From assembly GCF_000020485.1 (NCBI RefSeq), contig NC_011899.1, positions 221,501-285,500 of the forward strand: 64,000 bases of DNA, given 5' to 3'. The stretch comes from Halothermothrix orenii H 168. Lineage in GTDB: Bacteria > Bacillota > Halanaerobiia > Halanaerobiales > Halothermotrichaceae. The translations under genes were made by a program, and so were the position numbers. Below the pieces are notes generated by a model, which saw only the letters and a list, made by a program, of their open reading frames with translations, was not told the origin of the DNA and made no database searches. Position 1 is the stretch's first letter. Every line of letters starts with the position of its first letter. Shown here one piece after another: positions 1 to 64,000 of the stretch.

Positions 1-239
1 TTATTGTTATTGCCCCGGAAACTAAAAAGGCCCGCATCCGGGGGCAGAGGGATTGCTGGGATTGTATGGTCTGTGTTAAATCATGTCCCTTTGGAGCCAT
101 AGAAACCAGGTTACCCTTTCAACTGGCCGGTTTTGGAGCCAGTTTGAAACCAGAGGTAGCTAAGGATAAAATTGTCTGGAAGTTAAAGGATGCCGATGGA
201 AATACAGAAATCTTTGAAGTCTTAACAAAAAAGGTATAA
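1..239 (+). CDS. 4Fe-4S ferredoxin-like protein, C-terminal part (AprB-like)
   Basis: The 5' end lies outside the window. The visible frame (codons from base 3, TAA at 237-239) encodes 78 residues. It carries one cluster motif, C-x2-C-x2-C-x3-CP (CWDCMVCVKSCP), followed by FGAIE, as in bacterial 4Fe-4S ferredoxins. The tail after the cluster (LPFQLAGFGASLKP, IVWKLKDADGN) resembles the beta subunit of adenylylsulfate reductase and its small assimilatory relatives. A role as electron-transfer subunit of a sulfur-metabolism enzyme is therefore plausible. Only this half can be seen, so a second cluster and the partner gene are unknown. The Fe-S call is safe; the AprB-like assignment is inference. 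Confidence 0.75.
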   Translation, partial: IVIAPETKKARIRGQRDCWDCMVCVKSCPFGAIETRLPFQLAGFGASLKPEVAKDKIVWKLKDADGNTEIFEVLTKKV

Positions 240-352
240 ATTCATTGAGCAGCCAGAAACAAATTAAAATAATCATATATAACAGCATATAATAAATATT
301 AACAATTTAATAAACGACCTATATCTATAAAATACAAAGGAGGTTATTTCCC

Positions 353-1015
353 ATATATTTTATCAGTTTATTTGTCGTTTCAATTCTGCCCGGTATTTTG
401 TGGGTCTGGTATTTTTACCGCCAGGACAGATATGATCCGGAACCCCTCAGTTTAATCATCAGGGATTTTATCTGGGGGATTTTAATTGTTATTCCCATTA
501 GTATTATTGAATCACCATTCAGCCGGTTTTTAACCCCTGATACTCCCTTGCTTATTCTCTTTTTTTCCTCGATTATATTTGTGGGTCTGGTTGAAGAAGG
601 GGGGAAATCACTGGTTACCTACCGTCTCCATTACCGAAACACTGAATTTGATGAGCCTGTTGATGGTATTATTTATGGTATTACAGTAGGACTGGGGTTT
701 GCGGCAGCCGAAAATCTTTTTTATACGATTATGTTTGGCTACCAGGTTGGACTTATCAGGGCGGTGGTTACCAGTCTGGCCCATGCTTCCTTTACCGGTA
801 TATTTGGTTATTACCTTGGTCAGGCAAAAATAAAAGGGAACCAGGGGCTGATATTAAAGGGTTTTATTCTGGTAAGTATCCTCCATGGACTTTATGATTT
901 TTTTGTCATAGGTCAGATAATGGGTTTTGTAACTACCGTCCTGGTAGTGGTGGCTCTGCAAATATATCTGGCTTCTTTAATACGGTTAACAACAGAAAAC
1001 TCTCCTTTTAAATAA
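353..1015 (+). CDS. PrsW-family intramembrane protease, likely ATA start
   Basis: Multi-pass membrane protein with the PrsW signature in order: LVEEGGKS (paired Glu), AAAENLFY, LAHASFTG and LHGLYDFF, the conserved Glu and His residues placed in transmembrane helices. PrsW-type proteases do regulated intramembrane cleavage; in Bacillus the target is an anti-sigma factor, but no such substrate gene is adjacent. The only strong Shine-Dalgarno (AAAGGAGG, 336-343) is followed in frame by ATA at 353, 9 nt away, and not by ATG, GTG or TTG. Starting there gives 220 aa and restores a hydrophobic first helix (YFISLFVVSILPGILWV) typical of the family. The first standard start, TTG at 398, would remove that helix and has no ribosome site. 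Start confidence is moderate; family confidence is high. Confidence 0.82.
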   Translation: MYFISLFVVSILPGILWVWYFYRQDRYDPEPLSLIIRDFIWGILIVIPISIIESPFSRFLTPDTPLLILFFSSIIFVGLVEEGGKSLVTYRLHYRNTEFDEPVDGIIYGITVGLGFAAAENLFYTIMFGYQVGLIRAVVTSLAHASFTGIFGYYLGQAKIKGNQGLILKGFILVSILHGLYDFFVIGQIMGFVTTVLVVVALQIYLASLIRLTTENSPFK

Positions 1016-1156
1016 CCTCCACTCAGGTCAGATTCATTGTCGAAATCAATAAAAAAATATAAAGACCAGGCAGGATTTTTACCTTTTAACTTGAATATAA
1101 GAAAGGGTCTATAATTAATGGCCCTATAATATAGTTTCTGTGGAGGGATATTAAAA

Positions 1157-2545
1157 ATGGCCAGCAAAGAATATGATGTAATCATTGTAGGAGCCGGGCC
1201 AACCGGCATTTTTACTGCATTGGAGTTAATTAATAAGGAATCTGATCTTAAGGTAGTAATACTGGAAAAAGGGAATAATTTAAAAGATAGAGAATGTCCG
1301 ATGAATGTCAAAAATACTAACTGTGTTAAGTGTAAGAGTTGTTCAATAGTTTCCGGCTGGGGAGGAGCCGGGGCTTTCAGTGATGGGAAATTATCACTGT
1401 CACCGGATATCGGTGGTCATTTAGATGAATATATAGGCAAAGAGAATTTGTCTGAACTTATTAAGTATGCTGATAAACTTTATTTGAAATTTGGAGCTCC
1501 TGACCGTATTTTTGGAGTTGATAGCGATAAAGTTCAGGATATTAAGGAAAAAGCGGTTAAAGCTAACTTAAAATTTATACCCGCCAGGTTAAGGCATTTA
1601 GGCACCGGTTATAGTAAGACTGTCCTCCAGGCCATGCAGGACTTTATAGCTGAAAAAGGAGTAGATATCAGGTTCGGGGTTAATGTAAAAGAATTACTGG
1701 TGGAGGATGCGACAATAAAGGGAGTTAAAACTAAAGAAGGGGAAATTATTTATGGTGATTATGTAGTAACAGCTCCAGGTCGGGAAAATGCTGAATGGTT
1801 AACCCTGGAAGCAGAAAGGCTGGGGATTGAGACCACTATCAACCCTGTTGATATCGGCGTCAGGGTTGAGTGTCCGGCTGTAATTACCAAAGAGCTAACA
1901 GACAATATATATGAATCAAAGTTAATTTACCAGACCCCGACTTTTGATGATAAAGTCAGGACCTTCTGTATGTCACCATATGGGCAGGTGGTTAATGAAA
2001 ATAATCAGGGCCTTATCACCGTAAACGGGCATAGTCATGCTGAAATTAAAACCGAGAACACCAATTTTGCCCTTCTGGTCAGTAAAACATTTACTGAACC
2101 CTTCCATGAACCCATTACCTATGGTAAAAATATTGCTAAACTGGCCAATCTACTAGGTGGTGGGGTGTTGGTACAGAGGCTTGGTGACCTCCTCGATGGA
2201 CATCGATCAACCCCGGAAAGGATTGCCCGGGGAATCGTGGAACCAACCCTGAAGGAGGCTACACCGGGTGATTTAAGTCTGGTATTACCATACCGCCATC
2301 TTAAAGATATTATTGAAATGATTGAAGTCCTTGATAACCTGGCTCCGGGGCTGTATTCGCGGGATACCTTACTATATGGGGTAGAGGTTAAATTCTATTC
2401 TTCACGCCTTGAGGTCAATGATGAGATGGAGACCAGAATTAACAATCTGTATGCCGGTGGAGATGGTGCCGGTATTACCCGGGGTTTAATGCAGGCTTCG
2501 GTTTCAGGTATTCTTATTGCCAGGAGTATTCTTAATAAAGTATAA
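1157..2545 (+). CDS. FAD-dependent oxidoreductase, COG2509 family
   Basis: A 462-aa soluble flavoprotein. The N-terminus has the dinucleotide-binding fingerprint IIVGAGPTGIFTA (residues about 9-21). The C-terminus has the second FAD contact, AGGDGAGITRGLMQA. A Cys-rich stretch (CPMNVKNTNCVKCKSCSIV) followed by SGWGGAGAFSDGK matches the uncharacterised COG2509 group of NAD(P)/FAD proteins found in Firmicutes and Thermotogae. The four closely spaced cysteines could be redox-active or bind metal; this is inference. The start ATG is preceded by TGGAGGG at good spacing. It appears to be a single-gene unit. The substrate is unknown. Confidence 0.85.
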   Translation: MASKEYDVIIVGAGPTGIFTALELINKESDLKVVILEKGNNLKDRECPMNVKNTNCVKCKSCSIVSGWGGAGAFSDGKLSLSPDIGGHLDEYIGKENLSELIKYADKLYLKFGAPDRIFGVDSDKVQDIKEKAVKANLKFIPARLRHLGTGYSKTVLQAMQDFIAEKGVDIRFGVNVKELLVEDATIKGVKTKEGEIIYGDYVVTAPGRENAEWLTLEAERLGIETTINPVDIGVRVECPAVITKELTDNIYESKLIYQTPTFDDKVRTFCMSPYGQVVNENNQGLITVNGHSHAEIKTENTNFALLVSKTFTEPFHEPITYGKNIAKLANLLGGGVLVQRLGDLLDGHRSTPERIARGIVEPTLKEATPGDLSLVLPYRHLKDIIEMIEVLDNLAPGLYSRDTLLYGVEVKFYSSRLEVNDEMETRINNLYAGGDGAGITRGLMQASVSGILIARSILNKV

Positions 2546-2736
2546 AAGTATAATAGATAACCGGGCCGGGCTTATATGTATACGGATTTTGAGCCAGAGG
2601 CCTGGTTTTTATTTTTAACACAATTTTTTTAAGGTATTATAAGTTGATAAAAATGGATAGAGCCCGGCTAATGTTATAGCATTTGCCTTATAAATGTATA
2701 GTTAGACATGGATAGAAATGAAAGGGGAAATAACTC

Positions 2737-3411
2737 ATGTCTGGGTGCCGGGGAGTATTCAGTAACATAACATGGAAAGCAGGTCTTAACGAAATCTATC
2801 ACAGGCTTTATAAAAAATTCGGTCCCCAGCACTGGTGGCCCGCTGACTCCCGGTTTGAAGTTATTATCGGAGCAATTTTGACTCAGGCAGTTAGCTGGCA
2901 AAATGTTGAAAAGGCTATAGAAAATTTAAAAAAACATAAGGTCTTATATCCTGAAGAATTGTTACATCTGGAAGAGGAAATACTGGCGAAGATGATAAAA
3001 CCGGCCGGTTATTATAATATGAAGGCCAGAAAAATTAAAGCCTTTATTAACTTTTTGTTTGAGGACTACGGGGGAAGTCTTGATGAAATGTTTCAGGAAC
3101 CCCTTTCAAAAATCAGGGATAAACTGCTTGAGGTTTACGGCATAGGGCCTGAAACCGCTGATTCTATATTATTGTATGCTGGGGAGTTTCCTGTTTTTGT
3201 AATTGATGCTTACACAAAGCGTATTTTTAGCCGGATTGGTTATATAGAGGAAAACATAGGTTACCATACCTTGCAGAAAATGATTATGGACAACCTGCCT
3301 GCCAGAACCGGGATATACAATGAATACCATGCTCTTTTAGTGGCCCTGGGAAAAGAAATATGTAAAAAGAATAACCCCCTGTGTGAAAAATGTCCCCTTA
3401 ACAGGAAATAA
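2737..3411 (+). CDS. Endonuclease III-like DNA glycosylase (HhH-GPD)
   Basis: A 224-aa helix-hairpin-helix DNA glycosylase. The hairpin VYGIGPETADSILL (133-146) and the catalytic aspartate in VIDAYTKR (D157) are clear. Glutamate stands where endonuclease III has its lyase lysine (GPETAD rather than GRKTA). This suggests a monofunctional base-removing enzyme of the COG2231 group, which includes MagIII-type 3-methyladenine glycosylases. Three of the four Fe-S cysteines are present (C209, C216, C219 in C-x6-C-x2-C). The stop codon falls exactly where the fourth cysteine would sit. The ATG follows GAAAGGGG. It stands alone between the flavoprotein gene and a Spo0E-like gene. Confidence 0.85.
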   Translation: MSGCRGVFSNITWKAGLNEIYHRLYKKFGPQHWWPADSRFEVIIGAILTQAVSWQNVEKAIENLKKHKVLYPEELLHLEEEILAKMIKPAGYYNMKARKIKAFINFLFEDYGGSLDEMFQEPLSKIRDKLLEVYGIGPETADSILLYAGEFPVFVIDAYTKRIFSRIGYIEENIGYHTLQKMIMDNLPARTGIYNEYHALLVALGKEICKKNNPLCEKCPLNRK

Positions 3412-3561
3412 AATATATAATATTTTGACAATATAATATTTTTTTGGTTAATTATAAAATAATTTATAGAAATATATTGTATTTTTTAGTAAAATATGAT
3501 ATCATGGTTTAAAAATCACAATATATAGAAAATAAGGGGGAAATGTAGAGAGGGGTAGATT

Positions 3562-3732
3562 ATGAGTCAAATTTTTGTTACCAAGGAAAAAAAGTATGAA
3601 GAGCTTCTGGACAAGCTAAGGAACAGAGCCCGTAGATATAACCTTTGCTCAGAAGAAGTTGTAGAAATAAGTCAGGAAATTGATGAGTATGTCTTAAAAG
3701 CAATGAAGAAGTACAGTGCTCAGGTAAGCTAG
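3562..3732 (+). CDS. Spo0E-like aspartyl-phosphate phosphatase
   Basis: A 56-aa protein, MSQIFVTKEKKYEELLDKLR at its N-terminus, with the SQEID motif in VVEISQEIDEYVLKAMK. This matches the S-Q-E-L-D signature of Spo0E-family phosphatases, short two-helix hairpins that dephosphorylate the sporulation regulator Spo0A. Length fits the family (50-85 aa). The ribosome site is GAGAGGGG, about 6 nt before ATG. An imperfect hairpin with a T-run follows directly. If Spo0A exists in this organism, this protein should restrain entry to sporulation; related members also act outside sporulation. Confidence 0.8.
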   Translation: MSQIFVTKEKKYEELLDKLRNRARRYNLCSEEVVEISQEIDEYVLKAMKKYSAQVS

Positions 3733-3740
3733 TGTTGGGG

Positions 3741-3784
3741 AGAACTTGGACAGGCTTCCCGTTTTACAGGGAAGTTCTTTTTTT
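3741..3784 (+). terminator. Terminator of the Spo0E-like gene
   Basis: An imperfect hairpin begins 9 bp after the stop codon. Its inner stem is CTTCCC/GGGAAG and AGAA/TTCT extends the outside. A run of eight T follows. It isolates the small gene as a single transcript. Confidence 0.65.
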
Positions 3785-3840
3785 GTGCTGAATAGAATTC
3801 TTTATGTTTCCTATAATACTGTAAATATCATAATAATTGC

Positions 3841-3868
3841 AAAAAAGCACCCGGCAGGGGTGCTTTTT
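3841..3868. terminator. Bidirectional terminator
   Basis: The stem AAAAAGCACCC / GGGTGCTTTTT with loop GGCAG has T-runs on both strands. It lies at the 3' side of the minus-strand tRNA-Pro gene and beyond the Spo0E-like gene, so it can stop transcripts from both sides. Confidence 0.85.
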
Positions 3869-3924
3869 ACATATTTATAAAATTTTTTAGTTTTATAAAA
3901 TTTTTCAGTCGAAAACATTAAAAA

Positions 3925-3985
3925 TTAATAGTATTAAATTAATAGTATTAAAATATGTAAAATATAGTATTAAAATATGTAAAAT
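3925..3985. repeat. Nested AT-rich tandem repeats
   Basis: Two perfect tandem copies of TTAATAGTATTAAA (3925-3938, 3939-3952) overlap two perfect tandem copies of a 22-bp unit (3942-3963, 3964-3985). They lie immediately 3' of the tRNA-Pro gene in its direction of transcription. The pattern looks like replication slippage; no function is evident. Confidence 0.85.
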
Positions 3986-3991
3986 AATAAA

Positions 3992-4068
3992 TGGTCTGGC
4001 TGCTGGGATTTGAACCCAGGACCTCTGCCTCCCGAAGGCAGCGCGCTACCAAACTGCGCCACAGTCAG
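3992..4068 (-). tRNA. tRNA-Pro (anticodon CGG)
   Basis: The minus strand folds as a full cloverleaf. The acceptor arm is CTGACTG/CAGCCAG (one A-C mismatch), the D stem GCGC/GCGC, the anticodon stem CTGCC/GGCAG with loop TTCGGGA, and the T arm CTGGG-TTCAAAT-CCCAG. Discriminator A and an encoded CCA end the gene. The loop gives anticodon CGG, reading CCG proline codons. The nearest terminator downstream on its strand is at 3841-3868. Confidence 0.95.
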
Positions 4069-4161
4069 ACATGACATTAGCTAGTATTATTTTATCCTTA
4101 TATAGTATAACATGAAAATCTAATTTGGTAAAGGGGGGGATTGCTGAAAATCAAAAACTCC

Positions 4162-4190
4162 TTGACAGGGGATGTTATTTATGTTATATT
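4162..4190 (+). promoter_or_regulatory. Promoter of the histidine operon
   Basis: Consensus -35 TTGACA (4162-4167), a 17-nt spacer and -10 TATATT (4185-4190), with TG one base upstream of the -10 (extended -10). It lies 52 bp before hisZ. No T-box leader or attenuator hairpin fits in the short leader. Confidence 0.8.
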
Positions 4191-4242
4191 CTTTATTAAA
4201 CTAAAGTAATAAAATATTAAAGTATTAAAGGATGATATAAAA

Positions 4243-5499
4243 ATGACAGAGAATATTTTAAATTCACCGGGGGGAATGAGGAGTTATCTTGATTCAATAG
4301 CATTTCAACTGGAAGAGATCCAGGATAGAATAAAAGGTGTATTTAGACAGTGGGCCTATAGACCAATAATTACCCCTACTCTGGAATATTATGAGTCCCT
4401 AACTACCGGTATCGGCGAGAAATATAAAAAACAGATGTATAAGTTTATAGATTATGAAGGTAATATTTTAGCCCTGAGACCGGAGATGACGGCTCCTATT
4501 GCCAGGACGGTAGCCAACAAAATAGATGAGCTGTGCCTGCCACAACGCTTATCATACCGGGCTCCGGTTTTCAGATACGAAGAACCACAGACCGGGAAAA
4601 ACCGGGAAATATACCAGATAGGGGTTGAATTAATCGGAGAAAAGAGCCCGGGAGCTGATGCTGAAGTTATCATGCTGGCTGTTGAATCCCTTAAAAGTAG
4701 TGGTTTAACTGATTTTCAGATTGATATAGGCCATGCCGGGTTTTTAAATGGGGTTATTGAAGAATTAAAGGTCACAGATAGTCAGGGGGAACAGATTAAA
4801 CGATGGTTAAATAAAAAGGATATGGTCAGTATAAGGGATTTTACCAGTAGAGTGGAGATTAAAAATATTAATAAATTACTGGGAATAGTCCGTCTGAGAG
4901 GCAAAAAAGAGGTGCTGCAAAGGGCAAAAAGACTGATCAATAATGATAAATCAAAAAAAGCTCTAAAGGATTTAGAACTGGTCTATGAATACCTGTGCGA
5001 TTATGGAGTAGATAATTATGTTAATTTTGATCTGACCCTGATCAGGGGTTTTGAATATTATACCGGTATTGTCTTTGAAGCCTTTACCGAAAATCTTGGT
5101 TATACCATCTGTGGGGGAGGCAGGTATGATAGCTTAATATACCAGTATTGTGGAAAAGAGATTCCGGCTATTGGTTTTGCCATTGGAATTGAAAGGGTCA
5201 GGCTGGGTCTTTTGAATCAGGGTCAGGAATTGGAGACACCAGAGATTGATGTTATGGTTGTTTTTTCATATCAGGCCAGAAAACCAGCCCTTGAGGCGAT
5301 AAAAAAATACAGGAAACAGGGGTTAAATGTTCTTCAGATTGAAAAAGAAGAGGTGGATCAAGAATTTATTAAAAAACACCTGAAAACAGGGGTTAAAAAA
5401 ATTATTTCATTCTGTGAATACTCCAGTAACCAGAAAATTAAAGTTATTGATGACAGGGGAAACATCGAGCTATTGACACCCGGGGGTGATTTGCCATGA
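4243..5499 (+). CDS. hisZ: ATP phosphoribosyltransferase regulatory subunit
   Basis: A 418-aa histidyl-tRNA-synthetase paralogue without tRNA-charging function. It pairs with the short HisG to form the octameric enzyme for step one of histidine synthesis and senses histidine. Class II synthetase-like motifs are visible: RPEMTAPIART (motif 2 region), RYEEPQTGKNREIYQIGVELIG, and GFEYYTGIVFEAF with GGGRYDSL. Length matches HisZ. It is first gene of the operon and overlaps hisG by 4 bp (ATGA), consistent with coupled synthesis of the two subunits. Confidence 0.95.
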   Translation: MTENILNSPGGMRSYLDSIAFQLEEIQDRIKGVFRQWAYRPIITPTLEYYESLTTGIGEKYKKQMYKFIDYEGNILALRPEMTAPIARTVANKIDELCLPQRLSYRAPVFRYEEPQTGKNREIYQIGVELIGEKSPGADAEVIMLAVESLKSSGLTDFQIDIGHAGFLNGVIEELKVTDSQGEQIKRWLNKKDMVSIRDFTSRVEIKNINKLLGIVRLRGKKEVLQRAKRLINNDKSKKALKDLELVYEYLCDYGVDNYVNFDLTLIRGFEYYTGIVFEAFTENLGYTICGGGRYDSLIYQYCGKEIPAIGFAIGIERVRLGLLNQGQELETPEIDVMVVFSYQARKPALEAIKKYRKQGLNVLQIEKEEVDQEFIKKHLKTGVKKIISFCEYSSNQKIKVIDDRGNIELLTPGGDLP

Positions 5500-6167
5500 A
5501 ATCAGTTATTACAGCCCTTCCCAAGGGAAGATTGATGGGAGAGGTTATAGATATCCTTAAACAAAGTGGGTTTATATCCAATAATATTGATATTAATACT
5601 TTATCCAGGCAGCTGGTTTTTCATGATAAAAAAACCCGTAATTCTTTTTTGCTGGCCAAACCTAAAGATGTCCCTGTATATGTGGAACACGGGGCGGCAG
5701 ACCTGGGGATCACCGGTAAGGATGTCCTGTTAGAACATGGTCGTAATTTATATGAAATGGTTGATCTTGGGGTCGGTAAATGCAAACTGGTAGTAGCTGT
5801 TCCCGAGAGTAAAGGTTATAAAAGCCTGGCCGATATACCAGAATATAGCCGGGTTGCTACATCCTATCCTGAAATTGTTAAGAAGTTTTTTCAGGGAAAG
5901 GGTATTCAGGTAGAGGTTATAAAACTCAATGGTTCTGTAGAACTGGCTCCCCTGGTAGATCTGGCTGATGTTATTGTAGATATATCTTCTACAGGAACCA
6001 CTCTGAAAAAAAATAACCTTATACCTATGGAGACAATTGTAACCTCATCAGCCCGTTTAGTAGTTAATAATGTGAGTTATAAAATTAAACATAAGCAAAT
6101 AAGTGAGTTAATCAATAAAATCAATGAGGTGGTCAAGAGTGGAAATACTGAGATATCCAGAAAATAA
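5496..6167 (+). CDS. hisG: ATP phosphoribosyltransferase, short form
   Basis: Catalytic subunit joining ATP and PRPP, the first step of histidine synthesis. At 223 aa it is the short form lacking the C-terminal regulatory domain, which explains why hisZ is adjacent. The N-terminus ALPKGRL is family-typical. The phosphate-binding loop reads VDISSTGTTLKKN (about 159-171), and DLGITGKDVLLE is conserved. The start overlaps the end of hisZ by 4 bp. The 3' end overlaps the ribosome site of hisD. Confidence 0.96.
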   Translation: MKSVITALPKGRLMGEVIDILKQSGFISNNIDINTLSRQLVFHDKKTRNSFLLAKPKDVPVYVEHGAADLGITGKDVLLEHGRNLYEMVDLGVGKCKLVVAVPESKGYKSLADIPEYSRVATSYPEIVKKFFQGKGIQVEVIKLNGSVELAPLVDLADVIVDISSTGTTLKKNNLIPMETIVTSSARLVVNNVSYKIKHKQISELINKINEVVKSGNTEISRK

Positions 6168-7422
6168 GGACAGGATTAAAGAGATAGCAAAAAAGAGGGC
6201 TGATTTTATTGATGAAGATAAATTAAAATCAGTCCAGGAGATTGTTAACAGGGTTAAGGTAAGAGGGGATGAAGCCCTGTTTGAATATACCCGCAAATTT
6301 GACCGGGTTAACCTTAAAAAACTTAGGGTGAGTGAGAAAGAGATTGAAGAAGCCTATCAGAGTGTTGACAAGGGTTTTCTCCAAGATTTAAAACAGGCAA
6401 TAAATAATATTGGTGATTATCACCGGAAACAGTTAAAGGAAAGCTGGTTCAGCCATGATCGGAAGGGGAATATCATGGGTCAGTTAATAAATCCTGTACA
6501 GCGGGTTGGAGCCTATGTCCCCGGAGGGCGGGCCCCTTATCCTTCTTCAGTAATAATGACCGTTATTCCGGCCAGGGTGGCCGGGGTAGATGAAGTGGTA
6601 GTGGTAACTCCACCTGATAAAGAGGGTAAGGTCAACAGTTATACCCTTGTAGCTACAAGAGAGGCAGGGGCTGATGAAATATACAGGGTCGGGGGAGCCC
6701 AGGCGGTAGCTGCCCTGACCTATGGTACTGAATCTATTAAACCTGTAGAGAAAATTGTGGGACCGGGTAATATTTATGTGACTCTGGCTAAAAAGATGGT
6801 ATCAGGTATTGTTGGTATCGATATGCTGGCTGGTCCCAGCGAAATTATGATTCTGGCTGACGAAACAGCTGAGCCGGAGTATATAGCCGCTGATCTCCTG
6901 TCACAGGCAGAACATGATCCTCTGGCAGCCCCGGTGTTTGTTACCCCGGACTGGAAATTGGTTGAAGAGGTTATTTCTCACCTGGAAAACCAGATGAAAG
7001 ATCAGCCCCGCCGGGAGACTATGGCAAAATCCTGGGAAAATCAGGGATTAATAATAATTGTTGAAGATATTAAAACTGGACTGGAAATGGTAAACCTGTT
7101 TGGCCCGGAACACTTTGAGCTGATGGTTGAAGACCCTTTTAAGTACTTACCGGATATTAAAAACGCCGGTGCCATATTCCTGGGGAAATATTCACCCGAA
7201 CCCCTGGGGGACTATGTAGCCGGTCCGAATCATGTTTTGCCGACCGGAGGTACTGCCCGTTTTTCTTCACCATTAAGTGTTGATGATTTTATAAAAAAAT
7301 CTAGCCTTATCTTTTATTCCAGAGAAGGTTTTAATGAAGTAGCAGGGGGGGCTATTTCCCTGGCCCAGAAAGAGGGATTTAACGGTCATGCCAGTTCGGT
7401 TTCCATCAGATTAGGACGGTGA
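6139..7422 (+). CDS. hisD: Histidinol dehydrogenase
   Basis: Zinc enzyme that oxidises L-histidinol to histidine with two NAD+. Hallmarks are [37 protein letters not shown] (zinc-ligand Gln/His and base) and [19 protein letters not shown] prefer GTG at 6139 (427 aa, N-terminus [11 protein letters not shown]): it follows GAGGTGG at 6 nt. The longer ATG at 6124 has no ribosome site. The gene overlaps hisG by 29 bp. Full length for the family. Confidence 0.95.
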
Positions 7423-7559
7423 TTATCCTGATTTAACCTGAGTAAATTTTAGAACTATATTTCAGGGTTCTAATAATTTATGTTTCTGGTCGCAAAAATA
7501 GGTGACTTATCTAGGAAAATTATTTTAATGAAAACTTAAAGAAAGGCAGCTGGTTTACC

Positions 7560-8153
7560 GTGGTTGAAATAACGAGAAAAACAAAGGAGACAAAAATAAA
7601 ACTAAATCTTGACCTGGATGGACAGGGAAGGGCAAAGATTAATACAGGTATAGGTTTTTTTGATCATATGCTGGAATTGTGGGCAGTTCATGGTTTTTTT
7701 GACCTGGTGTTGTCTGTTGAGGGGGATCTGGAAGTTGATGGGCATCACACTGTGGAAGATACTGGGATTGTCCTTGGGGAAGGACTTAAAAAAGCCCTTG
7801 GTAATAAAGCTGGCCTTAAGAGGTATGGGAATGTTATTATCCCAATGGATGAGAGCCTGGTCCTGGTTTCCCTTGACTTAAGCGGTCGTCCCTATTATGA
7901 AGATGATCTTGTTTTTAACAGGACTCAGGTCGGGGGGTTTCCAGTTGAACTCCTGGAAGAATTTTTCCGGGCTCTGACCAATAATGCTGGAATTACTCTT
8001 CATATAAAAATGTTAAGGGGAAAGAATACTCACCACCTGATTGAAGCCTGCTTTAAAGGTTTTGGTCGAGCCCTGGATGTAGCATTGACCGGAGAAGAAA
8101 GGTTAAATAATACTCCCCTGTCCTCCAAAGGTTCTCTGGGGGAGGGTGGTTAA
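7560..8153 (+). CDS. hisB: Imidazoleglycerol-phosphate dehydratase
   Basis: Monofunctional 197-aa manganese enzyme of step six. The two metal-binding repeats are present: DGHHTVEDTGIVLG (around residues 61-74) and NTHHLIEACFKGFGRA (around 157-172). TGIGFFDHMLELWAVHG is also diagnostic. The GTG start has a modest upstream GAAAGG. A 137-bp gap without an ORF separates it from hisD, where many Firmicutes carry hisC. Confidence 0.95.
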   Translation: MVEITRKTKETKIKLNLDLDGQGRAKINTGIGFFDHMLELWAVHGFFDLVLSVEGDLEVDGHHTVEDTGIVLGEGLKKALGNKAGLKRYGNVIIPMDESLVLVSLDLSGRPYYEDDLVFNRTQVGGFPVELLEEFFRALTNNAGITLHIKMLRGKNTHHLIEACFKGFGRALDVALTGEERLNNTPLSSKGSLGEGG

Positions 8154-8155
8154 AA

Positions 8156-8779
8156 GTGATTGTTGTTATTGATTATGGTATTGGAAATCTGGGGAGTGTT
8201 GTTAAAGCCTTTAAATATTTAGGTGTTCCTGTGAAATTAACAGCCAGCCCTGATGAAATCAGGGAAGCAGATGGAATAGTCTTACCCGGAGTCGGGGCCT
8301 TTGGACATGGGGTTGAGAATTTAGAGAAATATAACCTGAAAAGGGTTATCAGGGAACTGATAGAAGAAGGAAAACCGTTTTTAGGTATATGCCTGGGTAT
8401 GCAGCTACTATTTTCCGGTAGTGAAGAGGCCCCGGGAGTTAGAGGACTGGGTATAATTAAAGGGATTGTCCAGAAGTTTGACCCCTCAAACGTGGGCAAA
8501 ATACCCCATATTGGCTGGAATAAAGTTAATATTATTAAAGAAGACCCTTTATTTTATAATCTCAATACCTCTCCTTATCTTTACTTTGTTCATAGCTTTT
8601 TTGCCCGGACATCGGAAGGGGATAATATCATCGGGGAAACCTGTTATGGGAAACAGAGATTTGTCTCCGTTGTCAGGTCAAACAATGCCTGGGAAATACA
8701 GGGTCACCCAGAAAAGAGTAGCCGGACGGGTTTGAAGATTCTTCAAAATTTCAGTGAGGTGGTTAACAGGTGGAAGTAA
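8156..8779 (+). CDS. hisH: Imidazole glycerol phosphate synthase, glutaminase subunit
   Basis: Class I glutamine amidotransferase that supplies ammonia to HisF. The nucleophile Cys lies in FLGICLGMQLLF (about residue 80), and the His/Glu pair in GHPEKSS near the C-terminus. VIDYGIGNLGSV is the usual N-terminus. It starts with GTG 2 bp after hisB and its end overlaps hisA by 10 bp. Length of 207 aa is normal. Confidence 0.95.
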   Translation: MIVVIDYGIGNLGSVVKAFKYLGVPVKLTASPDEIREADGIVLPGVGAFGHGVENLEKYNLKRVIRELIEEGKPFLGICLGMQLLFSGSEEAPGVRGLGIIKGIVQKFDPSNVGKIPHIGWNKVNIIKEDPLFYNLNTSPYLYFVHSFFARTSEGDNIIGETCYGKQRFVSVVRSNNAWEIQGHPEKSSRTGLKILQNFSEVVNRWK

Positions 8780-9483
8780 TACCGGCAGTTGATATAAAAG
8801 ATGGTAGTTGTGTCCGTCTTAAAAAAGGTGACTTTAATAAAAGGCGGGTCTACAGTACCAGTCCAGTAGATGTGGCTCTGTACTGGGAAAAGCACGGGGC
8901 TTCCCGTCTCCATATTGTTGACCTTGATGGGGCTAAATCGGGCTGGCCCACACACCTTAAGACAATTAGAGAAATTGCTTTAAGGGTTAATATACCGCTG
9001 CAGGTTGGAGGGGGTATCAGGTCCCTTAAGGTAATAAAAAAATACCTGGATTCCGGTGTTGACAGAATTATCCTGGGGACGGTGGCCCTTAAAAACCCGG
9101 AGCTGGTTAAAAGGGCCCTTGATAATTTTGGTTCAAACAGGATCGTGGTCGGGGTTGATGCCAGAGGTGGTAAAGTAGCTACAGAAGGCTGGCTTAAAAC
9201 CAGTCAGGTTACTGTAGAGGATATAATATCTGAGATGGAAGAAGTGGGAGTAAAAACCTTTATTTATACCGATATCAACAGGGATGGTATGTTAAAAGGC
9301 CCCGATATTGAAGGAATAAAAAGGGTGTTAAAATCAACTAAAGCCAGAATTATAGCTTCTGGAGGTATTTCGTCTCGCCAGGACTTAATTAACCTGAAGG
9401 CCATAGGTATTAAAGCGGCTATTGTAGGGAAGGCCCTTTATGAAGGCAATTTGCCTCTGGAAGTGTTAAATCAATATCCGTGA
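8770..9483 (+). CDS. hisA: ProFAR isomerase
   Basis: A 237-aa (beta/alpha)8 barrel that isomerises the aminoaldose ProFAR to the aminoketose PRFAR. The two half-barrel phosphate sites are visible (VGGGIRSL and IASGGISS). The catalytic aspartates lie in PAVDIKDG and YTDINRDGML. It starts with GTG inside the end of hisH, suggesting translational coupling. The next gene, hisF, is its structural paralogue. Confidence 0.95.
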   Translation: MEVIPAVDIKDGSCVRLKKGDFNKRRVYSTSPVDVALYWEKHGASRLHIVDLDGAKSGWPTHLKTIREIALRVNIPLQVGGGIRSLKVIKKYLDSGVDRIILGTVALKNPELVKRALDNFGSNRIVVGVDARGGKVATEGWLKTSQVTVEDIISEMEEVGVKTFIYTDINRDGMLKGPDIEGIKRVLKSTKARIIASGGISSRQDLINLKAIGIKAAIVGKALYEGNLPLEVLNQYP

Positions 9484-9518
9484 AGTGTATACATATATAA
9501 GAAAATGGGGGAGAAGGT

Positions 9519-10277
9519 ATGTTAACAAAAAGAATCATACCCTGTCTTGATGTTAAGGGTGGAAGGGTTGTTAAGGGGGTAAATTTTAAAGATTTAAGGG
9601 ATGAAGGTGACCCGGTGGAATTGGCCAGGTATTATGACAGAGAAGGGGCCGATGAACTGGTATTTTTAGATATTACAGCCTCTGCTGAGAACAGGGGTAT
9701 TGTCATCGATATGGTAGAAAAAACAGCTGCCAGTGTTTTTATTCCCTTTACAATAGGTGGGGGTATCCGGACCATATCTGATATGAAAGCCATTTTAAAC
9801 GCAGGGGCAGACAAGGTTTCCATAAATTCAGCAGCGGTCAAAAATCCCGGTTTAATAGCTGAAGGAGCCAGGGTTTTTGGCAGTCAGTGTATAGTGGTAG
9901 CCATTGACTGTTGCCGGAAAAATGGTAACTGGGAGGTTTATATTAATGGTGGTCGTACTGTCACCGGCCTTGATGCCATAAAATGGGCTCAAAAGGTTGA
10001 GGAACTGGGGGCTGGCGAAATTTTGCTTACCAGTATGGATGCTGATGGAACTAAAGATGGTTATGATACAGAATTACTGGCTGCTGTTTCTACAGCTGTA
10101 GAAATACCGGTTATTGCTTCAGGTGGGGCCGGAATGCCAGAACATTTACGTGAGGCTATTGTTGAGGGTCAGGCCGATGCTGTTCTGGCTGCCTCAATTT
10201 TTCATGAAAAAACATATTCAGTTAGTGAAGTAAAAGAGTACCTGGCAGGTCATGGAATCCCGGTCAGGATAGAATAG
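9519..10277 (+). CDS. hisF: Imidazole glycerol phosphate synthase, cyclase subunit
   Basis: A 252-aa TIM barrel that uses ammonia from HisH to convert PRFAR to IGP and AICAR. Signature [19 protein letters not shown] is at the N-terminus with catalytic Asp. The second Asp is in VVAIDCC. Phosphate sites are IGGGIRT and IASGGAG. The ATG follows GGGGGAGAAGG. There is a 35-bp gap after hisA. Confidence 0.96.
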
Positions 10278-10292
10278 GAATGGGGGTATTTA

Positions 10293-10937
10293 ATGAAAGT
10301 AGATTTAGAAAACCTCAACTTTGATGACAGGGGTCTAATTCCGGCTGTTTTACAGGATGTAGAAAGCCGGAAGGTTTTAATGGTAGCCTATATGAACAGA
10401 GAAGCCCTGGTTAGAACCCTGGAGACAGGAAAGGCCTGGTTTTACAGTCGTTCCCGGCAAAAATTATGGTTAAAAGGGGAGACATCAGGTAATTATCAGC
10501 TGGTTAAGGAAATAAGGATTGACTGTGATTCCGATACCCTTCTGGTCCTGGTTAAACCCGAAGGACCTGCCTGTCACACCGGTCATGAATCATGTTTTTA
10601 CCGGAATATACTAACAGAAAAGGGAAGAGATCAGGGCCGGAAACATCTGATTGACCTAGATTTTATTAAACGGCTTTTTGAGTTAATTAAGGATAGAAAA
10701 ATAAATCCTACTCCGGGGTCTTATACTTCATATCTTTTCAGGGAAGGTATTGATAAAGTATGTAAGAAGATAGGGGAAGAGGCCGCTGAAGTAATTATTG
10801 GTGCTAAAAATAAATCAAAACAGGAAGTTATTTACGAAAGTGCTGATCTTATTTATCATCTTCTGGTTTTAATGGTTATAATGGATACCACCCCGGGAGA
10901 GGTAATAAATGAGTTGAAAAAAAGGCATAAGGAGTAG
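10293..10937 (+). CDS. hisI: Bifunctional PR-AMP cyclohydrolase / PR-ATP pyrophosphatase
   Basis: HisIE fusion for steps two and three. The HisI half (about 1-105) shows LIPAVLQD, MVAYMNREAL and the metal site DCDSDTLLV with GPACHTGHESCFYR. The HisE half (about 125-214) shows SYTSYLFREGIDKVCKKIG and EEAAEVIIGAKN. It is the last gene of the operon and is followed by a strong terminator. The fused arrangement is common in Firmicutes. Confidence 0.95.
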   Translation: MKVDLENLNFDDRGLIPAVLQDVESRKVLMVAYMNREALVRTLETGKAWFYSRSRQKLWLKGETSGNYQLVKEIRIDCDSDTLLVLVKPEGPACHTGHESCFYRNILTEKGRDQGRKHLIDLDFIKRLFELIKDRKINPTPGSYTSYLFREGIDKVCKKIGEEAAEVIIGAKNKSKQEVIYESADLIYHLLVLMVIMDTTPGEVINELKKRHKE

Positions 10938-10943
10938 TCCTGT

Positions 10944-10999
10944 CCGGGCAGTCAGGTGTAAGGTTTTTAATAACCTTAAGGGGACTGCCCGGTTTTTTT
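10944..10999. terminator. Terminator of the his operon
   Basis: Long stem CCGGGCAGTC / GGACTGCCCGG with an inner AGGTT/AACCT hairpin, followed by seven T. It also faces the convergent coat-like gene on the minus strand. Confidence 0.9.
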
Positions 11000-11047
11000 A
11001 ATTAATATCTTGATTGAAAATTTATTTATCTCTGGACTCCCGGTAAA

Positions 11048-11392
11048 TTAATATGGACTCTGGGAGCTTAAATACTTTGTAAACTGTTCCCGGGTTTGCT
11101 GGATTTCCCGGGGGTTAGCCTGTTGGAGCTTGTAAAAACCTTCGGCAAACATGGCGTTAAATATATTACGGGTACAGTCGTGGGTTTCATCGAGAATAAA
11201 CCTCAGGTCCTGATATAGCTCAAGGTGACTGGCTTCCCGGGTAAACACATTATAATTATCGGTAAGATATTTCTCCAGGGCCAGAATATCATTTATCCAA
11301 TCCCGGTCATTCATTTCAGGGCCTTTAACCTGTGGTACAGTACTGGTCTGAGAATTTTTGATGGTTTTACTTTGATAGGTTGTCATATTCAT
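11048..11392 (-). CDS. CotF-like spore coat protein
   Basis: A 114-aa protein with a disordered Gln/Thr-rich N-terminus, then MNDRDWINDILALEKYLTDN and HDCTRNIFNAMFAEGFY. These are features of the CotF/ferritin-like coat family (helical bundle, DR-x-W-x-ND-x-L-x-x-EK). It is probably the second gene of a minus-strand pair with the 11469-11726 gene; 76 bp separate them and the ATG follows AAAGGAGTT. Membership of the coat family is well supported. Assembly into spores in this organism is inferred. Confidence 0.75.
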   Translation of the reverse strand: MNMTTYQSKTIKNSQTSTVPQVKGPEMNDRDWINDILALEKYLTDNYNVFTREASHLELYQDLRFILDETHDCTRNIFNAMFAEGFYKLQQANPREIQQTREQFTKYLSSQSPY

Positions 11393-11468
11393 GGAAGGTA
11401 ACTCCTTTCATATCCAGTATTCAATTAATTTTGTTTCATATGAACATCTAATACGCCTTTTTAATAAA

Positions 11469-11726
11469 TTAAGGTAAGGTCTTATTGGGATCAACATGTC
11501 TGAGTAAGGTCTGATAGTGTCTCTGATGCATCATGCCAGCCTGCTCAATGGCCTGTTTTAGCCTTGGATTCAGGCATTGTTGAGAGGCATGGAAACATTT
11601 TTTCATGGCCAGAAGTTCCCAGGACATGGCGTCTTTGAGGTATAACAGGTCCTTGTTACTAATAAAAGAGGGTGGTTCCGTCATTACCGGTTGACTTATC
11701 TGGTTCTGATTGTTATACTGTTGCAA
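11469..11726 (-). CDS. Small coat-like helical protein
   Basis: An 85-aa protein from a TTG start at 11726, chosen because AAGGTGG lies 7 nt upstream. The upstream in-frame ATG at 11744 overlaps that ribosome site. It has a Gln/Asn-rich N-terminal tail followed by helical segments (SNKDLLYLKDAMSWELLAMK, QAIEQAGMMHQRHYQTLL). This resembles the small coat proteins often encoded with CotF, with a short ferritin-like helical pair. It lies upstream of the CotF-like gene. A precise function cannot be assigned. Confidence 0.65.
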   Translation of the reverse strand: MQQYNNQNQISQPVMTEPPSFISNKDLLYLKDAMSWELLAMKKCFHASQQCLNPRLKQAIEQAGMMHQRHYQTLLRHVDPNKTLP

Positions 11727-11933
11727 TATAATACCACCTTTCATAAAATATTATAGTGATTTTATGGTTCTGTATTTATTTTTTTATAATAACATAAATT
11801 AATGTTAGTAATTAATGGAATTATTCAGATAATAATCTGGGAGTCTTACCATAAGACAAATCCTGATATAAAGCAGGAAAAACTATTAACTCCTAGAATA
11901 TGAATATAGGGTAAGCAGGGAGATGTTTTCTAT

Positions 11934-12350
11934 ATGAAAAATCTTGATTATGATTCCGGTATTTATTTACTGGAAATATTCTTACATAAACCTAAAAAAA
12001 TTGAAGTAGGTAAAAAAGGTGAGTTTACTTTTCCACCTGGTTATTACTATTATGCTGGCACTGCCCAGAAAAATCTTCAGGCCCGCCTGGAAAGACATAA
12101 AAGGAGGGTTAAAAAATACCACTGGCATATTGATTATCTCCTGGGGGCTGCCAACCTGTTATCTATCTATACCTGGGAAGTGAAGCGGGAAGGGGAATGC
12201 CACCTGGCCCGTTATTTAATTGATAAACTTAACGGTGAAATAATAGTACCGGGATTTGGCTCCAGTGACTGCCGGTGTAAAACCCACCTGGTTTTTTTTC
12301 CGCAGAAGGTTACTAAAAATGAGATACCTGATAATGATTTTTTTGACTAA
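11934..12350 (+). CDS. DUF123 / GIY-YIG-related protein
   Basis: A 138-aa protein of the DUF123 (COG1833) family, a diverged GIY-YIG nuclease fold. Hallmarks are GIYLLEIFL, PPGYYYYAGTAQKNLQARLERH (GIY-YIG-like Tyr/Gly segment with Arg), KYHWHIDYLL, and GSSDCRCKTHLVFF. In other genomes this domain is often fused to or near endonuclease III or Nth-like proteins. Here it stands alone upstream of pcrA. Nuclease activity is not shown for the family as far as I know. Confidence 0.82.
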   Translation: MKNLDYDSGIYLLEIFLHKPKKIEVGKKGEFTFPPGYYYYAGTAQKNLQARLERHKRRVKKYHWHIDYLLGAANLLSIYTWEVKREGECHLARYLIDKLNGEIIVPGFGSSDCRCKTHLVFFPQKVTKNEIPDNDFFD

Positions 12351-12480
12351 GGATAATTTAGTTTTATCAGGTCAGTATTTTGAATACTGATATAAGAATA
12401 ATTTATAGAATGATATAAAAAAGAAGGATATATTAATATATTTATAAATAAAATAGACTTAGTAACAGGGAGTGGTATTG

Positions 12481-14625
12481 TTGTCTGATAGCAGTGATAT
12501 TCTGACAGGATTAAATCCTGAACAAAAGAAAGCTGTAGAACATTTTGAAGGCCCCCTGTTGATTTTAGCGGGGGCCGGTAGTGGGAAAACCAGGGTGTTA
12601 ACCCACCGCATTGCATATCTAATTGAAAATTATGGTGTTAATCCCCTTCAGATACTGGCAGTAACCTTTACCAATAAGGCTGCCGGTGAGATGAAGGAGA
12701 GGGTTGATAATCTTCTGGGAGGAATGGCTGGAGACCTCTGGGTCAGCACCTTTCATTCATTATGTGCCCGTATTTTACGGAAAGAGATAGGTAAGATCGG
12801 TTATGATAATAACTTTGTAATCTTCGATACCGATGACCAGCAGAAATTAATATCCAGGATTTTAAAAGAATTAAATCTCGATCCGAAAAAAACCAGGCCA
12901 AGGGCTATCTTATCTGAAATTAGCAGGGCCAAAAATGAGTTAATTGATCCCCGGTCCTATGCCAATAATGTTGGTGATTACTTTCAGGATATAACAGCCC
13001 GTATTTATCCCCTGTACCAGGAAAGGCTTAAGGAGAGCAACGCTCTTGATTTTGACGATTTAATTATGAAAACCATTGAGGTTTTTGTGGACAACCCCAT
13101 GGTTTTAGAGTATTACCAGGAACGATTCAAGTATATCCTTGTTGACGAGTACCAGGATGTTAACTTTGCCCAGTATAAACTGGTTCAACTCCTGGCCAAT
13201 AAATACCGGAATCTCTGTGTTGTCGGTGACCCCGACCAGGGAATATACGGTTTCCGGGGGGCTGATATTCGTAATATCCTTAATTTTGAGGAAGATTACC
13301 CGGAGGCCAGGGTTATAAAGCTGGAACAGAACTACCGCTCCAAAGAGAAAATATTAAAGGCTGCCCATCATGTCATCCGCAATAATACAGCCCGTAAGGA
13401 AAAGCGTCTCTGGACAAAACGGGGTAAAGGTGAAGATTTGAAGCTTTATGTGGCTTTTGATGACAAAGATGAGGCTTCCTATGTCTGCCGGAAAATAAAA
13501 GAATTAAAGAGGGAGAAAAATTATAAATTTAGTGATTTTGCTGTGCTCTACCGTACCAATTCCCAGTCCCGGTCTGTAGAAGAGATGATGGTTAAGTATG
13601 CCATACCTTACCAGATTGTTGGTGGATTTCGGTTTTATGACCGGATGGAAATTAAAGATATTCTGGCCTATCTCAGGGTTATCTATAATCCATCCGATGA
13701 AGTCAGTTTATTGCGGATTATTAATCGTCCTAAAAGGGGCATAGGGCAGGGAACCATTAGCAAGTTATCAAGATATGCCAGAGAGAGGGGGATAAGCCTG
13801 TATAAGGCTGGAACAGAGGCAGAATCTAACCCTTATCTTACCGCTTCTTTTAAAAAGAGGGTTAAAGCCTTTTTTGACCTTCTTGAGGAACTGAGGGAAA
13901 AAAGTGAAACCTTAAGTATTGATACGTTAACCCATCAGGTAGTGACCAGAACGGGGTACCAGCGTGAACTTAATGAAGAAGGTACCCAGCAGGCCCGAAA
14001 CCGGCTGGAAAATATCCAGGAGTTATTTTCAGTGATTGAGGAGTTTATGAAGGGTAATGAAAATAAAACTCTGGGTGCTTTCCTGGAAGAAGTATCACTC
14101 ATTTCTGATGTAGATAATATGGAGGATAATCAGAATGTGGTTACCCTGATGACACTCCATTCTGCCAAAGGGCTGGAATTTCCAGTTGTTTTTATTATCG
14201 GAATGGAAGAGGGTTTATTCCCTCACGCCAACTCCATGATGGATCATGAAGAACTGGAAGAAGAGAGGCGATTATGTTATGTTGGTATAACCAGGGCCAG
14301 GGACGAACTATATTTGACTAGGGCCCGGGAGCGGATGAGGTTTGGTCAACGGAAACCCTACCCCCCTTCCAGGTTTTTAGATGAAATTCCTCCACAGTTA
14401 TTTGAGGATAATAATGATAAAAAAGAGGAAATATTGGGTAATATAAAAGAGAAAGAAAGTAAAACCGGAGAATATAAAGTAGGAGATACAGTGGTTCACC
14501 CCAGGTGGGGAAAAGGACAGATTGTAGGTGTCAGGGAAAACAGGGGGCTTGAGCTTAAGATAAACTTCGGAAAAGGGAAGGTGAAAACTCTTCTGGCCGA
14601 GTATGCCCCCATTCAGAAGGCTTAA
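12481..14625 (+). CDS. pcrA: ATP-dependent DNA helicase PcrA (UvrD/Rep type)
   Basis: Superfamily I 3'-5' helicase for repair, replication restart and plasmid replication. Motifs in order: LAGAGSGKTRVLTHR (Walker A), VDEYQDVNFAQ (Walker B), GDPDQGIYGFRGAD, LEQNYRS, TLHSAKGLEFPVVF, EERRLCYVGITRA. The C-terminus (GEYKVGDTVVHPRWGKGQIV) is the Tudor-like RNA-polymerase-binding domain. Start is TTG: GGGAG at 12468-12472 leaves TTG at 12478 or 12481 as best placed; GTG 12472 overlaps the ribosome site. It heads a pcrA-ligA-membrane protein unit. Confidence 0.95.
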   Translation: MSDSSDILTGLNPEQKKAVEHFEGPLLILAGAGSGKTRVLTHRIAYLIENYGVNPLQILAVTFTNKAAGEMKERVDNLLGGMAGDLWVSTFHSLCARILRKEIGKIGYDNNFVIFDTDDQQKLISRILKELNLDPKKTRPRAILSEISRAKNELIDPRSYANNVGDYFQDITARIYPLYQERLKESNALDFDDLIMKTIEVFVDNPMVLEYYQERFKYILVDEYQDVNFAQYKLVQLLANKYRNLCVVGDPDQGIYGFRGADIRNILNFEEDYPEARVIKLEQNYRSKEKILKAAHHVIRNNTARKEKRLWTKRGKGEDLKLYVAFDDKDEASYVCRKIKELKREKNYKFSDFAVLYRTNSQSRSVEEMMVKYAIPYQIVGGFRFYDRMEIKDILAYLRVIYNPSDEVSLLRIINRPKRGIGQGTISKLSRYARERGISLYKAGTEAESNPYLTASFKKRVKAFFDLLEELREKSETLSIDTLTHQVVTRTGYQRELNEEGTQQARNRLENIQELFSVIEEFMKGNENKTLGAFLEEVSLISDVDNMEDNQNVVTLMTLHSAKGLEFPVVFIIGMEEGLFPHANSMMDHEELEEERRLCYVGITRARDELYLTRARERMRFGQRKPYPPSRFLDEIPPQLFEDNNDKKEEILGNIKEKESKTGEYKVGDTVVHPRWGKGQIVGVRENRGLELKINFGKGKVKTLLAEYAPIQKA

Positions 14626-14663
14626 TCACCGGAAAACTTAACCACTAGAAGACTTAACCATGA

Positions 14664-17052
<2,389 letters not shown>

Positions 17053-17102
17053 TAAACTTAATTTTACTTGGTTATTAGTTTTTTATAATTAATTATCTTC
17101 AG

Positions 17103-17124
17103 CCCGGAACCGTCCGGGTTTTTT
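17103..17124 (+). terminator. Terminator after the pcrA-ligA unit
   Basis: Stem CCCGGA / TCCGGG, loop ACCG, followed by six T. It separates this unit from gatCAB. Confidence 0.85.
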
Positions 17125-17278
17125 GAAAAGACCTTTAGTTTTATTTGCAGGGTGGGGATAGTTTTGGACCATATGAGCCGTTAAACTCCCTCAGTCAGAC
17201 AAAAAATTGGGAACCAATAATTAATATATATTTAGTTAGACATTTATGTAAATAACAATAAAAAGGGGTGAAAAAGAG

Positions 17279-17566
17279 ATGATTAAGAAAGAAGAAGTGG
17301 AGAAAATAGCTGGACTTGCCTATCTTAAATTATCAGATGAAGAAAGAGAGACTTTTACCAGGCAACTCGGTGATATTTTAGACTATGTAGAAAAACTAAA
17401 TGAGCTTGATACTGATGGGGTTGTACCTACTGCTTATACTGTGCCCATGAAGAATGTCCTCAGAGATGATAAAGTAGGTTCATCAATTCCCAGGGAAGAG
17501 GCACTTGATAATGCGCCCGACAAAAAGGATGGTCTGTTCAGAGTACCCAGTATCATAGGTGAATAA
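17279..17566 (+). CDS. gatC: Asp/Glu-tRNA amidotransferase subunit C
   Basis: A 95-aa stabilising subunit of the GatCAB amidotransferase, which converts mischarged Glu-tRNA(Gln) and Asp-tRNA(Asn) to the correct amides. Typical features are VEKIAGLAYLKLSDEERE, LGDILDYVEKLNELDTDGV, and the C-terminal DKKDGLFRVPSII. It is first in gatC-gatA-gatB with 16- and 20-bp gaps. The ribosome site is AAAAGGGGTG. Confidence 0.95.
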   Translation: MIKKEEVEKIAGLAYLKLSDEERETFTRQLGDILDYVEKLNELDTDGVVPTAYTVPMKNVLRDDKVGSSIPREEALDNAPDKKDGLFRVPSIIGE

Positions 17567-17582
17567 AAAGGAGGTTATGTAA

Positions 17583-19016
17583 ATGGAATTATATGATCTT
17601 ACAATCCATGAGTTGCGGGATCTGCTGAGGAAAGAAGAAGTTTCCCCGGAAGAAGTTTTAGATAGTTTTTATAAAAGAATAGATGAGGTTGAAGATAAAG
17701 TTAAAGCCTATGTGACCCTTACCAGAGATGAAGCCAGAAATAGTCTTGCCAGTCTTAAGGATGGAAGACTGGCCGGTATTCCCCTGGCCATTAAAGATAA
17801 TATTTCCACCAGAGGTATTAAAACCACCTGTTCTTCTAAAATACTGAACAACTATAAACCTCCATATGATGCTACTGTTGTTAAGAGATTAAAGGAAGAG
17901 GGGGGTATTACCCTTGGTAAAACCAATATGGATGAGTTTGCCATGGGTTCATCTACTGAAAACTCTGGTTTTTATCCTACCCATAACCCCTGGAATTTAG
18001 ACCATGCTCCCGGGGGCTCAAGTGGTGGTTCTGCAGCAGCTGTGGCTGCCGGTGAAGCACCAGGTGCCCTTGGCTCTGATACAGGTGGTTCTATCCGTCA
18101 GCCAGCTGCATTTTGTGGTGTTGTGGGGTTAAAACCAACTTATGGTTGTGTTTCCCGTTATGGACTGGTGGCTTTTGCTTCTTCTCTGGATCAGATTGGA
18201 CCTATTACAAAAGATGTGACTGATTCTGCCCTGTTATTGAATGTTATAAGTGGTCATGATCCGATGGATTCTACCTCTGTGGACCGGGAGAAGGAGGATT
18301 ATACTACATACCTGAAAGACGATGTCAAAGGTATGAAGATTGGTCTACCGGAAGAGTACTTCTCCCTTGATTTTAATTCTGAAGTTAAAGATAAAGTTAT
18401 GTCAGCTGTAAAAGAGCTTGAAAAAGCAGGGGCCATTGTAGAAGAAGTTAGCCTTCCCAATATTGAGTACGCCCTGGCTGCTTATTACATCATTGCTCCG
18501 GCTGAAGCCAGCTCCAACCTGGCCCGTTATGATGGAGTAAGGTATGGTTACCGGAGTGAGAACGGTGATAGTGTCAGGTCCATGTTCACCAATACCAGGA
18601 GTGAGGGTTTTGGTGATGAAGTCAAGAGGAGAATTATGCTGGGAACATATGTCTTAAGTTCCGGGTATTATGATGCCTTTTATTTGAAAGCCCAGAAAGT
18701 AAGGACCCTTATTAAAGAGGATTTTGAAAGGGTCTTTAAGGACTATGATGTTTTGATTTCACCAACAACCCCGACCACAGCATTTAAGCTGGGAGAAATG
18801 ACTGATCCCCTTGAAATGTATCAATCTGATGTCTTTACAGTTCCGGTAAATATTGCCGGGATACCTGCTATTTCTGTTCCCTGTGGTTTTGACAGTAATA
18901 ATCTTCCCATTGGACTCCAGATAATGGGACCCCATTTCGGGGAAGGTAAGATTCTTCAGACTGCCTATACCCTGGAACAGGCTCTAAACATGAAGACAAA
19001 AAGGCCTAAGTTATGA
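17583..19016 (+). CDS. gatA: Asp/Glu-tRNA amidotransferase subunit A
   Basis: Amidase-signature subunit that frees ammonia from glutamine. The Ser-cisSer-Lys triad is visible: Lys in PLAIKDNIS (about residue 73-81), Ser in [12 protein letters not shown], and the nucleophile Ser in [14 protein letters not shown]. At 477 aa it is full length. ATG follows AAGGAGGTTATGTAA. It works in complex with GatC and GatB in the cytoplasm. Confidence 0.97.
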
Positions 19017-19036
19017 TAAAGTGGAGGTGTAATTAA

Positions 19037-20485
19037 ATGAGCACAGAATACGAAACTATTATTGGACTTGAGGTCCATGTCCAGTTGTCTACCAACTCCA
19101 AGATCTTTTGTGATTGTAGCACTGAATTTGGGGCAGAACCAAATACCCATACCTGTCCGGTCTGCCTGGGTTTGCCTGGAACCCTGCCGGTTTTAAATAA
19201 AAAGGCGGTTGATTATGCTATTATGGCCGGCCTGGCTCTTAATTGTGATATCAGTGAGTATAGTAAATTTGACCGGAAGAATTATTTCTACCCTGATCTT
19301 CCTAAAGCATACCAGATTTCCCAGTATGACCTGCCCCTGTGTCAGAATGGCTACATAGAAATTGATACAGAAGATGGGGTTAAAAAGATAGGTATTACCA
19401 GGATTCATCTTGAGGAAGATGCCGGAAAACTTATTCATGAGGGGACAATAGATGAATCAGATTCCAGTCTGGTTGATTATAACAGGACGGGTGTTCCTTT
19501 AATTGAAATTGTCAGTGAACCCGATATGAGAAGCCCATCTGAGGCCCGGGAGTACTTGACCCAGTTAAAAAAGGTTATGGAATATCTGGGGGTTTCTGAT
19601 TGTAATATGGAAGAGGGTTCCTTACGGTGTGATGCCAATGTGTCTATCAGGCCGGTTGGCCAGGAGGAATTTGGAACCAAAACCGAACTTAAAAATATGA
19701 ACTCTTTCCGGGCTGTTGAAAGGGCCCTTGAATATGAAGTTGAAAGACAGAAAAAGGTACTTGCCCGTGGAGATAAAGTAGTTCAGGAAACCAGAACCTG
19801 GGATGAGAAACTGAATAAAACAATCTCCATGAGAGGTAAGGAAGAAGCCCATGACTACCGGTATTTCCCGGAACCTGACCTGGTTCCCCTGGAAGTTGAT
19901 AAGGGATGGGTTGAGGAAATTAAAAGTAAACTTCCGGAACTCCCCCGGGCCCGGAAGGAAAGGTTTGTAAAAGAGTATGGCCTGCCTGAATATGATGCCG
20001 GTGTCCTGACCGATTCCCGATCTCTGGCAGATTTCTTTGAAGAGGTTGTTAAAGCATATGATGACCCGAAAACTGTTAGCAACTGGGTAATGGGAGAGTT
20101 TTTAAGGCTGATTAAAGAAGAAGGAATTGTCATAGAGGAGAGTAAGATTACCGGGGAACTTCTGGCCCGGATGCTAAAATTACAGGATAAAGGGGTTATC
20201 AGCAGTAAGATAGCCAAGACAGTATTTGAAGAGATGTTTAAAACAGGAAAGGACCCTGAAAAAATCGTAGAAGAAAAAGGTTTAAAACAGATCAGTGATG
20301 AGGGACAGCTTGAAGGAATAGTGGAAAAGGTTATTGAGGAAAACCCTGAAGCTGTTGAAGATATCAGGGGAGGGAAGGGTAAGGCTATCGGCTATCTGGT
20401 GGGTCAGGTTATGAAGGAAACCAGAGGCAAGGCCAATCCCCAGCTTGTAAACAAGTTGCTCAGGGAGAAAATAACCGGCCAGTAA
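19037..20485 (+). CDS. gatB: Asp/Glu-tRNA amidotransferase subunit B
   Basis: Kinase/transamidase subunit that activates the mischarged tRNA and accepts ammonia from GatA. Hallmarks are [26 protein letters not shown], the [19 protein letters not shown] cradle region and [13 protein letters not shown]. The C-terminal YqeY-like tRNA-binding tail ends in LLREKI. At 482 aa it is full length. Last gene of the operon, followed by a terminator. Confidence 0.97.
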
Positions 20486-20565
20486 AATTAAGTGAATAAA
20501 TTGTGTATAAAATTAATTATTCCTGGAATATAGTTAAAATGAAAGAATCAGGATTATTAAATTAG

Positions 20566-20592
20566 CCACCGGTAACATCCGGTGGTTTTTTT
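20566..20592 (+). terminator. Terminator of gatCAB
   Basis: Stem CCACCGG / CCGGTGG, loop TAACAT, followed by seven T, 80 bp after gatB. Confidence 0.9.
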
Positions 20593-20707
20593 ATATTAAA
20601 GAATAATCATCCTGAAAATTAACAAGGAATAATCCGCCTCGATATGAGAAAGTATAAGATTGAGTAAAATAAAAATATTATTTTAATATATCAGAGGGGG
20701 TATTTTT

Positions 20708-20956
20708 ATGGAATGTTCTACAGTTATGGCAATAGTACAGGAAAACAGGACTGATTCTGCCCCGGAGGTTCAGGAAATATTGACAGAATTTGGGTGTATA
20801 ATCAGTGCCCGGATTGGTTTACACAGGTTAAAGGACTGTACCGAAGAAGGGTTAATATTACTCCACCTGTGTGGTGAAGATAGCAAGATAAATGACCTTC
20901 ACCAGAAGCTAGAAGAAATGGAGAGAGTCAGGGTAAAAGAAATGAAGATTGACTAA
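20708..20956 (+). CDS. TM1266-like iron-only hydrogenase system regulator
   Basis: An 82-aa ferredoxin-like (ACT/NikR C-terminal type) protein. The order VMAIVQENRTDSAPEVQEIL, FGCIISARIGLHRLKDC, LILLHLCGE, and a final LEEMERVRVKEM fits the TM1266 family annotated near [FeFe]-hydrogenase maturases. No hydrogenase gene is visible here, so the function is by family only. The ribosome site AGAGGGGG precedes the ATG. Extra cysteines (C3, C29, C43, C54) are notable; whether they bind metal is unknown. Confidence 0.62.
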   Translation: MECSTVMAIVQENRTDSAPEVQEILTEFGCIISARIGLHRLKDCTEEGLILLHLCGEDSKINDLHQKLEEMERVRVKEMKID

Positions 20957-20991
20957 AAGATATTATAGAGGTCAAAAAAAGAGGTCAAAAA

Positions 20992-21017
20992 AAATACCCA
21001 CACCCGGTGGGTATTTT
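20992..21017. terminator. Bidirectional terminator between convergent genes
   Basis: Stem AAATACCCAC / GTGGGTATTT, loop ACCCG, with A/T runs on both sides. It serves the TM1266-like gene and the convergent secreted-protein gene. Confidence 0.85.
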
Positions 21018-21020
21018 AAT

Positions 21021-21740
21021 TTATCTGGTTTTAGATTTTTTCTTCATTTTCATTTTCTCCAGGATAGGGGCCGGTATTCCCCTGTTTATTTTGTAATTTT
21101 TAAGACTTAAATGGAAACTTCCTTCTTTGAAGTCTTTAATCTGCCATTCAGAATTGAATTTGGTTGGGATAGCCAGATTTCCTTCAACCTCTACGGGCAT
21201 GGAGAAAGTATCCATCTTTTTATACCGGGCAGTCAGGTAGAAAACCTCATTAACAGAAGGTGTTTTAAATGAAATTCTGGCCTGTTTTATATATTTTTCT
21301 TTCCGGTCTATCCAGAGATGTATTATAAAGTTTTTGCGTGGGTCGCGGGGTTTTAGCTCAAATTGATAGTTATTGCCTTTTTTATCCACAAAACTGAGGT
21401 GGTAATTCTCCAGTTGGAAGAAACTGGGATGAAGGCTTTTCAGGGTTTCAGTTGGGAGTAAGACAAAATCGGTTGTATCTATGTAAGTGAGGTCAGGTTT
21501 TTTGAAATGGTATTTAAAATTAAACTCTGATTTCTGTTCACTGGAGAAGTTTACCTTGAGAAAAACATCGACAGTAAAATTATCAAGTTGCATTTGCTGT
21601 GTAATAACCTGATAACATAACTGTTCCGGGCTGGTCAGGTTTTCAGGTTTACTGGCATAAACCATATAGGCCGGATTCAGGTGATGCAATGATCCCAGAA
21701 GGCATAGCAAAATAAAAATATTTAAAAGCTTTTTTAACAT
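21021..21740 (-). CDS. Secreted LolA-fold-like protein of an ABC operon
   Basis: A 239-aa exported protein with a signal peptide (LKKLLNIFILLCLLGSL) and then alternating beta strands such as FKYHFKKPDLTYI, FIIHLWIDRKEKYIKQARI and YKKMDTFSMPVEVEG. This layout is like LolA/LolB-type lipoprotein carriers and outer-membrane lipoprotein-sorting proteins. Start ATG 21740 was chosen because AAGGAGGG lies 8 nt upstream; the ATG at 21764 overlaps it. It follows an ABC permease and ATPase in the same direction and probably works with them at the cell envelope. Family assignment is by fold impression only. Confidence 0.6.
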   Translation of the reverse strand: MLKKLLNIFILLCLLGSLHHLNPAYMVYASKPENLTSPEQLCYQVITQQMQLDNFTVDVFLKVNFSSEQKSEFNFKYHFKKPDLTYIDTTDFVLLPTETLKSLHPSFFQLENYHLSFVDKKGNNYQFELKPRDPRKNFIIHLWIDRKEKYIKQARISFKTPSVNEVFYLTARYKKMDTFSMPVEVEGNLAIPTKFNSEWQIKDFKEGSFHLSLKNYKINRGIPAPILEKMKMKKKSKTR

Positions 21741-21792
21741 ATAACATTTCCCTCCTTGATTCATTTTCTGTTATGGTTAATTTTATTTATGG

Positions 21793-22644
21793 CTAACTTA
21801 GAATATCCCTTCTATGAAAGCCATAAAGGCTGGCCCCGATAAAGGTCAGGGTATGTAATCCCAGGATAGACATGGATTTAAAGACCTGATTCCAGTCTAT
21901 TTTTGGTGATAACAGGTTGATCCAGACATCCATGTGGGTGGTAAAGAAGAAGGGTTTTAATTCCTGCAAAAAAGGGAATGCAGAGACAATCCTCAAGAAG
22001 ATAACCACCACCAGGGGAAATATCATGGCTGCTATCGGGTTTTTTAGAATACTGGAAAGGAAAAACGAAAATGTGGTTACGGTAAGTAAAATTAAAAAGG
22101 ATATACCATAAACCATTAAAATACGGGTTAAAGCAGTACCCGAATTCAGGATATTAAACCAGCCCACATTTCCTAAAAATAAGCCGACGACAAATAGTGA
22201 CCCCTCTCCAAAGATTAAAAGGGAGACCCCCAGTCCAATGATCAGCATTACCACAAAAATAAGCATGGTGTAGATACAGACTGTCAGGAGTTTAGCCAGG
22301 AGGAATTTATATCTCATAACCGGTCTGGTCAGGATTAGTCTCAGGGTTCCTTCCTGGCTTTCCCCGGCTACAATTTCTCCGGCCACCAGAACTATCAAAA
22401 CAGGGGCGAAGAAATTCATGGTTCCCTGGTTTAAGGTAGTCAGGGCTACCAGGTAACCGTTTAAAACTGAACCAGAAAGAGTAAAGGTCCGCCCCAGGGC
22501 TTTAGCCAGAAAAGGGGTTGGGTCCCTGAATAAAAAAATAATAATAATTGTTATCGGGATTAATGCAGCTCCTGTTAACCCCAGGTAAGTCCGGGGGCGG
22601 TGAAACATTTTTTTTAACTCCAGTTTTAATATTGGCCACAGCAA
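21793..22644 (-). CDS. ABC-2 type transporter permease
   Basis: A 283-aa membrane protein with six predicted helices. It starts at the cytoplasmic face (LWPILKLELKKMFHRPRTY), a usual ABC-2 opening. The segment ESQEGTLRLILTRPVMRYKFLLAK is the coupling region found in NosY/GldF-like permeases. It overlaps the ATPase gene by 19 bp and is the natural membrane partner. The substrate is unknown; export rather than import is expected for this class. Confidence 0.85.
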   Translation of the reverse strand: MLWPILKLELKKMFHRPRTYLGLTGAALIPITIIIIFLFRDPTPFLAKALGRTFTLSGSVLNGYLVALTTLNQGTMNFFAPVLIVLVAGEIVAGESQEGTLRLILTRPVMRYKFLLAKLLTVCIYTMLIFVVMLIIGLGVSLLIFGEGSLFVVGLFLGNVGWFNILNSGTALTRILMVYGISFLILLTVTTFSFFLSSILKNPIAAMIFPLVVVIFLRIVSAFPFLQELKPFFFTTHMDVWINLLSPKIDWNQVFKSMSILGLHTLTFIGASLYGFHRRDILS

Positions 22645-23576
22645 TTTAATTCCCCCTTTTTCCTGGTTAATGTCAGGAAGAAATCTTCAAGGCTTGTATT
22701 ATTTTTCTGTAATGAGGCTACTTTTATTCCGTTTTTTACTAGATATTGATTAAGGAGATCGGGTTTTAAATCCCGGGTAAATACTTTAACCTGATTTAGA
22801 TGATTATTGTTCTGAACTGCTTTAATAACCCCGGGGTGGCTGTGTAAGAGATTGATTGCCTTTAATACAGGTGAAACTTCCAGGGTTAGAATCTCCTGGG
22901 GAGTATTCAGGAGGTCAACCACCCGACCCTGGGCCAAAACTTTACCTTCCTGGAGGATGGCAACCCGATTACATATACTTTCAATTTCCTTTAGAATGTG
23001 GCTTGATATCATAAAGGTAATACCTTTTTGTTTGTTTAAGTTTAAAATCAGTCGTCGGATATGGTTTATGCCCTCCGGGTCGAGACCATTGGTTGGCTCG
23101 TCCAGGATAACCAGTTTTGGTTTGCCCATTATTGCCTGGGCAATACCGAGTCTCTGTTTCATTCCCTGCGAAAAAGTACGAACTCGATCATTTCGCCTGC
23201 TGTAAAGACCAACCTGAATTAAAGCTTTATCGATGGTTGATTTATCTTTTATACCAGATATCTGAGTAATCAGTTCCAGGTTTTCATAGGCTGTCAGGTA
23301 TTCATAAAATCTGGGTATTTCTATCAGAGAACCCAGGTATCTACGGAGAAAGAGGTGCTTTTTTCCATCAAGAAGGGTGTTATTGAATAAAATCCGGCCT
23401 GAGGTAGGAGTAACCAGCCCGGTAATCATTCTAATAGTGGTACTTTTTCCAGCGCCATTTGGACCCAGAAAGCCAAAGATATCACCTTTATGTACCTTCA
23501 AATTTACACTGTTGACTGCCAATCTCTGTCCAAATTTTTTAGAAAGGTTTTTTGTTTCCAGTATAATTTTTCCCAT
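22626..23576 (-). CDS. ABC transporter ATP-binding protein (ABC-2 exporter)
   Basis: A 316-aa ATPase. Walker A GPNGAGKSTT, the Q-loop region, signature FSQGMKQRLG, Walker B LVILDEPTNGLDPEG and the H-loop SSHILKEIE are intact. A C-terminal extension of about 95 residues ends in SLEDFFLTLT, typical of DrrA/CcmA-type exporter ATPases. Start ATG 23576 follows AAAGGAGGA at 8 nt; GTG 23582 is less well placed. First gene of the minus-strand operon ATPase-permease-secreted protein. Confidence 0.9.
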   Translation of the reverse strand: MGKIILETKNLSKKFGQRLAVNSVNLKVHKGDIFGFLGPNGAGKSTTIRMITGLVTPTSGRILFNNTLLDGKKHLFLRRYLGSLIEIPRFYEYLTAYENLELITQISGIKDKSTIDKALIQVGLYSRRNDRVRTFSQGMKQRLGIAQAIMGKPKLVILDEPTNGLDPEGINHIRRLILNLNKQKGITFMISSHILKEIESICNRVAILQEGKVLAQGRVVDLLNTPQEILTLEVSPVLKAINLLHSHPGVIKAVQNNNHLNQVKVFTRDLKPDLLNQYLVKNGIKVASLQKNNTSLEDFFLTLTRKKGELNCCGQY

Positions 23577-23648
23577 AGTCACAGTCCTCCTTTATTATTA
23601 CTATTTCCAGAAAATGTAGAATTTATGACCTGTTTTCACGGAAAAAAC

Positions 23649-23677
23649 TTGACAAACATATTGTAATATCATAATAT
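23649..23677 (+). promoter_or_regulatory. Promoter of arsR-type regulator and CoA-disulfide reductase
   Basis: Consensus -35 TTGACA (23649-23654), 17-nt spacer, -10 TAATAT (23672-23677). It sits 43 bp before the regulator's GTG start and overlaps an inverted repeat. Confidence 0.8.
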
Positions 23678-23686
23678 ATAAATATG
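23657..23686. promoter_or_regulatory. Candidate ArsR-family operator
   Basis: A 12-6-12 imperfect inverted repeat (left arm CATATTGTAATA, right arm complement CATATTTATATA, 9 of 12 matching) covers the spacer and -10 of the promoter. Size and AT-rich arms fit ArsR/SmtB operators. The regulator encoded just downstream would repress itself and the fusion enzyme gene. Confidence 0.6.
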
Positions 23687-23720
23687 ACAATTTATAAAAT
23701 AGACCGGGGTGTTTATTAAA

Positions 23721-24008
23721 GTGAAGGATATCACAAAAATCAGGAATGAGATTGAAGAGAAATCCAGGGTGTTAAAGGCCCTGGCCCATCCCACCAGGCT
23801 CTGTATTGTTAAGGGTTTACTGGAAGATAGTGGATGTAATGTTTCCAGGATGCAATACTGTCTTGAGGTTCCCCAGTCTACCCTGTCACAGCATTTATCA
23901 AAATTGAAGGATCTGGGTATAGTTGAGGGAAAACGGGTTGGTAAAAAGGTAAAATATTATGTTATCAGTGATGAGGCAAGAAAAGTAGTAAAAGCACTAT
24001 TTGATTGA
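23721..24008 (+). CDS. ArsR/SmtB-family transcriptional regulator
   Basis: A 95-aa winged-helix repressor: RVLKALAHPTRLCIVKGLL, recognition helix QSTLSQHLSKLKDLGIVEG, wing KRVGKKVKYYVI. GTG 23721 is preferred because GGGGTG lies about 9 nt upstream; GTG at 23709 overlaps that site. Cysteines occur at LCIV, SGCNV and QYCLEV, but the classic metal motif ELCVCDL is absent. As the next gene handles persulfide/thiol chemistry, sensing of reactive sulfur by cysteines (as in SqrR/BigR relatives) is a reasonable inference, not shown. Confidence 0.85.
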   Translation: MKDITKIRNEIEEKSRVLKALAHPTRLCIVKGLLEDSGCNVSRMQYCLEVPQSTLSQHLSKLKDLGIVEGKRVGKKVKYYVISDEARKVVKALFD

Positions 24009-24042
24009 TTACAGTGTAAAAAGGCAAAAGGGGGTTAACAAA

Positions 24043-26538
24043 TTGGGTAAAAAGATTGTAATTGTCGGTGGTGTTGCCGGAGGGGCCAGTACAGCTGCCC
24101 GTTTGCGGAGGCTGGATGAAGAGGCAGAAATTATTATTATGGAAAAAGGAGACCATATTTCTTTTGCAAACTGTGGTTTGCCCTACCATATCGGTGGAGT
24201 AATTAAGGAAAGGGAAAAACTTCTTGTTCAAACCCCTGAATCTATGGAGGCCAGATTTAATATCGATGTCAGGGTCAGGAATGAGGTTGTCCGGATTGAC
24301 CGGGATAAAAAGGAAATCAAGGTCAGGGATTTAAATAAAAATGAGATTTATTGTGAAAGTTATGACTTTCTTATTCTATCACCGGGGGCTGAACCAATTA
24401 AGCCACCCATTGATGGAGTGGATTTTCCCAATGTTTTTACCCTGAGGAATATTCCAGATACTGATAATATTAATGAATTTATATCTAAAAACAACCCGGA
24501 TAGGGCTGTAGTTGTAGGTGGTGGATTTATTGGACTGGAAATGGCTGAAAACCTTCAGGAGCGGGGGTTGAAGGTTTCCCTGGTAGAGATGGCTCCCCAG
24601 GTTATGGGGAATATGGACTATGAAATGGCAGCCATGATTCATAATCATCTCCGGGAGCAGGGAATTGACCTTCATCTAAATGATGGAATTGCATCAGTCA
24701 ACAGGAAAGGAGGCAAAACGGTAGTTGTACTCCAGAGTGGCCGGGAAATTGAAACAGATCTTGTCATTATGGCTATAGGGGTCAGGCCCAGTACTAAACT
24801 GGCCAGGGAAGCTGGACTGGAAATAGGTGAAAGTGGTGGTATCAAGGTAAATGAATATCTGCAGACCTCTGATAGATATATATATGCCATCGGAGATGCC
24901 ATTGAAGTAATACATCTGGTCACCGGACAGTCGGTATTGATTCCACTGGCTGGGCCTGCTAACAAACAGGGACGGATTGTTGCCAATATTATCTCCGGTA
25001 AGTCTGATAAGTATAAAGGTACCCAGGGGACAGCTGTGGCCAGGGTTTTTAATCTGACTGTTGCCAGTACCGGAGCCAGCGAAAAGCTTCTTAAAAAAGC
25101 AGGACGGGATTATCTGGTGTCCTATACCGTGTCCAAAAATCATGCCGGTTATTATCCCGGAGCCAAACCGATGACAATAAAACTCCTGTTTACTCCTGAC
25201 CGGGGAGTAGTGCTCGGAGCCCAGATAGTTGGTTATGAAGGGGTTGATAAGAGAATAGACCTTCTGGCTACTGCAGTGAGACACGAAATGACCGTTTATG
25301 ACCTCCAGGAATTGGAACTTGCATATGCCCCACCCTTTGGTTCTGCTAAAGACCCTGTCAATATGGCCGGTTACACAGCCTCCAATATTCTCGATGGTCT
25401 TGTGGAGGTAGTCTACTGGGATGATATAAATAACCTTGATAAAAATACCATCCTGCTTGATGTCAGAGAGGAGGTTGAAACCCAGATTGGTAGTATAAAT
25501 GGTTCAGTAAATATACCTCTCAATAGTCTCAGAGAAAGGCTTGATGAACTTGATAAGGATAAAGATATAATTGTTTACTGTGCCATGGGATTAAGGGGAT
25601 ATATTGGTTATCGGATCTTAAAACAACATGGCTTTAAAAAGGTTAAGAATTTAAGTGGTGGTTATAAATTATATAAGGCCGTTCAGGATGATAAAAGTGA
25701 AGAGATAAATACAGCGGGGTATCAAGAATTAAATTTAACTTCTAATCCCGGGGCAGGGAGGAAGGCCGGTGAAGAAATTTCCCGGGAAATGTCGAGTAAC
25801 AGGGTTAAGCTTGATGCCTGTGGCTTACAGTGTCCCGGCCCCATTATGCAGGTCTATCATAAGATGGAGGAATTAAAAGATGGTGATATCCTGGAAGTAA
25901 CTGCCTCTGATCCCGGATTTTTACGGGATGTGGAGGCCTGGTGTGATAATACTGGAAATACCCTTGTCGATAAAGAAAAACAGGGTGATGTCTATAAGGC
26001 AGTTATCAAAAAAGGAAGAGGGTTTAAGGTAGAAAATAATACTTCCAGTGAAGATACTGTTGCCACTTCTAAGGGGAAGACAATGGTTGTTTTCAGTGGT
26101 GAGCTGGATAAGGCTATTGCCTCTTTTATTATCGCCAATGGTGCAGCTTCCATGGGTAATAAAGTGACCATGTTCTTCACCTTCTGGGGTTTAAATATTT
26201 TGCGGAAGGACCGTGCTGTTAATACTAAGAAAGGATTTATGGAGAAGATGTTTGGGAAAATGATGCCCCGGGGTAGTAAGAAGTTACCCCTTTCCAAAAT
26301 GAACATGATGGGGCTTGGCCCCCGTATGATCCGTAAAGTTATGGAAGGCAAAGGGGTAGATTCCCTGGAATCCCTGATAAAACAGGCCCGGGAGAATGGG
26401 GTAAATATGGTGGCCTGCCAGATGTCCATGGATGTAATGGGAATCAAAAAGGAAGAGTTAATAGATGGAGTGGAAGTGGGTGGGGTTGCTTCCTTCCTGG
26501 GGGCAGCCGATAAATCAAATATGAGCCTGTTTATATAA
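24043..26538 (+). CDS. CoA-disulfide reductase-rhodanese-TusA-DsrE fusion
   Basis: An 831-aa four-domain sulfur enzyme. Residues 1-450: NAD(P)H/FAD disulfide reductase of the CoA-disulfide/NADH-peroxidase type, with FAD site IVIVGGVAGGASTAARL and single active Cys44 in SFANCGLPYHIGG. About 465-555: rhodanese domain with active Cys in VYCAMGLRGYIG. About 585-655: TusA/SirA domain with LDACGLQCPGPIM. About 680-831: DsrE-like domain. All are carriers or reducers of persulfide sulfur, so the chain probably reduces CoA persulfide/disulfide or polysulfide. TTG 24043 is the start, after AAGGGGG; the TTG at 24001 lies inside arsR without a ribosome site. Confidence 0.9.
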   Translation: MGKKIVIVGGVAGGASTAARLRRLDEEAEIIIMEKGDHISFANCGLPYHIGGVIKEREKLLVQTPESMEARFNIDVRVRNEVVRIDRDKKEIKVRDLNKNEIYCESYDFLILSPGAEPIKPPIDGVDFPNVFTLRNIPDTDNINEFISKNNPDRAVVVGGGFIGLEMAENLQERGLKVSLVEMAPQVMGNMDYEMAAMIHNHLREQGIDLHLNDGIASVNRKGGKTVVVLQSGREIETDLVIMAIGVRPSTKLAREAGLEIGESGGIKVNEYLQTSDRYIYAIGDAIEVIHLVTGQSVLIPLAGPANKQGRIVANIISGKSDKYKGTQGTAVARVFNLTVASTGASEKLLKKAGRDYLVSYTVSKNHAGYYPGAKPMTIKLLFTPDRGVVLGAQIVGYEGVDKRIDLLATAVRHEMTVYDLQELELAYAPPFGSAKDPVNMAGYTASNILDGLVEVVYWDDINNLDKNTILLDVREEVETQIGSINGSVNIPLNSLRERLDELDKDKDIIVYCAMGLRGYIGYRILKQHGFKKVKNLSGGYKLYKAVQDDKSEEINTAGYQELNLTSNPGAGRKAGEEISREMSSNRVKLDACGLQCPGPIMQVYHKMEELKDGDILEVTASDPGFLRDVEAWCDNTGNTLVDKEKQGDVYKAVIKKGRGFKVENNTSSEDTVATSKGKTMVVFSGELDKAIASFIIANGAASMGNKVTMFFTFWGLNILRKDRAVNTKKGFMEKMFGKMMPRGSKKLPLSKMNMMGLGPRMIRKVMEGKGVDSLESLIKQARENGVNMVACQMSMDVMGIKKEELIDGVEVGGVASFLGAADKSNMSLFI

Positions 26539-26876
26539 TTATTTATTATCTATTTATTATCTTAGTTATATAAAAAGTTATAAAAAAAGTTATATAAAAA
26601 CACTTATATAAGGTTGCTTCATATTTATTATGTAAATATGCAGGACTTCTATATGAAAAATATAGGGTAAAAATCAAAAAGTTTATTAAACCCCCGGTAT
26701 TATACCGGGGGTTTTTCTGATATTTTTGCTGTATTTTTTTGGTTGCTACATAAAGCGAAATTTTTCCCGTAATAAGCAGGAAAAGGGGGGGATAATGTAA
26801 AATTAATATAAGGGATATAATTTACGAAAACGATTGAATATTTAACGCTATAGACTTGAAATGAAGGTGATAAGAC
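26539..26876. other. Gene-free stretch with tandem repeats and a terminator
   Basis: This AT-rich interval contains two tandem copies of TATTTATTATC (26540-26561), then a repeated GTTATATAAAAA element, and the terminator at 26690-26716. No ORF with a ribosome site was found. I could not identify a convincing promoter for the downstream alpha-amylase gene. Confidence 0.6.
26690..26716. terminator. Strong symmetric terminator
   Basis: Near-perfect palindrome with stem ACCCCCGG / CCGGGGGT around TATTATA and five T at the 3' end. It ends the sulfur-enzyme transcript. Confidence 0.9.
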
Positions 26877-27986
26877 ATGGGTAGGGTCATTATGCAGGCA
26901 TTTTACTGGGATTGTGAATCTAACTGGTACAGGAAAGTTAAAGAAAAGTTACCTGAATTATATTATGCTGGAATAACTGATATCTGGTTGCCGCCCCCAT
27001 CCCGGGGTTTAAACCAGGGGGGGATGGGCTATGATATTTACGATCATTACAATTTGAACACCAGGTTTGGTACAAAAAGGGAGTTAAAAGATTTAATCAG
27101 GACAGCCCACCGCTATGGAATAAGGGTAATAGCAGATGTAGTTATGGGACATGCCATCGGAGGTAAAAAAGAATATAACCCATACCTTGAGACCGAAACC
27201 TATACAAAATTTAATCAGCCAGAATTTCCTAAAAATTATAAACATTTTTGCCATAATTGTGTTGGTTGCCATACAGATAATAGTTACGGGGAAAAGATAT
27301 GCTATTATTCTGATAATGGTTATATGAAGGACAACCTTATCAAATGGTGCCGCTGGTTAAAGGACAGTATAGGATTTGACGGATTCAGACTGGATAATTG
27401 TAAGCAGATAAGGTGGGACTTTATCAGGGACTGGAAAGAAGCTTTGCAGACCTTCACGATTGGTGAGTATTGGGATGGAGATAGAGGATTATTACAACGA
27501 TGGCGGGATTATACCAACTGTAATGTCTTTAATTTTCCACTTTTCTATTCCCTGAAGGAGATGTGTAATAATCCAGCCTTATTTGATATGAGATGTTTAA
27601 TGGATAATGTTTTCGAAGGTTCAGTTAGTTTTGTTGAAAATCATGATACTGACCGGTTTGACCCCGTTATTTTTAATAAGATACTGGCCTATGCCTTTAA
27701 TATTTTGTTTACCGATTATACCTGTATTTTCTGGAAGGACTATTATATATATAATTTAAAAAGAGAGATAGATAGTCTCTTAGAAATCCGTAATCGAACA
27801 GTTGACCGGGTAGAGATAGAATATGCTGATTATGATCTTTTAGTTGCCCGGCGGGGGAATTACCGGATCTTTATAAATAAAGGGGAAACTACCCGGATTT
27901 ATAATGGAATGAGAATAGATGGAGCCAATTATAAAATAGCCTACAATACCCGGGCTGAACATTATCTTGAAGAAAGTATGACTTAA
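26877..27986 (+). CDS. Cytoplasmic GH13 alpha-amylase-like glycosidase
   Basis: A 369-aa GH13 (beta/alpha)8 enzyme without signal peptide, so probably cytoplasmic. Conserved regions: VIADVVMGH (region I), GFDGFRLDN (region II, nucleophile Asp near 172), IGEYWDG (region III, acid/base Glu near 196), FVENHDTDR (region IV, Asp near 256). The N-terminus MGRVIMQAFYWDCE is like small intracellular alpha-amylases that begin with a Q-x-F-x-W strand. It is shorter than secreted amylases and has a reduced C-domain. It probably cleaves maltodextrins inside the cell. It is isolated, with no sugar transporter nearby. Confidence 0.88.
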   Translation: MGRVIMQAFYWDCESNWYRKVKEKLPELYYAGITDIWLPPPSRGLNQGGMGYDIYDHYNLNTRFGTKRELKDLIRTAHRYGIRVIADVVMGHAIGGKKEYNPYLETETYTKFNQPEFPKNYKHFCHNCVGCHTDNSYGEKICYYSDNGYMKDNLIKWCRWLKDSIGFDGFRLDNCKQIRWDFIRDWKEALQTFTIGEYWDGDRGLLQRWRDYTNCNVFNFPLFYSLKEMCNNPALFDMRCLMDNVFEGSVSFVENHDTDRFDPVIFNKILAYAFNILFTDYTCIFWKDYYIYNLKREIDSLLEIRNRTVDRVEIEYADYDLLVARRGNYRIFINKGETTRIYNGMRIDGANYKIAYNTRAEHYLEESMT

Positions 27987-28069
27987 GGCTATATTTCAAG
28001 ATTTAAAAGTTAGACCGGAGTTTACAGGAATTTTAAATTTTAATATATAAAAAAATTTCTAATTTTTGC

Positions 28070-28098
28070 TTGACAAAAATTAAAAATTCTTGTATAGT
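28070..28098 (+). promoter_or_regulatory. Promoter of the ecf-truA-ribosomal protein block
   Basis: -35 TTGACA (28070-28075), 17-nt spacer, -10 TATAGT (28093-28098). The -10 overlaps the upstream edge of the rplQ remnant, so the block gained a promoter where it was separated from its ancestral operon. Confidence 0.75.
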
Positions 28099-28176
28099 TA
28101 TAGTGTACTAGTTAAAATGTATCCGCGTCGGGGAGATGCTGCTGAAAAAGCTATAATCGAACTTGTTGAAGAATAG
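28093..28176 (+). pseudogene. Remnant of the 3' end of rplQ (ribosomal protein L17)
   Basis: The open frame ending in TAG at 28174-28176 reads YSYSVLVKMY and then PRRGDAAEKAIIELVEE. This matches the C-terminus of bacterial L17 (pattern Y-T-R-x-x-K-x-x-P-R-R-G-D-x-A-x-x-x-I-I-E-L-V). Only about 27 codons remain; the upstream frame hits TAA at 28081. In many Firmicutes rplQ lies immediately before ecfA1, exactly where this remnant sits. A 19-aa peptide could start at ATG 28117, but I see no ribosome site. The intact rplQ must be elsewhere because it is essential. L17 identity is from recognition of the motif. Confidence 0.85.
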
Positions 28177-28192
28177 AGAGCAGGTGTATTTT

Positions 28193-29014
28193 ATGAGCCT
28201 GGTTGAAGCCAAGGGCGTAGGGTACAGTTATCAGGAAGCCGGAACGGATGAACCAGCTTTAAAAAATATAGATCTGACTGTGGAGAGTGGCGAATTTGTC
28301 GCTATTATTGGTTCCAATGGTTCCGGTAAATCTACCCTGGCCAGATTACTTAATGTTTTGCTGGTCCCTACTGAAGGGGAAATACTGATCGATGGCTTAA
28401 AAACTTCCGAAAAAGAAAATATATGGGAAATAAGACAAAAAGTGGGCATTGTATTCCAGAACCCGGATAACCAGCTGGTTGCGACCACTGTTGAGAATGA
28501 TGTGGCTTTTGGTCTGGAAAACCTGGGAGTACCCAGTCGTGAGATACGTCTCAGGGTAGACAATGCCCTGAAAATGGTCGGAATGAATGGGTTTCAGGAA
28601 CATGAAACCCATAAATTATCTGGAGGGCAGAAGCAAAGGGTTGCTATTGCCGGGGTTATAGCCATGGAATCCGATTGTATCGTACTGGATGAACCTACAG
28701 CCATGCTCGACCCCAGGGGTCGGAAAGAAGTAATGGATACAGTTACTTATTTAAATAAAGAAAAAGGGATAACAATTATTCATATAACCCATTTTATGGA
28801 GGAGGCTGCCCTGGCTGATAAAATATATGTTATGCATCAGGGCCAGATATATAAAAGTGGAACTCCCAGGGATATATTTCAGGATGTTGAAGGATTAAAA
28901 AGTGTTAATCTTGATGTTCCCCAGGTGGTTGAGCTGGCAAACAATCTCAGGAAAGCCGGTATGACTGTTCCGAGAATATTATCGATAGATGAGTTGGTGA
29001 GTTGCTTATGTTAA
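28193..29014 (+). CDS. ecfA1: ECF transporter ATPase A1
   Basis: A 273-aa ATPase of the energizing module shared by energy-coupling-factor vitamin and metal transporters. Walker A GSNGSGKSTLARLL, signature LSGGQKQRVAIAG, Walker B CIVLDEPTAMLDP, and H-loop HITHFMEEA are intact. Start ATG 28193 (GAGCAGGTG upstream) gives MSLVEAKGVGYSYQ; the TTG at 28163 lies inside the rplQ remnant. Overlaps ecfA2 by 7 bp. Confidence 0.93.
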   Translation: MSLVEAKGVGYSYQEAGTDEPALKNIDLTVESGEFVAIIGSNGSGKSTLARLLNVLLVPTEGEILIDGLKTSEKENIWEIRQKVGIVFQNPDNQLVATTVENDVAFGLENLGVPSREIRLRVDNALKMVGMNGFQEHETHKLSGGQKQRVAIAGVIAMESDCIVLDEPTAMLDPRGRKEVMDTVTYLNKEKGITIIHITHFMEEAALADKIYVMHQGQIYKSGTPRDIFQDVEGLKSVNLDVPQVVELANNLRKAGMTVPRILSIDELVSCLC

Positions 29015-29859
29015 TCCAGCTTAAAGATGTTTCTCACATTTACAGTGGACAAAATGAAAAAGCACTTGAGTCTGTAAATCTCAGGATTCAAAGTAATGAA
29101 TTTATCGGGATTGTTGGGCATACCGGCTCCGGCAAGTCCACCCTTGTTCAGTTATTTAATGGATTGATTAAACCGAGTGAAGGCAAGGTTTTTATAGAGG
29201 GGATAGATATACACCAGAAAAAGGTCAGTAAAAGAGAAATCAGACAGAAAATAGGACTGGTTTTTCAGTATCCTGAACATCAACTCTTTGAAGAAACGAT
29301 ATATGATGAAGTGGCCTTTGGTCCCCGTAATTTAGACCTTTCTGAAGAAGAAATTAAAAAAAGGGTTATTCAAGCTTTATCACTGGTAGGTATGGATTAT
29401 GAAACATATAAAGATAGGTCCCCTTTCCATTTAAGCGGTGGTCAGCAACGGAAAATAGCTATTGCTGGTGTTCTGGCCATGATGCCAGAAGTTTTGATTT
29501 TAGATGAGCCAACCGCGGGCCTTGACCCCAGGGGCAGGGAACAGCTTATAAAATTGCTGAAACAGTTGCATCGGGATTATAAAATGACAGTTATCCTCAT
29601 ATCACATCGGATGGAGGAAATTTCACAGTTATCTAACCGGGTGTTGGTATTAAGCCGTGGTAGAATTGTAATGGATGGTAAACCTGAAGAGGTATTTACC
29701 CGGGTTGATGAAATCAGAAAGCTCGGATTAGACCTCCCACAGATAACGGAAGTTTTATGGGAATTAAAAAACAGAGGGTTACGGGTTAGAACAGATATTT
29801 TTAATGTTGAAGAAGCAACCCGGGAAATAATTACAAAAATGAGGGAAAGCCAATGTTAA
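29008..29859 (+). CDS. ecfA2: ECF transporter ATPase A2
   Basis: A 283-aa partner ATPase that forms a heterodimer with EcfA1. Walker A GHTGSGKSTLVQLFNG, the Q-loop VFQYPEHQLFEETIYDEVAFG diagnostic of EcfA2, signature LSGGQQRKIAIAG, and LILDEPTAGLDPRG are clear. ATG 29008 is chosen over TTG 29002 because GGTGAG upstream is better spaced. Ends 7 bp into ecfT. Confidence 0.93.
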   Translation: MLIQLKDVSHIYSGQNEKALESVNLRIQSNEFIGIVGHTGSGKSTLVQLFNGLIKPSEGKVFIEGIDIHQKKVSKREIRQKIGLVFQYPEHQLFEETIYDEVAFGPRNLDLSEEEIKKRVIQALSLVGMDYETYKDRSPFHLSGGQQRKIAIAGVLAMMPEVLILDEPTAGLDPRGREQLIKLLKQLHRDYKMTVILISHRMEEISQLSNRVLVLSRGRIVMDGKPEEVFTRVDEIRKLGLDLPQITEVLWELKNRGLRVRTDIFNVEEATREIITKMRESQC

Positions 29860-30644
29860 CTGATATAACAATTGGCCAGTATATACCTGGAAATACAATT
29901 GTCCATAATCTTGACCCACGGATAAAAATAATAATTAGTATAATATTAATTACGGCCCTCTTTTTTATAAAATCTTTTACTGGATTTTTATATTTTTTAT
30001 TATATATTACTTTTATTATTTTTCTGGCAAAATTACCGGTTAAAAGAATAATCAAGGGTTTAAAACCTATTCTTTTTCTGGTGATTTTGACCCTGCTTTT
30101 ACATGTACTATTCACACGGGGCGGTAAAGTATTGTGGCAATGGTGGGTTATAAGGATTGATGAACATGGACTTTTCACCGGTCTATTTATGGCCAGTCGT
30201 ATTTTATTATTAATTGCTTTTACCTCGTTACTTACCCTGACAACATCCCCATTACAGCTTACAGATGGGATTGAGTACTTACTTTCTCCCTTTAAGAGGA
30301 TTGGGGTACCTGCCAATGAACTGGCTATGATGATGACTATTGCTTTACGTTTTATACCAACCCTTATGGAAGAAGCAGAAAAAATTATGAAGGCCCAGAA
30401 GGCCCGTGGGGCTGATTTTGAAAGTGGTAGTATTGTTCAGAGAGCCAGGAATCTAATACCCCTGTTGGTTCCCCTGTTTATCAGTGCCTTCAGGAGAGCT
30501 GATGACCTGGCCCTGGCGATGGAGTCCCGGTGTTACCGTGGAGGAGAAGGGCGGACCCGTCTCCATGAGTTACAAATACAGAGAAGGGATATATTCAGCC
30601 TCATTATGTCAACTATTATTGCCATTTTTATTAGTTTTTTCTAG
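29853..30644 (+). CDS. ecfT: ECF transporter transmembrane subunit T
   Basis: A 263-aa membrane scaffold linking the ATPases to substrate-binding S components encoded elsewhere. About five helices are visible. The two coupling motifs contain Ala-Arg-Gly or similar: KAQKARGADFESGS and MESRCYRGGEGRT. The N-terminus IGQYIPGNTIVHNLDPRIKI is typical. Overlaps ecfA2 by 7 bp. Confidence 0.94.
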   Translation: MLTDITIGQYIPGNTIVHNLDPRIKIIISIILITALFFIKSFTGFLYFLLYITFIIFLAKLPVKRIIKGLKPILFLVILTLLLHVLFTRGGKVLWQWWVIRIDEHGLFTGLFMASRILLLIAFTSLLTLTTSPLQLTDGIEYLLSPFKRIGVPANELAMMMTIALRFIPTLMEEAEKIMKAQKARGADFESGSIVQRARNLIPLLVPLFISAFRRADDLALAMESRCYRGGEGRTRLHELQIQRRDIFSLIMSTIIAIFISFF

Positions 30645-30799
30645 ATATATTTTTTCTTAATTTATTTTTCTGGGTGAGAAATATTAATACTGATATAAAA
30701 TTAACTTATATATTTTATTCAATTTATTAAATAGTTTATTAATATTTATATTTCGTTACTGTAACTGTAACCCTGAGATGATTCAGGTGGGGGATTGAG

Positions 30800-31540
30800 A
30801 TGGAGCGAAATATTAAGATAACCGTAGAATATGATGGAACCAACTATAGTGGCTGGCAAATCCAGAATAATACCCCGGAGACAATACAGGGAGTATTAAG
30901 TAAATGTCTTTTTGATATAAATAAGTCGCCAGTTAAATTGATAGGGGCCAGCCGGACAGATGCCGGGGTTCATGCCCGGGGCCAGGTGGCCAATTTCAGG
31001 CTTAAAGTGGGAATCCCGGTAGAAAGAATTCCCCTTGCTTTAAACAGTAAACTACCACCTGATATAGTATGTAAAGATGCTGAGGAAGTAACTGAAGATT
31101 TTCATGCTCGTTTTGATGCCAGGGGGAAAAGATATATCTATCGAATTCTTAATAGTGAATATCCATCTCCTTTCTTACGTAATTATACCTATTTTATCCC
31201 CCATAATCTAAATATAGATAAAATGAGAGAGGCAGGTTCGCTTTTAATTGGAGAACATGATTTTGCCTCTTTTCAGGCATCCGGTGGATCCAATAAAACC
31301 ACTGTGAGGACAATAACAAAATTAGATATATATCGTGACCAGTATCAAATAAAAATAGAAGTATGTGGTAATGGTTTTTTATATAAAATGGTCAGGATAA
31401 TAGCAGGTACTTTGATTGAAGTCGGGTTAGGGAAAAGAACTGTAAAGAGTGTTGGTCAGCTATTGGAGATAAAGGATAGAGATAGAGCAGGTTTTACTGC
31501 ACCACCCCGGGGGTTAACCCTTATTGAAGTATTTTATTAA
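30800..31540 (+). CDS. truA: tRNA pseudouridine synthase A
   Basis: A 246-aa enzyme making pseudouridine at positions 38-40 of the anticodon stem. The catalytic Asp is in GASRTDAGVHARGQVANF (about residue 54). YDGTNYSGWQIQ at the N-terminus and GNGFLYKMVRIIAGTL near the C-terminus are diagnostic. ATG follows GGTGGGGGATTGAG. It lies between ecfT and rplM, the usual Firmicute order. Confidence 0.96.
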   Translation: MERNIKITVEYDGTNYSGWQIQNNTPETIQGVLSKCLFDINKSPVKLIGASRTDAGVHARGQVANFRLKVGIPVERIPLALNSKLPPDIVCKDAEEVTEDFHARFDARGKRYIYRILNSEYPSPFLRNYTYFIPHNLNIDKMREAGSLLIGEHDFASFQASGGSNKTTVRTITKLDIYRDQYQIKIEVCGNGFLYKMVRIIAGTLIEVGLGKRTVKSVGQLLEIKDRDRAGFTAPPRGLTLIEVFY

Positions 31541-31568
31541 AAAAGTCTGTCAGGGTATTATAATATCC

Positions 31569-31597
31569 TTGACAAAGGGTATTTGTTGTATTAAAAT
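31569..31597 (+). promoter_or_regulatory. Promoter of rplM-rpsI
   Basis: -35 TTGACA (31569-31574), 17-nt spacer, -10 TAAAAT (31592-31597). The ~90-nt leader before rplM could hold an autoregulatory L13 site, but I could not trace a convincing fold. Confidence 0.75.
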
Positions 31598-31692
31598 TAC
31601 TATGAGTTAGTATGTAAAAATGCCCCGTTACATTATATTATATAATGTTATTTTATATCTAAATTGTATTTGTTAAAGAAGGAGGGATAAAA

Positions 31693-32121
31693 GTGTCCAC
31701 CTATATGGCCAAACCTCATGAAGTAGAACGCCAGTGGTATGTTGTTGATGCCACTGATAAAGTGTTGGGTCGTTTAGCCACAAAGATTGCAGAAATATTG
31801 AGGGGTAAACATAAACCAACCTTTACACCACATGTTGATACCGGTGATTATGTTATTGTTGTAAATGCAGACAAGGTAAAATTAACCGGTCGGAAATGGG
31901 AACAGAAAAAGTATTACCGCCATAGTGGGTATCCCGGTGGTTTGAAGGAAATGAGCTATGAAAAATTACTTCAAACTAAGCCGGAATTGATTATTGAAAA
32001 GGCTGTCAGGGGAATGTTACCCCATAATAGACTGGGAAGAAAGATGATTAAGAAGTTAAAGGTTTATGCAGGTCCGGACCATCCACATGAGGCCCAGAAA
32101 CCTGAAAAACTAGAACTCTAG
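31693..32121 (+). CDS. rplM: 50S ribosomal protein L13
   Basis: A 142-aa large-subunit protein. Diagnostic stretches are [46 protein letters not shown] and [18 protein letters not shown] start preceded by AAGGAGGGAT. It is co-transcribed with rpsI, 19 bp downstream. Confidence 0.98.
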
Positions 32122-32140
32122 CCAGAAAGGAGGAACTTAA

Positions 32141-32536
32141 ATGGCGGCAGAGGTACAATACTGGGGTACCGGTAGACGTAAAACTTCAACTGCCAGGGTC
32201 CGTTTAGTACCCGGTAGTGGTAAGATTTTAATAAATGGAAAAGATGTTAAGGAATATTTTGGACGGGAAACCTTGATTAAAGATTTAAAGTCTCCTCTTG
32301 AATTAACCAACAACCTGGATAGTTTTGATGTTCTGGTTAATGTTAATGGGGGTGGCTTAAGCGGTCAGGCCGGGGCAATTCGTCATGGAATTGCCAGGGC
32401 TTTATTAAGAGTCGACAAGGATTATCGTAAACCACTTAAAAAAGCCGGTTACCTGACCAGGGACCCGAGAATGAAAGAAAGGAAAAAATACGGTCTCAAA
32501 AAGGCCCGTAAAGCGCCACAGTTCTCCAAAAGATAA
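32141..32536 (+). CDS. rpsI: 30S ribosomal protein S9
   Basis: A 131-aa small-subunit protein with [39 protein letters not shown] and the conserved C-terminal KAPQFSKR, whose final Arg reaches the decoding site. ATG follows AAAGGAGG. Ends the transcript at the next terminator. Confidence 0.98.
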
Positions 32537-32550
32537 TATATTACCTATTA

Positions 32551-32581
32551 AAAAAAGAGAGGGATGTCCCTCTCTTTTTTT
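32551..32581. terminator. Terminator after rpsI
   Basis: Stem AAAAAAGAGAGGGA / TCCCTCTCTTTTTT with loop TG; runs of A and T on both sides. Strong. Confidence 0.92.
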
Positions 32582-32830
32582 AATTGTATACAGGTATTTA
32601 AACGGAGAAAGGATTTAATCTTAAGACTACTTGAGACTATTAAAAAAGGATATTTTCTGAACTTACCTGGGGGTACCAAAATTCTGGACCCAATCCTGTA
32701 TTGCCATAAAACACATAAAAATACTGAAAAATACAGAGCAATAATATTATATATAGCCACCCAAATAAATAAAATAGAATAGAGGAAATAATAACTTTAA
32801 CCAGAAATATAAAAATGGAGGTGGTAATAT

Positions 32831-33658
32831 ATGGGTGTAAGAATGGCTGCTCTGGCTCCACACCCCCCGATTATAATCCCCGAGATAGGAGGCAGGGAAC
32901 GGGACAGGGTAAAAAAGACGATAACGTCTATGACTCGCCTTGCGGAAGATATTAAAAATGTAGATCCCGATATTTTGATTACTATAAGTCCCCATGGGCC
33001 TGTTTTTTCAGATGCTATCAGTATTATATACCAGGAGGAGTTAACAGGTGATTTTTCTGAATTCGGGGCCCCGGAAGTAAACTTTAAAATAGATATTAAT
33101 CTTGAGCTAATAGACAGATTAAAGAAAAATGCTGATAAAGAAGGTATAGATGTATTTACCTTGAACAAACAGAGTTTACAGAATTACAGTATTTCTCCCC
33201 GTCTTGACCATGGTGTTATGGTTCCTCTGTATTTTATCCAGGAAGCCGGTGTCAATAAACCTGTTTTACCATTAACAATGGGCCTTCTGGAGTATGAAAC
33301 ACTGTATAAGTTTGGGTACATTATAAATAGGACTTTAGATGAAATGGATTTGAAGGCGGTTATTGTTGCCAGTGGTGATCTATCCCACCGATTAAAGCCT
33401 GGTGCCCCTGCCGGATACAGTCCTGTTGGCAGGAAGTTCGACCAGAAGTTAATTGAATTATTAGAAAAAAAGTCTTACCGGAAGATACTGAAACTTGATA
33501 AGGGCTTAATCGAGAAGGCGGGAGAGTGTGGGCTTAGACCGTTAATTATAATGCTGGGGGCTATACAGAATTTAGAACTTGACGTAGATATTATGTCCTA
33601 TGAAGGCCCCTTTGGGGTAGGGTATGCAGTAGTTGAATTTTATCAGATGGAGGGATAA
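32831..33658 (+). CDS. AmmeMemoRadiSam protein: LigB/MEMO-type dioxygenase-like
   Basis: A 275-aa protein with the class III extradiol dioxygenase (LigB) fold. Candidate metal-binding His residues are visible in LAPHPPIIIPEIG, ISPHGPVF, LDHGVMVPL and SGDLSHRL. It is first in a three-gene operon with an AMMECR1 protein and a radical SAM enzyme, the conserved AmmeMemoRadiSam set. In many relatives this domain is fused to AMMECR1; here they are separate and 3 bp apart. The reaction is not established, and dioxygenase activity in an anaerobe is unlikely to be its true role. ATG follows TGGAGGTGG. Confidence 0.85.
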   Translation: MGVRMAALAPHPPIIIPEIGGRERDRVKKTITSMTRLAEDIKNVDPDILITISPHGPVFSDAISIIYQEELTGDFSEFGAPEVNFKIDINLELIDRLKKNADKEGIDVFTLNKQSLQNYSISPRLDHGVMVPLYFIQEAGVNKPVLPLTMGLLEYETLYKFGYIINRTLDEMDLKAVIVASGDLSHRLKPGAPAGYSPVGRKFDQKLIELLEKKSYRKILKLDKGLIEKAGECGLRPLIIMLGAIQNLELDVDIMSYEGPFGVGYAVVEFYQMEG

Positions 33659-33661
33659 AGG

Positions 33662-34186
33662 ATGTCAAAACTGAGTAGCTATATAACTGGACTTGCCAGA
33701 AAAACAATCGAAGTTTATATTAAAGAAGGACGTCAAATAAAAGAGTTGACCGATCTTCCCGAGGAACTCAAAAAAAGAGCAGGTGTTTTTGTATCCCTAA
33801 AAAAAGATGGTAAATTACGGGGATGTATCGGTACATTTTTACCAACCCAGGACAATATTGCCCAGGAAATAATAAAAAACGCCATAAGTGCCGCTGTCCA
33901 CGACCCTAGATTTGGGCCAGTCAGGGTAGAGGAATTAAATAAAATAGAGATAAGTGTCGATATTTTAACAGAGCCGGAAAAAGTTAATAACCGGAATGAA
34001 CTTGATCCTCATAAATATGGGATTCTGGTAAAAAAGGGGCACAGGACTGGTCTCCTTCTCCCTGACCTTGAGGGGATAGATTCAGTGGAAAAACAACTGG
34101 AGATCGCCAGATTGAAAGCTGGAATAAGACCAGATGAGGAAGTTGAGATATACAGGTTTCAGGTAAAAAGATACAAAGAGAGGTAA
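33662..34186 (+). CDS. AmmeMemoRadiSam system protein A (AMMECR1 domain)
   Basis: A 174-aa AMMECR1-domain protein. The invariant LRGCIG motif is in KLRGCIGTFLP, followed by NAISAAVHDPRFGPV and EISVDILTEPEKV; ILVKKGHRTGLLLPDLEG matches the family. AMMECR1 is conserved from archaea to humans without a fully defined biochemical role. The Cys in the motif is a possible catalytic or modified residue. It is 5 bp from the radical SAM gene. Confidence 0.92.
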   Translation: MSKLSSYITGLARKTIEVYIKEGRQIKELTDLPEELKKRAGVFVSLKKDGKLRGCIGTFLPTQDNIAQEIIKNAISAAVHDPRFGPVRVEELNKIEISVDILTEPEKVNNRNELDPHKYGILVKKGHRTGLLLPDLEGIDSVEKQLEIARLKAGIRPDEEVEIYRFQVKRYKER

Positions 34187-34191
34187 TATCA

Positions 34192-35181
34192 ATGGAAAAA
34201 GCCGGGTTCTACATAAAGATGGATAATGATAAAGTACAATGTCTGCTATGCCCCCATACCTGTGAAATTCCTGTCGGAGAAAAGGGCCGTTGTAAGGTCA
34301 GGGTAAATGAAAAGGGTGAATTAATTCTAAAAAACTATGGAGTCATTACATCTATGGCAATTGACCCTGTTGAAAAAAAACCATTATACCATTTCTATCC
34401 CGGAACCAGGATCCTGTCACTGGGGACATATAGTTGTAATTTTACATGTAAACACTGTCAGAACTGGCAGATAAGCCAGGAAAAACCCGAAGTTGTAACC
34501 AGCTATTCACCGAAAGAAGTGGCTGACCTTGCCCGGGATAAAAATGTAATCGGGGTGGCCTATACCTATTCAGAACCATCGATCTGGTTTGAATATGTTC
34601 TCAAAACAAGCCAGGTCGTCAAATCTAACGGGATGAAGAATGTCCTGGTGACCAATGGTTTTATAAATAAAAAGCCGCTCAAGGAGCTTATACCCTATAT
34701 AGATGGTATTAATATTGACTTAAAGGCCTATAATCCTGATTTTTACCAACGTATCTGTGGTGGCAAGTTAAAACCTGTTCTGGAAAATATTAAATATCTG
34801 CGGGATAAAGTCCATATTGAAATCACAACCCTTTTAATTCCTGGATTGAATGATTCGACCGAGGAACTTGAGGATATGTTTCAGTGGCTCAACAGTCTTG
34901 ATCCGGATATTCCCTTACATATAACAAGGTATTTCCCCAGATACAGGTTGAATCTGCCCCCGACTTCTATAGATGAATTAAAAGAAGCTTATGACCTGGC
35001 TAAAAGATATTTAAATTATGTATACCTCGGTAATATTAACCTTGATCAGGGCCGGGATACTGTGTGTCCCCACTGTGGTCAGGTTGTAATTGAAAGGAAT
35101 ATCAGAGTCATAAATAGAATTAAAGATGGGAGATGTCCCTGGTGTGGTCAGGAGATAAAAGGAGAGTTCAGGAATAAATAA
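34192..35181 (+). CDS. amrS: AmmeMemoRadiSam system radical SAM enzyme
   Basis: A 329-aa radical SAM protein. The cluster motif is CNFTCKHC (C-x3-C-x2-C, about 83-90). An N-terminal Cys set (CLLCPHTC, GRCKVR) resembles pyruvate-formate-lyase activases. The C-terminus has two CxxC knuckles (VCPHCGQ, RCPWCGQ) typical of this subfamily and likely zinc- or Fe-S-binding. It probably makes a radical-based modification on, or with, the two upstream proteins; the substrate is unknown. Last gene of the operon. Confidence 0.92.
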   Translation: MEKAGFYIKMDNDKVQCLLCPHTCEIPVGEKGRCKVRVNEKGELILKNYGVITSMAIDPVEKKPLYHFYPGTRILSLGTYSCNFTCKHCQNWQISQEKPEVVTSYSPKEVADLARDKNVIGVAYTYSEPSIWFEYVLKTSQVVKSNGMKNVLVTNGFINKKPLKELIPYIDGINIDLKAYNPDFYQRICGGKLKPVLENIKYLRDKVHIEITTLLIPGLNDSTEELEDMFQWLNSLDPDIPLHITRYFPRYRLNLPPTSIDELKEAYDLAKRYLNYVYLGNINLDQGRDTVCPHCGQVVIERNIRVINRIKDGRCPWCGQEIKGEFRNK

Positions 35182-35218
35182 TCTAACAATTTATAAAATT
35201 ACTTCTTTTTGTTAGTAA

Positions 35219-35247
35219 TTGACAAAATTAAAATGGAGTGCTATACT
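35219..35247 (+). promoter_or_regulatory. Promoter of the small zinc-ribbon gene
   Basis: -35 TTGACA (35219-35224), 17-nt spacer, -10 TATACT (35242-35247), 53 bp before the ATG. This near-consensus promoter suggests strong expression. Confidence 0.82.
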
Positions 35248-35300
35248 AACATTGAGCATAAGCCCTATAACACAATAAGCTCATAAGGAGGGTGATAAGA

Positions 35301-35450
35301 ATGAAAGCTAAGAAGGTAAAATGTCCTGTATGTGGAACTCACAACTGGTCAGGTAATGAATACTGTGAAAAATGCAGTGGTGCCCTTTACAGGGACAGAA
35401 TTGTAGAAAACGATTTACCAGAATTCAAGATAACAAAACTTTACTTCTAA
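35301..35450 (+). CDS. Small zinc-ribbon protein (49 aa)
   Basis: A 49-aa protein, too short for usual gene finders. It has two CxxC knuckles: KCPVCGTHNW and YCEKCSGALY (C8, C11, C22, C25). The tail is VENDLPEFKITKLYF. AAGGAGGGTGAT is an ideal ribosome site, and a consensus promoter precedes it. A treble-clef or rubredoxin-like zinc site is likely. The function is unknown; regulatory or translation-related roles are typical for such proteins. Confidence 0.8.
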   Translation: MKAKKVKCPVCGTHNWSGNEYCEKCSGALYRDRIVENDLPEFKITKLYF

Positions 35451-35593
35451 CCTTTTAGTCATTTCATCTTTCACTGTTTAAGTTTTAAGTAGCAGATAAG
35501 AGAAATAAGATTATAAGTTTTATGATGCCAGGAGTCACATTATTATACTTACCTTGAAATTTAATAATGAACTGAAAAAACAATATCTTTATA

Positions 35594-35622
35594 GACCGGT
35601 TAAACAAGCCGGTCTTTTTTTA
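35594..35622 (+). terminator. Terminator downstream of the zinc-ribbon gene
   Basis: Stem GACCGG / CCGGTC, loop TTAAACAAG, followed by seven T. The 143 bp between the stop codon and this stem hold no ORF and would be a long 3' untranslated region. Confidence 0.85.
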
Positions 35623-35743
35623 TTTTTAAGAGGAAAATATTAATAAAATTTTAATGAGTAATATCCCTGATATAAAAAATGTTAAAAAAGTCCCGGAAAC
35701 AGGAGATGGTGCATATAATAAATGAGGATAGTTTTTAAAGGGA

Positions 35744-36472
35744 TTAAAATTTGATAAATTCCCAACCATATATGTAAATAATATAGAAGGTATAGTAACC
35801 GGCCAGAAAGATAGATGGAGTGATTAACGACCTGGTTTTACGGTATAAGAAAATTGTTATAAAAGCAGCTATAAATTTAATTATAATTTGAGTAGGGCCA
35901 CTGGTTAACAGTAATATAGAATATGCAAATGAACTTATGATAAGTCCCGGGAAGGGTTTTAATTTTCCCAGTAAAGTCCTGTAAAATATGTTAATTAAAA
36001 GGAAGGCTTCACTTAAAGCAATAATAATGGTACCCGGGTAAATTATGATAACAGAAAAAATGCTATTAATAAAATGTTCCGGCTTATCAAAAGTATACAG
36101 GGGGTTAAAGTTAGACCCGGATAATGATTTATAACTTAAGGGGATATTTACAAGAAACAAAACAGCAAACAGTAGACTAAAGATAAGGGAAGTCCCCAGT
36201 AAAATTTCTTTTTTTAAATTTTTAGTAGAAAGGCCAAGTGTTCTAAAATCAACTCCATATAATGAAACAAGATAGAAGATTACCAGAGCAAGAAAAATTA
36301 ACCTGCCACTGATGACGAACAAAAAGTGAAATATACTTGTTAAAACCGGGGTGTAGGGGAATACCAGTCCCCTGGTCAGGTAACCAAAAGCAGCCATAAA
36401 GTACCAGAACCCCACAATAATAAGGATATCTTTATAGTTAATTTTATGTACATAAAGCGGTCTTTCTTTCAT
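35744..36472 (-). CDS. Polytopic membrane protein, possibly degenerate CPBP type
   Basis: A 242-aa protein with about seven membrane helices. The order of helices and the stretch ALSEAFLLINIFYRTLLGKL, followed by LIISSFAYSILLL, recall CPBP (Rce1-like) proteases. The EExxxR active motif is not present: S-E-A replaces E-E, and the His motifs are missing. It may be a non-catalytic relative. Start ATG 36472 follows AAAGGAGAG; the upstream GTG-like starts have none. Convergent with the zinc-ribbon gene. Confidence 0.6.
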   Translation of the reverse strand: MKERPLYVHKINYKDILIIVGFWYFMAAFGYLTRGLVFPYTPVLTSIFHFLFVISGRLIFLALVIFYLVSLYGVDFRTLGLSTKNLKKEILLGTSLIFSLLFAVLFLVNIPLSYKSLSGSNFNPLYTFDKPEHFINSIFSVIIIYPGTIIIALSEAFLLINIFYRTLLGKLKPFPGLIISSFAYSILLLTSGPTQIIIKFIAAFITIFLYRKTRSLITPSIFLAGYYTFYIIYIYGWEFIKF

Positions 36473-36818
36473 TTTTTTCTCTCCTTTCACCAATTAAAAT
36501 TTCGCTACAAGTTAATAAAATCCTCTTTTATCCACTATATTGGGGCATTCTGCTCACACCCATGTTAACCCGGGGTTTAAAAAATATTAATTTACTGTTA
36601 TATTTAAGCTACAAATAATTTATGATTTCAGAAGAATTAATTGTAGAAAGCCCTGACAAATCCTAAAAGAATATATAAATTAACTTAAGGAAAAAGCAGG
36701 TTTATTATATATTTTTATCGAAAATAGTAGTTGTTAAACAAAATATTAGTTATCTTGTTTTAAAACATAAATTTTAGTATAATAACTTCGTGGTTAAAAT
36801 TGATCAAGAGGTGAGATT
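36473..36818. other. Gene-free divergent intergenic region
   Basis: No ORF with a ribosome site is found in this AT-rich interval between the minus-strand membrane protein and the glmM fragment. The only clear signal is the glmM promoter at 36755-36783. Confidence 0.6.
36755..36783 (+). promoter_or_regulatory. Promoter upstream of the glmM fragment
   Basis: -35 TTGTTT (36755-36760), 17-nt spacer, -10 TATAAT (36778-36783). It lies 35 bp before the glmM ATG. After the fusion it may now drive the downstream efflux genes. Confidence 0.7.
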
Positions 36819-37439
36819 ATGGGTAAATTATTTGGAACAGACGGTGTCAGAGGAGTAGCAAACAAAGAACTTACAGGTGAACTGGCCTATAAACTGGGAA
36901 GGGCAGGAGGTTATTATTTAACCAGAGATTATAAGGGAGGCAAAAAACCGGTAGTTTTAATTGGTAAGGATACCCGGATTTCGGGTGATATGCTGGAAGC
37001 CGGGCTGGTAGCCGGTTTGACCTCTGCAGGCATTGATGTTATTAAGCTCGGTATTATTCCGACACCAGGGGTATCTTTTTTAACCTCAAGTCTTGATGTC
37101 CAGGGAGGGGTAATGATTTCTGCCTCTCACAATCCTATTGCCGACAACGGTATAAAGTTTTTTAACCAAAAAGGTTATAAACTTACCGATGAAATGGAGG
37201 ATGAGATTGAAAATTTAATTTTTAATAAACTGGAGACCATACCCTACCCCACCCATGAGAAGATCGGGGTAGTTGATTCTGCCCCTGAATATTACCATAA
37301 GTATGTTGATTATTTGAAGGAGACAGTTGACTCAGATTTTTCAGGACTGAAAATAGTTGTTGACTGTGCCAATGGAGCTGCCTATAAAGTTGCTCCAGAA
37401 GTTTTGAAAAAACTGAGGGCTGATGTCATGGTTATCAAC
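36819..37439 (+). pseudogene. glmM: 5' half of phosphoglucosamine mutase gene
   Basis: Codons 1-207 are a sound GlmM N-terminus: [15 protein letters not shown], the phosphoserine loop [17 protein letters not shown], and [17 protein letters not shown]. GlmM converts glucosamine-6-P to glucosamine-1-P for peptidoglycan and is normally about 450 aa. After VMVIN (base 37439) similarity stops; the frame continues only as LKRPKPVSS to a TAG at 37467-37469. The magnesium site (DGDxDR) and the C-terminal phosphate-binding domain are absent. The next bases belong to a TolC-like gene in another frame. The product should be inactive. Confidence 0.9.
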
Positions 37440-38140
37440 TTGAAAAGGCCAAAACCAGTTTCAAGTTAGCCCTTTTGAAATTCAGCAAAAGGCTGGAAAT
37501 AAATATAAAAGATGATATAATATTGAATATACCTGATGAACAAAAACTGGAAGAAATTAATTTGAGCTGGGAAGAAGTCTGGAATAGGGCTGTAGCAAGT
37601 GATACTAATATTGAGGTTATCAAGAAAAATATAGAACAGCAGGAGTACCTGGCTGAAGGGTTGTCCGGGATGGAACTGCCTACTGTCAATCTTTACGGTA
37701 AGGTCTTCTGGGATAAAGAAGAATTCCCTTCTGATTACCAGATAGGCTTAAACCTGAGTTATAATTTTAATACCTATAATAATAAAAGCAAAGGACTGGA
37801 GATAACGGGAATAGAAAACGGAATCCAGAGTTTAAAAGAGGAGTTAAAAAACAGGAGAAATGGTTTAAAGCTGGAGAGTATTGACCTTATTGAAAACCAG
37901 AAAACTATTAAAAAGCAAATTGGTTATTCCAGGGAAGCCATTGAACTTACCCGCCAGAAGCTTGAGATTGCTGAAATCCGGTATAAAACAGGTGTTGCAA
38001 CCCTGAGTGAGCTTTTGAACTATCAGATTGAATTAAGGGAACGTAAATCTGCCTATATAACGGAACTTACCAATTACTATAAAAACCTTTATTCTATAAA
38101 GCTCTTGATAGGTGAATTTCCTGAAGGGGAGGATATGTAG
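37427..38140 (+). pseudogene. 3' part of TolC-family outer-membrane efflux gene
   Basis: From about 37430 the third-frame translation reads [18 protein letters not shown] and continues to 38140 through long coiled-coil helices. REAIELTRQKLEIAEIRYKT and GVATLSELLNYQIELRER are typical of the second TolC repeat (R-Y-x-x-G-x-A-T-L-x-E-L-L). About 200 N-terminal residues, including the signal peptide and first repeat, are missing. An internal TTG (37475) could give 221 aa but no exported, complete channel. The adaptor gene starts 2 bp after its stop, so it was the first gene of a tripartite efflux operon. Confidence 0.85.
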
Positions 38141-38142
38141 AT

Positions 38143-39588
38143 ATGAAAAAAAAGATTATTATTCTTATATTGATAGTGGCTGTAATTGGCTCCAGTATTT
38201 ATATGATGAATAAAAAAGGTGGGAGCAAACAGGTTGCCGGGAATGTAAAACTTGTCAAAACCGTGGAGGCAAAGCCTGGTGAAATTATGACCAGGGTCCT
38301 GGCTGATGGTAATGTTACTTTTGAAAATGACAGGGATATTAAAGTCAAGGTCTCCGGCCTTGTTGAAAGGGTCTATATCGAGGAAGGGGATGAGGTAGCA
38401 GAAGGTGAGAAGATTATTAAAATCGATGGAGACCCTCTAAGGGATAATCTTGAACTTGCCAGATTAAGTTTAAAAGAGGCTTCAAAAAATTACGAAACCC
38501 TTGTTAGTAACTTTAAGAAGCAGGATAAAATAAATGAATTAAAGCTTAAAGAGGCCAGACAGAATTTAGAACTTGCCCGCTTATCACTCAATAAAGAAAA
38601 AGAGTCACTGGAATATAAGCTTAAGACCCTGCAGGATAAGATTGATGATGCTAAGAAGGCCCTTGATGAGGCCCGCAAAGAATGGGAAAAGCAGAAATAC
38701 CTTTTCCAGAATAAGGCTGTTGCTGAAAAGGCTGTTAAAAATGCAGAAAAAGCTTACCAGACAGCCCAGGATAACTATGAAGACCTCAAAGAAGAGCTCA
38801 AGTATTTGGAGCAAAAAACCATTCCGAGAACTATTGAACTGGCCAATCTGGAAGTGGGAAAAGCTGAAAACAGTCTGGAGCTTTTAAAGAATTCTCTGGA
38901 AAAAAGTAATATTACTGAAAATGACCTGGAACTGGCCCGGATAAAGATTGACAGGGCAAAAAAGAATATAGCTGATATTAAGGAAGATTTGAACAGATTA
39001 GAAACCCTGGCCCCGATAACAGGGACCATTGTCTCTCTGGAAATCAGGGAAGGCGATAAAGTTGTAGAAGGAACCACTGTCGGTAAAATTGCTGACCTTG
39101 AATCCTTACTTATAGAAGTTATGGTAGATGAAGTTGATGTCAATGAAGTGGCGGTAGGACAGAGTGTTACTCTAACCAGTGATTCTTTTGAGGATAAGCT
39201 TACAGGAGAGGTAATAAAAATAGACCCGGTTGCCACCAAGGTAGGCAATCTAAATAAATACAGGACACAGATAGTGGTTAGTGACCCTGAAGGTGTTTTA
39301 AAACCGGGTATGTTTGTTAATGCGGAAATCGTTACATCCTACAAAAATAATGTAATTACCCTGCCGCCCCTGGCAGTCCTGGGAGACGAAGATAAATATG
39401 TATATGTTGTTGAGGATGGTAAAGCTGTAAAGAGGCCGGTGGAACTCGGTCTACAAAACCTTACTAAAGTGGAAGTAAAAGGTGTTAAAGCCGGGGAACG
39501 GGTTATCATTGGACCATTTACTGTCCTTAAAGATTTAGAACCCGGGACACCTGTGTCTGATGTTACTGAAAGAAAAAAAGATAAATAA
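38143..39588 (+). CDS. Efflux periplasmic adaptor (HlyD/MacA-like)
   Basis: A 481-aa membrane-fusion protein. An N-terminal anchor (IIILILIVAVIGSSIYMM) is followed by a half lipoyl domain (VRVYIEEGD-like VERVYIEEGDEVAEGEKI). A long coiled-coil hairpin of about 110-270 (repeats of LELARLSL and KKALDEARKEWEKQK) follows, then the second lipoyl half (APITGTIVSLEIREGDKV) and beta-barrel. The long hairpin would dock onto a TolC channel, in keeping with a diderm envelope. It lies between the TolC fragment and the ATPase. Confidence 0.9.
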   Translation: MKKKIIILILIVAVIGSSIYMMNKKGGSKQVAGNVKLVKTVEAKPGEIMTRVLADGNVTFENDRDIKVKVSGLVERVYIEEGDEVAEGEKIIKIDGDPLRDNLELARLSLKEASKNYETLVSNFKKQDKINELKLKEARQNLELARLSLNKEKESLEYKLKTLQDKIDDAKKALDEARKEWEKQKYLFQNKAVAEKAVKNAEKAYQTAQDNYEDLKEELKYLEQKTIPRTIELANLEVGKAENSLELLKNSLEKSNITENDLELARIKIDRAKKNIADIKEDLNRLETLAPITGTIVSLEIREGDKVVEGTTVGKIADLESLLIEVMVDEVDVNEVAVGQSVTLTSDSFEDKLTGEVIKIDPVATKVGNLNKYRTQIVVSDPEGVLKPGMFVNAEIVTSYKNNVITLPPLAVLGDEDKYVYVVEDGKAVKRPVELGLQNLTKVEVKGVKAGERVIIGPFTVLKDLEPGTPVSDVTERKKDK

Positions 39589-39619
39589 AGGGGGAGTCCA
39601 GGATGGAGGTGAAATTAAA

Positions 39620-40360
39620 TTGTCCATAATAAAGGTATCAAATCTATCTAAAATATATGGTGAAGGTGAGGTAGCAGTCAAGGCTCTAAAGGAAGTATCT
39701 TTTGAGGTTGATGAGGGGGAATTTGTTGCCGTGATGGGCCCGTCTGGCTCGGGAAAGTCAACATTAATGAATATTCTTGGCTGCCTGGACACCCCTACCT
39801 CCGGGGAGTATTATCTTGACGGGGTTAATGTCAGCAGCATGTCTGAAAAGGAACTGGCAAAAATAAGAAACCTTAAGGTCGGTTTTATCTTTCAGACCTT
39901 CAATCTACTTCCCCGTTTTTCAGCCTTAAGAAATGTAGAACAGCCCATGATCTATAAAGGGGTCCCCCGTCAAAAAAGGTTAAAGATAGCCAGAAAGGCT
40001 TTAGAATCTGTGGGGCTCGGTGACAGGCTCCACCACAAACCTTCGGAACTTTCAGGAGGGCAATGCCAGAGAGTGGCCATAGCCAGGTCTCTGGTTAATG
40101 ACCCCCAGATAATTCTGGCAGATGAACCGACCGGTAACCTTGATAGCAAATCTGAAGAGGATATACTGGAAATCCTGAATGGTTTAAATGAAAAGGGGAT
40201 AACCATAGTTATGGTTACCCATGACCGGGTAGTTGCCAGTCATGCTCACCGTATAGTCCATTTTAAAGATGGAGAGATAATCAGGGAAGATAAAACACAG
40301 AACGGTATTAATAGAGAGACTGCTACCCGTTCCTGGAGGGATCGGGATGAAATTACTTGA
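39620..40360 (+). CDS. MacB/LolD-type ABC ATPase
   Basis: A 246-aa ATPase with Walker [16 protein letters not shown], signature [15 protein letters not shown], Walker [14 protein letters not shown]. The LolD/MacB hallmark is GxLDxPTSGxY ([11 protein letters not shown]). TTG 39620 is preferred as start: GGAGGTGA lies 8 nt upstream, and the longer frame from 39560 overlaps the adaptor gene. It energises the two permeases that follow. The C-terminal tail ([11 protein letters not shown]) overlaps the first permease by 14 bp. Confidence 0.93.
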
Positions 40361-41567
40361 GTATATTGGTCTTGCCCTGTATGAAATCTGGCATAATAAG
40401 GTCAGGACCTTTTTGACCCTGATTGGGGTCATTATCGGGATAGCTGCTGTAATTGTTATTATTTTTGTGGTCCAGGGGGCAGAGAGGTTTTTACTGGCTG
40501 AAGTTGAAAAAATAGCTCCTTCTGATGTTATCTATGCTTATGCCCGGTGGGACCGTGATACCAGACGGCCTATGGCTGGGTTGACCCTTGATGATATTGA
40601 GTATATTAAAGACAGGGAATCAGACATGATTAGAGCCATTGCCCCCCGGTATTATGGTAACAGTAAGATCAGACTTAATGGGGAAGAAAAGGATTGCAAC
40701 CTCATTGCTTCAACCCCCTCTATCTTTGATATATATGATGTAAGTATTGCCAGAGGAAGGTCCTTAACACGGCTGGATATGGAAGAATTAAATCAGGTGG
40801 TTGTCCTGAGTTATGATACAGCTGAAAAATTATTTGAAGGGGTTAACCCTGTTGGTAAGAAGTTAAATCTGTCCGGTCTTACTTTTACCGTCATCGGTGT
40901 CCTGGAGGAGGGGGAAAAGTCCATAATCCCTACTTCAGTAACAAATAATACGGTATTTATCCCTTTTAGTGTATTTGAAAGGATTTTTGATGTTCATAAC
41001 CGCTTTATCTTAATGGCCAGGCTAAAAGATAAATCTCTGGTCGATACAGGAATTAAGCGGGTACAACAATTACTGGACAGAAGGCATGGTATGGCAGACA
41101 ATGGGATGTCAAAGTTTCGAGTAAGTAGCTGGGTCTCAGGGCTTAAGGAAATAAGTATTATAAAGACGGTCCTGATTGTCTTACTTAGCGGGGTCGCCAG
41201 TATAACCCTTCTGGTGGCCGGGATTGGTTTAATGAACATTATGCTGGTTATTGTAACTGAAAGGACCCGGGAGATTGGCCTGAGGAAGGCCCTGGGGGCA
41301 ACAAACCGGGATATCCTCATTCAATTTATTATTGAATCCATTGTTCTCTGTATTGTTGGAGGTATTCTCGGGGTTATTGTAGGGTATCTCGGGAGTGAAG
41401 TTGCCCTCAATATTGCTAATAAATACATTAACTTTAGTTATAGTGTCCCAAGGTGGGCAGTTTTGCTGTCCCTGACCTTTACGACACTGGTTGGTCTCTT
41501 CTTTGGAATATACCCTGCCTATAAAGCAGCCCGCCTTAATCCCATAGAGGCGTTGCGTTATGAATAA
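40347..41567 (+). CDS. MacB/FtsX-type ABC permease 1
   Basis: A 406-aa permease. The first helix (FLTLIGVIIGIAAVIVIIF) is followed by a periplasmic domain of about 240 residues and three C-terminal helices, the MacB/FtsX plan. ITLLVAGIGLMNIMLVIVTERTREIGLRKALGA is the FtsX core segment (written partly: NIMLVIVTERTREIGLRKAL). NPIEALRYE ends the protein. Substrate unknown; macrolide, peptide or lipid export are all possible. Confidence 0.9.
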   Translation: MKLLEYIGLALYEIWHNKVRTFLTLIGVIIGIAAVIVIIFVVQGAERFLLAEVEKIAPSDVIYAYARWDRDTRRPMAGLTLDDIEYIKDRESDMIRAIAPRYYGNSKIRLNGEEKDCNLIASTPSIFDIYDVSIARGRSLTRLDMEELNQVVVLSYDTAEKLFEGVNPVGKKLNLSGLTFTVIGVLEEGEKSIIPTSVTNNTVFIPFSVFERIFDVHNRFILMARLKDKSLVDTGIKRVQQLLDRRHGMADNGMSKFRVSSWVSGLKEISIIKTVLIVLLSGVASITLLVAGIGLMNIMLVIVTERTREIGLRKALGATNRDILIQFIIESIVLCIVGGILGVIVGYLGSEVALNIANKYINFSYSVPRWAVLLSLTFTTLVGLFFGIYPAYKAARLNPIEALRYE

Positions 41568-41580
41568 GGTGGTGACATAG

Positions 41581-42834
41581 ATGAATTTAATGGAAACAAT
41601 TAGACTGGCCCTGGCCGGGGTTGGAAGTAATAAATTGAGGTCATTTTTGACCCTGTTAGGTATTATAATTGGAGTAACAGCAGTTATTCTGATGGTATCT
41701 CTGGGGAGTGGAACCCAGAAGGTTGTTAGTGGCCAGTTCAGTAATCTTCAGACCCGTCAAATATATATAGATGAAAACCATAATTTACCATACCATCTGC
41801 AGGGGCGGTTAAGTTTGCGGGACAGGGATTACCTTAAAGACTCTGTAATGGGTGTTGAAAAGGTCGTTCCCTTTTACCAGCTTTACACGGGGGTAAAGTA
41901 TGGTGATAATGAGCAGGAAGGCTGGGTTTATGGTATCGATCCTGCTTCACAGGAACTGATTAATGTAAATATAAGTTATGGCCGTTTTTTTGACCAGTCA
42001 GATATTGATAATAAAGAGCGGGTTGCTATAGTCGGGGAACAGTTGCTGGAAAGACTGGCGAGGACAGGAAATATGGTGCAACCACAACACGCCTCTACCC
42101 CCGATTATGCCTCAGCAGTCGGTAAATATATATATCTGTCTGGTAAGAAATTTATTATTGTTGGAGTTATGCAGGAATCCCAGAACATGATGTTTATTTC
42201 TAATCAATCGGTTCTACTTCCATACACCACTATCAGAGACCACTGGCGCCGGGAAACCAGATATGTAGATTTTTATCTGCTATCCTATGGTCCAGACGCT
42301 TCAGAGAAAGATACCCTGGAACAGGTAAAATATCTTATGGATAGAAAATACGGTAAAACCAGTACCGGGAAGAGTAAGTTTTACTTCCAGAGTCTTCAGG
42401 AAAATGTCAATATCATGACCAGGGTTTTTACTGTATTTACTTATGTGCTTGGTGGAATTGCTTCTATTTCCCTGCTGGTAGGCGGTATCGGGGTTATGAA
42501 TATTATGCTGGTTACCGTTAAAGAAAGGACCCGTGAGATTGGAGTAAGGCTGGCCATAGGAGCGACCAGGCAGGATGTTCAGAGACAGTTTTTAGCAGAA
42601 TCAGTCATCCTCTCTGTCGGTGGTGGTATTGTCGGGGTTTTAATGGGTAGTATTCTTTCATTTCTTGCCAATATGATCTTGAAACAGGTCTTCAACTGGT
42701 GGCAGGGATTTATTCCAGGGTGGGTTATTCTGCTATCCTTCGGGGTAACTACCGCCATTGGGGTTATATTTGGTTTTTATCCTGCCTATAAGGCCTCCAG
42801 GCTTGACCCCATAGAGGCTCTAAGATATGAATAG
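41581..42834 (+). CDS. MacB/FtsX-type ABC permease 2
   Basis: A 417-aa paralogue of the preceding permease with the same four-helix plan, 13 bp downstream. Shared segments include FLTLLGIIIGVTAVILMVSL, NIMLVTVKERTREIGVRLAI and DPIEALRYE. Two different permeases with one ATPase suggest a heterodimeric exporter. Its periplasmic domain is richer in aromatic residues than that of permease 1. Confidence 0.9.
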   Translation: MNLMETIRLALAGVGSNKLRSFLTLLGIIIGVTAVILMVSLGSGTQKVVSGQFSNLQTRQIYIDENHNLPYHLQGRLSLRDRDYLKDSVMGVEKVVPFYQLYTGVKYGDNEQEGWVYGIDPASQELINVNISYGRFFDQSDIDNKERVAIVGEQLLERLARTGNMVQPQHASTPDYASAVGKYIYLSGKKFIIVGVMQESQNMMFISNQSVLLPYTTIRDHWRRETRYVDFYLLSYGPDASEKDTLEQVKYLMDRKYGKTSTGKSKFYFQSLQENVNIMTRVFTVFTYVLGGIASISLLVGGIGVMNIMLVTVKERTREIGVRLAIGATRQDVQRQFLAESVILSVGGGIVGVLMGSILSFLANMILKQVFNWWQGFIPGWVILLSFGVTTAIGVIFGFYPAYKASRLDPIEALRYE

Positions 42835-42874
42835 TTTTTTAATGTTTTTTACTTAAATTGAGGAGGTAGATAGA

Positions 42875-43555
42875 ATGTCACCATGGAGCAAAATGGTTAA
42901 TATTTTTCTTTCCCCTGAAGAAGTTTTCATGGATTTGAAAGAAAAGAGTGATTGGGTGGTTCCTCTTGTTACAATTCTGGTAATAAGCCTGTTGACAACT
43001 TTTATTTTACTTCCCAGTGTTATTATTCCAAAACAGGTAGAGCAGATTACCAATAACCCAAACCTGAGTCTGGAGCAGAAGAATAAAAGTCTTGAAATTA
43101 TACATGGTCCCGTTAATTATTTTATTACTATAATTGGTAGTGTCCTGGGTATGTTTATTGGGGTACTTATTTTAAGTGGAGGTCTAATGTTAATCAGGGT
43201 TATCTTTAAAGGGGAAAAGGTTCCCTTTAAAAATGTTTTCTCTGGAGCAGTTTATACTAGCTTAATTCCTGCACTGGGGTCTATCATTACTACAATATTA
43301 AGTTATTACCAAAATAGTCTTATTAGCAGTTTTAATCTGTCCCTGTTTGTACCAGAATTAAATAACAAATTTATAAAGATGTTTATAGAAAGAATAACGC
43401 TTTTTGGTGTCTGGGAGGTAATTTTAATTGGATTAATGTTATCAATTTTTTATAAATATAGCAAAAAGAAGGCCTTTTCAATCGCTTTTGGTGTTTATTT
43501 TATTTTAATTCTTTTCTTTATCTTTTTATCCCAGTTATTGCCACCTGGTGCTTAA
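42875..43555 (+). CDS. Yip1-domain membrane protein
   Basis: A 226-aa protein with about five helices. The opening (SPEEVFMDLKEKSDWVVPLV) and later GVLILSGGLMLIRVIFKG and FKNVFSGAVYTSLIPALG fit the bacterial Yip1/DUF1282-type family. It ends the efflux operon, 40 bp after the second permease, with AGGAGGTAG as ribosome site. Bacterial Yip1 proteins often accompany exporters, but their role is not known. Confidence 0.78.
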   Translation: MSPWSKMVNIFLSPEEVFMDLKEKSDWVVPLVTILVISLLTTFILLPSVIIPKQVEQITNNPNLSLEQKNKSLEIIHGPVNYFITIIGSVLGMFIGVLILSGGLMLIRVIFKGEKVPFKNVFSGAVYTSLIPALGSIITTILSYYQNSLISSFNLSLFVPELNNKFIKMFIERITLFGVWEVILIGLMLSIFYKYSKKKAFSIAFGVYFILILFFIFLSQLLPPGA

Positions 43556-43666
43556 ATAAAGGTCATATTTAATATGGAGGAAGAAATATAATTTTTAACA
43601 TAAAGAAAGCAAAGTTGGGGTATAAAGGATTATAAATAAGTTAACTTAATAAAAGAGACTGATAAC

Positions 43667-43718
43667 CGGGTACGCTTTTTCCTGGTGGTTTTTCCACCTA
43701 TTTTGCGTACCCGTTTTT
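43667..43718 (+). terminator. Two-tier terminator of the efflux operon
   Basis: Outer stem CGGGTACGC / GCGTACCCG encloses an inner hairpin GGTGG-TTTTT-CCACC and is followed by five T. Position fits the end of the exporter transcript. Confidence 0.85.
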
Positions 43719-43830
43719 AATTAATTTTAAGGACTTAAAAAAAGGTGTTTTTAATGTCATATTGAATTTTTATTGTATACGTATTATAGTAATAATTAAG
43801 TATTTGATGAAATAACAGGAGATGAGCCAG

Positions 43831-44592
43831 ATGAGAATCGGGATTTTTGACTCAGGTGTTGGAGGAATTACAGTTCTTAAAGAAGCCCTTAATTTGTTGC
43901 CGGGGGAGGATTATATATATTATGCCGATACTGCAAATGTTCCCTATGGTACTAAAGACAAAAACGAGGTTAGACAATATATATTTAAAGCTGTTGAATT
44001 TCTAATAAATCGGGGGATAGAAGCCCTGGTTGTTGCCTGTAATACGGCCACCAGTATCGCTATTAAAGATTTAAGAGAAACATATCAATTTCCTATAGTT
44101 GGTATGGAACCAGCTGTCAAACCTGCTGTTGAAAGGAGCAGGAATAAAAAGGTTCTGGTACTGGCAACCCCCCTGACCATCAGGGAAGAGAAGTTTAGAA
44201 ACCTGGTATCCAGGGTTAAAGCTGAGGATATAGTTGATTCCCTGGGACTGCCTGGTCTGGTAGAATATGCTGAGGGTTTTGTTTTTGATGAAAACATTAT
44301 TATACCTTATCTAAAGGACAGGCTATCCCCTTTTAATTTACAGGAGTACGGGACACTGGTCCTGGGTTGTACTCATTTTCTATATTTCAGGGATATTTTT
44401 AATAAAATCATTCCCGATCATATTGATATTATTGATGGTAATAAAGGTACGGTAAGGCATTTAAAAAATCTTCTTCTTCAAAGCGGATTTAAAACAGGTA
44501 GTGAGGGGTCAGGGGAGATTATATTCTATTCCTCAGGGAAGAAAGATGAGAGGAGATTAAAAAAGTATCTGGATATCTTAAAAGAAATATAA
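43831..44592 (+). CDS. murI: Glutamate racemase
   Basis: A 253-aa cofactor-free racemase making D-glutamate for peptidoglycan. Catalytic Cys pair in VVACNTATS and LVLGCTHFLYF; Asp in IFDSGVGGITVL. ATG 43831 was chosen because CAGGAG lies 9 nt before it; ATG 43822 touches that site. Stands alone with 172 bp of gene-free sequence after it. Confidence 0.96.
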   Translation: MRIGIFDSGVGGITVLKEALNLLPGEDYIYYADTANVPYGTKDKNEVRQYIFKAVEFLINRGIEALVVACNTATSIAIKDLRETYQFPIVGMEPAVKPAVERSRNKKVLVLATPLTIREEKFRNLVSRVKAEDIVDSLGLPGLVEYAEGFVFDENIIIPYLKDRLSPFNLQEYGTLVLGCTHFLYFRDIFNKIIPDHIDIIDGNKGTVRHLKNLLLQSGFKTGSEGSGEIIFYSSGKKDERRLKKYLDILKEI

Positions 44593-44764
44593 CAAAGGTC
44601 CTAATGCCAGAGAACATTACAAGTGACATGTTTATAAGAAGAATCGGTTGAGTTGATTCTATTGCGAACAAATTTCTTATCTATTATATCCCCGGTGTTA
44701 ATAAAAATAACTTTCGATGGGAGTATGAAGGGATAAAAAACATGATCCGGTTAATAGACTTAAA

Positions 44765-45349
44765 TTAAGGTATAAAGTTTAATATACTAACAATATTTAT
44801 ATTGAGGTGTTCAAACAGGATCCTGGTTCCGATAAAGATCAGTATTAGTCCACCGATAATCTGAGCCTTATTCTGGAGAAGGTTACCACCGGTTTTTCCA
44901 ATAAAAACCCCCGGGGCAGATAGGATGAAAGTTGTCCATCCGATTATCATAACTGAGGGGAGGATAGCTACCTTAAGGCAGGCAAAACTGACCCCGACTG
45001 CCAGGGCATCTATACTGGTGGCGATAGCCAGTAAAAGAAGTATTTTGTTATTTAAAGGGTTAAAGTTATTATCTTCATCAGTGGTTGTTTCATAGATCAT
45101 TTTTAAACCGATAATTAAAAGCAGAATGAAGGCTACCCAGTGGTCATAGCTTTTTATATAGTTACTAAATTTCAGGCTGCAAAACCAACCGACAAGAGGC
45201 ATAAAGGCCTGAAAAAACCCGAAAAAGAACCCAATTTTAATAGCATTTTTAAATCTGATTTGGTTTAAGATGATACCACTGGTAACTGAAACTGAAAAGG
45301 CATCCATAGCAAGTCCAAATGCAGTAAAAAAAAGGGTTAACAGGGTCAT
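44765..45349 (-). CDS. mntP: MntP-family manganese efflux pump
   Basis: A 194-aa membrane protein with six helices. The two repeats each have the conserved Asp: FGLAMDAFSVSVTSG and IATSIDALAVGVSFACL. GKTGGNLLQNKAQIIGGLIL is also typical of the family. MntP expels Mn2+ from the cytoplasm. No yybP-ykoY manganese riboswitch was found in the upstream 190 bp. ATG follows AAAGGAGTAATACC. Confidence 0.92.
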   Translation of the reverse strand: MTLLTLFFTAFGLAMDAFSVSVTSGIILNQIRFKNAIKIGFFFGFFQAFMPLVGWFCSLKFSNYIKSYDHWVAFILLLIIGLKMIYETTTDEDNNFNPLNNKILLLLAIATSIDALAVGVSFACLKVAILPSVMIIGWTTFILSAPGVFIGKTGGNLLQNKAQIIGGLILIFIGTRILFEHLNINIVSILNFIP

Positions 45350-45599
45350 GGTATTACTCCTTTAAGTAGGTATAATATATGCGGGTTCAGGTTTTCGTAG
45401 TGGGTGACAACAACTGTATTATAATGTCTTTTGTATGTAATGTCAATGTTTTTATAAAAGCTGCTGGAACAAGAAATTGATTTAAATGTTTTCTTAATTC
45501 TTACAGGTCAAACAAAAACATCTGAGTTTAGATATAACCTAATTGATAATAAAGAGTCTGTATATTGGTAGAGATATACTTGATAATGGAGGGTTTGCT

Positions 45600-46370
45600 T
45601 TGAATAGAGAAAAAATAACACAACTGGTAAAGCAATTTATAAAAGATTATTCCAGCAGAAAAGAAATTTATACTAAATGGAGAGAGCCCATAATTAAGTT
45701 TTCTGATGTTAGAGATGAACTATTTTTTAAATTGAAAGAGATTATTAGTCCCACTCATGCTTTACCTACAGATTTTATGGAAGATGCTAAAACTGTGATA
45801 TCTTATTTTATTCCTTTTGATAAATCAATTGTAAATTTAAATATAGATGGAAAGTATAGTTCGAGAGGATGGGCAATGGCATATATAGAAACCAATAAAC
45901 TCATATTAGACTTGAACAAATATATTAAGAGGGAACTTGAGTTATTAAATTATAAATCAACTATTATACCTGCAACACATAATTTTGACAAAGAAAAGTT
46001 AATAAGCGATTGGTCCCATAGGCACGTTGCTTACATTGCCGGGTTAGGGACATTTGGCTTGAATAATATGTTAATTACCGATAAAGGGTGTTGTGGTAGA
46101 ATTGGGAGTATAATAACTAATTTAAAAGTTGAACCTACAAAAAGAAAAGATATAGAATATTGTCTCTATAAAAGAAAAGGAGTATGCAAAAAATGTGTGA
46201 AAAGATGTGTCAATAATGCGTTGAAAGTTGATTCGTTTGACCGGCATAAGTGTTACGAAATGTTATTATATAATGATAGGTTACATTCTGATTTTGGTCT
46301 GGCAGACGTGTGTGGTAAATGTTGTGTTAATTTACCATGTTCATTTACTAACCCGGTAAAAAAAAAGTAG
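45600..46370 (+). CDS. Epoxyqueuosine reductase-like Fe-S protein
   Basis: A 256-aa protein of the COG1600 type. The double-cluster segment has GVCKKCVKRCVNNALKVDSF and DVCGKCCVNLPC. SHRHVAYIAGLGTFGLNNMLIT matches the region before the clusters in QueG-type proteins. It is shorter than true QueG (about 300-380 aa) and lacks the HEAT tail, so it is probably a relative and not QueG itself. TTG 45600 follows GGAGGG at 6 nt. Codon use is more AT-rich than upstream genes. Confidence 0.8.
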   Translation: MNREKITQLVKQFIKDYSSRKEIYTKWREPIIKFSDVRDELFFKLKEIISPTHALPTDFMEDAKTVISYFIPFDKSIVNLNIDGKYSSRGWAMAYIETNKLILDLNKYIKRELELLNYKSTIIPATHNFDKEKLISDWSHRHVAYIAGLGTFGLNNMLITDKGCCGRIGSIITNLKVEPTKRKDIEYCLYKRKGVCKKCVKRCVNNALKVDSFDRHKCYEMLLYNDRLHSDFGLADVCGKCCVNLPCSFTNPVKKK

Positions 46371-46502
46371 TAAAACATGTTTCAATATTTGATGATAATA
46401 GTGGGGTGGGTCTAAATGAAAAACTGAAGCGGCATTGCAGGTTAAAAAATATAATAAAAGGAGCAAGCCAGTTTATTTAGTTACCATGGTTTCCAAATAA
46501 TA

Positions 46503-46637
46503 ATGGCTCAAGGTATTTTTCCACCAGATGTTATAATAGGTCACACAATAGAGACAACTATATCTGCATGTGTATATGGAGGTCTTATAGGCTATCTATT
46601 TTACATAAGGTATTTGTCTGGTAACAACATTAATTAA
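46503..46637 (+). CDS. Hypothetical 44-aa membrane peptide (doubtful)
   Basis: An ATG-started frame encodes MAQGIFPPDVIIGHTIETTI followed by a hydrophobic segment (SACVYGGLIGYLFYIRYL). No ribosome site is seen before it, though the frame is open back to 46458. It may be a fragment of a membrane protein gene or chance. The remaining bases of the 46371-46652 interval show nothing recognisable. Confidence 0.25.
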   Translation: MAQGIFPPDVIIGHTIETTISACVYGGLIGYLFYIRYLSGNNIN

Positions 46638-46652
46638 AAGTGAGGGACAGAA

Positions 46653-46886
46653 ATGTCTAGAATTTTTACAAAAAAAGAAAAGCAAAGGATCATTAAAGAG
46701 ATACAGTATTTCTTTTTGGAAGAAAGAGAAGAAGAAATTGGGATAATAGCTGCTGAAAGAGTGTTTGATTTTTTCACAGGGAATTTAGGAAAAATATTTT
46801 ATAATAAAGGATTGGATGATGCAAGAATTTGGTTTTCAAAAAGAATGGAAGATTTAGAAATAGATTATGATTTACTGTACAAGTAA
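46653..46886 (+). CDS. DUF2164 family protein
   Basis: A 77-aa helical protein. RIIKEIQYFFLEEREEEIGI, followed by AAERVFDFFTGNLGKIFYNKG and DARIWFSKRMEDL, matches the DUF2164 pattern (EIG-x-x-x-A-E-x-x-x-DF, Y-N-x-G-x-x-DA). Function unknown. Ribosome site is a weak GTGAGGGA. It is in an AT-rich group of small genes. Confidence 0.75.
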   Translation: MSRIFTKKEKQRIIKEIQYFFLEEREEEIGIIAAERVFDFFTGNLGKIFYNKGLDDARIWFSKRMEDLEIDYDLLYK

Positions 46887-46963
46887 TGTTAAAAGCAAAG
46901 GAAATAAAATATGTAACCTAATAGAGTTTTTTGAGTCTGGATAGACAATGGAGGTTTTGCAAA

Positions 46964-47617
46964 ATGTTAGACTATAATAATTCAACGACCGTATTTTTAT
47001 GGGTTTTAGCATTTTATTTTCTACCCATGGTAGTAGGGTTTATTTTAGGAAAAATAAAAACTATAAGTTTAACAAAAATAAGTGAAATAGGGTATAAACT
47101 TGGAGATCCTGTAACTACAAAAATTCATAACTGGTCTAGAAAATATAAATTGTTAAGTATCAAAAATGGCCACTGGTTGTTATTATTCTTATTAATTTTT
47201 TTAAATAATTTAATATTGGTAGCTTTTGTAAGAAGGATATTTTATGGGATTATTTTTGTTATTCCGTTATTATTAACCGCATGGACAGGTTTTGGTCATG
47301 GAGTTCTTTTCTCTAAACCTAAAGGCAGGGCAGGTATCTTATTAATATTTTTTGAATTTGGTGGGTATCTATTTGCAACAGTTATTGGAGTAAAAATAGG
47401 GATATGTATTTTAATTTCGTTAATAAGTAATAATCAACCGGTAATTAGTATACCCTGGGATTATGTTTTGCCGGCGGTAGTATTTCTAATGATTGGTGCG
47501 GCTATAGAAACTTTATCGATAAAAGCAGCCAGTAAAAATATGGATTTGAACAACATAGATAAAATTAATTTTGAACAAAGAAGAGCTGAAATTGCAAAAC
47601 AAATAGATGATGATTAA
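46964..47617 (+). CDS. Unrecognised membrane protein
   Basis: A 217-aa protein with about five or six helices (VFLWVLAFYFLPMVVGFIL, WLLLFLLIFLNNLILVAF, IIFVIPLLLTAWTGFGHG, ILLIFFEFGGYLFATVIG, YVLPAVVFLMIGAAIETLS). The NN in the second helix and the FxHGxLF-like loop faintly recall SpoIIM/DUF95 proteins, but I would not assign it. Start ATG 46964 follows TGGAGGT at 8 nt. The C-terminus is charged (NFEQRRAEIAKQIDDD). Confidence 0.6.
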   Translation: MLDYNNSTTVFLWVLAFYFLPMVVGFILGKIKTISLTKISEIGYKLGDPVTTKIHNWSRKYKLLSIKNGHWLLLFLLIFLNNLILVAFVRRIFYGIIFVIPLLLTAWTGFGHGVLFSKPKGRAGILLIFFEFGGYLFATVIGVKIGICILISLISNNQPVISIPWDYVLPAVVFLMIGAAIETLSIKAASKNMDLNNIDKINFEQRRAEIAKQIDDD

Positions 47618-47722
47618 TAATATCCAGTAATTGAATTATCATATATATTTTAGAAGGGAGTCTCTAGTGAAAGGTCTATAATATATGGGTTGTATAAAGT
47701 TTATAAAAGGAGGTGATACATA

Positions 47723-48253
47723 ATTCCTGAAAAAACAAAAGTTGTTAAAGTTGTACCGTATAACCCTGATTGGAAAATGGAATTTAAAAAGATTAAAAAT
47801 AAGATTTTAAAATATATAGGAAATTTAATTTTGAGTGTTGAACATGTGGGTAGTACATCTGTAGAAGGATTAGCTGCTAAACCAATAATAGATATAGATG
47901 TTGTAATAGAAGATATGTCCGTTTTACCAGATATTATTAAAGGTTTAGAAAAAGCAGGGTATGAATATGAAGGTAATTTAGGAATAGAAGGCAGGGAAGC
48001 ATTTAGAAGAATAAAAAAAGATGGATTGATGAAACATCATTTATATGTTTGTCCTAAAGATGGTAAAGGTTATTTAGAGCATATAGCCTTAAGAGACTAC
48101 CTTAGAGAAAATAAAGATGCCAGAAGAGAGTATGAAGAGCTTAAGTTAAAATTAGCAAGGAAATATAGAAATGATGTTGATACTTATTGTATTAAAAAAA
48201 CTGACTTTATAAACAGTATCCTGAGTAAAACAATTTATAAAAAGCAGGACTAA
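47723..48253 (+). CDS. GrpB/UPF0157 nucleotidyltransferase-fold protein, ATT start
   Basis: A 176-aa protein of the GrpB (UPF0157) family: VVPYNPDWKMEF, VEHVGSTSVEGLAAKPIIDI (the G-S-T-S-V nucleotidyltransferase-like loop with D-x-D), HHLYVCPKDG, and LRDYLRENKDARREYEELK. An ideal ribosome site (AAAGGAGGTGAT, 47706-47717) is followed by an in-frame TGA at 47714 and then only ATA (47720) or ATT (47723) before the conserved VVPYNP block. ATT is 9 nt from the core. The ATG at 47777 would delete that conserved N-terminus. Biochemical role unknown. Confidence 0.82.
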   Translation: MPEKTKVVKVVPYNPDWKMEFKKIKNKILKYIGNLILSVEHVGSTSVEGLAAKPIIDIDVVIEDMSVLPDIIKGLEKAGYEYEGNLGIEGREAFRRIKKDGLMKHHLYVCPKDGKGYLEHIALRDYLRENKDARREYEELKLKLARKYRNDVDTYCIKKTDFINSILSKTIYKKQD

Positions 48254-48338
48254 AACTATAAAGTGTTTTTGATGTTTATTATTCATATATTTAAAGGGAT
48301 TGGAAATTCAATAAACATAAAGGAGTGTGGATTATTAA

Positions 48339-49292
48339 ATGAAATATAGAAAACTAGGGAGAGCGGGAGTAAAAGTAAGTGAACTTAGTTTAGGAAGCTG
48401 GTTAACATATGGTAATTCTGTTGAAAAGGAAAGGGCCATTAAGACTATTGATAAAGCTTATGAGCTTGGTATTAATTCCTTTGATACTGCCAATGTTTAT
48501 GCCAGGGGGGAAGCTGAAAAAATTGTTGGTAGGGCTTTAAATAAGTATCCCAGGGAATCTTATGTTCTGGCAACTAAGGTTTACTGGCCTATGGGGGATG
48601 GTGTTAATGATAGGGGTTTATCGAAAAAACATGTTTTTGAACAACTACATCAGAGTTTAAAAAGACTGAACCATGATTATGTAGATATTCTCTACTGCCA
48701 CCGTTTTGATGAGGAGACTCCCCTGTATGAAACACTACGGACTATTGATGATCTAATTCGTCAGGGTAAGGTATTATATGTAGGGGTAAGTGAATGGACT
48801 GCTTATCAGATTGTAGAGGGATTAAGGGTACAGGACCAATACCTTTTAGATCGCCTGGTTGTAAATCAACCTATTTATAACCTTTTCAACAGGTATATTG
48901 AAAAAGAAATTGTACCTACCTGTATGGAAAACGGTCTGGGATTAATTGTTTTTTCTCCATTAGCCCAGGGTTTACTTACAGGTAAATATAGATTAGGAGA
49001 ACCTATTCCTGAAAATAGTAGGGCCGCAGACCCTAAGGCAAATAGATGGATTAAAGAAATCCTGACCGAAGAAAACCTTTCTAAAGTGGAAAAATTAATT
49101 GAGATTGCCAATGAACTGGGGATAAGTATGCCACAATTAGCCCTGGCCTGGATTTTACATCAACCGGGAATTACTAGTGCTTTAATTGGTGCCAGTAAAC
49201 CAGAACAGGTAGAAGAGAATGTAAAGGCAGTAGATGTATCTCTTTCTGAAGATGTATTAGAAAGGATAGAAAAAATAATGCAGGGTGAGTAA
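48339..49292 (+). CDS. Aldo/keto reductase (potassium-channel beta-subunit type)
   Basis: A 317-aa NADPH-dependent oxidoreductase barrel. The tetrad is visible: Asp/Tyr in SFDTANVYARGEAE, Lys in VLATKVYWPMG, and His in ILYCHRFDEETP. ALIGASKPEQVEENV near the C-terminus is the NADPH-binding segment. The opening RKLGRAGVKVSELSLGSWLT places it in the YghZ/Kv-beta group. ATG follows AAAGGAGTG. It returns to the codon style of the main genome after the AT-rich stretch. Confidence 0.92.
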   Translation: MKYRKLGRAGVKVSELSLGSWLTYGNSVEKERAIKTIDKAYELGINSFDTANVYARGEAEKIVGRALNKYPRESYVLATKVYWPMGDGVNDRGLSKKHVFEQLHQSLKRLNHDYVDILYCHRFDEETPLYETLRTIDDLIRQGKVLYVGVSEWTAYQIVEGLRVQDQYLLDRLVVNQPIYNLFNRYIEKEIVPTCMENGLGLIVFSPLAQGLLTGKYRLGEPIPENSRAADPKANRWIKEILTEENLSKVEKLIEIANELGISMPQLALAWILHQPGITSALIGASKPEQVEENVKAVDVSLSEDVLERIEKIMQGE

Positions 49293-49431
49293 TTGTTTTT
49301 TAAAATATCCATATACTTTTTAATAATTTGCGGGAAGTGTTAAAGAAATAACGGGTAGTTAGTTTAGAAAAATAACAATAAGGGGGTATCTACATATAAT
49401 AATAGAAAATAAATGAATTCAGGTGATTACT

Positions 49432-50007
49432 ATGAATCATGGAAGCCGTCCCCCCTGTCAGGGAATCCTCTATACAGTTAAACCCGGTGATACATTATCA
49501 AAAATTGCTAGACGATATAACCTAACAGTAAGGGATATAGTAAGTGCAAACCCGCAAATTAGTGATCCTGATAAAATAACAGTTGGCCAGGTTATTTGTA
49601 TTCCAAAGGTAGCATCTCAATTAAGAGAATGTGCTATAGTTCTGGCTTTGTCCCGGGAAGCTACTGTTGCTCTCCCTGAAATAGCTGGAGGAGTTGTTTT
49701 GGTCCAGAGGGCTGGAGAAGGGAAATATGCCCTCACCTTTGCAGCTACAGGTTTACCCAACCCCGGATCTTTAGGGGAATTTGATACTTATCTAGGTTCA
49801 ATTAACATTAACGGGCAAGAGTATTCAGCAGTATTGAGGGTTTCAGCACCTTTTGAGCAGGAACCAACCTGGGCTGGTACGAGGGTAATAAATATAAATC
49901 CTTTTAATTATCCTGACAGTACCGTTACTATTTTTCCCTTCAACCTTGAAACAAGTATCAGGTCTGGACCTATATTAGGAGGAACCATAGCTGAATGTAA
50001 ACGATAA
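49432..50007 (+). CDS. LysM-domain protein
   Basis: A 191-aa protein with one LysM repeat (YTVKPGDTLSKIARRY through VGQVICIP, about residues 14-60). The C-terminal ~125 residues (VVLVQRAGEGKYALTFAATG, EFDTYLGSININGQEYSAVL) are predicted beta-rich and unrecognised. LysM binds peptidoglycan or chitin-like glycans. No classical signal peptide is seen from ATG 49432 (ribosome site CAGGTGA). As with spore-associated SafA-like proteins, an intracellular start could mean a mother-cell role; this is inference. Confidence 0.8.
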   Translation: MNHGSRPPCQGILYTVKPGDTLSKIARRYNLTVRDIVSANPQISDPDKITVGQVICIPKVASQLRECAIVLALSREATVALPEIAGGVVLVQRAGEGKYALTFAATGLPNPGSLGEFDTYLGSININGQEYSAVLRVSAPFEQEPTWAGTRVININPFNYPDSTVTIFPFNLETSIRSGPILGGTIAECKR

Positions 50008-50017
50008 TTTAATTTCA

Positions 50018-50038
50018 ACCCCCATTAAGGGGGTTTTT
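50018..50038 (+). terminator. Terminator after the LysM gene
   Basis: Stem ACCCCC / GGGGGT with loop ATTAA, then five T. Confidence 0.85.
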
Positions 50039-50402
50039 ATTTTAAGGAAATTATCTTTTTCTTCCTATTTCTTTGAGATAATAAGGTTTTTTCACTCTGG
50101 TTTATCCTGCTGTGGCTATAGCTTCAAGGTGTCTTTAAAGATTAGTGGTGGTATTTTATTTTTAGGTATAAAAGGAAAAAAAGCAATTAAAGGGTTTCAC
50201 CCCTTCAAAACAAAGTAAACTTAAAGGTCAGGGTGTTTTCTGTACAGAAATATTACCAGGTCTGGGGTATTTTCTTAATTTATTTTATTATAGGAATTGA
50301 AACTTTAATATATTTAAAGAAAAGTTTAAAGATTTTAGAAAAATAAAAAAGTTTTCGCAACCAAGAAGGATTTTCGTTTTTTATCCAGTATACATATTAA
50401 TA

Positions 50403-50418
50403 ACGAAACCGGTTACGT
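50403..50418. promoter_or_regulatory. LacI-family operator before the GH16 gene
   Basis: ACGAAACCGGTTACGT is a 16-bp palindrome around CC|GG with one mismatched pair, close to the general LacI/GalR operator form. It lies 60 bp before the glucanase ATG, where a repressor would block transcription until a sugar inducer appears. The regulator is not in this window. Confidence 0.65.
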
Positions 50419-50477
50419 GCAGGAGAACAAGATATTAATATTTTCCTGTATATTTTATAGCAAAATGAGGTGGGGAC

Positions 50478-51989
50478 ATGTTAAGAAATAAAATTGTATC
50501 AGTGTTTTTATTATTAATTATTAGTACAGCTGGCGTTATGGCAACAGATGATAATGTAGGGCAAGAAAAACATCAAGTGCCCTATGATCAATTGACATTA
50601 GTCTGGAGTGATGAATTTAATTATACAGGATTCCCCGATCCTGATAAATGGAGTTATGATGTAGGGGGGCATGGCTGGGGCAATGGAGAGAAACAGTACT
50701 ACACTGAAAAAAGAAAAGAAAATGTCTGGGTAGAAGATGGAAGATTAATTATTATGGCCAGGAAAGAGGATTATAAGGGTAATAAATATACATCAGCTAG
50801 ATTAGTTACCCGCAATAAAGGAGACTGGTTATATGGTAGAATAGAAGTGAGGGCCAAACTCCCCCGGGGAAGAGGAACCTGGCCTGCTATCTGGATGCTT
50901 CCTACTGGCTGGATATATGGTAACTGGCCCAGCAGCGGGGAGATAGATATAATGGAACATGTGGGTTATGATATGGGGGTAGTTCATGGTTCAGTACATA
51001 CCAGGAGTTATAACCATCGACTGGGGACCCATAAAACTAATACCATCAGGGTTGAAGAGGTTGATAAAAAATTTCATGTTTATAGTATTGAATGGTATCC
51101 TGGTAAAATACTTTTCTTTGTTGATAATATCCATTATTTTACCTTTAGGAATGAGGGAACCGGCTGGCGGGAATGGCCCTTTGATCAGCCCTTCCATTTG
51201 ATATTAAATATTGCAGTAGGTGGTGCCTGGGGTGGTCAAAAAGGAATTGATGACAGTATCTGGCCCCAGAGTATGGAGGTTGATTATGTAAGGGGTTATG
51301 ATTTAAATATTGAAGAAAGGGATAAGATCCCTCCCGGAAAACCTGGTAATTTAAAGGCAGATTCTACTGCCATTTATGTAGATTTAAGCTGGGACCATTC
51401 TGTTGACAATTTTGGGGTAAAAGAATATGAAATTTATTTAAATGATAGATTAATAGGAAAAACCAGTAATACCAAATTTAAGGTTAAAAAACTGGACCCT
51501 GAAACAAAATATAATTTTAAGGTCAGGGCAGTAGATTTTGCAGGAAATGTATCTGAGTATAGTTCTGTTCAGGTTAAAACTACGTCCCTGCCTTTAAAAA
51601 TAATTCCGGGAAAAGTGGAAGCAGAGGAATACCTTATAATGGAGGATGGAATTGCCACTGAAACTACAACTGATGCTGGTGGTGGTGTTAATCTTTGTTA
51701 TATAGGTGATGGTGACTGGATGGAGTATGTTCTGGAGGTACAGGAAACAGGAAATTATCAAGTGGATTTTAGAGTGGCCGGGGTAATCAAGGGCAAAGTA
51801 GAGCTCAGAGATGAAAAGGGGAACACCCTGGCCAGTGTCGAAGTTCCTGCTACTGGTGACTGGCAAAAATGGGTTACTGTTTCCAGTGATAAATTTACCC
51901 TGGCAGCTGGAGTATACCATATTAAGGTTTATGCTACAATTGGTGGCTTTAACCTTAACTGGTTTGAGATTAAGAAAGTTGACCAGTAG
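50478..51989 (+). CDS. Secreted GH16 beta-glucanase with FN3 and CBM6-like domains
   Basis: A 503-aa extracellular glycosidase. A signal peptide (IVSVFLLLIISTAGVMA) leads into a GH16 catalytic domain (about 35-275) with the ExDxxE active site GEIDIMEHVG near residue 155. WSDEFNYTGFPDPDKW and NIAVGGAWGG are typical of laminarinase/lichenase-type GH16. An FN3 domain (about 285-370) starts at PPGKPGNLKA. A C-terminal carbohydrate-binding module of family 6/35 type (VEAEEYL, YIGDGDWMEYVL, FNLNWFEI) follows. Probably degrades beta-1,3 or mixed-linkage glucan. Expression should respond to the LacI-type operator. Confidence 0.92.
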   Translation: MLRNKIVSVFLLLIISTAGVMATDDNVGQEKHQVPYDQLTLVWSDEFNYTGFPDPDKWSYDVGGHGWGNGEKQYYTEKRKENVWVEDGRLIIMARKEDYKGNKYTSARLVTRNKGDWLYGRIEVRAKLPRGRGTWPAIWMLPTGWIYGNWPSSGEIDIMEHVGYDMGVVHGSVHTRSYNHRLGTHKTNTIRVEEVDKKFHVYSIEWYPGKILFFVDNIHYFTFRNEGTGWREWPFDQPFHLILNIAVGGAWGGQKGIDDSIWPQSMEVDYVRGYDLNIEERDKIPPGKPGNLKADSTAIYVDLSWDHSVDNFGVKEYEIYLNDRLIGKTSNTKFKVKKLDPETKYNFKVRAVDFAGNVSEYSSVQVKTTSLPLKIIPGKVEAEEYLIMEDGIATETTTDAGGGVNLCYIGDGDWMEYVLEVQETGNYQVDFRVAGVIKGKVELRDEKGNTLASVEVPATGDWQKWVTVSSDKFTLAAGVYHIKVYATIGGFNLNWFEIKKVDQ

Positions 51990-52310
51990 GTAGGTTTTTT
52001 AATACATTTTTTATGGAATGTTGTTTATTGAATTAAAAAAAGAAATGGCTTGTAAAATTTATTTTAATAAGATAAGGCAAAAAACCTCATATTATATATA
52101 AATGTAAATAATTAAATTTAAAGGTCAACCTCATCAAGAGGTTGGCTTTTTTAATTGTTTTATAAATTGTTGGAACTATAATTGGATTAGTATCCCATGA
52201 CAAAACCCGTCATATTTTCCTTTTGCTAACATATATATACAGTGTAAAATCTTCACTCTGGATTAACTTTATTAGTCCAGGTAAATTTTATTTAACCGGG
52301 AGGAAATTAA
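51990..52310. other. Intergenic region after the glucanase
   Basis: Contains the terminator at 52124-52152 and AT-rich sequence before the MntR-like gene. No ORF or clear promoter pair was found. Confidence 0.55.
52124..52152 (+). terminator. Terminator after the GH16 gene
   Basis: Stem GTCAACCTC / GAGGTTGGC (one G-U pair), loop ATCAA, then six T. Confidence 0.85.
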
Positions 52311-52754
52311 ATGCTTAGCCCCAGCCTTGAAGACTATTTAGAAGAAATATACCGTTTCTCTGCTGAACTGGGATTTATTAGAATTACAGATGTAGCTAAC
52401 AAACTTAATGTATCGTTACCTTCAGTAAACAAGGCGGTTAAAATTCTTGCCAGTAAAGGATATCTTGAGTATATACCCTATAAAAACATCGCCTTAACAG
52501 AGAAAGGGGCTAAATTGGGAAAATATCTGGTTGAACGTAACCATATGATACAGAATTTCCTCGAGGTGATAGGTAGTAAAGCTGATAAAGAAGAGGAGGC
52601 AGAAGCAATAGAACATTATTTATCAAAAGAAACAGTCCATGCTATGACTATGGTAGTTAAGTTTTTTGAAAAAAACCCCGGGATACAAAAAATGTTAACC
52701 AGGTTTCAAAGGGAAAATAAAGAGAATTCCCAATTTAGCCAGTATGATATCTAA
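52311..52754 (+). CDS. MntR/DtxR-family metal-dependent repressor
   Basis: A 147-aa regulator with an N-terminal winged helix (ITDVANKLNVSLPSVNKAVK) and a dimerisation/metal domain; it lacks the SH3 domain of long DtxR. Metal ligands known from MntR line up: D8 and E11 (SLEDYLEEIY), H78 (ERNHMI), and E98-x-x-E101-H102 (EAIEHY). It is convergent with the feo genes, ending 18 bp from feoB, so Mn2+- or Fe2+-dependent control of metal uptake is likely. ATG follows CGGGAGGAAAT. Confidence 0.88.
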   Translation: MLSPSLEDYLEEIYRFSAELGFIRITDVANKLNVSLPSVNKAVKILASKGYLEYIPYKNIALTEKGAKLGKYLVERNHMIQNFLEVIGSKADKEEEAEAIEHYLSKETVHAMTMVVKFFEKNPGIQKMLTRFQRENKENSQFSQYDI

Positions 52755-52772
52755 ACAATTTTTATAAAATAT

Positions 52773-54182
52773 TTACAAAATTAGTCCAAATAATTCTATT
52801 AATTGGACTACTACAAAAGTAACTACAATGGCAATAGATGTTGTTAGAATAAATGTAAAGATGGTCCATTTTATACTCTGAGTTTCTTTTCGGATTGTGA
52901 GCAGGGTTGTTCCACAGGGAAAATGTAGCAGGGAAAAAAGCATGGTTGCCAGAGCTGTAACCCAGGTCCAGCCATTGTTGACAAGGATATCTCGTAAAGC
53001 ATTGGCACTTTCAGGTTCTAGCATGGTTCCTGCTGAAAGATAACTCATCACCAGGATAGGTATTACTATTTCATTGGCCGGTAATCCAAGGATAAAGGCC
53101 AGGAGAATAAAACCATCAAGTCCTATTAAAACTGCAAAGGGATCCAAAAGGTTTGCTACATGATCGATTAAACTAACTCCATTAAGTCCTACATTGGCAA
53201 AAATCCAGACTATAGCCCCGGCGGGGGCAGCAACAATAACCGCCCTACCCAGTACAAATAGAGTTCTATCCAGAAAAGATCTGACCAGGACCCTCCCGAT
53301 TTGAGGCTTTCGGTATGGGGGGAGTTCCAGGGTAAAGGATGATGGAACACCCTTGAGAACAGTTTTGGATAGGCCCCAGGAAACCACTAATGTTATAATA
53401 ATGCCAAACAGTACCAACCCTACTACAGTTGCGGCAGCTATAAAGGAACTATAAGTATTACTTACAACAGTTCCCATAAAAATGGTAGCGAGTATGATTA
53501 ATGTTGGGAAACGGCCATTACAGGGGACAAAGTTATTGGTTATTATTGCAATTAACTTTTCCCTTGGGGAGTCAATAATACGGGCTGAAATAACCCCGGC
53601 AGCATTACAACCAAATCCCATACTCATTGTTAGTGACTGTTTCCCGTGGGCACCTGCTTTCTTGAAAAAATTATCCAGGTTAAAAGCAACCCTTGGTAAG
53701 TAGCCCAGGTCTTCCATTAAGGTGAACAGGGGAAAGAAGATAGCCATAGGGGGAAGCATTACTGAGACAACCCATGCCATAGTCCGGTAAACTCCCAGGA
53801 CCAGAATACCATGGAGCCATTCCGGGGCCTTTATCCATATAAAGAAATCTGACAATCGGCCTTCTATCCAGAATAGTCCTTTAGCCAGTAAAGCAGAAGG
53901 AACATTGGCTCCAGCGATAGTTAACCAGAAAACTCCACCAAGCATTAAAAGCATAATGGGAAAGCCCAACCATTTGGAGGTTAGAATATCATCAATTTTC
54001 TCACCCAAGTCTGTTTTCTTTTTATTATTAACTTTAACAGTTTTTCTGGCAATTGTTTCTGCAAAAGAATAAATATCTTTAACTATCTGGTCACGGAGTA
54101 ATTTTTTTTGTTCTGAAGTAAATTTATTATCAACCTCTTTGAAAATATTTTTTATTTTAACACTGCTTGAAACTAACTCCAT
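52773..54182 (-). CDS. feoB: FeoB membrane (permease) part, separate cistron
   Basis: A 469-aa protein equal to the C-terminal half of FeoB. It opens with a helical stalk (KIDDILTSKWLGFPIMLLML) and has Gate-type nucleoside-recognition helices. SMGFGCNAAGVISARIID and FVPCNGRFPTLI carry the conserved Cys residues thought to line the iron path. It starts 4 bp after the GTPase gene stop and is offset by one frame, with its own GGGAGG 8 nt upstream. The normal FeoB fusion is thus split into two cistrons. Confidence 0.92.
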   Translation of the reverse strand: MELVSSSVKIKNIFKEVDNKFTSEQKKLLRDQIVKDIYSFAETIARKTVKVNNKKKTDLGEKIDDILTSKWLGFPIMLLMLGGVFWLTIAGANVPSALLAKGLFWIEGRLSDFFIWIKAPEWLHGILVLGVYRTMAWVVSVMLPPMAIFFPLFTLMEDLGYLPRVAFNLDNFFKKAGAHGKQSLTMSMGFGCNAAGVISARIIDSPREKLIAIITNNFVPCNGRFPTLIILATIFMGTVVSNTYSSFIAAATVVGLVLFGIIITLVVSWGLSKTVLKGVPSSFTLELPPYRKPQIGRVLVRSFLDRTLFVLGRAVIVAAPAGAIVWIFANVGLNGVSLIDHVANLLDPFAVLIGLDGFILLAFILGLPANEIVIPILVMSYLSAGTMLEPESANALRDILVNNGWTWVTALATMLFSLLHFPCGTTLLTIRKETQSIKWTIFTFILTTSIAIVVTFVVVQLIELFGLIL

Positions 54183-54186
54183 CAGT

Positions 54187-54975
54187 TTAAACCTCCCGTT
54201 TCGCTGATAAATTAAATTCAGGTTTTGACCTTAAAACATACTTTTCAATTGACTCCATTATTGTTTTGTCTCCTTCTATTAACCGCAGGGCCAGCCATTT
54301 TAAATTGATATCTGAAATATGACCGAAATTTTTTTTTAATACAGGAACTATTCTATCTACTGCTTCTTCTATTTCAGGTGAGTATTTTACCTTGCCTGGG
54401 TTTACCTTTATATCTCCATTTGTAATTTTATAAACCATTTCTTTAATATTTTCTAATCCTATACCATCCCTTGCTACAGTTGGGATGACAGGTATTTTTA
54501 AATTATTTTTTAGTTCCTTGATATCAATTTTTATATTTTTGCGACGTGCTTCATCCATTAAATTAAGACAGAGTATTACGTTACTTGTCAATTCTGTGAC
54601 CTGTAATACCAGATTAAGGTTTCTTTCCAGGTTAGTTGCATCAGCAACAACTACAGTTGTATCAGGTCTGGCGAAGCAGATGAAATCACGGGCAATTCTC
54701 TCTTCTGTTGAACTGGCCAGCAGTGAATAGGTTCCCGGAAGATCTACTATCATAAATTCCTGGTCTTTATGGGTAAAAAAACCCCGGGCCCGGGTTACGG
54801 TTTTCCCGGGCCAGTTACCAGTATGCTGTCTTAAGCCGGTCAAACCATTGAAGACAGTACTTTTTCCGGTATTCGGATTTCCGGCGAGGGCAATAACAGG
54901 TATTTTTTTATCCAACTCAATATTAAATTCTTCTTTCAAAACATTTAGACCACTTGATTCTGCTGTTAATCCCAT
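54187..54975 (-). CDS. feoB: FeoB GTPase part, separate cistron
   Basis: A 262-aa protein equal to the N-terminal G domain and GDI domain of FeoB. G1 AGNPNTGKSTVFNGLTG, G3 DLPGTYSLL, G4 LNLMDEARR and a switch region with QHTGNWPGKTV are intact. The GDI part (about 200-250) ends in ALRLIEGDKTIMES. It stops before the membrane part. It should dock on the separately made permease to drive Fe2+ uptake. ATG follows AAGGAGGA. Confidence 0.92.
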   Translation of the reverse strand: MGLTAESSGLNVLKEEFNIELDKKIPVIALAGNPNTGKSTVFNGLTGLRQHTGNWPGKTVTRARGFFTHKDQEFMIVDLPGTYSLLASSTEERIARDFICFARPDTTVVVADATNLERNLNLVLQVTELTSNVILCLNLMDEARRKNIKIDIKELKNNLKIPVIPTVARDGIGLENIKEMVYKITNGDIKVNPGKVKYSPEIEEAVDRIVPVLKKNFGHISDINLKWLALRLIEGDKTIMESIEKYVLRSKPEFNLSAKREV

Positions 54976-55001
54976 TTTTCTATCCTCCTTAAGATTAAAA
55001 A

Positions 55002-55223
55002 TTATTGAGAAACTTTTACCAGGTCAGTTTCTTCTTTGCGTAAAGCCAGAACAGTACCCCGGATTAGATAGGCAGTTGGATCACCGGAAGGACTCCTTCT
55101 CCTGGGTTCTACAGTGGTTCCGGGAATTAGTCCTAGATCAAGTAATCTTCTTCTTTTATTACCTCTGGCTGTAAGGTTAATAACCTTTCCTTTGGTACCG
55201 ATGGGTAACTGAGTCAGGATCAC
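55002..55223 (-). CDS. feoA: FeoA-family protein
   Basis: A 73-aa SH3-like protein that supports FeoB function. LTQLPIGTKGKVINL, RRRLLDLGLIPGTTVE and RGTVLALRKEETDLVKV are typical. It heads the minus-strand operon feoA-feoB(GTPase)-feoB(permease). ATG follows AAAGGAGGTTAAT. Confidence 0.92.
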   Translation of the reverse strand: MILTQLPIGTKGKVINLTARGNKRRRLLDLGLIPGTTVEPRRRSPSGDPTAYLIRGTVLALRKEETDLVKVSQ

Positions 55224-55252
55224 ATATTAACCTCCTTTCATTTAATTAAATT

Positions 55253-55281
55253 ATGTTTAGATTGTTATCCTTTACTAACAT
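55253..55281. promoter_or_regulatory. Possible metal-regulator operator before feoA
   Basis: An inverted repeat (ATGTTTAG at 55253-55260 and CTAACAT at 55275-55281, one base missing) lies 30 bp upstream of feoA on its promoter side. It could be a site for the MntR/DtxR-like protein encoded at 52311. Half-sites are AT-rich, so chance is not excluded. Confidence 0.3.
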
Positions 55282-55473
55282 TTTAATAGTCAGTATTATA
55301 ATATGCTGGTCTGAAAGAGATGTGAATTTATTATAGTAAACTTATTTCATGCGGAATAAATTTTGAAGGAATTAGGTCAGAAGATAGAAAATTATATAAT
55401 TAAAGGGACTTATTACTTTTTTAAAAAGGTAAGAAAAAGCAGGATTTATATTTTAAGAAAGGGAGCTGGGAAT

Positions 55474-56178
55474 ATGAAACTGGTTAGCTCGAAAAGGGAA
55501 CTAGTAGTTTTAATTTGCTTAGTTATTCTTTTAATAATATCAAATATAATAATAACCAGAGGAGTCTTGATGACAGATAATATTCCTGGGACAGATGTAT
55601 TTAATATATATAGGGCCAGAATCATTGATACCCTGCTTCACCTTGTTTTTCTAGTATTCGGGGTATTATTATATAAACACTCCCACCAAAATAATTATTT
55701 TTCAAATGGATTTGAGGAAATAACTTTAAAAAACATTACATCATTTATTATCAGCCTTTTGATAATTTTGTTCACTAACATCCAGTGGTTTTTTGTTAAT
55801 GAGGCGCAATTAGAAATGCTGACATCTTCCAGTAAGTATAATTTATTATTTAAAAATTACTATAATATTCTGGGGTATTCCCTACGGGCGGGGGTTGGTG
55901 AAGAAATTATCTTCAGGCTTTTTTTAATTTCCCTTTTTGTTTTTATCATTAAAAAAATAAATGTAAAAATTGATGCAGTTAAGGTTAGTGTAGTAATTGC
56001 TTCATTGTTATTTATATTTATTCATCCACTGGGTAATTTTCTGTTTGCTTTTTTAGTGTTTATGGTAGGTCTGGGATTTGGCTACTTATTTGTCAATAAT
56101 GGTTTACTATGGTGTATTGTTGTTCATTTTGCTGCAGATATAATTGGGTTTACGGTTGGCTATTTTAAGGTTATGTAA
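55474..56178 (+). CDS. CPBP-family intramembrane metalloprotease
   Basis: A 234-aa membrane protein with about seven helices. The Rce1/CPBP active motifs are present: EEIIFRLF (EExxxR, in GVGEEIIFRLFLIS), FIHP, and VVHFAADII. Such proteins act as CAAX-like proteases in eukaryotes and in bacteriocin immunity or maturation in bacteria. ATG 55474 (ribosome site AAGGGAG) is preferred to TTG 55363, whose first 37 residues lack membrane features and a ribosome site. Confidence 0.85.
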   Translation: MKLVSSKRELVVLICLVILLIISNIIITRGVLMTDNIPGTDVFNIYRARIIDTLLHLVFLVFGVLLYKHSHQNNYFSNGFEEITLKNITSFIISLLIILFTNIQWFFVNEAQLEMLTSSSKYNLLFKNYYNILGYSLRAGVGEEIIFRLFLISLFVFIIKKINVKIDAVKVSVVIASLLFIFIHPLGNFLFAFLVFMVGLGFGYLFVNNGLLWCIVVHFAADIIGFTVGYFKVM

Positions 56179-56200
56179 AAATACTAGTGGGGGGTAAAGA

Positions 56201-56593
56201 ATGAAGACAAAAGTTGTCTGGCAGGGAGGACTTAAGTTTATTGATAAGTTTGATGACGGTCAGGAAATTTTAATGGGTTCTTCGGAGAACAGTGAAGGGG
56301 TTAGCCCTTTAAAATTATTACTTACTGGAGTAGCCGGATGTACCGGTATTGATATAATTATGATTCTTGAAAAGATGCGTTTGAATGTTGAAAAGTTTAG
56401 TATAGTAGTTGAAGGGGTAAGGGCAGATGAACATCCCCGGCGCTTTATCGAAATTGATATTAAGTACATTCTTAAAGGAGATAATTTATCTGAGGACAAA
56501 GTGGAACGGGCTATTGAACTCTCAATAGATAAATACTGTTCAGCGAGTAATTCCTTAAATTCAAAAATTAATTATTCTTATGTTATCGAATAA
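56201..56593 (+). CDS. OsmC-family protein
   Basis: A 130-aa OsmC/YhfA-type protein. The two cysteines of the peroxidase-like site are in GVAGCTGIDIIMIL and DKYCSASNSL. SPLKLLLTGVAG and EGVRADEHPRRF are family-typical. OsmC/Ohr proteins reduce organic hydroperoxides with thiols; this subgroup (YhfA-like) is less well defined. 22 bp after the CPBP gene, so probably co-transcribed. Confidence 0.88.
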   Translation: MKTKVVWQGGLKFIDKFDDGQEILMGSSENSEGVSPLKLLLTGVAGCTGIDIIMILEKMRLNVEKFSIVVEGVRADEHPRRFIEIDIKYILKGDNLSEDKVERAIELSIDKYCSASNSLNSKINYSYVIE

Positions 56594-56622
56594 AATACTG
56601 CAGGTGTAAGCCTGCAGTATTT
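56594..56622 (+). terminator. Hairpin after osmC-like gene
   Basis: Stem AATACTGCAGG / CCTGCAGTATT with loop TGTAAG begins at the stop codon. The following T-run is short, so termination may be weak. Confidence 0.7.
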
Positions 56623-56729
56623 ATAAAATTGGGTGTTTTTTTGTTATATTTAATTTATAAAAGTAATACCTTCAGGTCAGGGTTCAGACGGAAGTAGATT
56701 ACTGTTTTATATAACTTAAAATGATATTA

Positions 56730-56758
56730 TTGACAACAAACTGGAAAACATATATAAT
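56730..56758 (+). promoter_or_regulatory. Promoter of the sdpR-sdpI operon
   Basis: -35 TTGACA (56730-56735), 17-nt spacer, -10 TATAAT (56753-56758): a perfect consensus match. A palindrome begins 9 bp after the -10. Confidence 0.9.
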
Positions 56759-56766
56759 TATATTAG

Positions 56767-56790
56767 ATATTTAGATAATTATCTAAATAT
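56767..56790. promoter_or_regulatory. Perfect 24-bp palindromic operator
   Basis: The arm ATATTTAGATAA (56767-56778) is followed directly by its exact reverse complement (56779-56790). It covers the expected transcription start, 22 bp before the regulator gene. This is the expected site for autorepression by the encoded ArsR/SdpR-family protein. Confidence 0.85.
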
Positions 56791-56811
56791 AAAAATAAGG
56801 GGTTGTAAATA

Positions 56812-57105
56812 ATGAATTTGAATTTTGATAAAACCTTTAAAGCCCTGGCAGATGCAAATAGAAGAAAGATCCTGTTCCTGTTAAAAGAAAGTGATCTTAC
56901 AGCTGGAGAGATAGCCAGCGAGTTTGATATAAGTAAACCTTCAATTTCTCACCACCTCAATATTTTAAAAAATGCTGGCTTGGTAGAGGCTAGAAGAGAA
57001 GGACAGCAGATTTATTATTCTTTAAAGATGACTGTATTTCAGGAAGTGGTTAATGAATTCATGAATTTATTTAGAAAGGAGAGTGGTGATAATGAAAAAA
57101 TATAA
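56812..57105 (+). CDS. ArsR/SdpR-family autorepressor
   Basis: A 97-aa winged-helix protein: FKALADANRRKILFLLKES, then recognition helix KPSISHHLNILKNAGLVEAR and wing REGQQIYYSLK. It has no metal-binding cysteines. It precedes an sdpI-like gene, as in the Bacillus sdpRI pair, where SdpR represses the operon until SdpI captures it at the membrane. The perfect palindrome in the promoter supports autoregulation. Confidence 0.88.
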   Translation: MNLNFDKTFKALADANRRKILFLLKESDLTAGEIASEFDISKPSISHHLNILKNAGLVEARREGQQIYYSLKMTVFQEVVNEFMNLFRKESGDNEKI

Positions 57106-57760
57106 TATAAAACGGGATATCTTTGCAATATTTATACTGCTGGTTGGAGTGGGATTTGCACTGGCAAGTTACCCTAAAATACCTGATAAAGTTCCTATTC
57201 AGTGGGGTTTAGATGGTAATGTTAATTCTTATGCTAATAAATTTCCAGGGGCATTCTGGGGTGTGTTTGCAGCATTAGGTATATACATCTTTTTTTATCT
57301 TCAGCTGATTATAGACCCTTTAAAGAAAAATTACGAACGATTTAAAGATAAATACTGGATTATCAGAGATATAACAGTAGCTATATTTGTATCATTGAAT
57401 TTTATGAGTATCTTCTGGTCTTTAGGTTATATGAAAAATAACAATATAATCATTTTGTTAATTTCAATATTAATAATTGCTATAGGAAATTATATGCCTA
57501 CTTTTAAGAAAAACTGGTTTCTAGGAATAAAAACCCCCTGGACCTTATCCAGTGAAGAGGTATGGAATAAGACACACCGACTGGGAGGAAAATTATTTGT
57601 CCTTTCAGGATTAATTGGGTTAATAGAAATATTATTCTTTGATAGTAGTAAAATCTTTCTGGGAAGTCTTATCTTAACAGGGGTTTTATGTTTAGCATAT
57701 TCTTTCATTGTATATAAAAAAATGGAGAGGAAATTGGAGGAAGGGGACCAAGATGACTAA
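57092..57760 (+). CDS. SdpI-family immunity/signal protein
   Basis: A 222-aa membrane protein with about six helices. The opening DUF1648 block (YPKIPDKVPIQWGLDGNVNS) and the later FLGIKTPWTLSSEEVWNKTHRLGG are the SdpI hallmarks. In Bacillus SdpI gives immunity to the SDP toxin and sequesters SdpR. No sdpC-like toxin is visible here. Start ATG 57092 overlaps the regulator gene by 14 bp; GTG 57083 overlaps the ribosome site. Confidence 0.9.
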   Translation: MKKYNIKRDIFAIFILLVGVGFALASYPKIPDKVPIQWGLDGNVNSYANKFPGAFWGVFAALGIYIFFYLQLIIDPLKKNYERFKDKYWIIRDITVAIFVSLNFMSIFWSLGYMKNNNIIILLISILIIAIGNYMPTFKKNWFLGIKTPWTLSSEEVWNKTHRLGGKLFVLSGLIGLIEILFFDSSKIFLGSLILTGVLCLAYSFIVYKKMERKLEEGDQDD

Positions 57761-58658
57761 AAAGGCTGGATTATTTGTTGGTTTGACATTATCTTTTAGT
57801 TGGTTGATAGCTTTTTTATTTTTTCATTTTGTTGGTACAGGTAATATTTTATTTTATACTTTGATGTCAATCGGGTATATGTTTATTCCCTTACTGGTAA
57901 CAATTATAATACAGAAAATTATTTATAATGAACCTGTTAAAAAACCGATGGGTATTTCTTTTAAGTTTAATAAATGGTTTGTGATAGCCTGGTTATTGCC
58001 ACTAATAATGGCTTTTATGACTTTTGGGGTCAGTTTATTATTTCCCCAGGTTGAGTACAGTCCTGATATGGCAGGTATGTTTGCCAGGTATCTGGATCAG
58101 TTTGGACCAGAAAAGATAGAACAGATGAAACAGGCAATGAAAGTTGCCCCCATTCATCCATTCTGGATGTCAGTAATTCAGGCTTTACTGGCAGGATTTA
58201 CTATAAATGCTTTAGTAGCTTTTGGAGAAGAATTAGGCTGGAGGGGTTTTTTACAGCAGGAATTTAATAAACTCGGATTCTGGCCATCATCCCTATTAAT
58301 CGGTTTTATCTGGGGGTTATGGCATGCTCCCTTAATATTACAGGGCCATAATTATCCCCAGCATCCTAAATTCGGGGTTTTGATGATGATTATCTGGTGT
58401 ATTTTATTATCACCTTTATTTAGTTATATAAGAATCAAGTCAGGTTCAGTTATTGCCGCTGCTATTTTTCATGGTACTATCAATGCCAGCTTTGGTCTGG
58501 CAATTGTATTAATCAAAGGAGGTAGTGATTTAATAGTAGGATTTACCGGATTAGCTGGCTTTATTGTACTGTTGTTACTAAATGTTCTTTTATTTCTTTA
58601 TGATATCAGGTATGCTAAAGAGTCTATTATTAATAATTCTTTATATATAAAGATATGA
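57753..58658 (+). CDS. CPBP-family intramembrane metalloprotease
   Basis: A 301-aa membrane protein with about eight helices. Motifs are AFGEELGWRGFLQQEF (EE-x-x-W-R), FIWGLWHAPLI and IFHGTINASFG, the complete active-site set. ATG 57753 overlaps the end of sdpI by 8 bp and follows GGAGGAAGGGG. As third gene of the sdpR operon it may take part in the same immunity or signalling function; the substrate is unknown. Confidence 0.88.
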   Translation: MTKKAGLFVGLTLSFSWLIAFLFFHFVGTGNILFYTLMSIGYMFIPLLVTIIIQKIIYNEPVKKPMGISFKFNKWFVIAWLLPLIMAFMTFGVSLLFPQVEYSPDMAGMFARYLDQFGPEKIEQMKQAMKVAPIHPFWMSVIQALLAGFTINALVAFGEELGWRGFLQQEFNKLGFWPSSLLIGFIWGLWHAPLILQGHNYPQHPKFGVLMMIIWCILLSPLFSYIRIKSGSVIAAAIFHGTINASFGLAIVLIKGGSDLIVGFTGLAGFIVLLLLNVLLFLYDIRYAKESIINNSLYIKI

Positions 58659-58826
58659 GACCTGTTCAATATTATCTTTTGTTGGTCCAACCTTTAATAG
58701 ACTTTAACCCCCCTGCCATATATGATATACTTTAAATAAGGAATAAAATGTAAACAATAACAATATCTTTTAATGGATCGGGTTATTTTTTACTTTCCCG
58801 GTATTAAAAGAACAGGAGAGATATTA

Positions 58827-59375
58827 ATGGTAAAAGAGCGTAATGCTTTATTTAAATGGGAAGTGGCAGGGATTTTCTGGATTATAGTTGTAGGCTCTTT
58901 ATTACACTTTGTATATGACTGGACTGACCATTCGATACTGGCAGGATTGTTTGCCCCTGTTAATGAAAGTGTCTGGGAACATTTGAAAATGGGATACTGG
59001 TCACTATTTTTCTTTGGAGTAATAGAATATATTTACTTTAAGAAGAAAAATTTTAGTTTAAATGGTTTTTTTCTGGGGAAGGCCCTGGGGGTTGCCGCTC
59101 TGGAAGGAACGATTCTGGTGGTCTTTTATACCTATACAGCCATTCTTAAAAGTGAAATATTGTGGCTAGATATTGCATCTTATATCATCGGGGCAATTAT
59201 CTGTCAGATAGTTAGCTATAAGATAATTAACAGAGAAGTTTCAAAAAAGGCCGATGTTATTGGCTTTAGTGCCTTCATCTTATTCGGGATTATTTTGATG
59301 ATATTTACGTTTTACCCACCCCGTCTACCGATATTCAGGGATGGATTAACAGGTAGATATGGTCCGACCCCATGA
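58827..59375 (+). CDS. DUF6512-like membrane protein
   Basis: A 182-aa protein with about six helices. LLHFVYDWTDHSILAGLFAP, then VNESVWEHLKMGYWSLFFFG, is the most conserved-looking part and matches the uncharacterised DUF6512 group (buried His, Asp, Glu, Trp). ATG 58827 follows ACAGGAGAG; the frame extends to 58773 without a ribosome site. The gene ends just before a terminator. Confidence 0.72.
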   Translation: MVKERNALFKWEVAGIFWIIVVGSLLHFVYDWTDHSILAGLFAPVNESVWEHLKMGYWSLFFFGVIEYIYFKKKNFSLNGFFLGKALGVAALEGTILVVFYTYTAILKSEILWLDIASYIIGAIICQIVSYKIINREVSKKADVIGFSAFILFGIILMIFTFYPPRLPIFRDGLTGRYGPTP

Positions 59376-59386
59376 GTTTTTATTTT

Positions 59387-59413
59387 AGCCCTCCAGATAT
59401 GGAGGGCTTTTTT
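59387..59413 (+). terminator. Terminator
   Basis: Stem AGCCCTCC / GGAGGGCT, loop AGATAT, then six T. Ends the DUF6512-like transcript. Confidence 0.9.
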
Positions 59414-59606
59414 ATGTATGTATGGGATTAAAAGTAATTCAATGGTAAAGGCCTGAAACAGGATAAAAACATTCTCAGATGAAGCATTAGATTAACTGTA
59501 AAGTGGATTACCACAAGATAAAGAAGGAAAATTTTATAATTTTATTGAATTAGTTATATTAAGTATTTTTTAATAAAACATTTCTTTTTAGTTTTTGGGG
59601 GGAAAA

Positions 59607-60383
59607 ATGGTGACAAAACCGGTTATTTCTATTAAAAATTTAAGGAAGAGTTTTGGTTCCAATGAGGTTTTAAAGGGGGTTAATCTTGAGGTATACCCCG
59701 GTCAAGTTATAGGGTATATTGGACCGAACGGAGCCGGTAAGAGTACAACGGTTAAAATTATGCTGGGAATTATAGAAGAATATGAAGGGCAGATTGAAAT
59801 ATTTGGAGAGGATATTACAGGTCAAACTGATTATAAAAAAAGAATCGGTTATGTCCCAGAAGATGGGGAAATATATGAAAGCTTAACAGGTTATGAATAT
59901 CTTACCTTTTTAGGAAAGATATATGGACTGGATTTTGAATCAGCCAATAAAAAAGCAGAAAGGTTGTCACAACTATTTGGGATAGAAGAAAGTTACCACT
60001 CTCCAATTTCTTCTTATTCAAAGGGAATGAAGCAGAAACTATTAATTATAGCCAGTCTTCTCCATAACCCTGACATTTTGTTTTTGGACGAACCTTTAAG
60101 CGGACTGGATGCCAATAGTGTTATGGTTTTAAAAGAATTACTGGCAAGACTGGCCAGGCAGGGAAAGACTATTTTTTATTGCTCCCATATTATGGAGGTT
60201 GTCGAAAAGATAAGCAACCGGATATTATTAATTAATAAGGGACAGATAGTGGCCGATGGTAGTTTTGAAGAATTAAAAGCTAAAAGTAAACAGGGCTCAT
60301 TAGAAGGAATATTTAATCAGCTGACAGGGTTTAGCGAACATCAGAAAATAGCTGATGAGATAATTTCAACATTAGGGGAGTGA
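59607..60383 (+). CDS. ABC-2 exporter ATP-binding protein
   Basis: A 258-aa ATPase with Walker A GPNGAGKSTTVKIMLG, signature YSKGMKQKLLI, Walker B ILFLDEPLSGLDANS and H-loop CSHIMEVVE. Start ATG 59607 follows GGGGGGAA; TTG 59595 overlaps it. Partner of the large permease 6 bp downstream. Confidence 0.9.
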   Translation: MVTKPVISIKNLRKSFGSNEVLKGVNLEVYPGQVIGYIGPNGAGKSTTVKIMLGIIEEYEGQIEIFGEDITGQTDYKKRIGYVPEDGEIYESLTGYEYLTFLGKIYGLDFESANKKAERLSQLFGIEESYHSPISSYSKGMKQKLLIIASLLHNPDILFLDEPLSGLDANSVMVLKELLARLARQGKTIFYCSHIMEVVEKISNRILLINKGQIVADGSFEELKAKSKQGSLEGIFNQLTGFSEHQKIADEIISTLGE

Positions 60384-60389
60384 GATCAG

Positions 60390-62060
60390 GTGGAAGACTT
60401 TAAATCACTCAAAATACTGGATAGGTTTAAATTTATTTTTGAAAAATTTAATATAGATTATAAGGTAATGAGGGAGATTGTCCGGCTTAAATTAATAATG
60501 GATCAACGAAGGAGACATGTTATTTTTGGCAATACTGGAAAGAAAGAAGGGGGGAAAAAGAAAAATCAGTTTAAAAATTCATTAATTATATATGGATTTT
60601 ATGGGTTTATGGTTATGATGGTTTTTTTAATACCTGTTTCCCTTTTTTTGAAAATGTCCCTGACAACCGGATTCATTATGTTTTTCATGATGTCACAGAT
60701 GCTGCTCGACTTTTCATCAGTTCTTCTTGACCTATCAGATAAATTAATTTTATTACCAGGCCCCCTGAATTCAAGGACGCTAAATGCAGCTAAATTAATA
60801 CATATTTTTATTTACCTTACTATCATATCACTGGTCCTGGTGGCACCGACTTTATTTATTGGGACTATAAAAATGGGATTAAGTTTTCTGTTTGTTTTCT
60901 TTATAGAGGTTTTTTTAATGTTATTTTTAGTTATTTTTATTACAGCCTGTCTTTATGGATTGATACTCAAATTTTTTGATGGAGAAAAATTAAAAAATGC
61001 TATCAATTATTTTCAGATTGGGGTAGCCATTATCTTGCCTATTAGTTACCAATTTGTCGGGGATATGTTTGATGTATTTGGAGAAAAGGTAGTTTTCACC
61101 CCGGACTGGTGGACATACCTGCTCCCTCCGGTCTGGTTTGCCGGGCCATATGAGTTGTTTCTGGGAGGCAATACTGCTCCTTATGTTATCGGTATGACTG
61201 TTTTGACTGTATTGGTACCTGTACTGGGTTTATTACTTTATTTGAAATTAATCAATCCCTATTTTGAAAAAAATCTTTCTAAACTCAATAATAATAAAAG
61301 TGGGCAGAATAATTTTGAAAAGACATGGGACATGGTATCATATAAAATAACTGGTTTTTTCTGTAAAGGTAATCAGGAGACCGTATTTTTCAGGTTTATA
61401 AGACAAATGCTGTCCCGGGAGAGGAGGTTAAAACTTTCTATTTACCCTGTCCTCGGGTTTGCCGTTATATTTCCCTTTATAATGTTAAAGAATGAAATTG
61501 ACTTTAGCGCCTTCAGGGAATCCCTGAAAAATTTATCCCGGGGAGTCGGTTATTACAAACTATATTTAGCTATTATATTTTTACCATCTATATTGCCCAT
61601 CCTCAGTTACAGTGAGCATCATAGGGGTTCCTGGATTTATAGGGTTTTACCCATCAGGGATTATAATATTATCCACCGGGCTAAAATTAAAGCAGTTTTT
61701 TATAAATATAATGTATTTGTATTTGGGTTGTTAGCATTACTTTTTGGCTGGATTTATGGCCTGAAAATACTTGATGACCTGCTGATAATGGGTCTAAATA
61801 TGGTATTACTGACCCTGGTTATAGGCATATTTTTCAGGGATGACCTTCCTTTTACAAAGGAAATGGGATACCAGGTTGATGCCGGTAAAAAGAAAACCTC
61901 CATTTTTATACTGTTTCTGGGCTTGTTGCTGGGTGGTTTTCATTTTATATCAGCATTTTACCCTTACTTGATTTTGATATATGGTGTATTATTAATCACT
62001 GCCATTATTGTCGTCTGGAGAAAGGTATTTAGCTATAGGGTTCCGGGGGAAAATGTTTAA
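60390..62060 (+). CDS. Large ABC-2-type exporter membrane protein
   Basis: A 556-aa protein with roughly 12 helices: a cytoplasmic N-terminus of about 70 residues (basic, DQRRRHVIFGNTGKKEGGKK), one membrane half, a middle loop (about 290-345), and a second half. This double-length form resembles exporter permeases sitting beside DrrA-type ATPases. GTG start follows AGGGGAGTGAG. The substrate cannot be read from sequence. Confidence 0.78.
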   Translation: MEDFKSLKILDRFKFIFEKFNIDYKVMREIVRLKLIMDQRRRHVIFGNTGKKEGGKKKNQFKNSLIIYGFYGFMVMMVFLIPVSLFLKMSLTTGFIMFFMMSQMLLDFSSVLLDLSDKLILLPGPLNSRTLNAAKLIHIFIYLTIISLVLVAPTLFIGTIKMGLSFLFVFFIEVFLMLFLVIFITACLYGLILKFFDGEKLKNAINYFQIGVAIILPISYQFVGDMFDVFGEKVVFTPDWWTYLLPPVWFAGPYELFLGGNTAPYVIGMTVLTVLVPVLGLLLYLKLINPYFEKNLSKLNNNKSGQNNFEKTWDMVSYKITGFFCKGNQETVFFRFIRQMLSRERRLKLSIYPVLGFAVIFPFIMLKNEIDFSAFRESLKNLSRGVGYYKLYLAIIFLPSILPILSYSEHHRGSWIYRVLPIRDYNIIHRAKIKAVFYKYNVFVFGLLALLFGWIYGLKILDDLLIMGLNMVLLTLVIGIFFRDDLPFTKEMGYQVDAGKKKTSIFILFLGLLLGGFHFISAFYPYLILIYGVLLITAIIVVWRKVFSYRVPGENV

Positions 62061-62081
62061 AAAATTGGAGGTATAAGAACA

Positions 62082-63290
62082 ATGGAAAAAATAAAATACA
62101 GAAACATAAGTAAGGATGAGGAGCATAAATTTTTCCAGTTTACCAGTTACTCCTTTAAAATGGAAGAAGGGGCAGGCATGTATAAAAAAGGAGAGAAACT
62201 ACCGGAGACTATCGGTGAAAAAAAAGGTCTTTTCAAAGGTGATGAACTGGTATGCTGTTATCAGCTTTATGAAGTTGATTGTAAGACCAGGGGGACCTGG
62301 TTTAAAACAGGTGGTATCGGTGATGTTGCTTCACCACCGCATAATCGGAGAAAGGGTTATGTAGGAAAGATGCTAACCTATGCTCTGGAAGAAATGAAAG
62401 AAAGAAAAATTAGGTTTTCAGCCCTCTGGCCTTTTTCCTATTCTTTTTACCGTAAATATGGCTGGGAACAGGGCACAGCTTCTTTACACATTGTATTGGA
62501 ACCATCCAGTCTCAAATTTACGGAAGACAGCATTAAGGGGAAATTTAAACAGGTTAATGCTGAAGAATACTCTCTTTTGAACAATATATATAACACCTTT
62601 TATAAAGGCTATGACCTTGGCATTAAACGGGATAAAACCTGGTGGGTGAACAGGGTATTTAAAAGTGGAGACAAGAACAGGTTTGGTTATATCTGGGAAG
62701 AAAATGGAAAACCGCAGGGGTATATAATATATTCTGCTTCTAAAGGCCCCAATGGGTACTGGGAAAACCGGATACATGTCAGGGAAATAATTGGCATTGA
62801 TATTCCTTCCTTTTTACAGCTATTCAGGTTTATTTACTATCATGATTCCCAGTGCCGGGAGGTTGGGATGATGTTACCCTTTGATTTTCCGTTACTTAAA
62901 ATTTTACCGGAACCCAGGATAAAAACGTACGAAGTCAGGCCAGGGGTTATGATAAGAATAGTGGATATACAGCAGGTCTTAAACAAGATAACCTATCCCA
63001 ACCAGGTAAAGGCTGGTTTTACTTTCAGGGTATTTGATGAAACAGCCCCCTGGAATAATGGGATTTTCAGGCTTGAAGTGTCAGATGGCAAGGGAGAGTG
63101 TTCTCAAATTTCGGGAGATGAAGGGGATTTTTCAATAAAAATTAATCATCTGTCTTCCATTTTGGCCGGATTTATGACCCCTGCTGAGGTGTATTCCCTT
63201 GGTTATCTTGATACAGATAATGATAAAATTATTAAAATACTGGAGAAAATATTTCCACCCCGGCAAACTTTTTTTACCGGGTATTTTTAA
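62082..63290 (+). CDS. Eis-like GNAT acetyltransferase
   Basis: A 402-aa protein of the Eis family: an N-terminal GNAT domain with acetyl-CoA loop PPHNRRKGYVGKML, a second degenerate GNAT domain, and a C-terminal SCP2-like domain (VYSLGYLDTDNDKIIKILEK). RFSALWPFSYSFYRKYGWEQ is a family hallmark. Members acetylate aminoglycosides or protein amines at several positions. Placement 21 bp after an exporter suggests a shared detoxification or self-protection function; this is inference. Confidence 0.85.
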   Translation: MEKIKYRNISKDEEHKFFQFTSYSFKMEEGAGMYKKGEKLPETIGEKKGLFKGDELVCCYQLYEVDCKTRGTWFKTGGIGDVASPPHNRRKGYVGKMLTYALEEMKERKIRFSALWPFSYSFYRKYGWEQGTASLHIVLEPSSLKFTEDSIKGKFKQVNAEEYSLLNNIYNTFYKGYDLGIKRDKTWWVNRVFKSGDKNRFGYIWEENGKPQGYIIYSASKGPNGYWENRIHVREIIGIDIPSFLQLFRFIYYHDSQCREVGMMLPFDFPLLKILPEPRIKTYEVRPGVMIRIVDIQQVLNKITYPNQVKAGFTFRVFDETAPWNNGIFRLEVSDGKGECSQISGDEGDFSIKINHLSSILAGFMTPAEVYSLGYLDTDNDKIIKILEKIFPPRQTFFTGYF

Positions 63291-63293
63291 AAA

Positions 63294-63316
63294 CACCCCA
63301 TACGGGGGGTTTTTTT
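63294..63316 (+). terminator. Terminator after the Eis-like gene
   Basis: Short stem ACCCCA / GGGGGT-like pairing (CACCCC with GGGGGT) around TAC, then seven T. Confidence 0.75.
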
Positions 63317-63327
63317 AAAACTTTTTC

Positions 63328-63356
63328 TTGAATACTTATACTTTCGCATGTATAAT
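63328..63356 (+). promoter_or_regulatory. Promoter of argC
   Basis: -35 TTGAAT (63328-63333), 17-nt spacer, -10 TATAAT (63351-63356), 21 bp before the ATG. The TGAATAC..TATAC sequence across it is vaguely ARG-box-like. Confidence 0.8.
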
Positions 63357-63377
63357 ATTACGAAAAGGGGTGAGAAA

Positions 63378-64000
63378 ATGATCAGGGTAAGTATTATTGG
63401 AGCTACCGGATATACCGGTATTGAATTAGTCAGGCTCCTTGCTAACCATCCTGAAGTAGAATTATCATCACTGGTCAGCAGGAATGCCAGTAATAAACCT
63501 TTATCTGATATATATCCTCAGTTTATAGGTAGAATAGACCTTAAGTTTTCTGAATATGACTGTCAAGCTATCTGTCAAAATTCTGATATAGTTTTTACTG
63601 CCCTACCCCATGGTATTTCTCAGGAAATTGTAGGTGAATTATATAACTGCGGGGTTAAAATAATTGATCTGAGTGGTGATTTCAGGTATAAAGATTCAGC
63701 TATCTATGAAAAGTGGTATCGGGAAAACCATCATTACCCTCATTTACTGGAAAAGGCGGTTTATGGACTGGTAGAAATAAATAGAAATAGTATTAAGAGG
63801 TCTTCTCTGGTTGCAAATCCCGGTTGTTATCCTACGGCTTCATTGCTGGGTTTATGGCCTGTAATTAGTGAAAATTTAATTAACTTAAATACAATAATTA
63901 TTGATGCCAAATCCGGGGTCTCCGGGGCTGGAAAAGGTTTAAAGAGAGGAAGTCATTTTGTAGAGGTAGATGAAAATATAAAGGGATATAGTATTGGTAG
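63378..64000 (+). CDS. argC: N-acetyl-gamma-glutamyl-phosphate reductase, 5' part
   Basis: NADPH-dependent reductase of step three of arginine synthesis; 207 codons are visible and the rest lies outside. The nucleotide fold VSIIGATGYTGIELVRLLA opens the protein, and the catalytic Cys is in VANPGCYPTASLLG. KSGVSGAGKG is also diagnostic. ATG follows AAAAGGGGTGAG. It probably begins an arginine operon to the right. Confidence 0.96.
   Translation, partial: MIRVSIIGATGYTGIELVRLLANHPEVELSSLVSRNASNKPLSDIYPQFIGRIDLKFSEYDCQAICQNSDIVFTALPHGISQEIVGELYNCGVKIIDLSGDFRYKDSAIYEKWYRENHHYPHLLEKAVYGLVEINRNSIKRSSLVANPGCYPTASLLGLWPVISENLINLNTIIIDAKSGVSGAGKGLKRGSHFVEVDENIKGYSIG

Follow-up and report, generated by a model that had tools for sequence, protein, structure and literature searches.

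A recent 9.3-kb repeat with 100% identity was described from the genome of Halothermothrix orenii at positions 249,693–258,969 (Mavromatis et al. 2009, PMC2626281). In that paper the glmM fragment of the repeat is called a pseudogene, the ECF transporter genes are named as a cobalt transporter, and the first gene of the AmmeMemoRadiSam-type trio is named as an extradiol dioxygenase. PMC7661048, citing Reams and Roth 2015, discusses large tandem duplications that have no homology at their ends, together with the idea that these are afterwards remodelled into smaller fragments.

The locus studied here is the same feature as the published repeat, with which it agrees in size, identity, coordinates and the glmM pseudogene, as well as in the genes for L13, S9, the cobalt transporter and the pseudouridine synthase. 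The published coordinates begin at an ATG of ecfA1 and end with the stop codon of the glmM pseudogene. The duplication itself is already known; what the present analysis adds is the precise position of its breakpoints and the damage done to the adjacent tolC gene. The orphaned end of rplQ, the breakpoints and the proposed mechanism come from the present analysis and were not found in the available parts of PMC2626281, the text of which gave no matches to TolC. With the remodelled tandem duplications of PMC7661048 the H. orenii segment has in common the direct orientation, the junctions without long repeats and the retention of a smaller fragment. Unlike them, it displays only the end product, from which we infer a 98-kb intermediate.

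Extent and source of the duplicated segment

The window, i.e. the whole stretch of 64,000 nucleotides that was analysed, covers positions 221,501–285,500 of C1, the sole contig of the genome (2,578,146 bp). The segment duplicated in it (Table 1) was identical to its source in 9,325 of the 9,325 bp and had the same orientation, as seen both with blastn and in a letter-for-letter check. A whole-genome DNA search found exactly two copies of the segment in the H. orenii chromosome, separated by an offset of 98,184 bp. At the source the segment runs from codon 95 of a complete rplQ (114 aa; intact according to PF01196) to codon 207 of a complete glmM (449 aa). Both of these genes are partial in the window copy, and because they are whole in the left copy, this is considered the original. 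With no difference in 9,325 bp, the rule of three bounds the divergence of the copies at approximately 0.03%, provided that gene conversion does not homogenise them. The feature is far larger than positions 36819–38140, to which the original prediction had confined it; what had been noticed was the right edge of the exact duplicate.

Judged from the sequence, the truncated glmM is almost certainly the right-hand edge of a recent 9,325-bp segmental duplication and not the result of a deletion that fused two neighbours. An illegitimate deletion between adjacent glmM and tolC genes at a 10-bp repeat, which had been proposed as one explanation, would agree with the abrupt meeting of the two frames at 37438/37439, but all 9,325 bp to the left of the junction are a second copy, and at most 9 bp could have been shared. 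As a single event it was refuted by the genome search that found the two copies. Since intact glmM and glmS are present 98 kb away and the 9,325 bp are 100% identical, a simple deletion of this kind is excluded, with hardly any probability left to it.

The other proposed explanation, an assembly join, would mean that two false joins had put a second copy of the segment in this place. An exact repeat of 9.3 kb exceeds the inserts of a 3-kb library and can mislead an assembler, but the genome was assembled from 3-kb and 40-kb libraries together with 454 data, and according to its authors a detailed analysis of the sequence reads confirmed the duplication as real (PMC2626281). Such an error would, moreover, have had to drop the N-terminus of tolC from a finished genome. 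Given the authors' read check, it is very unlikely.

Among 150 sampled Bacillota genomes, two L13 genes were found only in H. orenii, while 146 genomes had one and none was detected in three. The source L13 region of H. orenii is located near C1:155,045, and also S9 is present twice. The duplicate L13 and S9 genes may explain some of the 1.02% contamination score of the genome. Downstream of the duplicate rpsI, at 32547–32584, there is a 38-bp sequence that matches its own reverse complement by 95%. It has a weaker relative of 62 bp at C1:2,470,504–2,470,565, and is probably a terminator-like sequence or a small palindromic repeat.

Table 1. Features of the duplicated segment and its surroundings, with positions in the window.
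Feature	Positions	Strand	Remarks
Promoter-like TTGACA-17-TATAGT left of the copy	28070..28098	+	Candidate from consensus scan, 11/12 matches; points into the copy
Duplicated segment	28114..37438	+	Exact copy of C1:151,430-160,754
Last part of rplQ (from codon 95/114)	28114..28176	+	Remnant orphaned where the copy begins
Duplicate ecfA1-ecfA2-ecfT (cobalt-type/ECF transporter)	28193..30644	+	ORFs identical to source; second ORF from 29002, third from 29853
Duplicate truA (tRNA pseudouridine synthase)	30800..31540	+	
Duplicate rplM (L13) and rpsI (S9)	31693..32536	+	
Duplicate AmmeMemoRadiSam-type trio of ORFs	32831..35181	+	ORFs identical in both places; by sequence recognition we take them to be dioxygenase-like, AMMECR1-like and radical SAM
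Duplicate membrane protein ORF	35744..36493	-	CAAX-protease-like by eye
Promoter-like TTGTTT-spacer-TATAAT upstream of glmM	36755..36784	+	Pattern match; copied along with glmM
glmM pseudogene	36819..37469	+	First 206-207/449 codons, then foreign residues to stop
5'-truncated tolC-family gene	37439..38140	+	C-terminal OEP repeat only (PF02321, 1.8e-15)
Membrane-fusion protein, ABC ATPase, two MacB/FtsX-type permeases	38143..42834	+	Intact; Pfam (first three genes), order kept in relatives

The glmM fragment and the right junction

The window copy of glmM is an ORF that starts with the ATG at 36819, follows GlmM perfectly to VMVIN, as had been predicted, and then continues into foreign sequence until the stop codon at 37467–37469. 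The C-terminal half of TolC comes next in a different frame and extends to 38140; the two frames had been described correctly. Also the predicted absence of the metal site and the C-terminal domain was confirmed: DGDADR, at residue 243 in the intact gene, is gone, as are domains III and IV, and only the serine loop (residue 102) is left of the features of a functional GlmM. A search of the whole genome located the intact glmM that had been expected to exist elsewhere, as the ORF C1:160,135–161,484. In the profile search of the genome, the match to the intact gene covered C1:160,147–161,469 and was above the curated cut-off, and the fragment gave a match at 258,331. The source gene has all four domains and is followed by its natural downstream neighbour, the GlmS ORF. 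The description of glmM as broken does not hold for the genome, as the essential gene is intact at the source and the window contains a spare truncated copy. With the apparent fusion explained as the border of a recent duplication that was already published, there is no break in an essential gene, and the function of GlmM should be unaffected.

The window agrees with the intact glmM as far as 37438 and not to 37439 as first stated; at 37439 the source has T and the window C (source GGTTATCAAT, window GGTTATCAAC). The suggested fusion at a 10-bp shared sequence was correct in that the frames meet abruptly, but not in the length of the sequence: with glmM identity stopping at 37438, any shared stretch could be at most 9 bp, and the parental tolC sequence has been lost. 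Within GGTTATCAAC the glmM parent shares at most GGTTATCAA, and the sequence of the tolC parent is gone from the genome. The G-Y-Q residues that had been assigned to TolC are glmM DNA read in another frame, and the aligned positions are unconserved in relatives. The possible short homologies consist of AAAATG at the left junction and at most GGTTATCAA at the right one. No close relative of the TolC fragment that could display the ancestral junction was found in the 84,980 genomes searched, and as the ancestral target sequence is also gone, short homology at the junctions is conjectural.

The target site and the exporter operon

To the left of the copy there are genes of an ArsR-type regulator, a CoA-disulfide-reductase-like protein and an alpha-amylase-like protein. 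The candidate promoter adjacent to the left end may once have driven the tolC operon. In a Halanaerobiales genome (G011, locus L028) the order of the genes is ArsR, CoA-disulfide reductase, hemerythrin, tolC, membrane-fusion protein (MFP), ABC ATPase, permease and permease, with no inserted block. The window agrees with this locus upstream in the ArsR and reductase genes and downstream in the exporter genes, which encode homologous proteins in the same order. TolC is full length (455 aa) in the G011 locus, whereas only its C-terminal half is present in H. orenii. This order speaks for the 9.3-kb block as a newcomer and for a tolC that was once whole in H. orenii.

Several other Halanaerobiales relatives (L068–L072) have the MFP–ABC–permease–permease set without a TolC-like gene directly upstream, and in some relatives TolC-like genes are found downstream of the exporter set instead. 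Relatives in which the TolC-like gene is downstream or absent, which are many, are therefore uninformative on the junction, and the varied placement indicates that the position of the channel gene is fluid in Halanaerobiales.

The predicted loss of the N-terminus of TolC was upheld, as the alignment of the fragment with the 455-aa relative is confined to the C-terminal half of the latter, and both the signal peptide and the first repeat are missing. One repeat is present in the fragment as against two OEP stretches in the relative, and the features of a functional TolC/OEP channel are in this respect incomplete. The first in-frame ATG, GTG or TTG of the remnant is the TTG at 37475, without an obvious ribosome-binding site. 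The genome was searched for a second copy of the truncated gene and, as had been proposed, for its N-terminus, and neither was found elsewhere; the only match was the single C-terminal one. The truncated tolC is probably dead.

A TolC-like gene at 546.8–548.0 kb was considered as a second copy of the truncated gene and rejected as a paralogue with two OEP repeats. In the region C1:546,759–548,793 the intact TolC-like protein with its two OEP repeats is followed by another, weak OEP match. This protein could serve the exporter with the truncated tolC.

The exporter genes are now located downstream of the copied glmM promoter region, in agreement with the original prediction. The predicted promoter upstream of the glmM fragment is probably their new upstream promoter. 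Any transcription of the remaining exporter genes would start in the copied glmM promoter region or at an internal promoter.

Origin and consequences of the duplication

At the left junction 249,613 adjoins 151,430, exactly as a tandem duplication of 151,430–249,613 would connect them. As read from the junctions, a route of two steps, tandem duplication and then internal deletion, appears rather probable. In the first step these 98,184 bp would have been duplicated in tandem through an exchange of rplQ with the intergenic stretch that precedes tolC. In the second, a deletion inside the second copy would have extended from glmM to the middle of tolC, removing 88,859 bp (approximately 88.9 kb) of redundant DNA together with the start of tolC. 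Both steps would have been illegitimate or short-homology events.

The same final sequence would be produced in one step if a 9.3-kb rplQ–glmM fragment had been copied or captured by template switching or end joining, with the start of tolC lost at the same time. Such an insertion competes with the two-step route only, and not with the duplication itself. It is favoured by both ends lying inside genes and by repeats no longer than a few bases, but it requires insertion and target deletion in a single event, and a duplication with later deletion accounts at least as well for the placement of the copy downstream and in the same orientation. We regard the one-step insertion as a possible but less likely origin.

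Two other modes of transfer were rejected. The segment ends have neither a target-site duplication nor terminal inverted repeats, as would belong to a transposon-borne duplication, and no transposase was recognised by eye among the ORFs of the segment. For a tRNA-linked insertion, the sole tRNA in the window is far away.

After the duplication, L13, S9, TruA and the ECF transporter would be present at double dosage. If the two copies recombined, the intact glmM and glmS would be lost, and excision by this route should therefore be selected against; re-duplication of the 98 kb should be easy. It is doubtful that the duplication has been kept as beneficial, either because L13/S9, TruA or the ECF transporter gain in dosage or because the exporter is rewired to the glmM promoter. 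If this were true, the promoter swap and the loss of tolC would be adaptive, and the exporter would make use of the TolC-like protein near 547 kb.

The damage to tolC is an unreported but ordinary side effect of the published duplication. The locus is a clean example of a duplication that brings each of two operons under the upstream DNA of the other, and also an example of supposedly single-copy marker genes (L13, S9) occurring twice.
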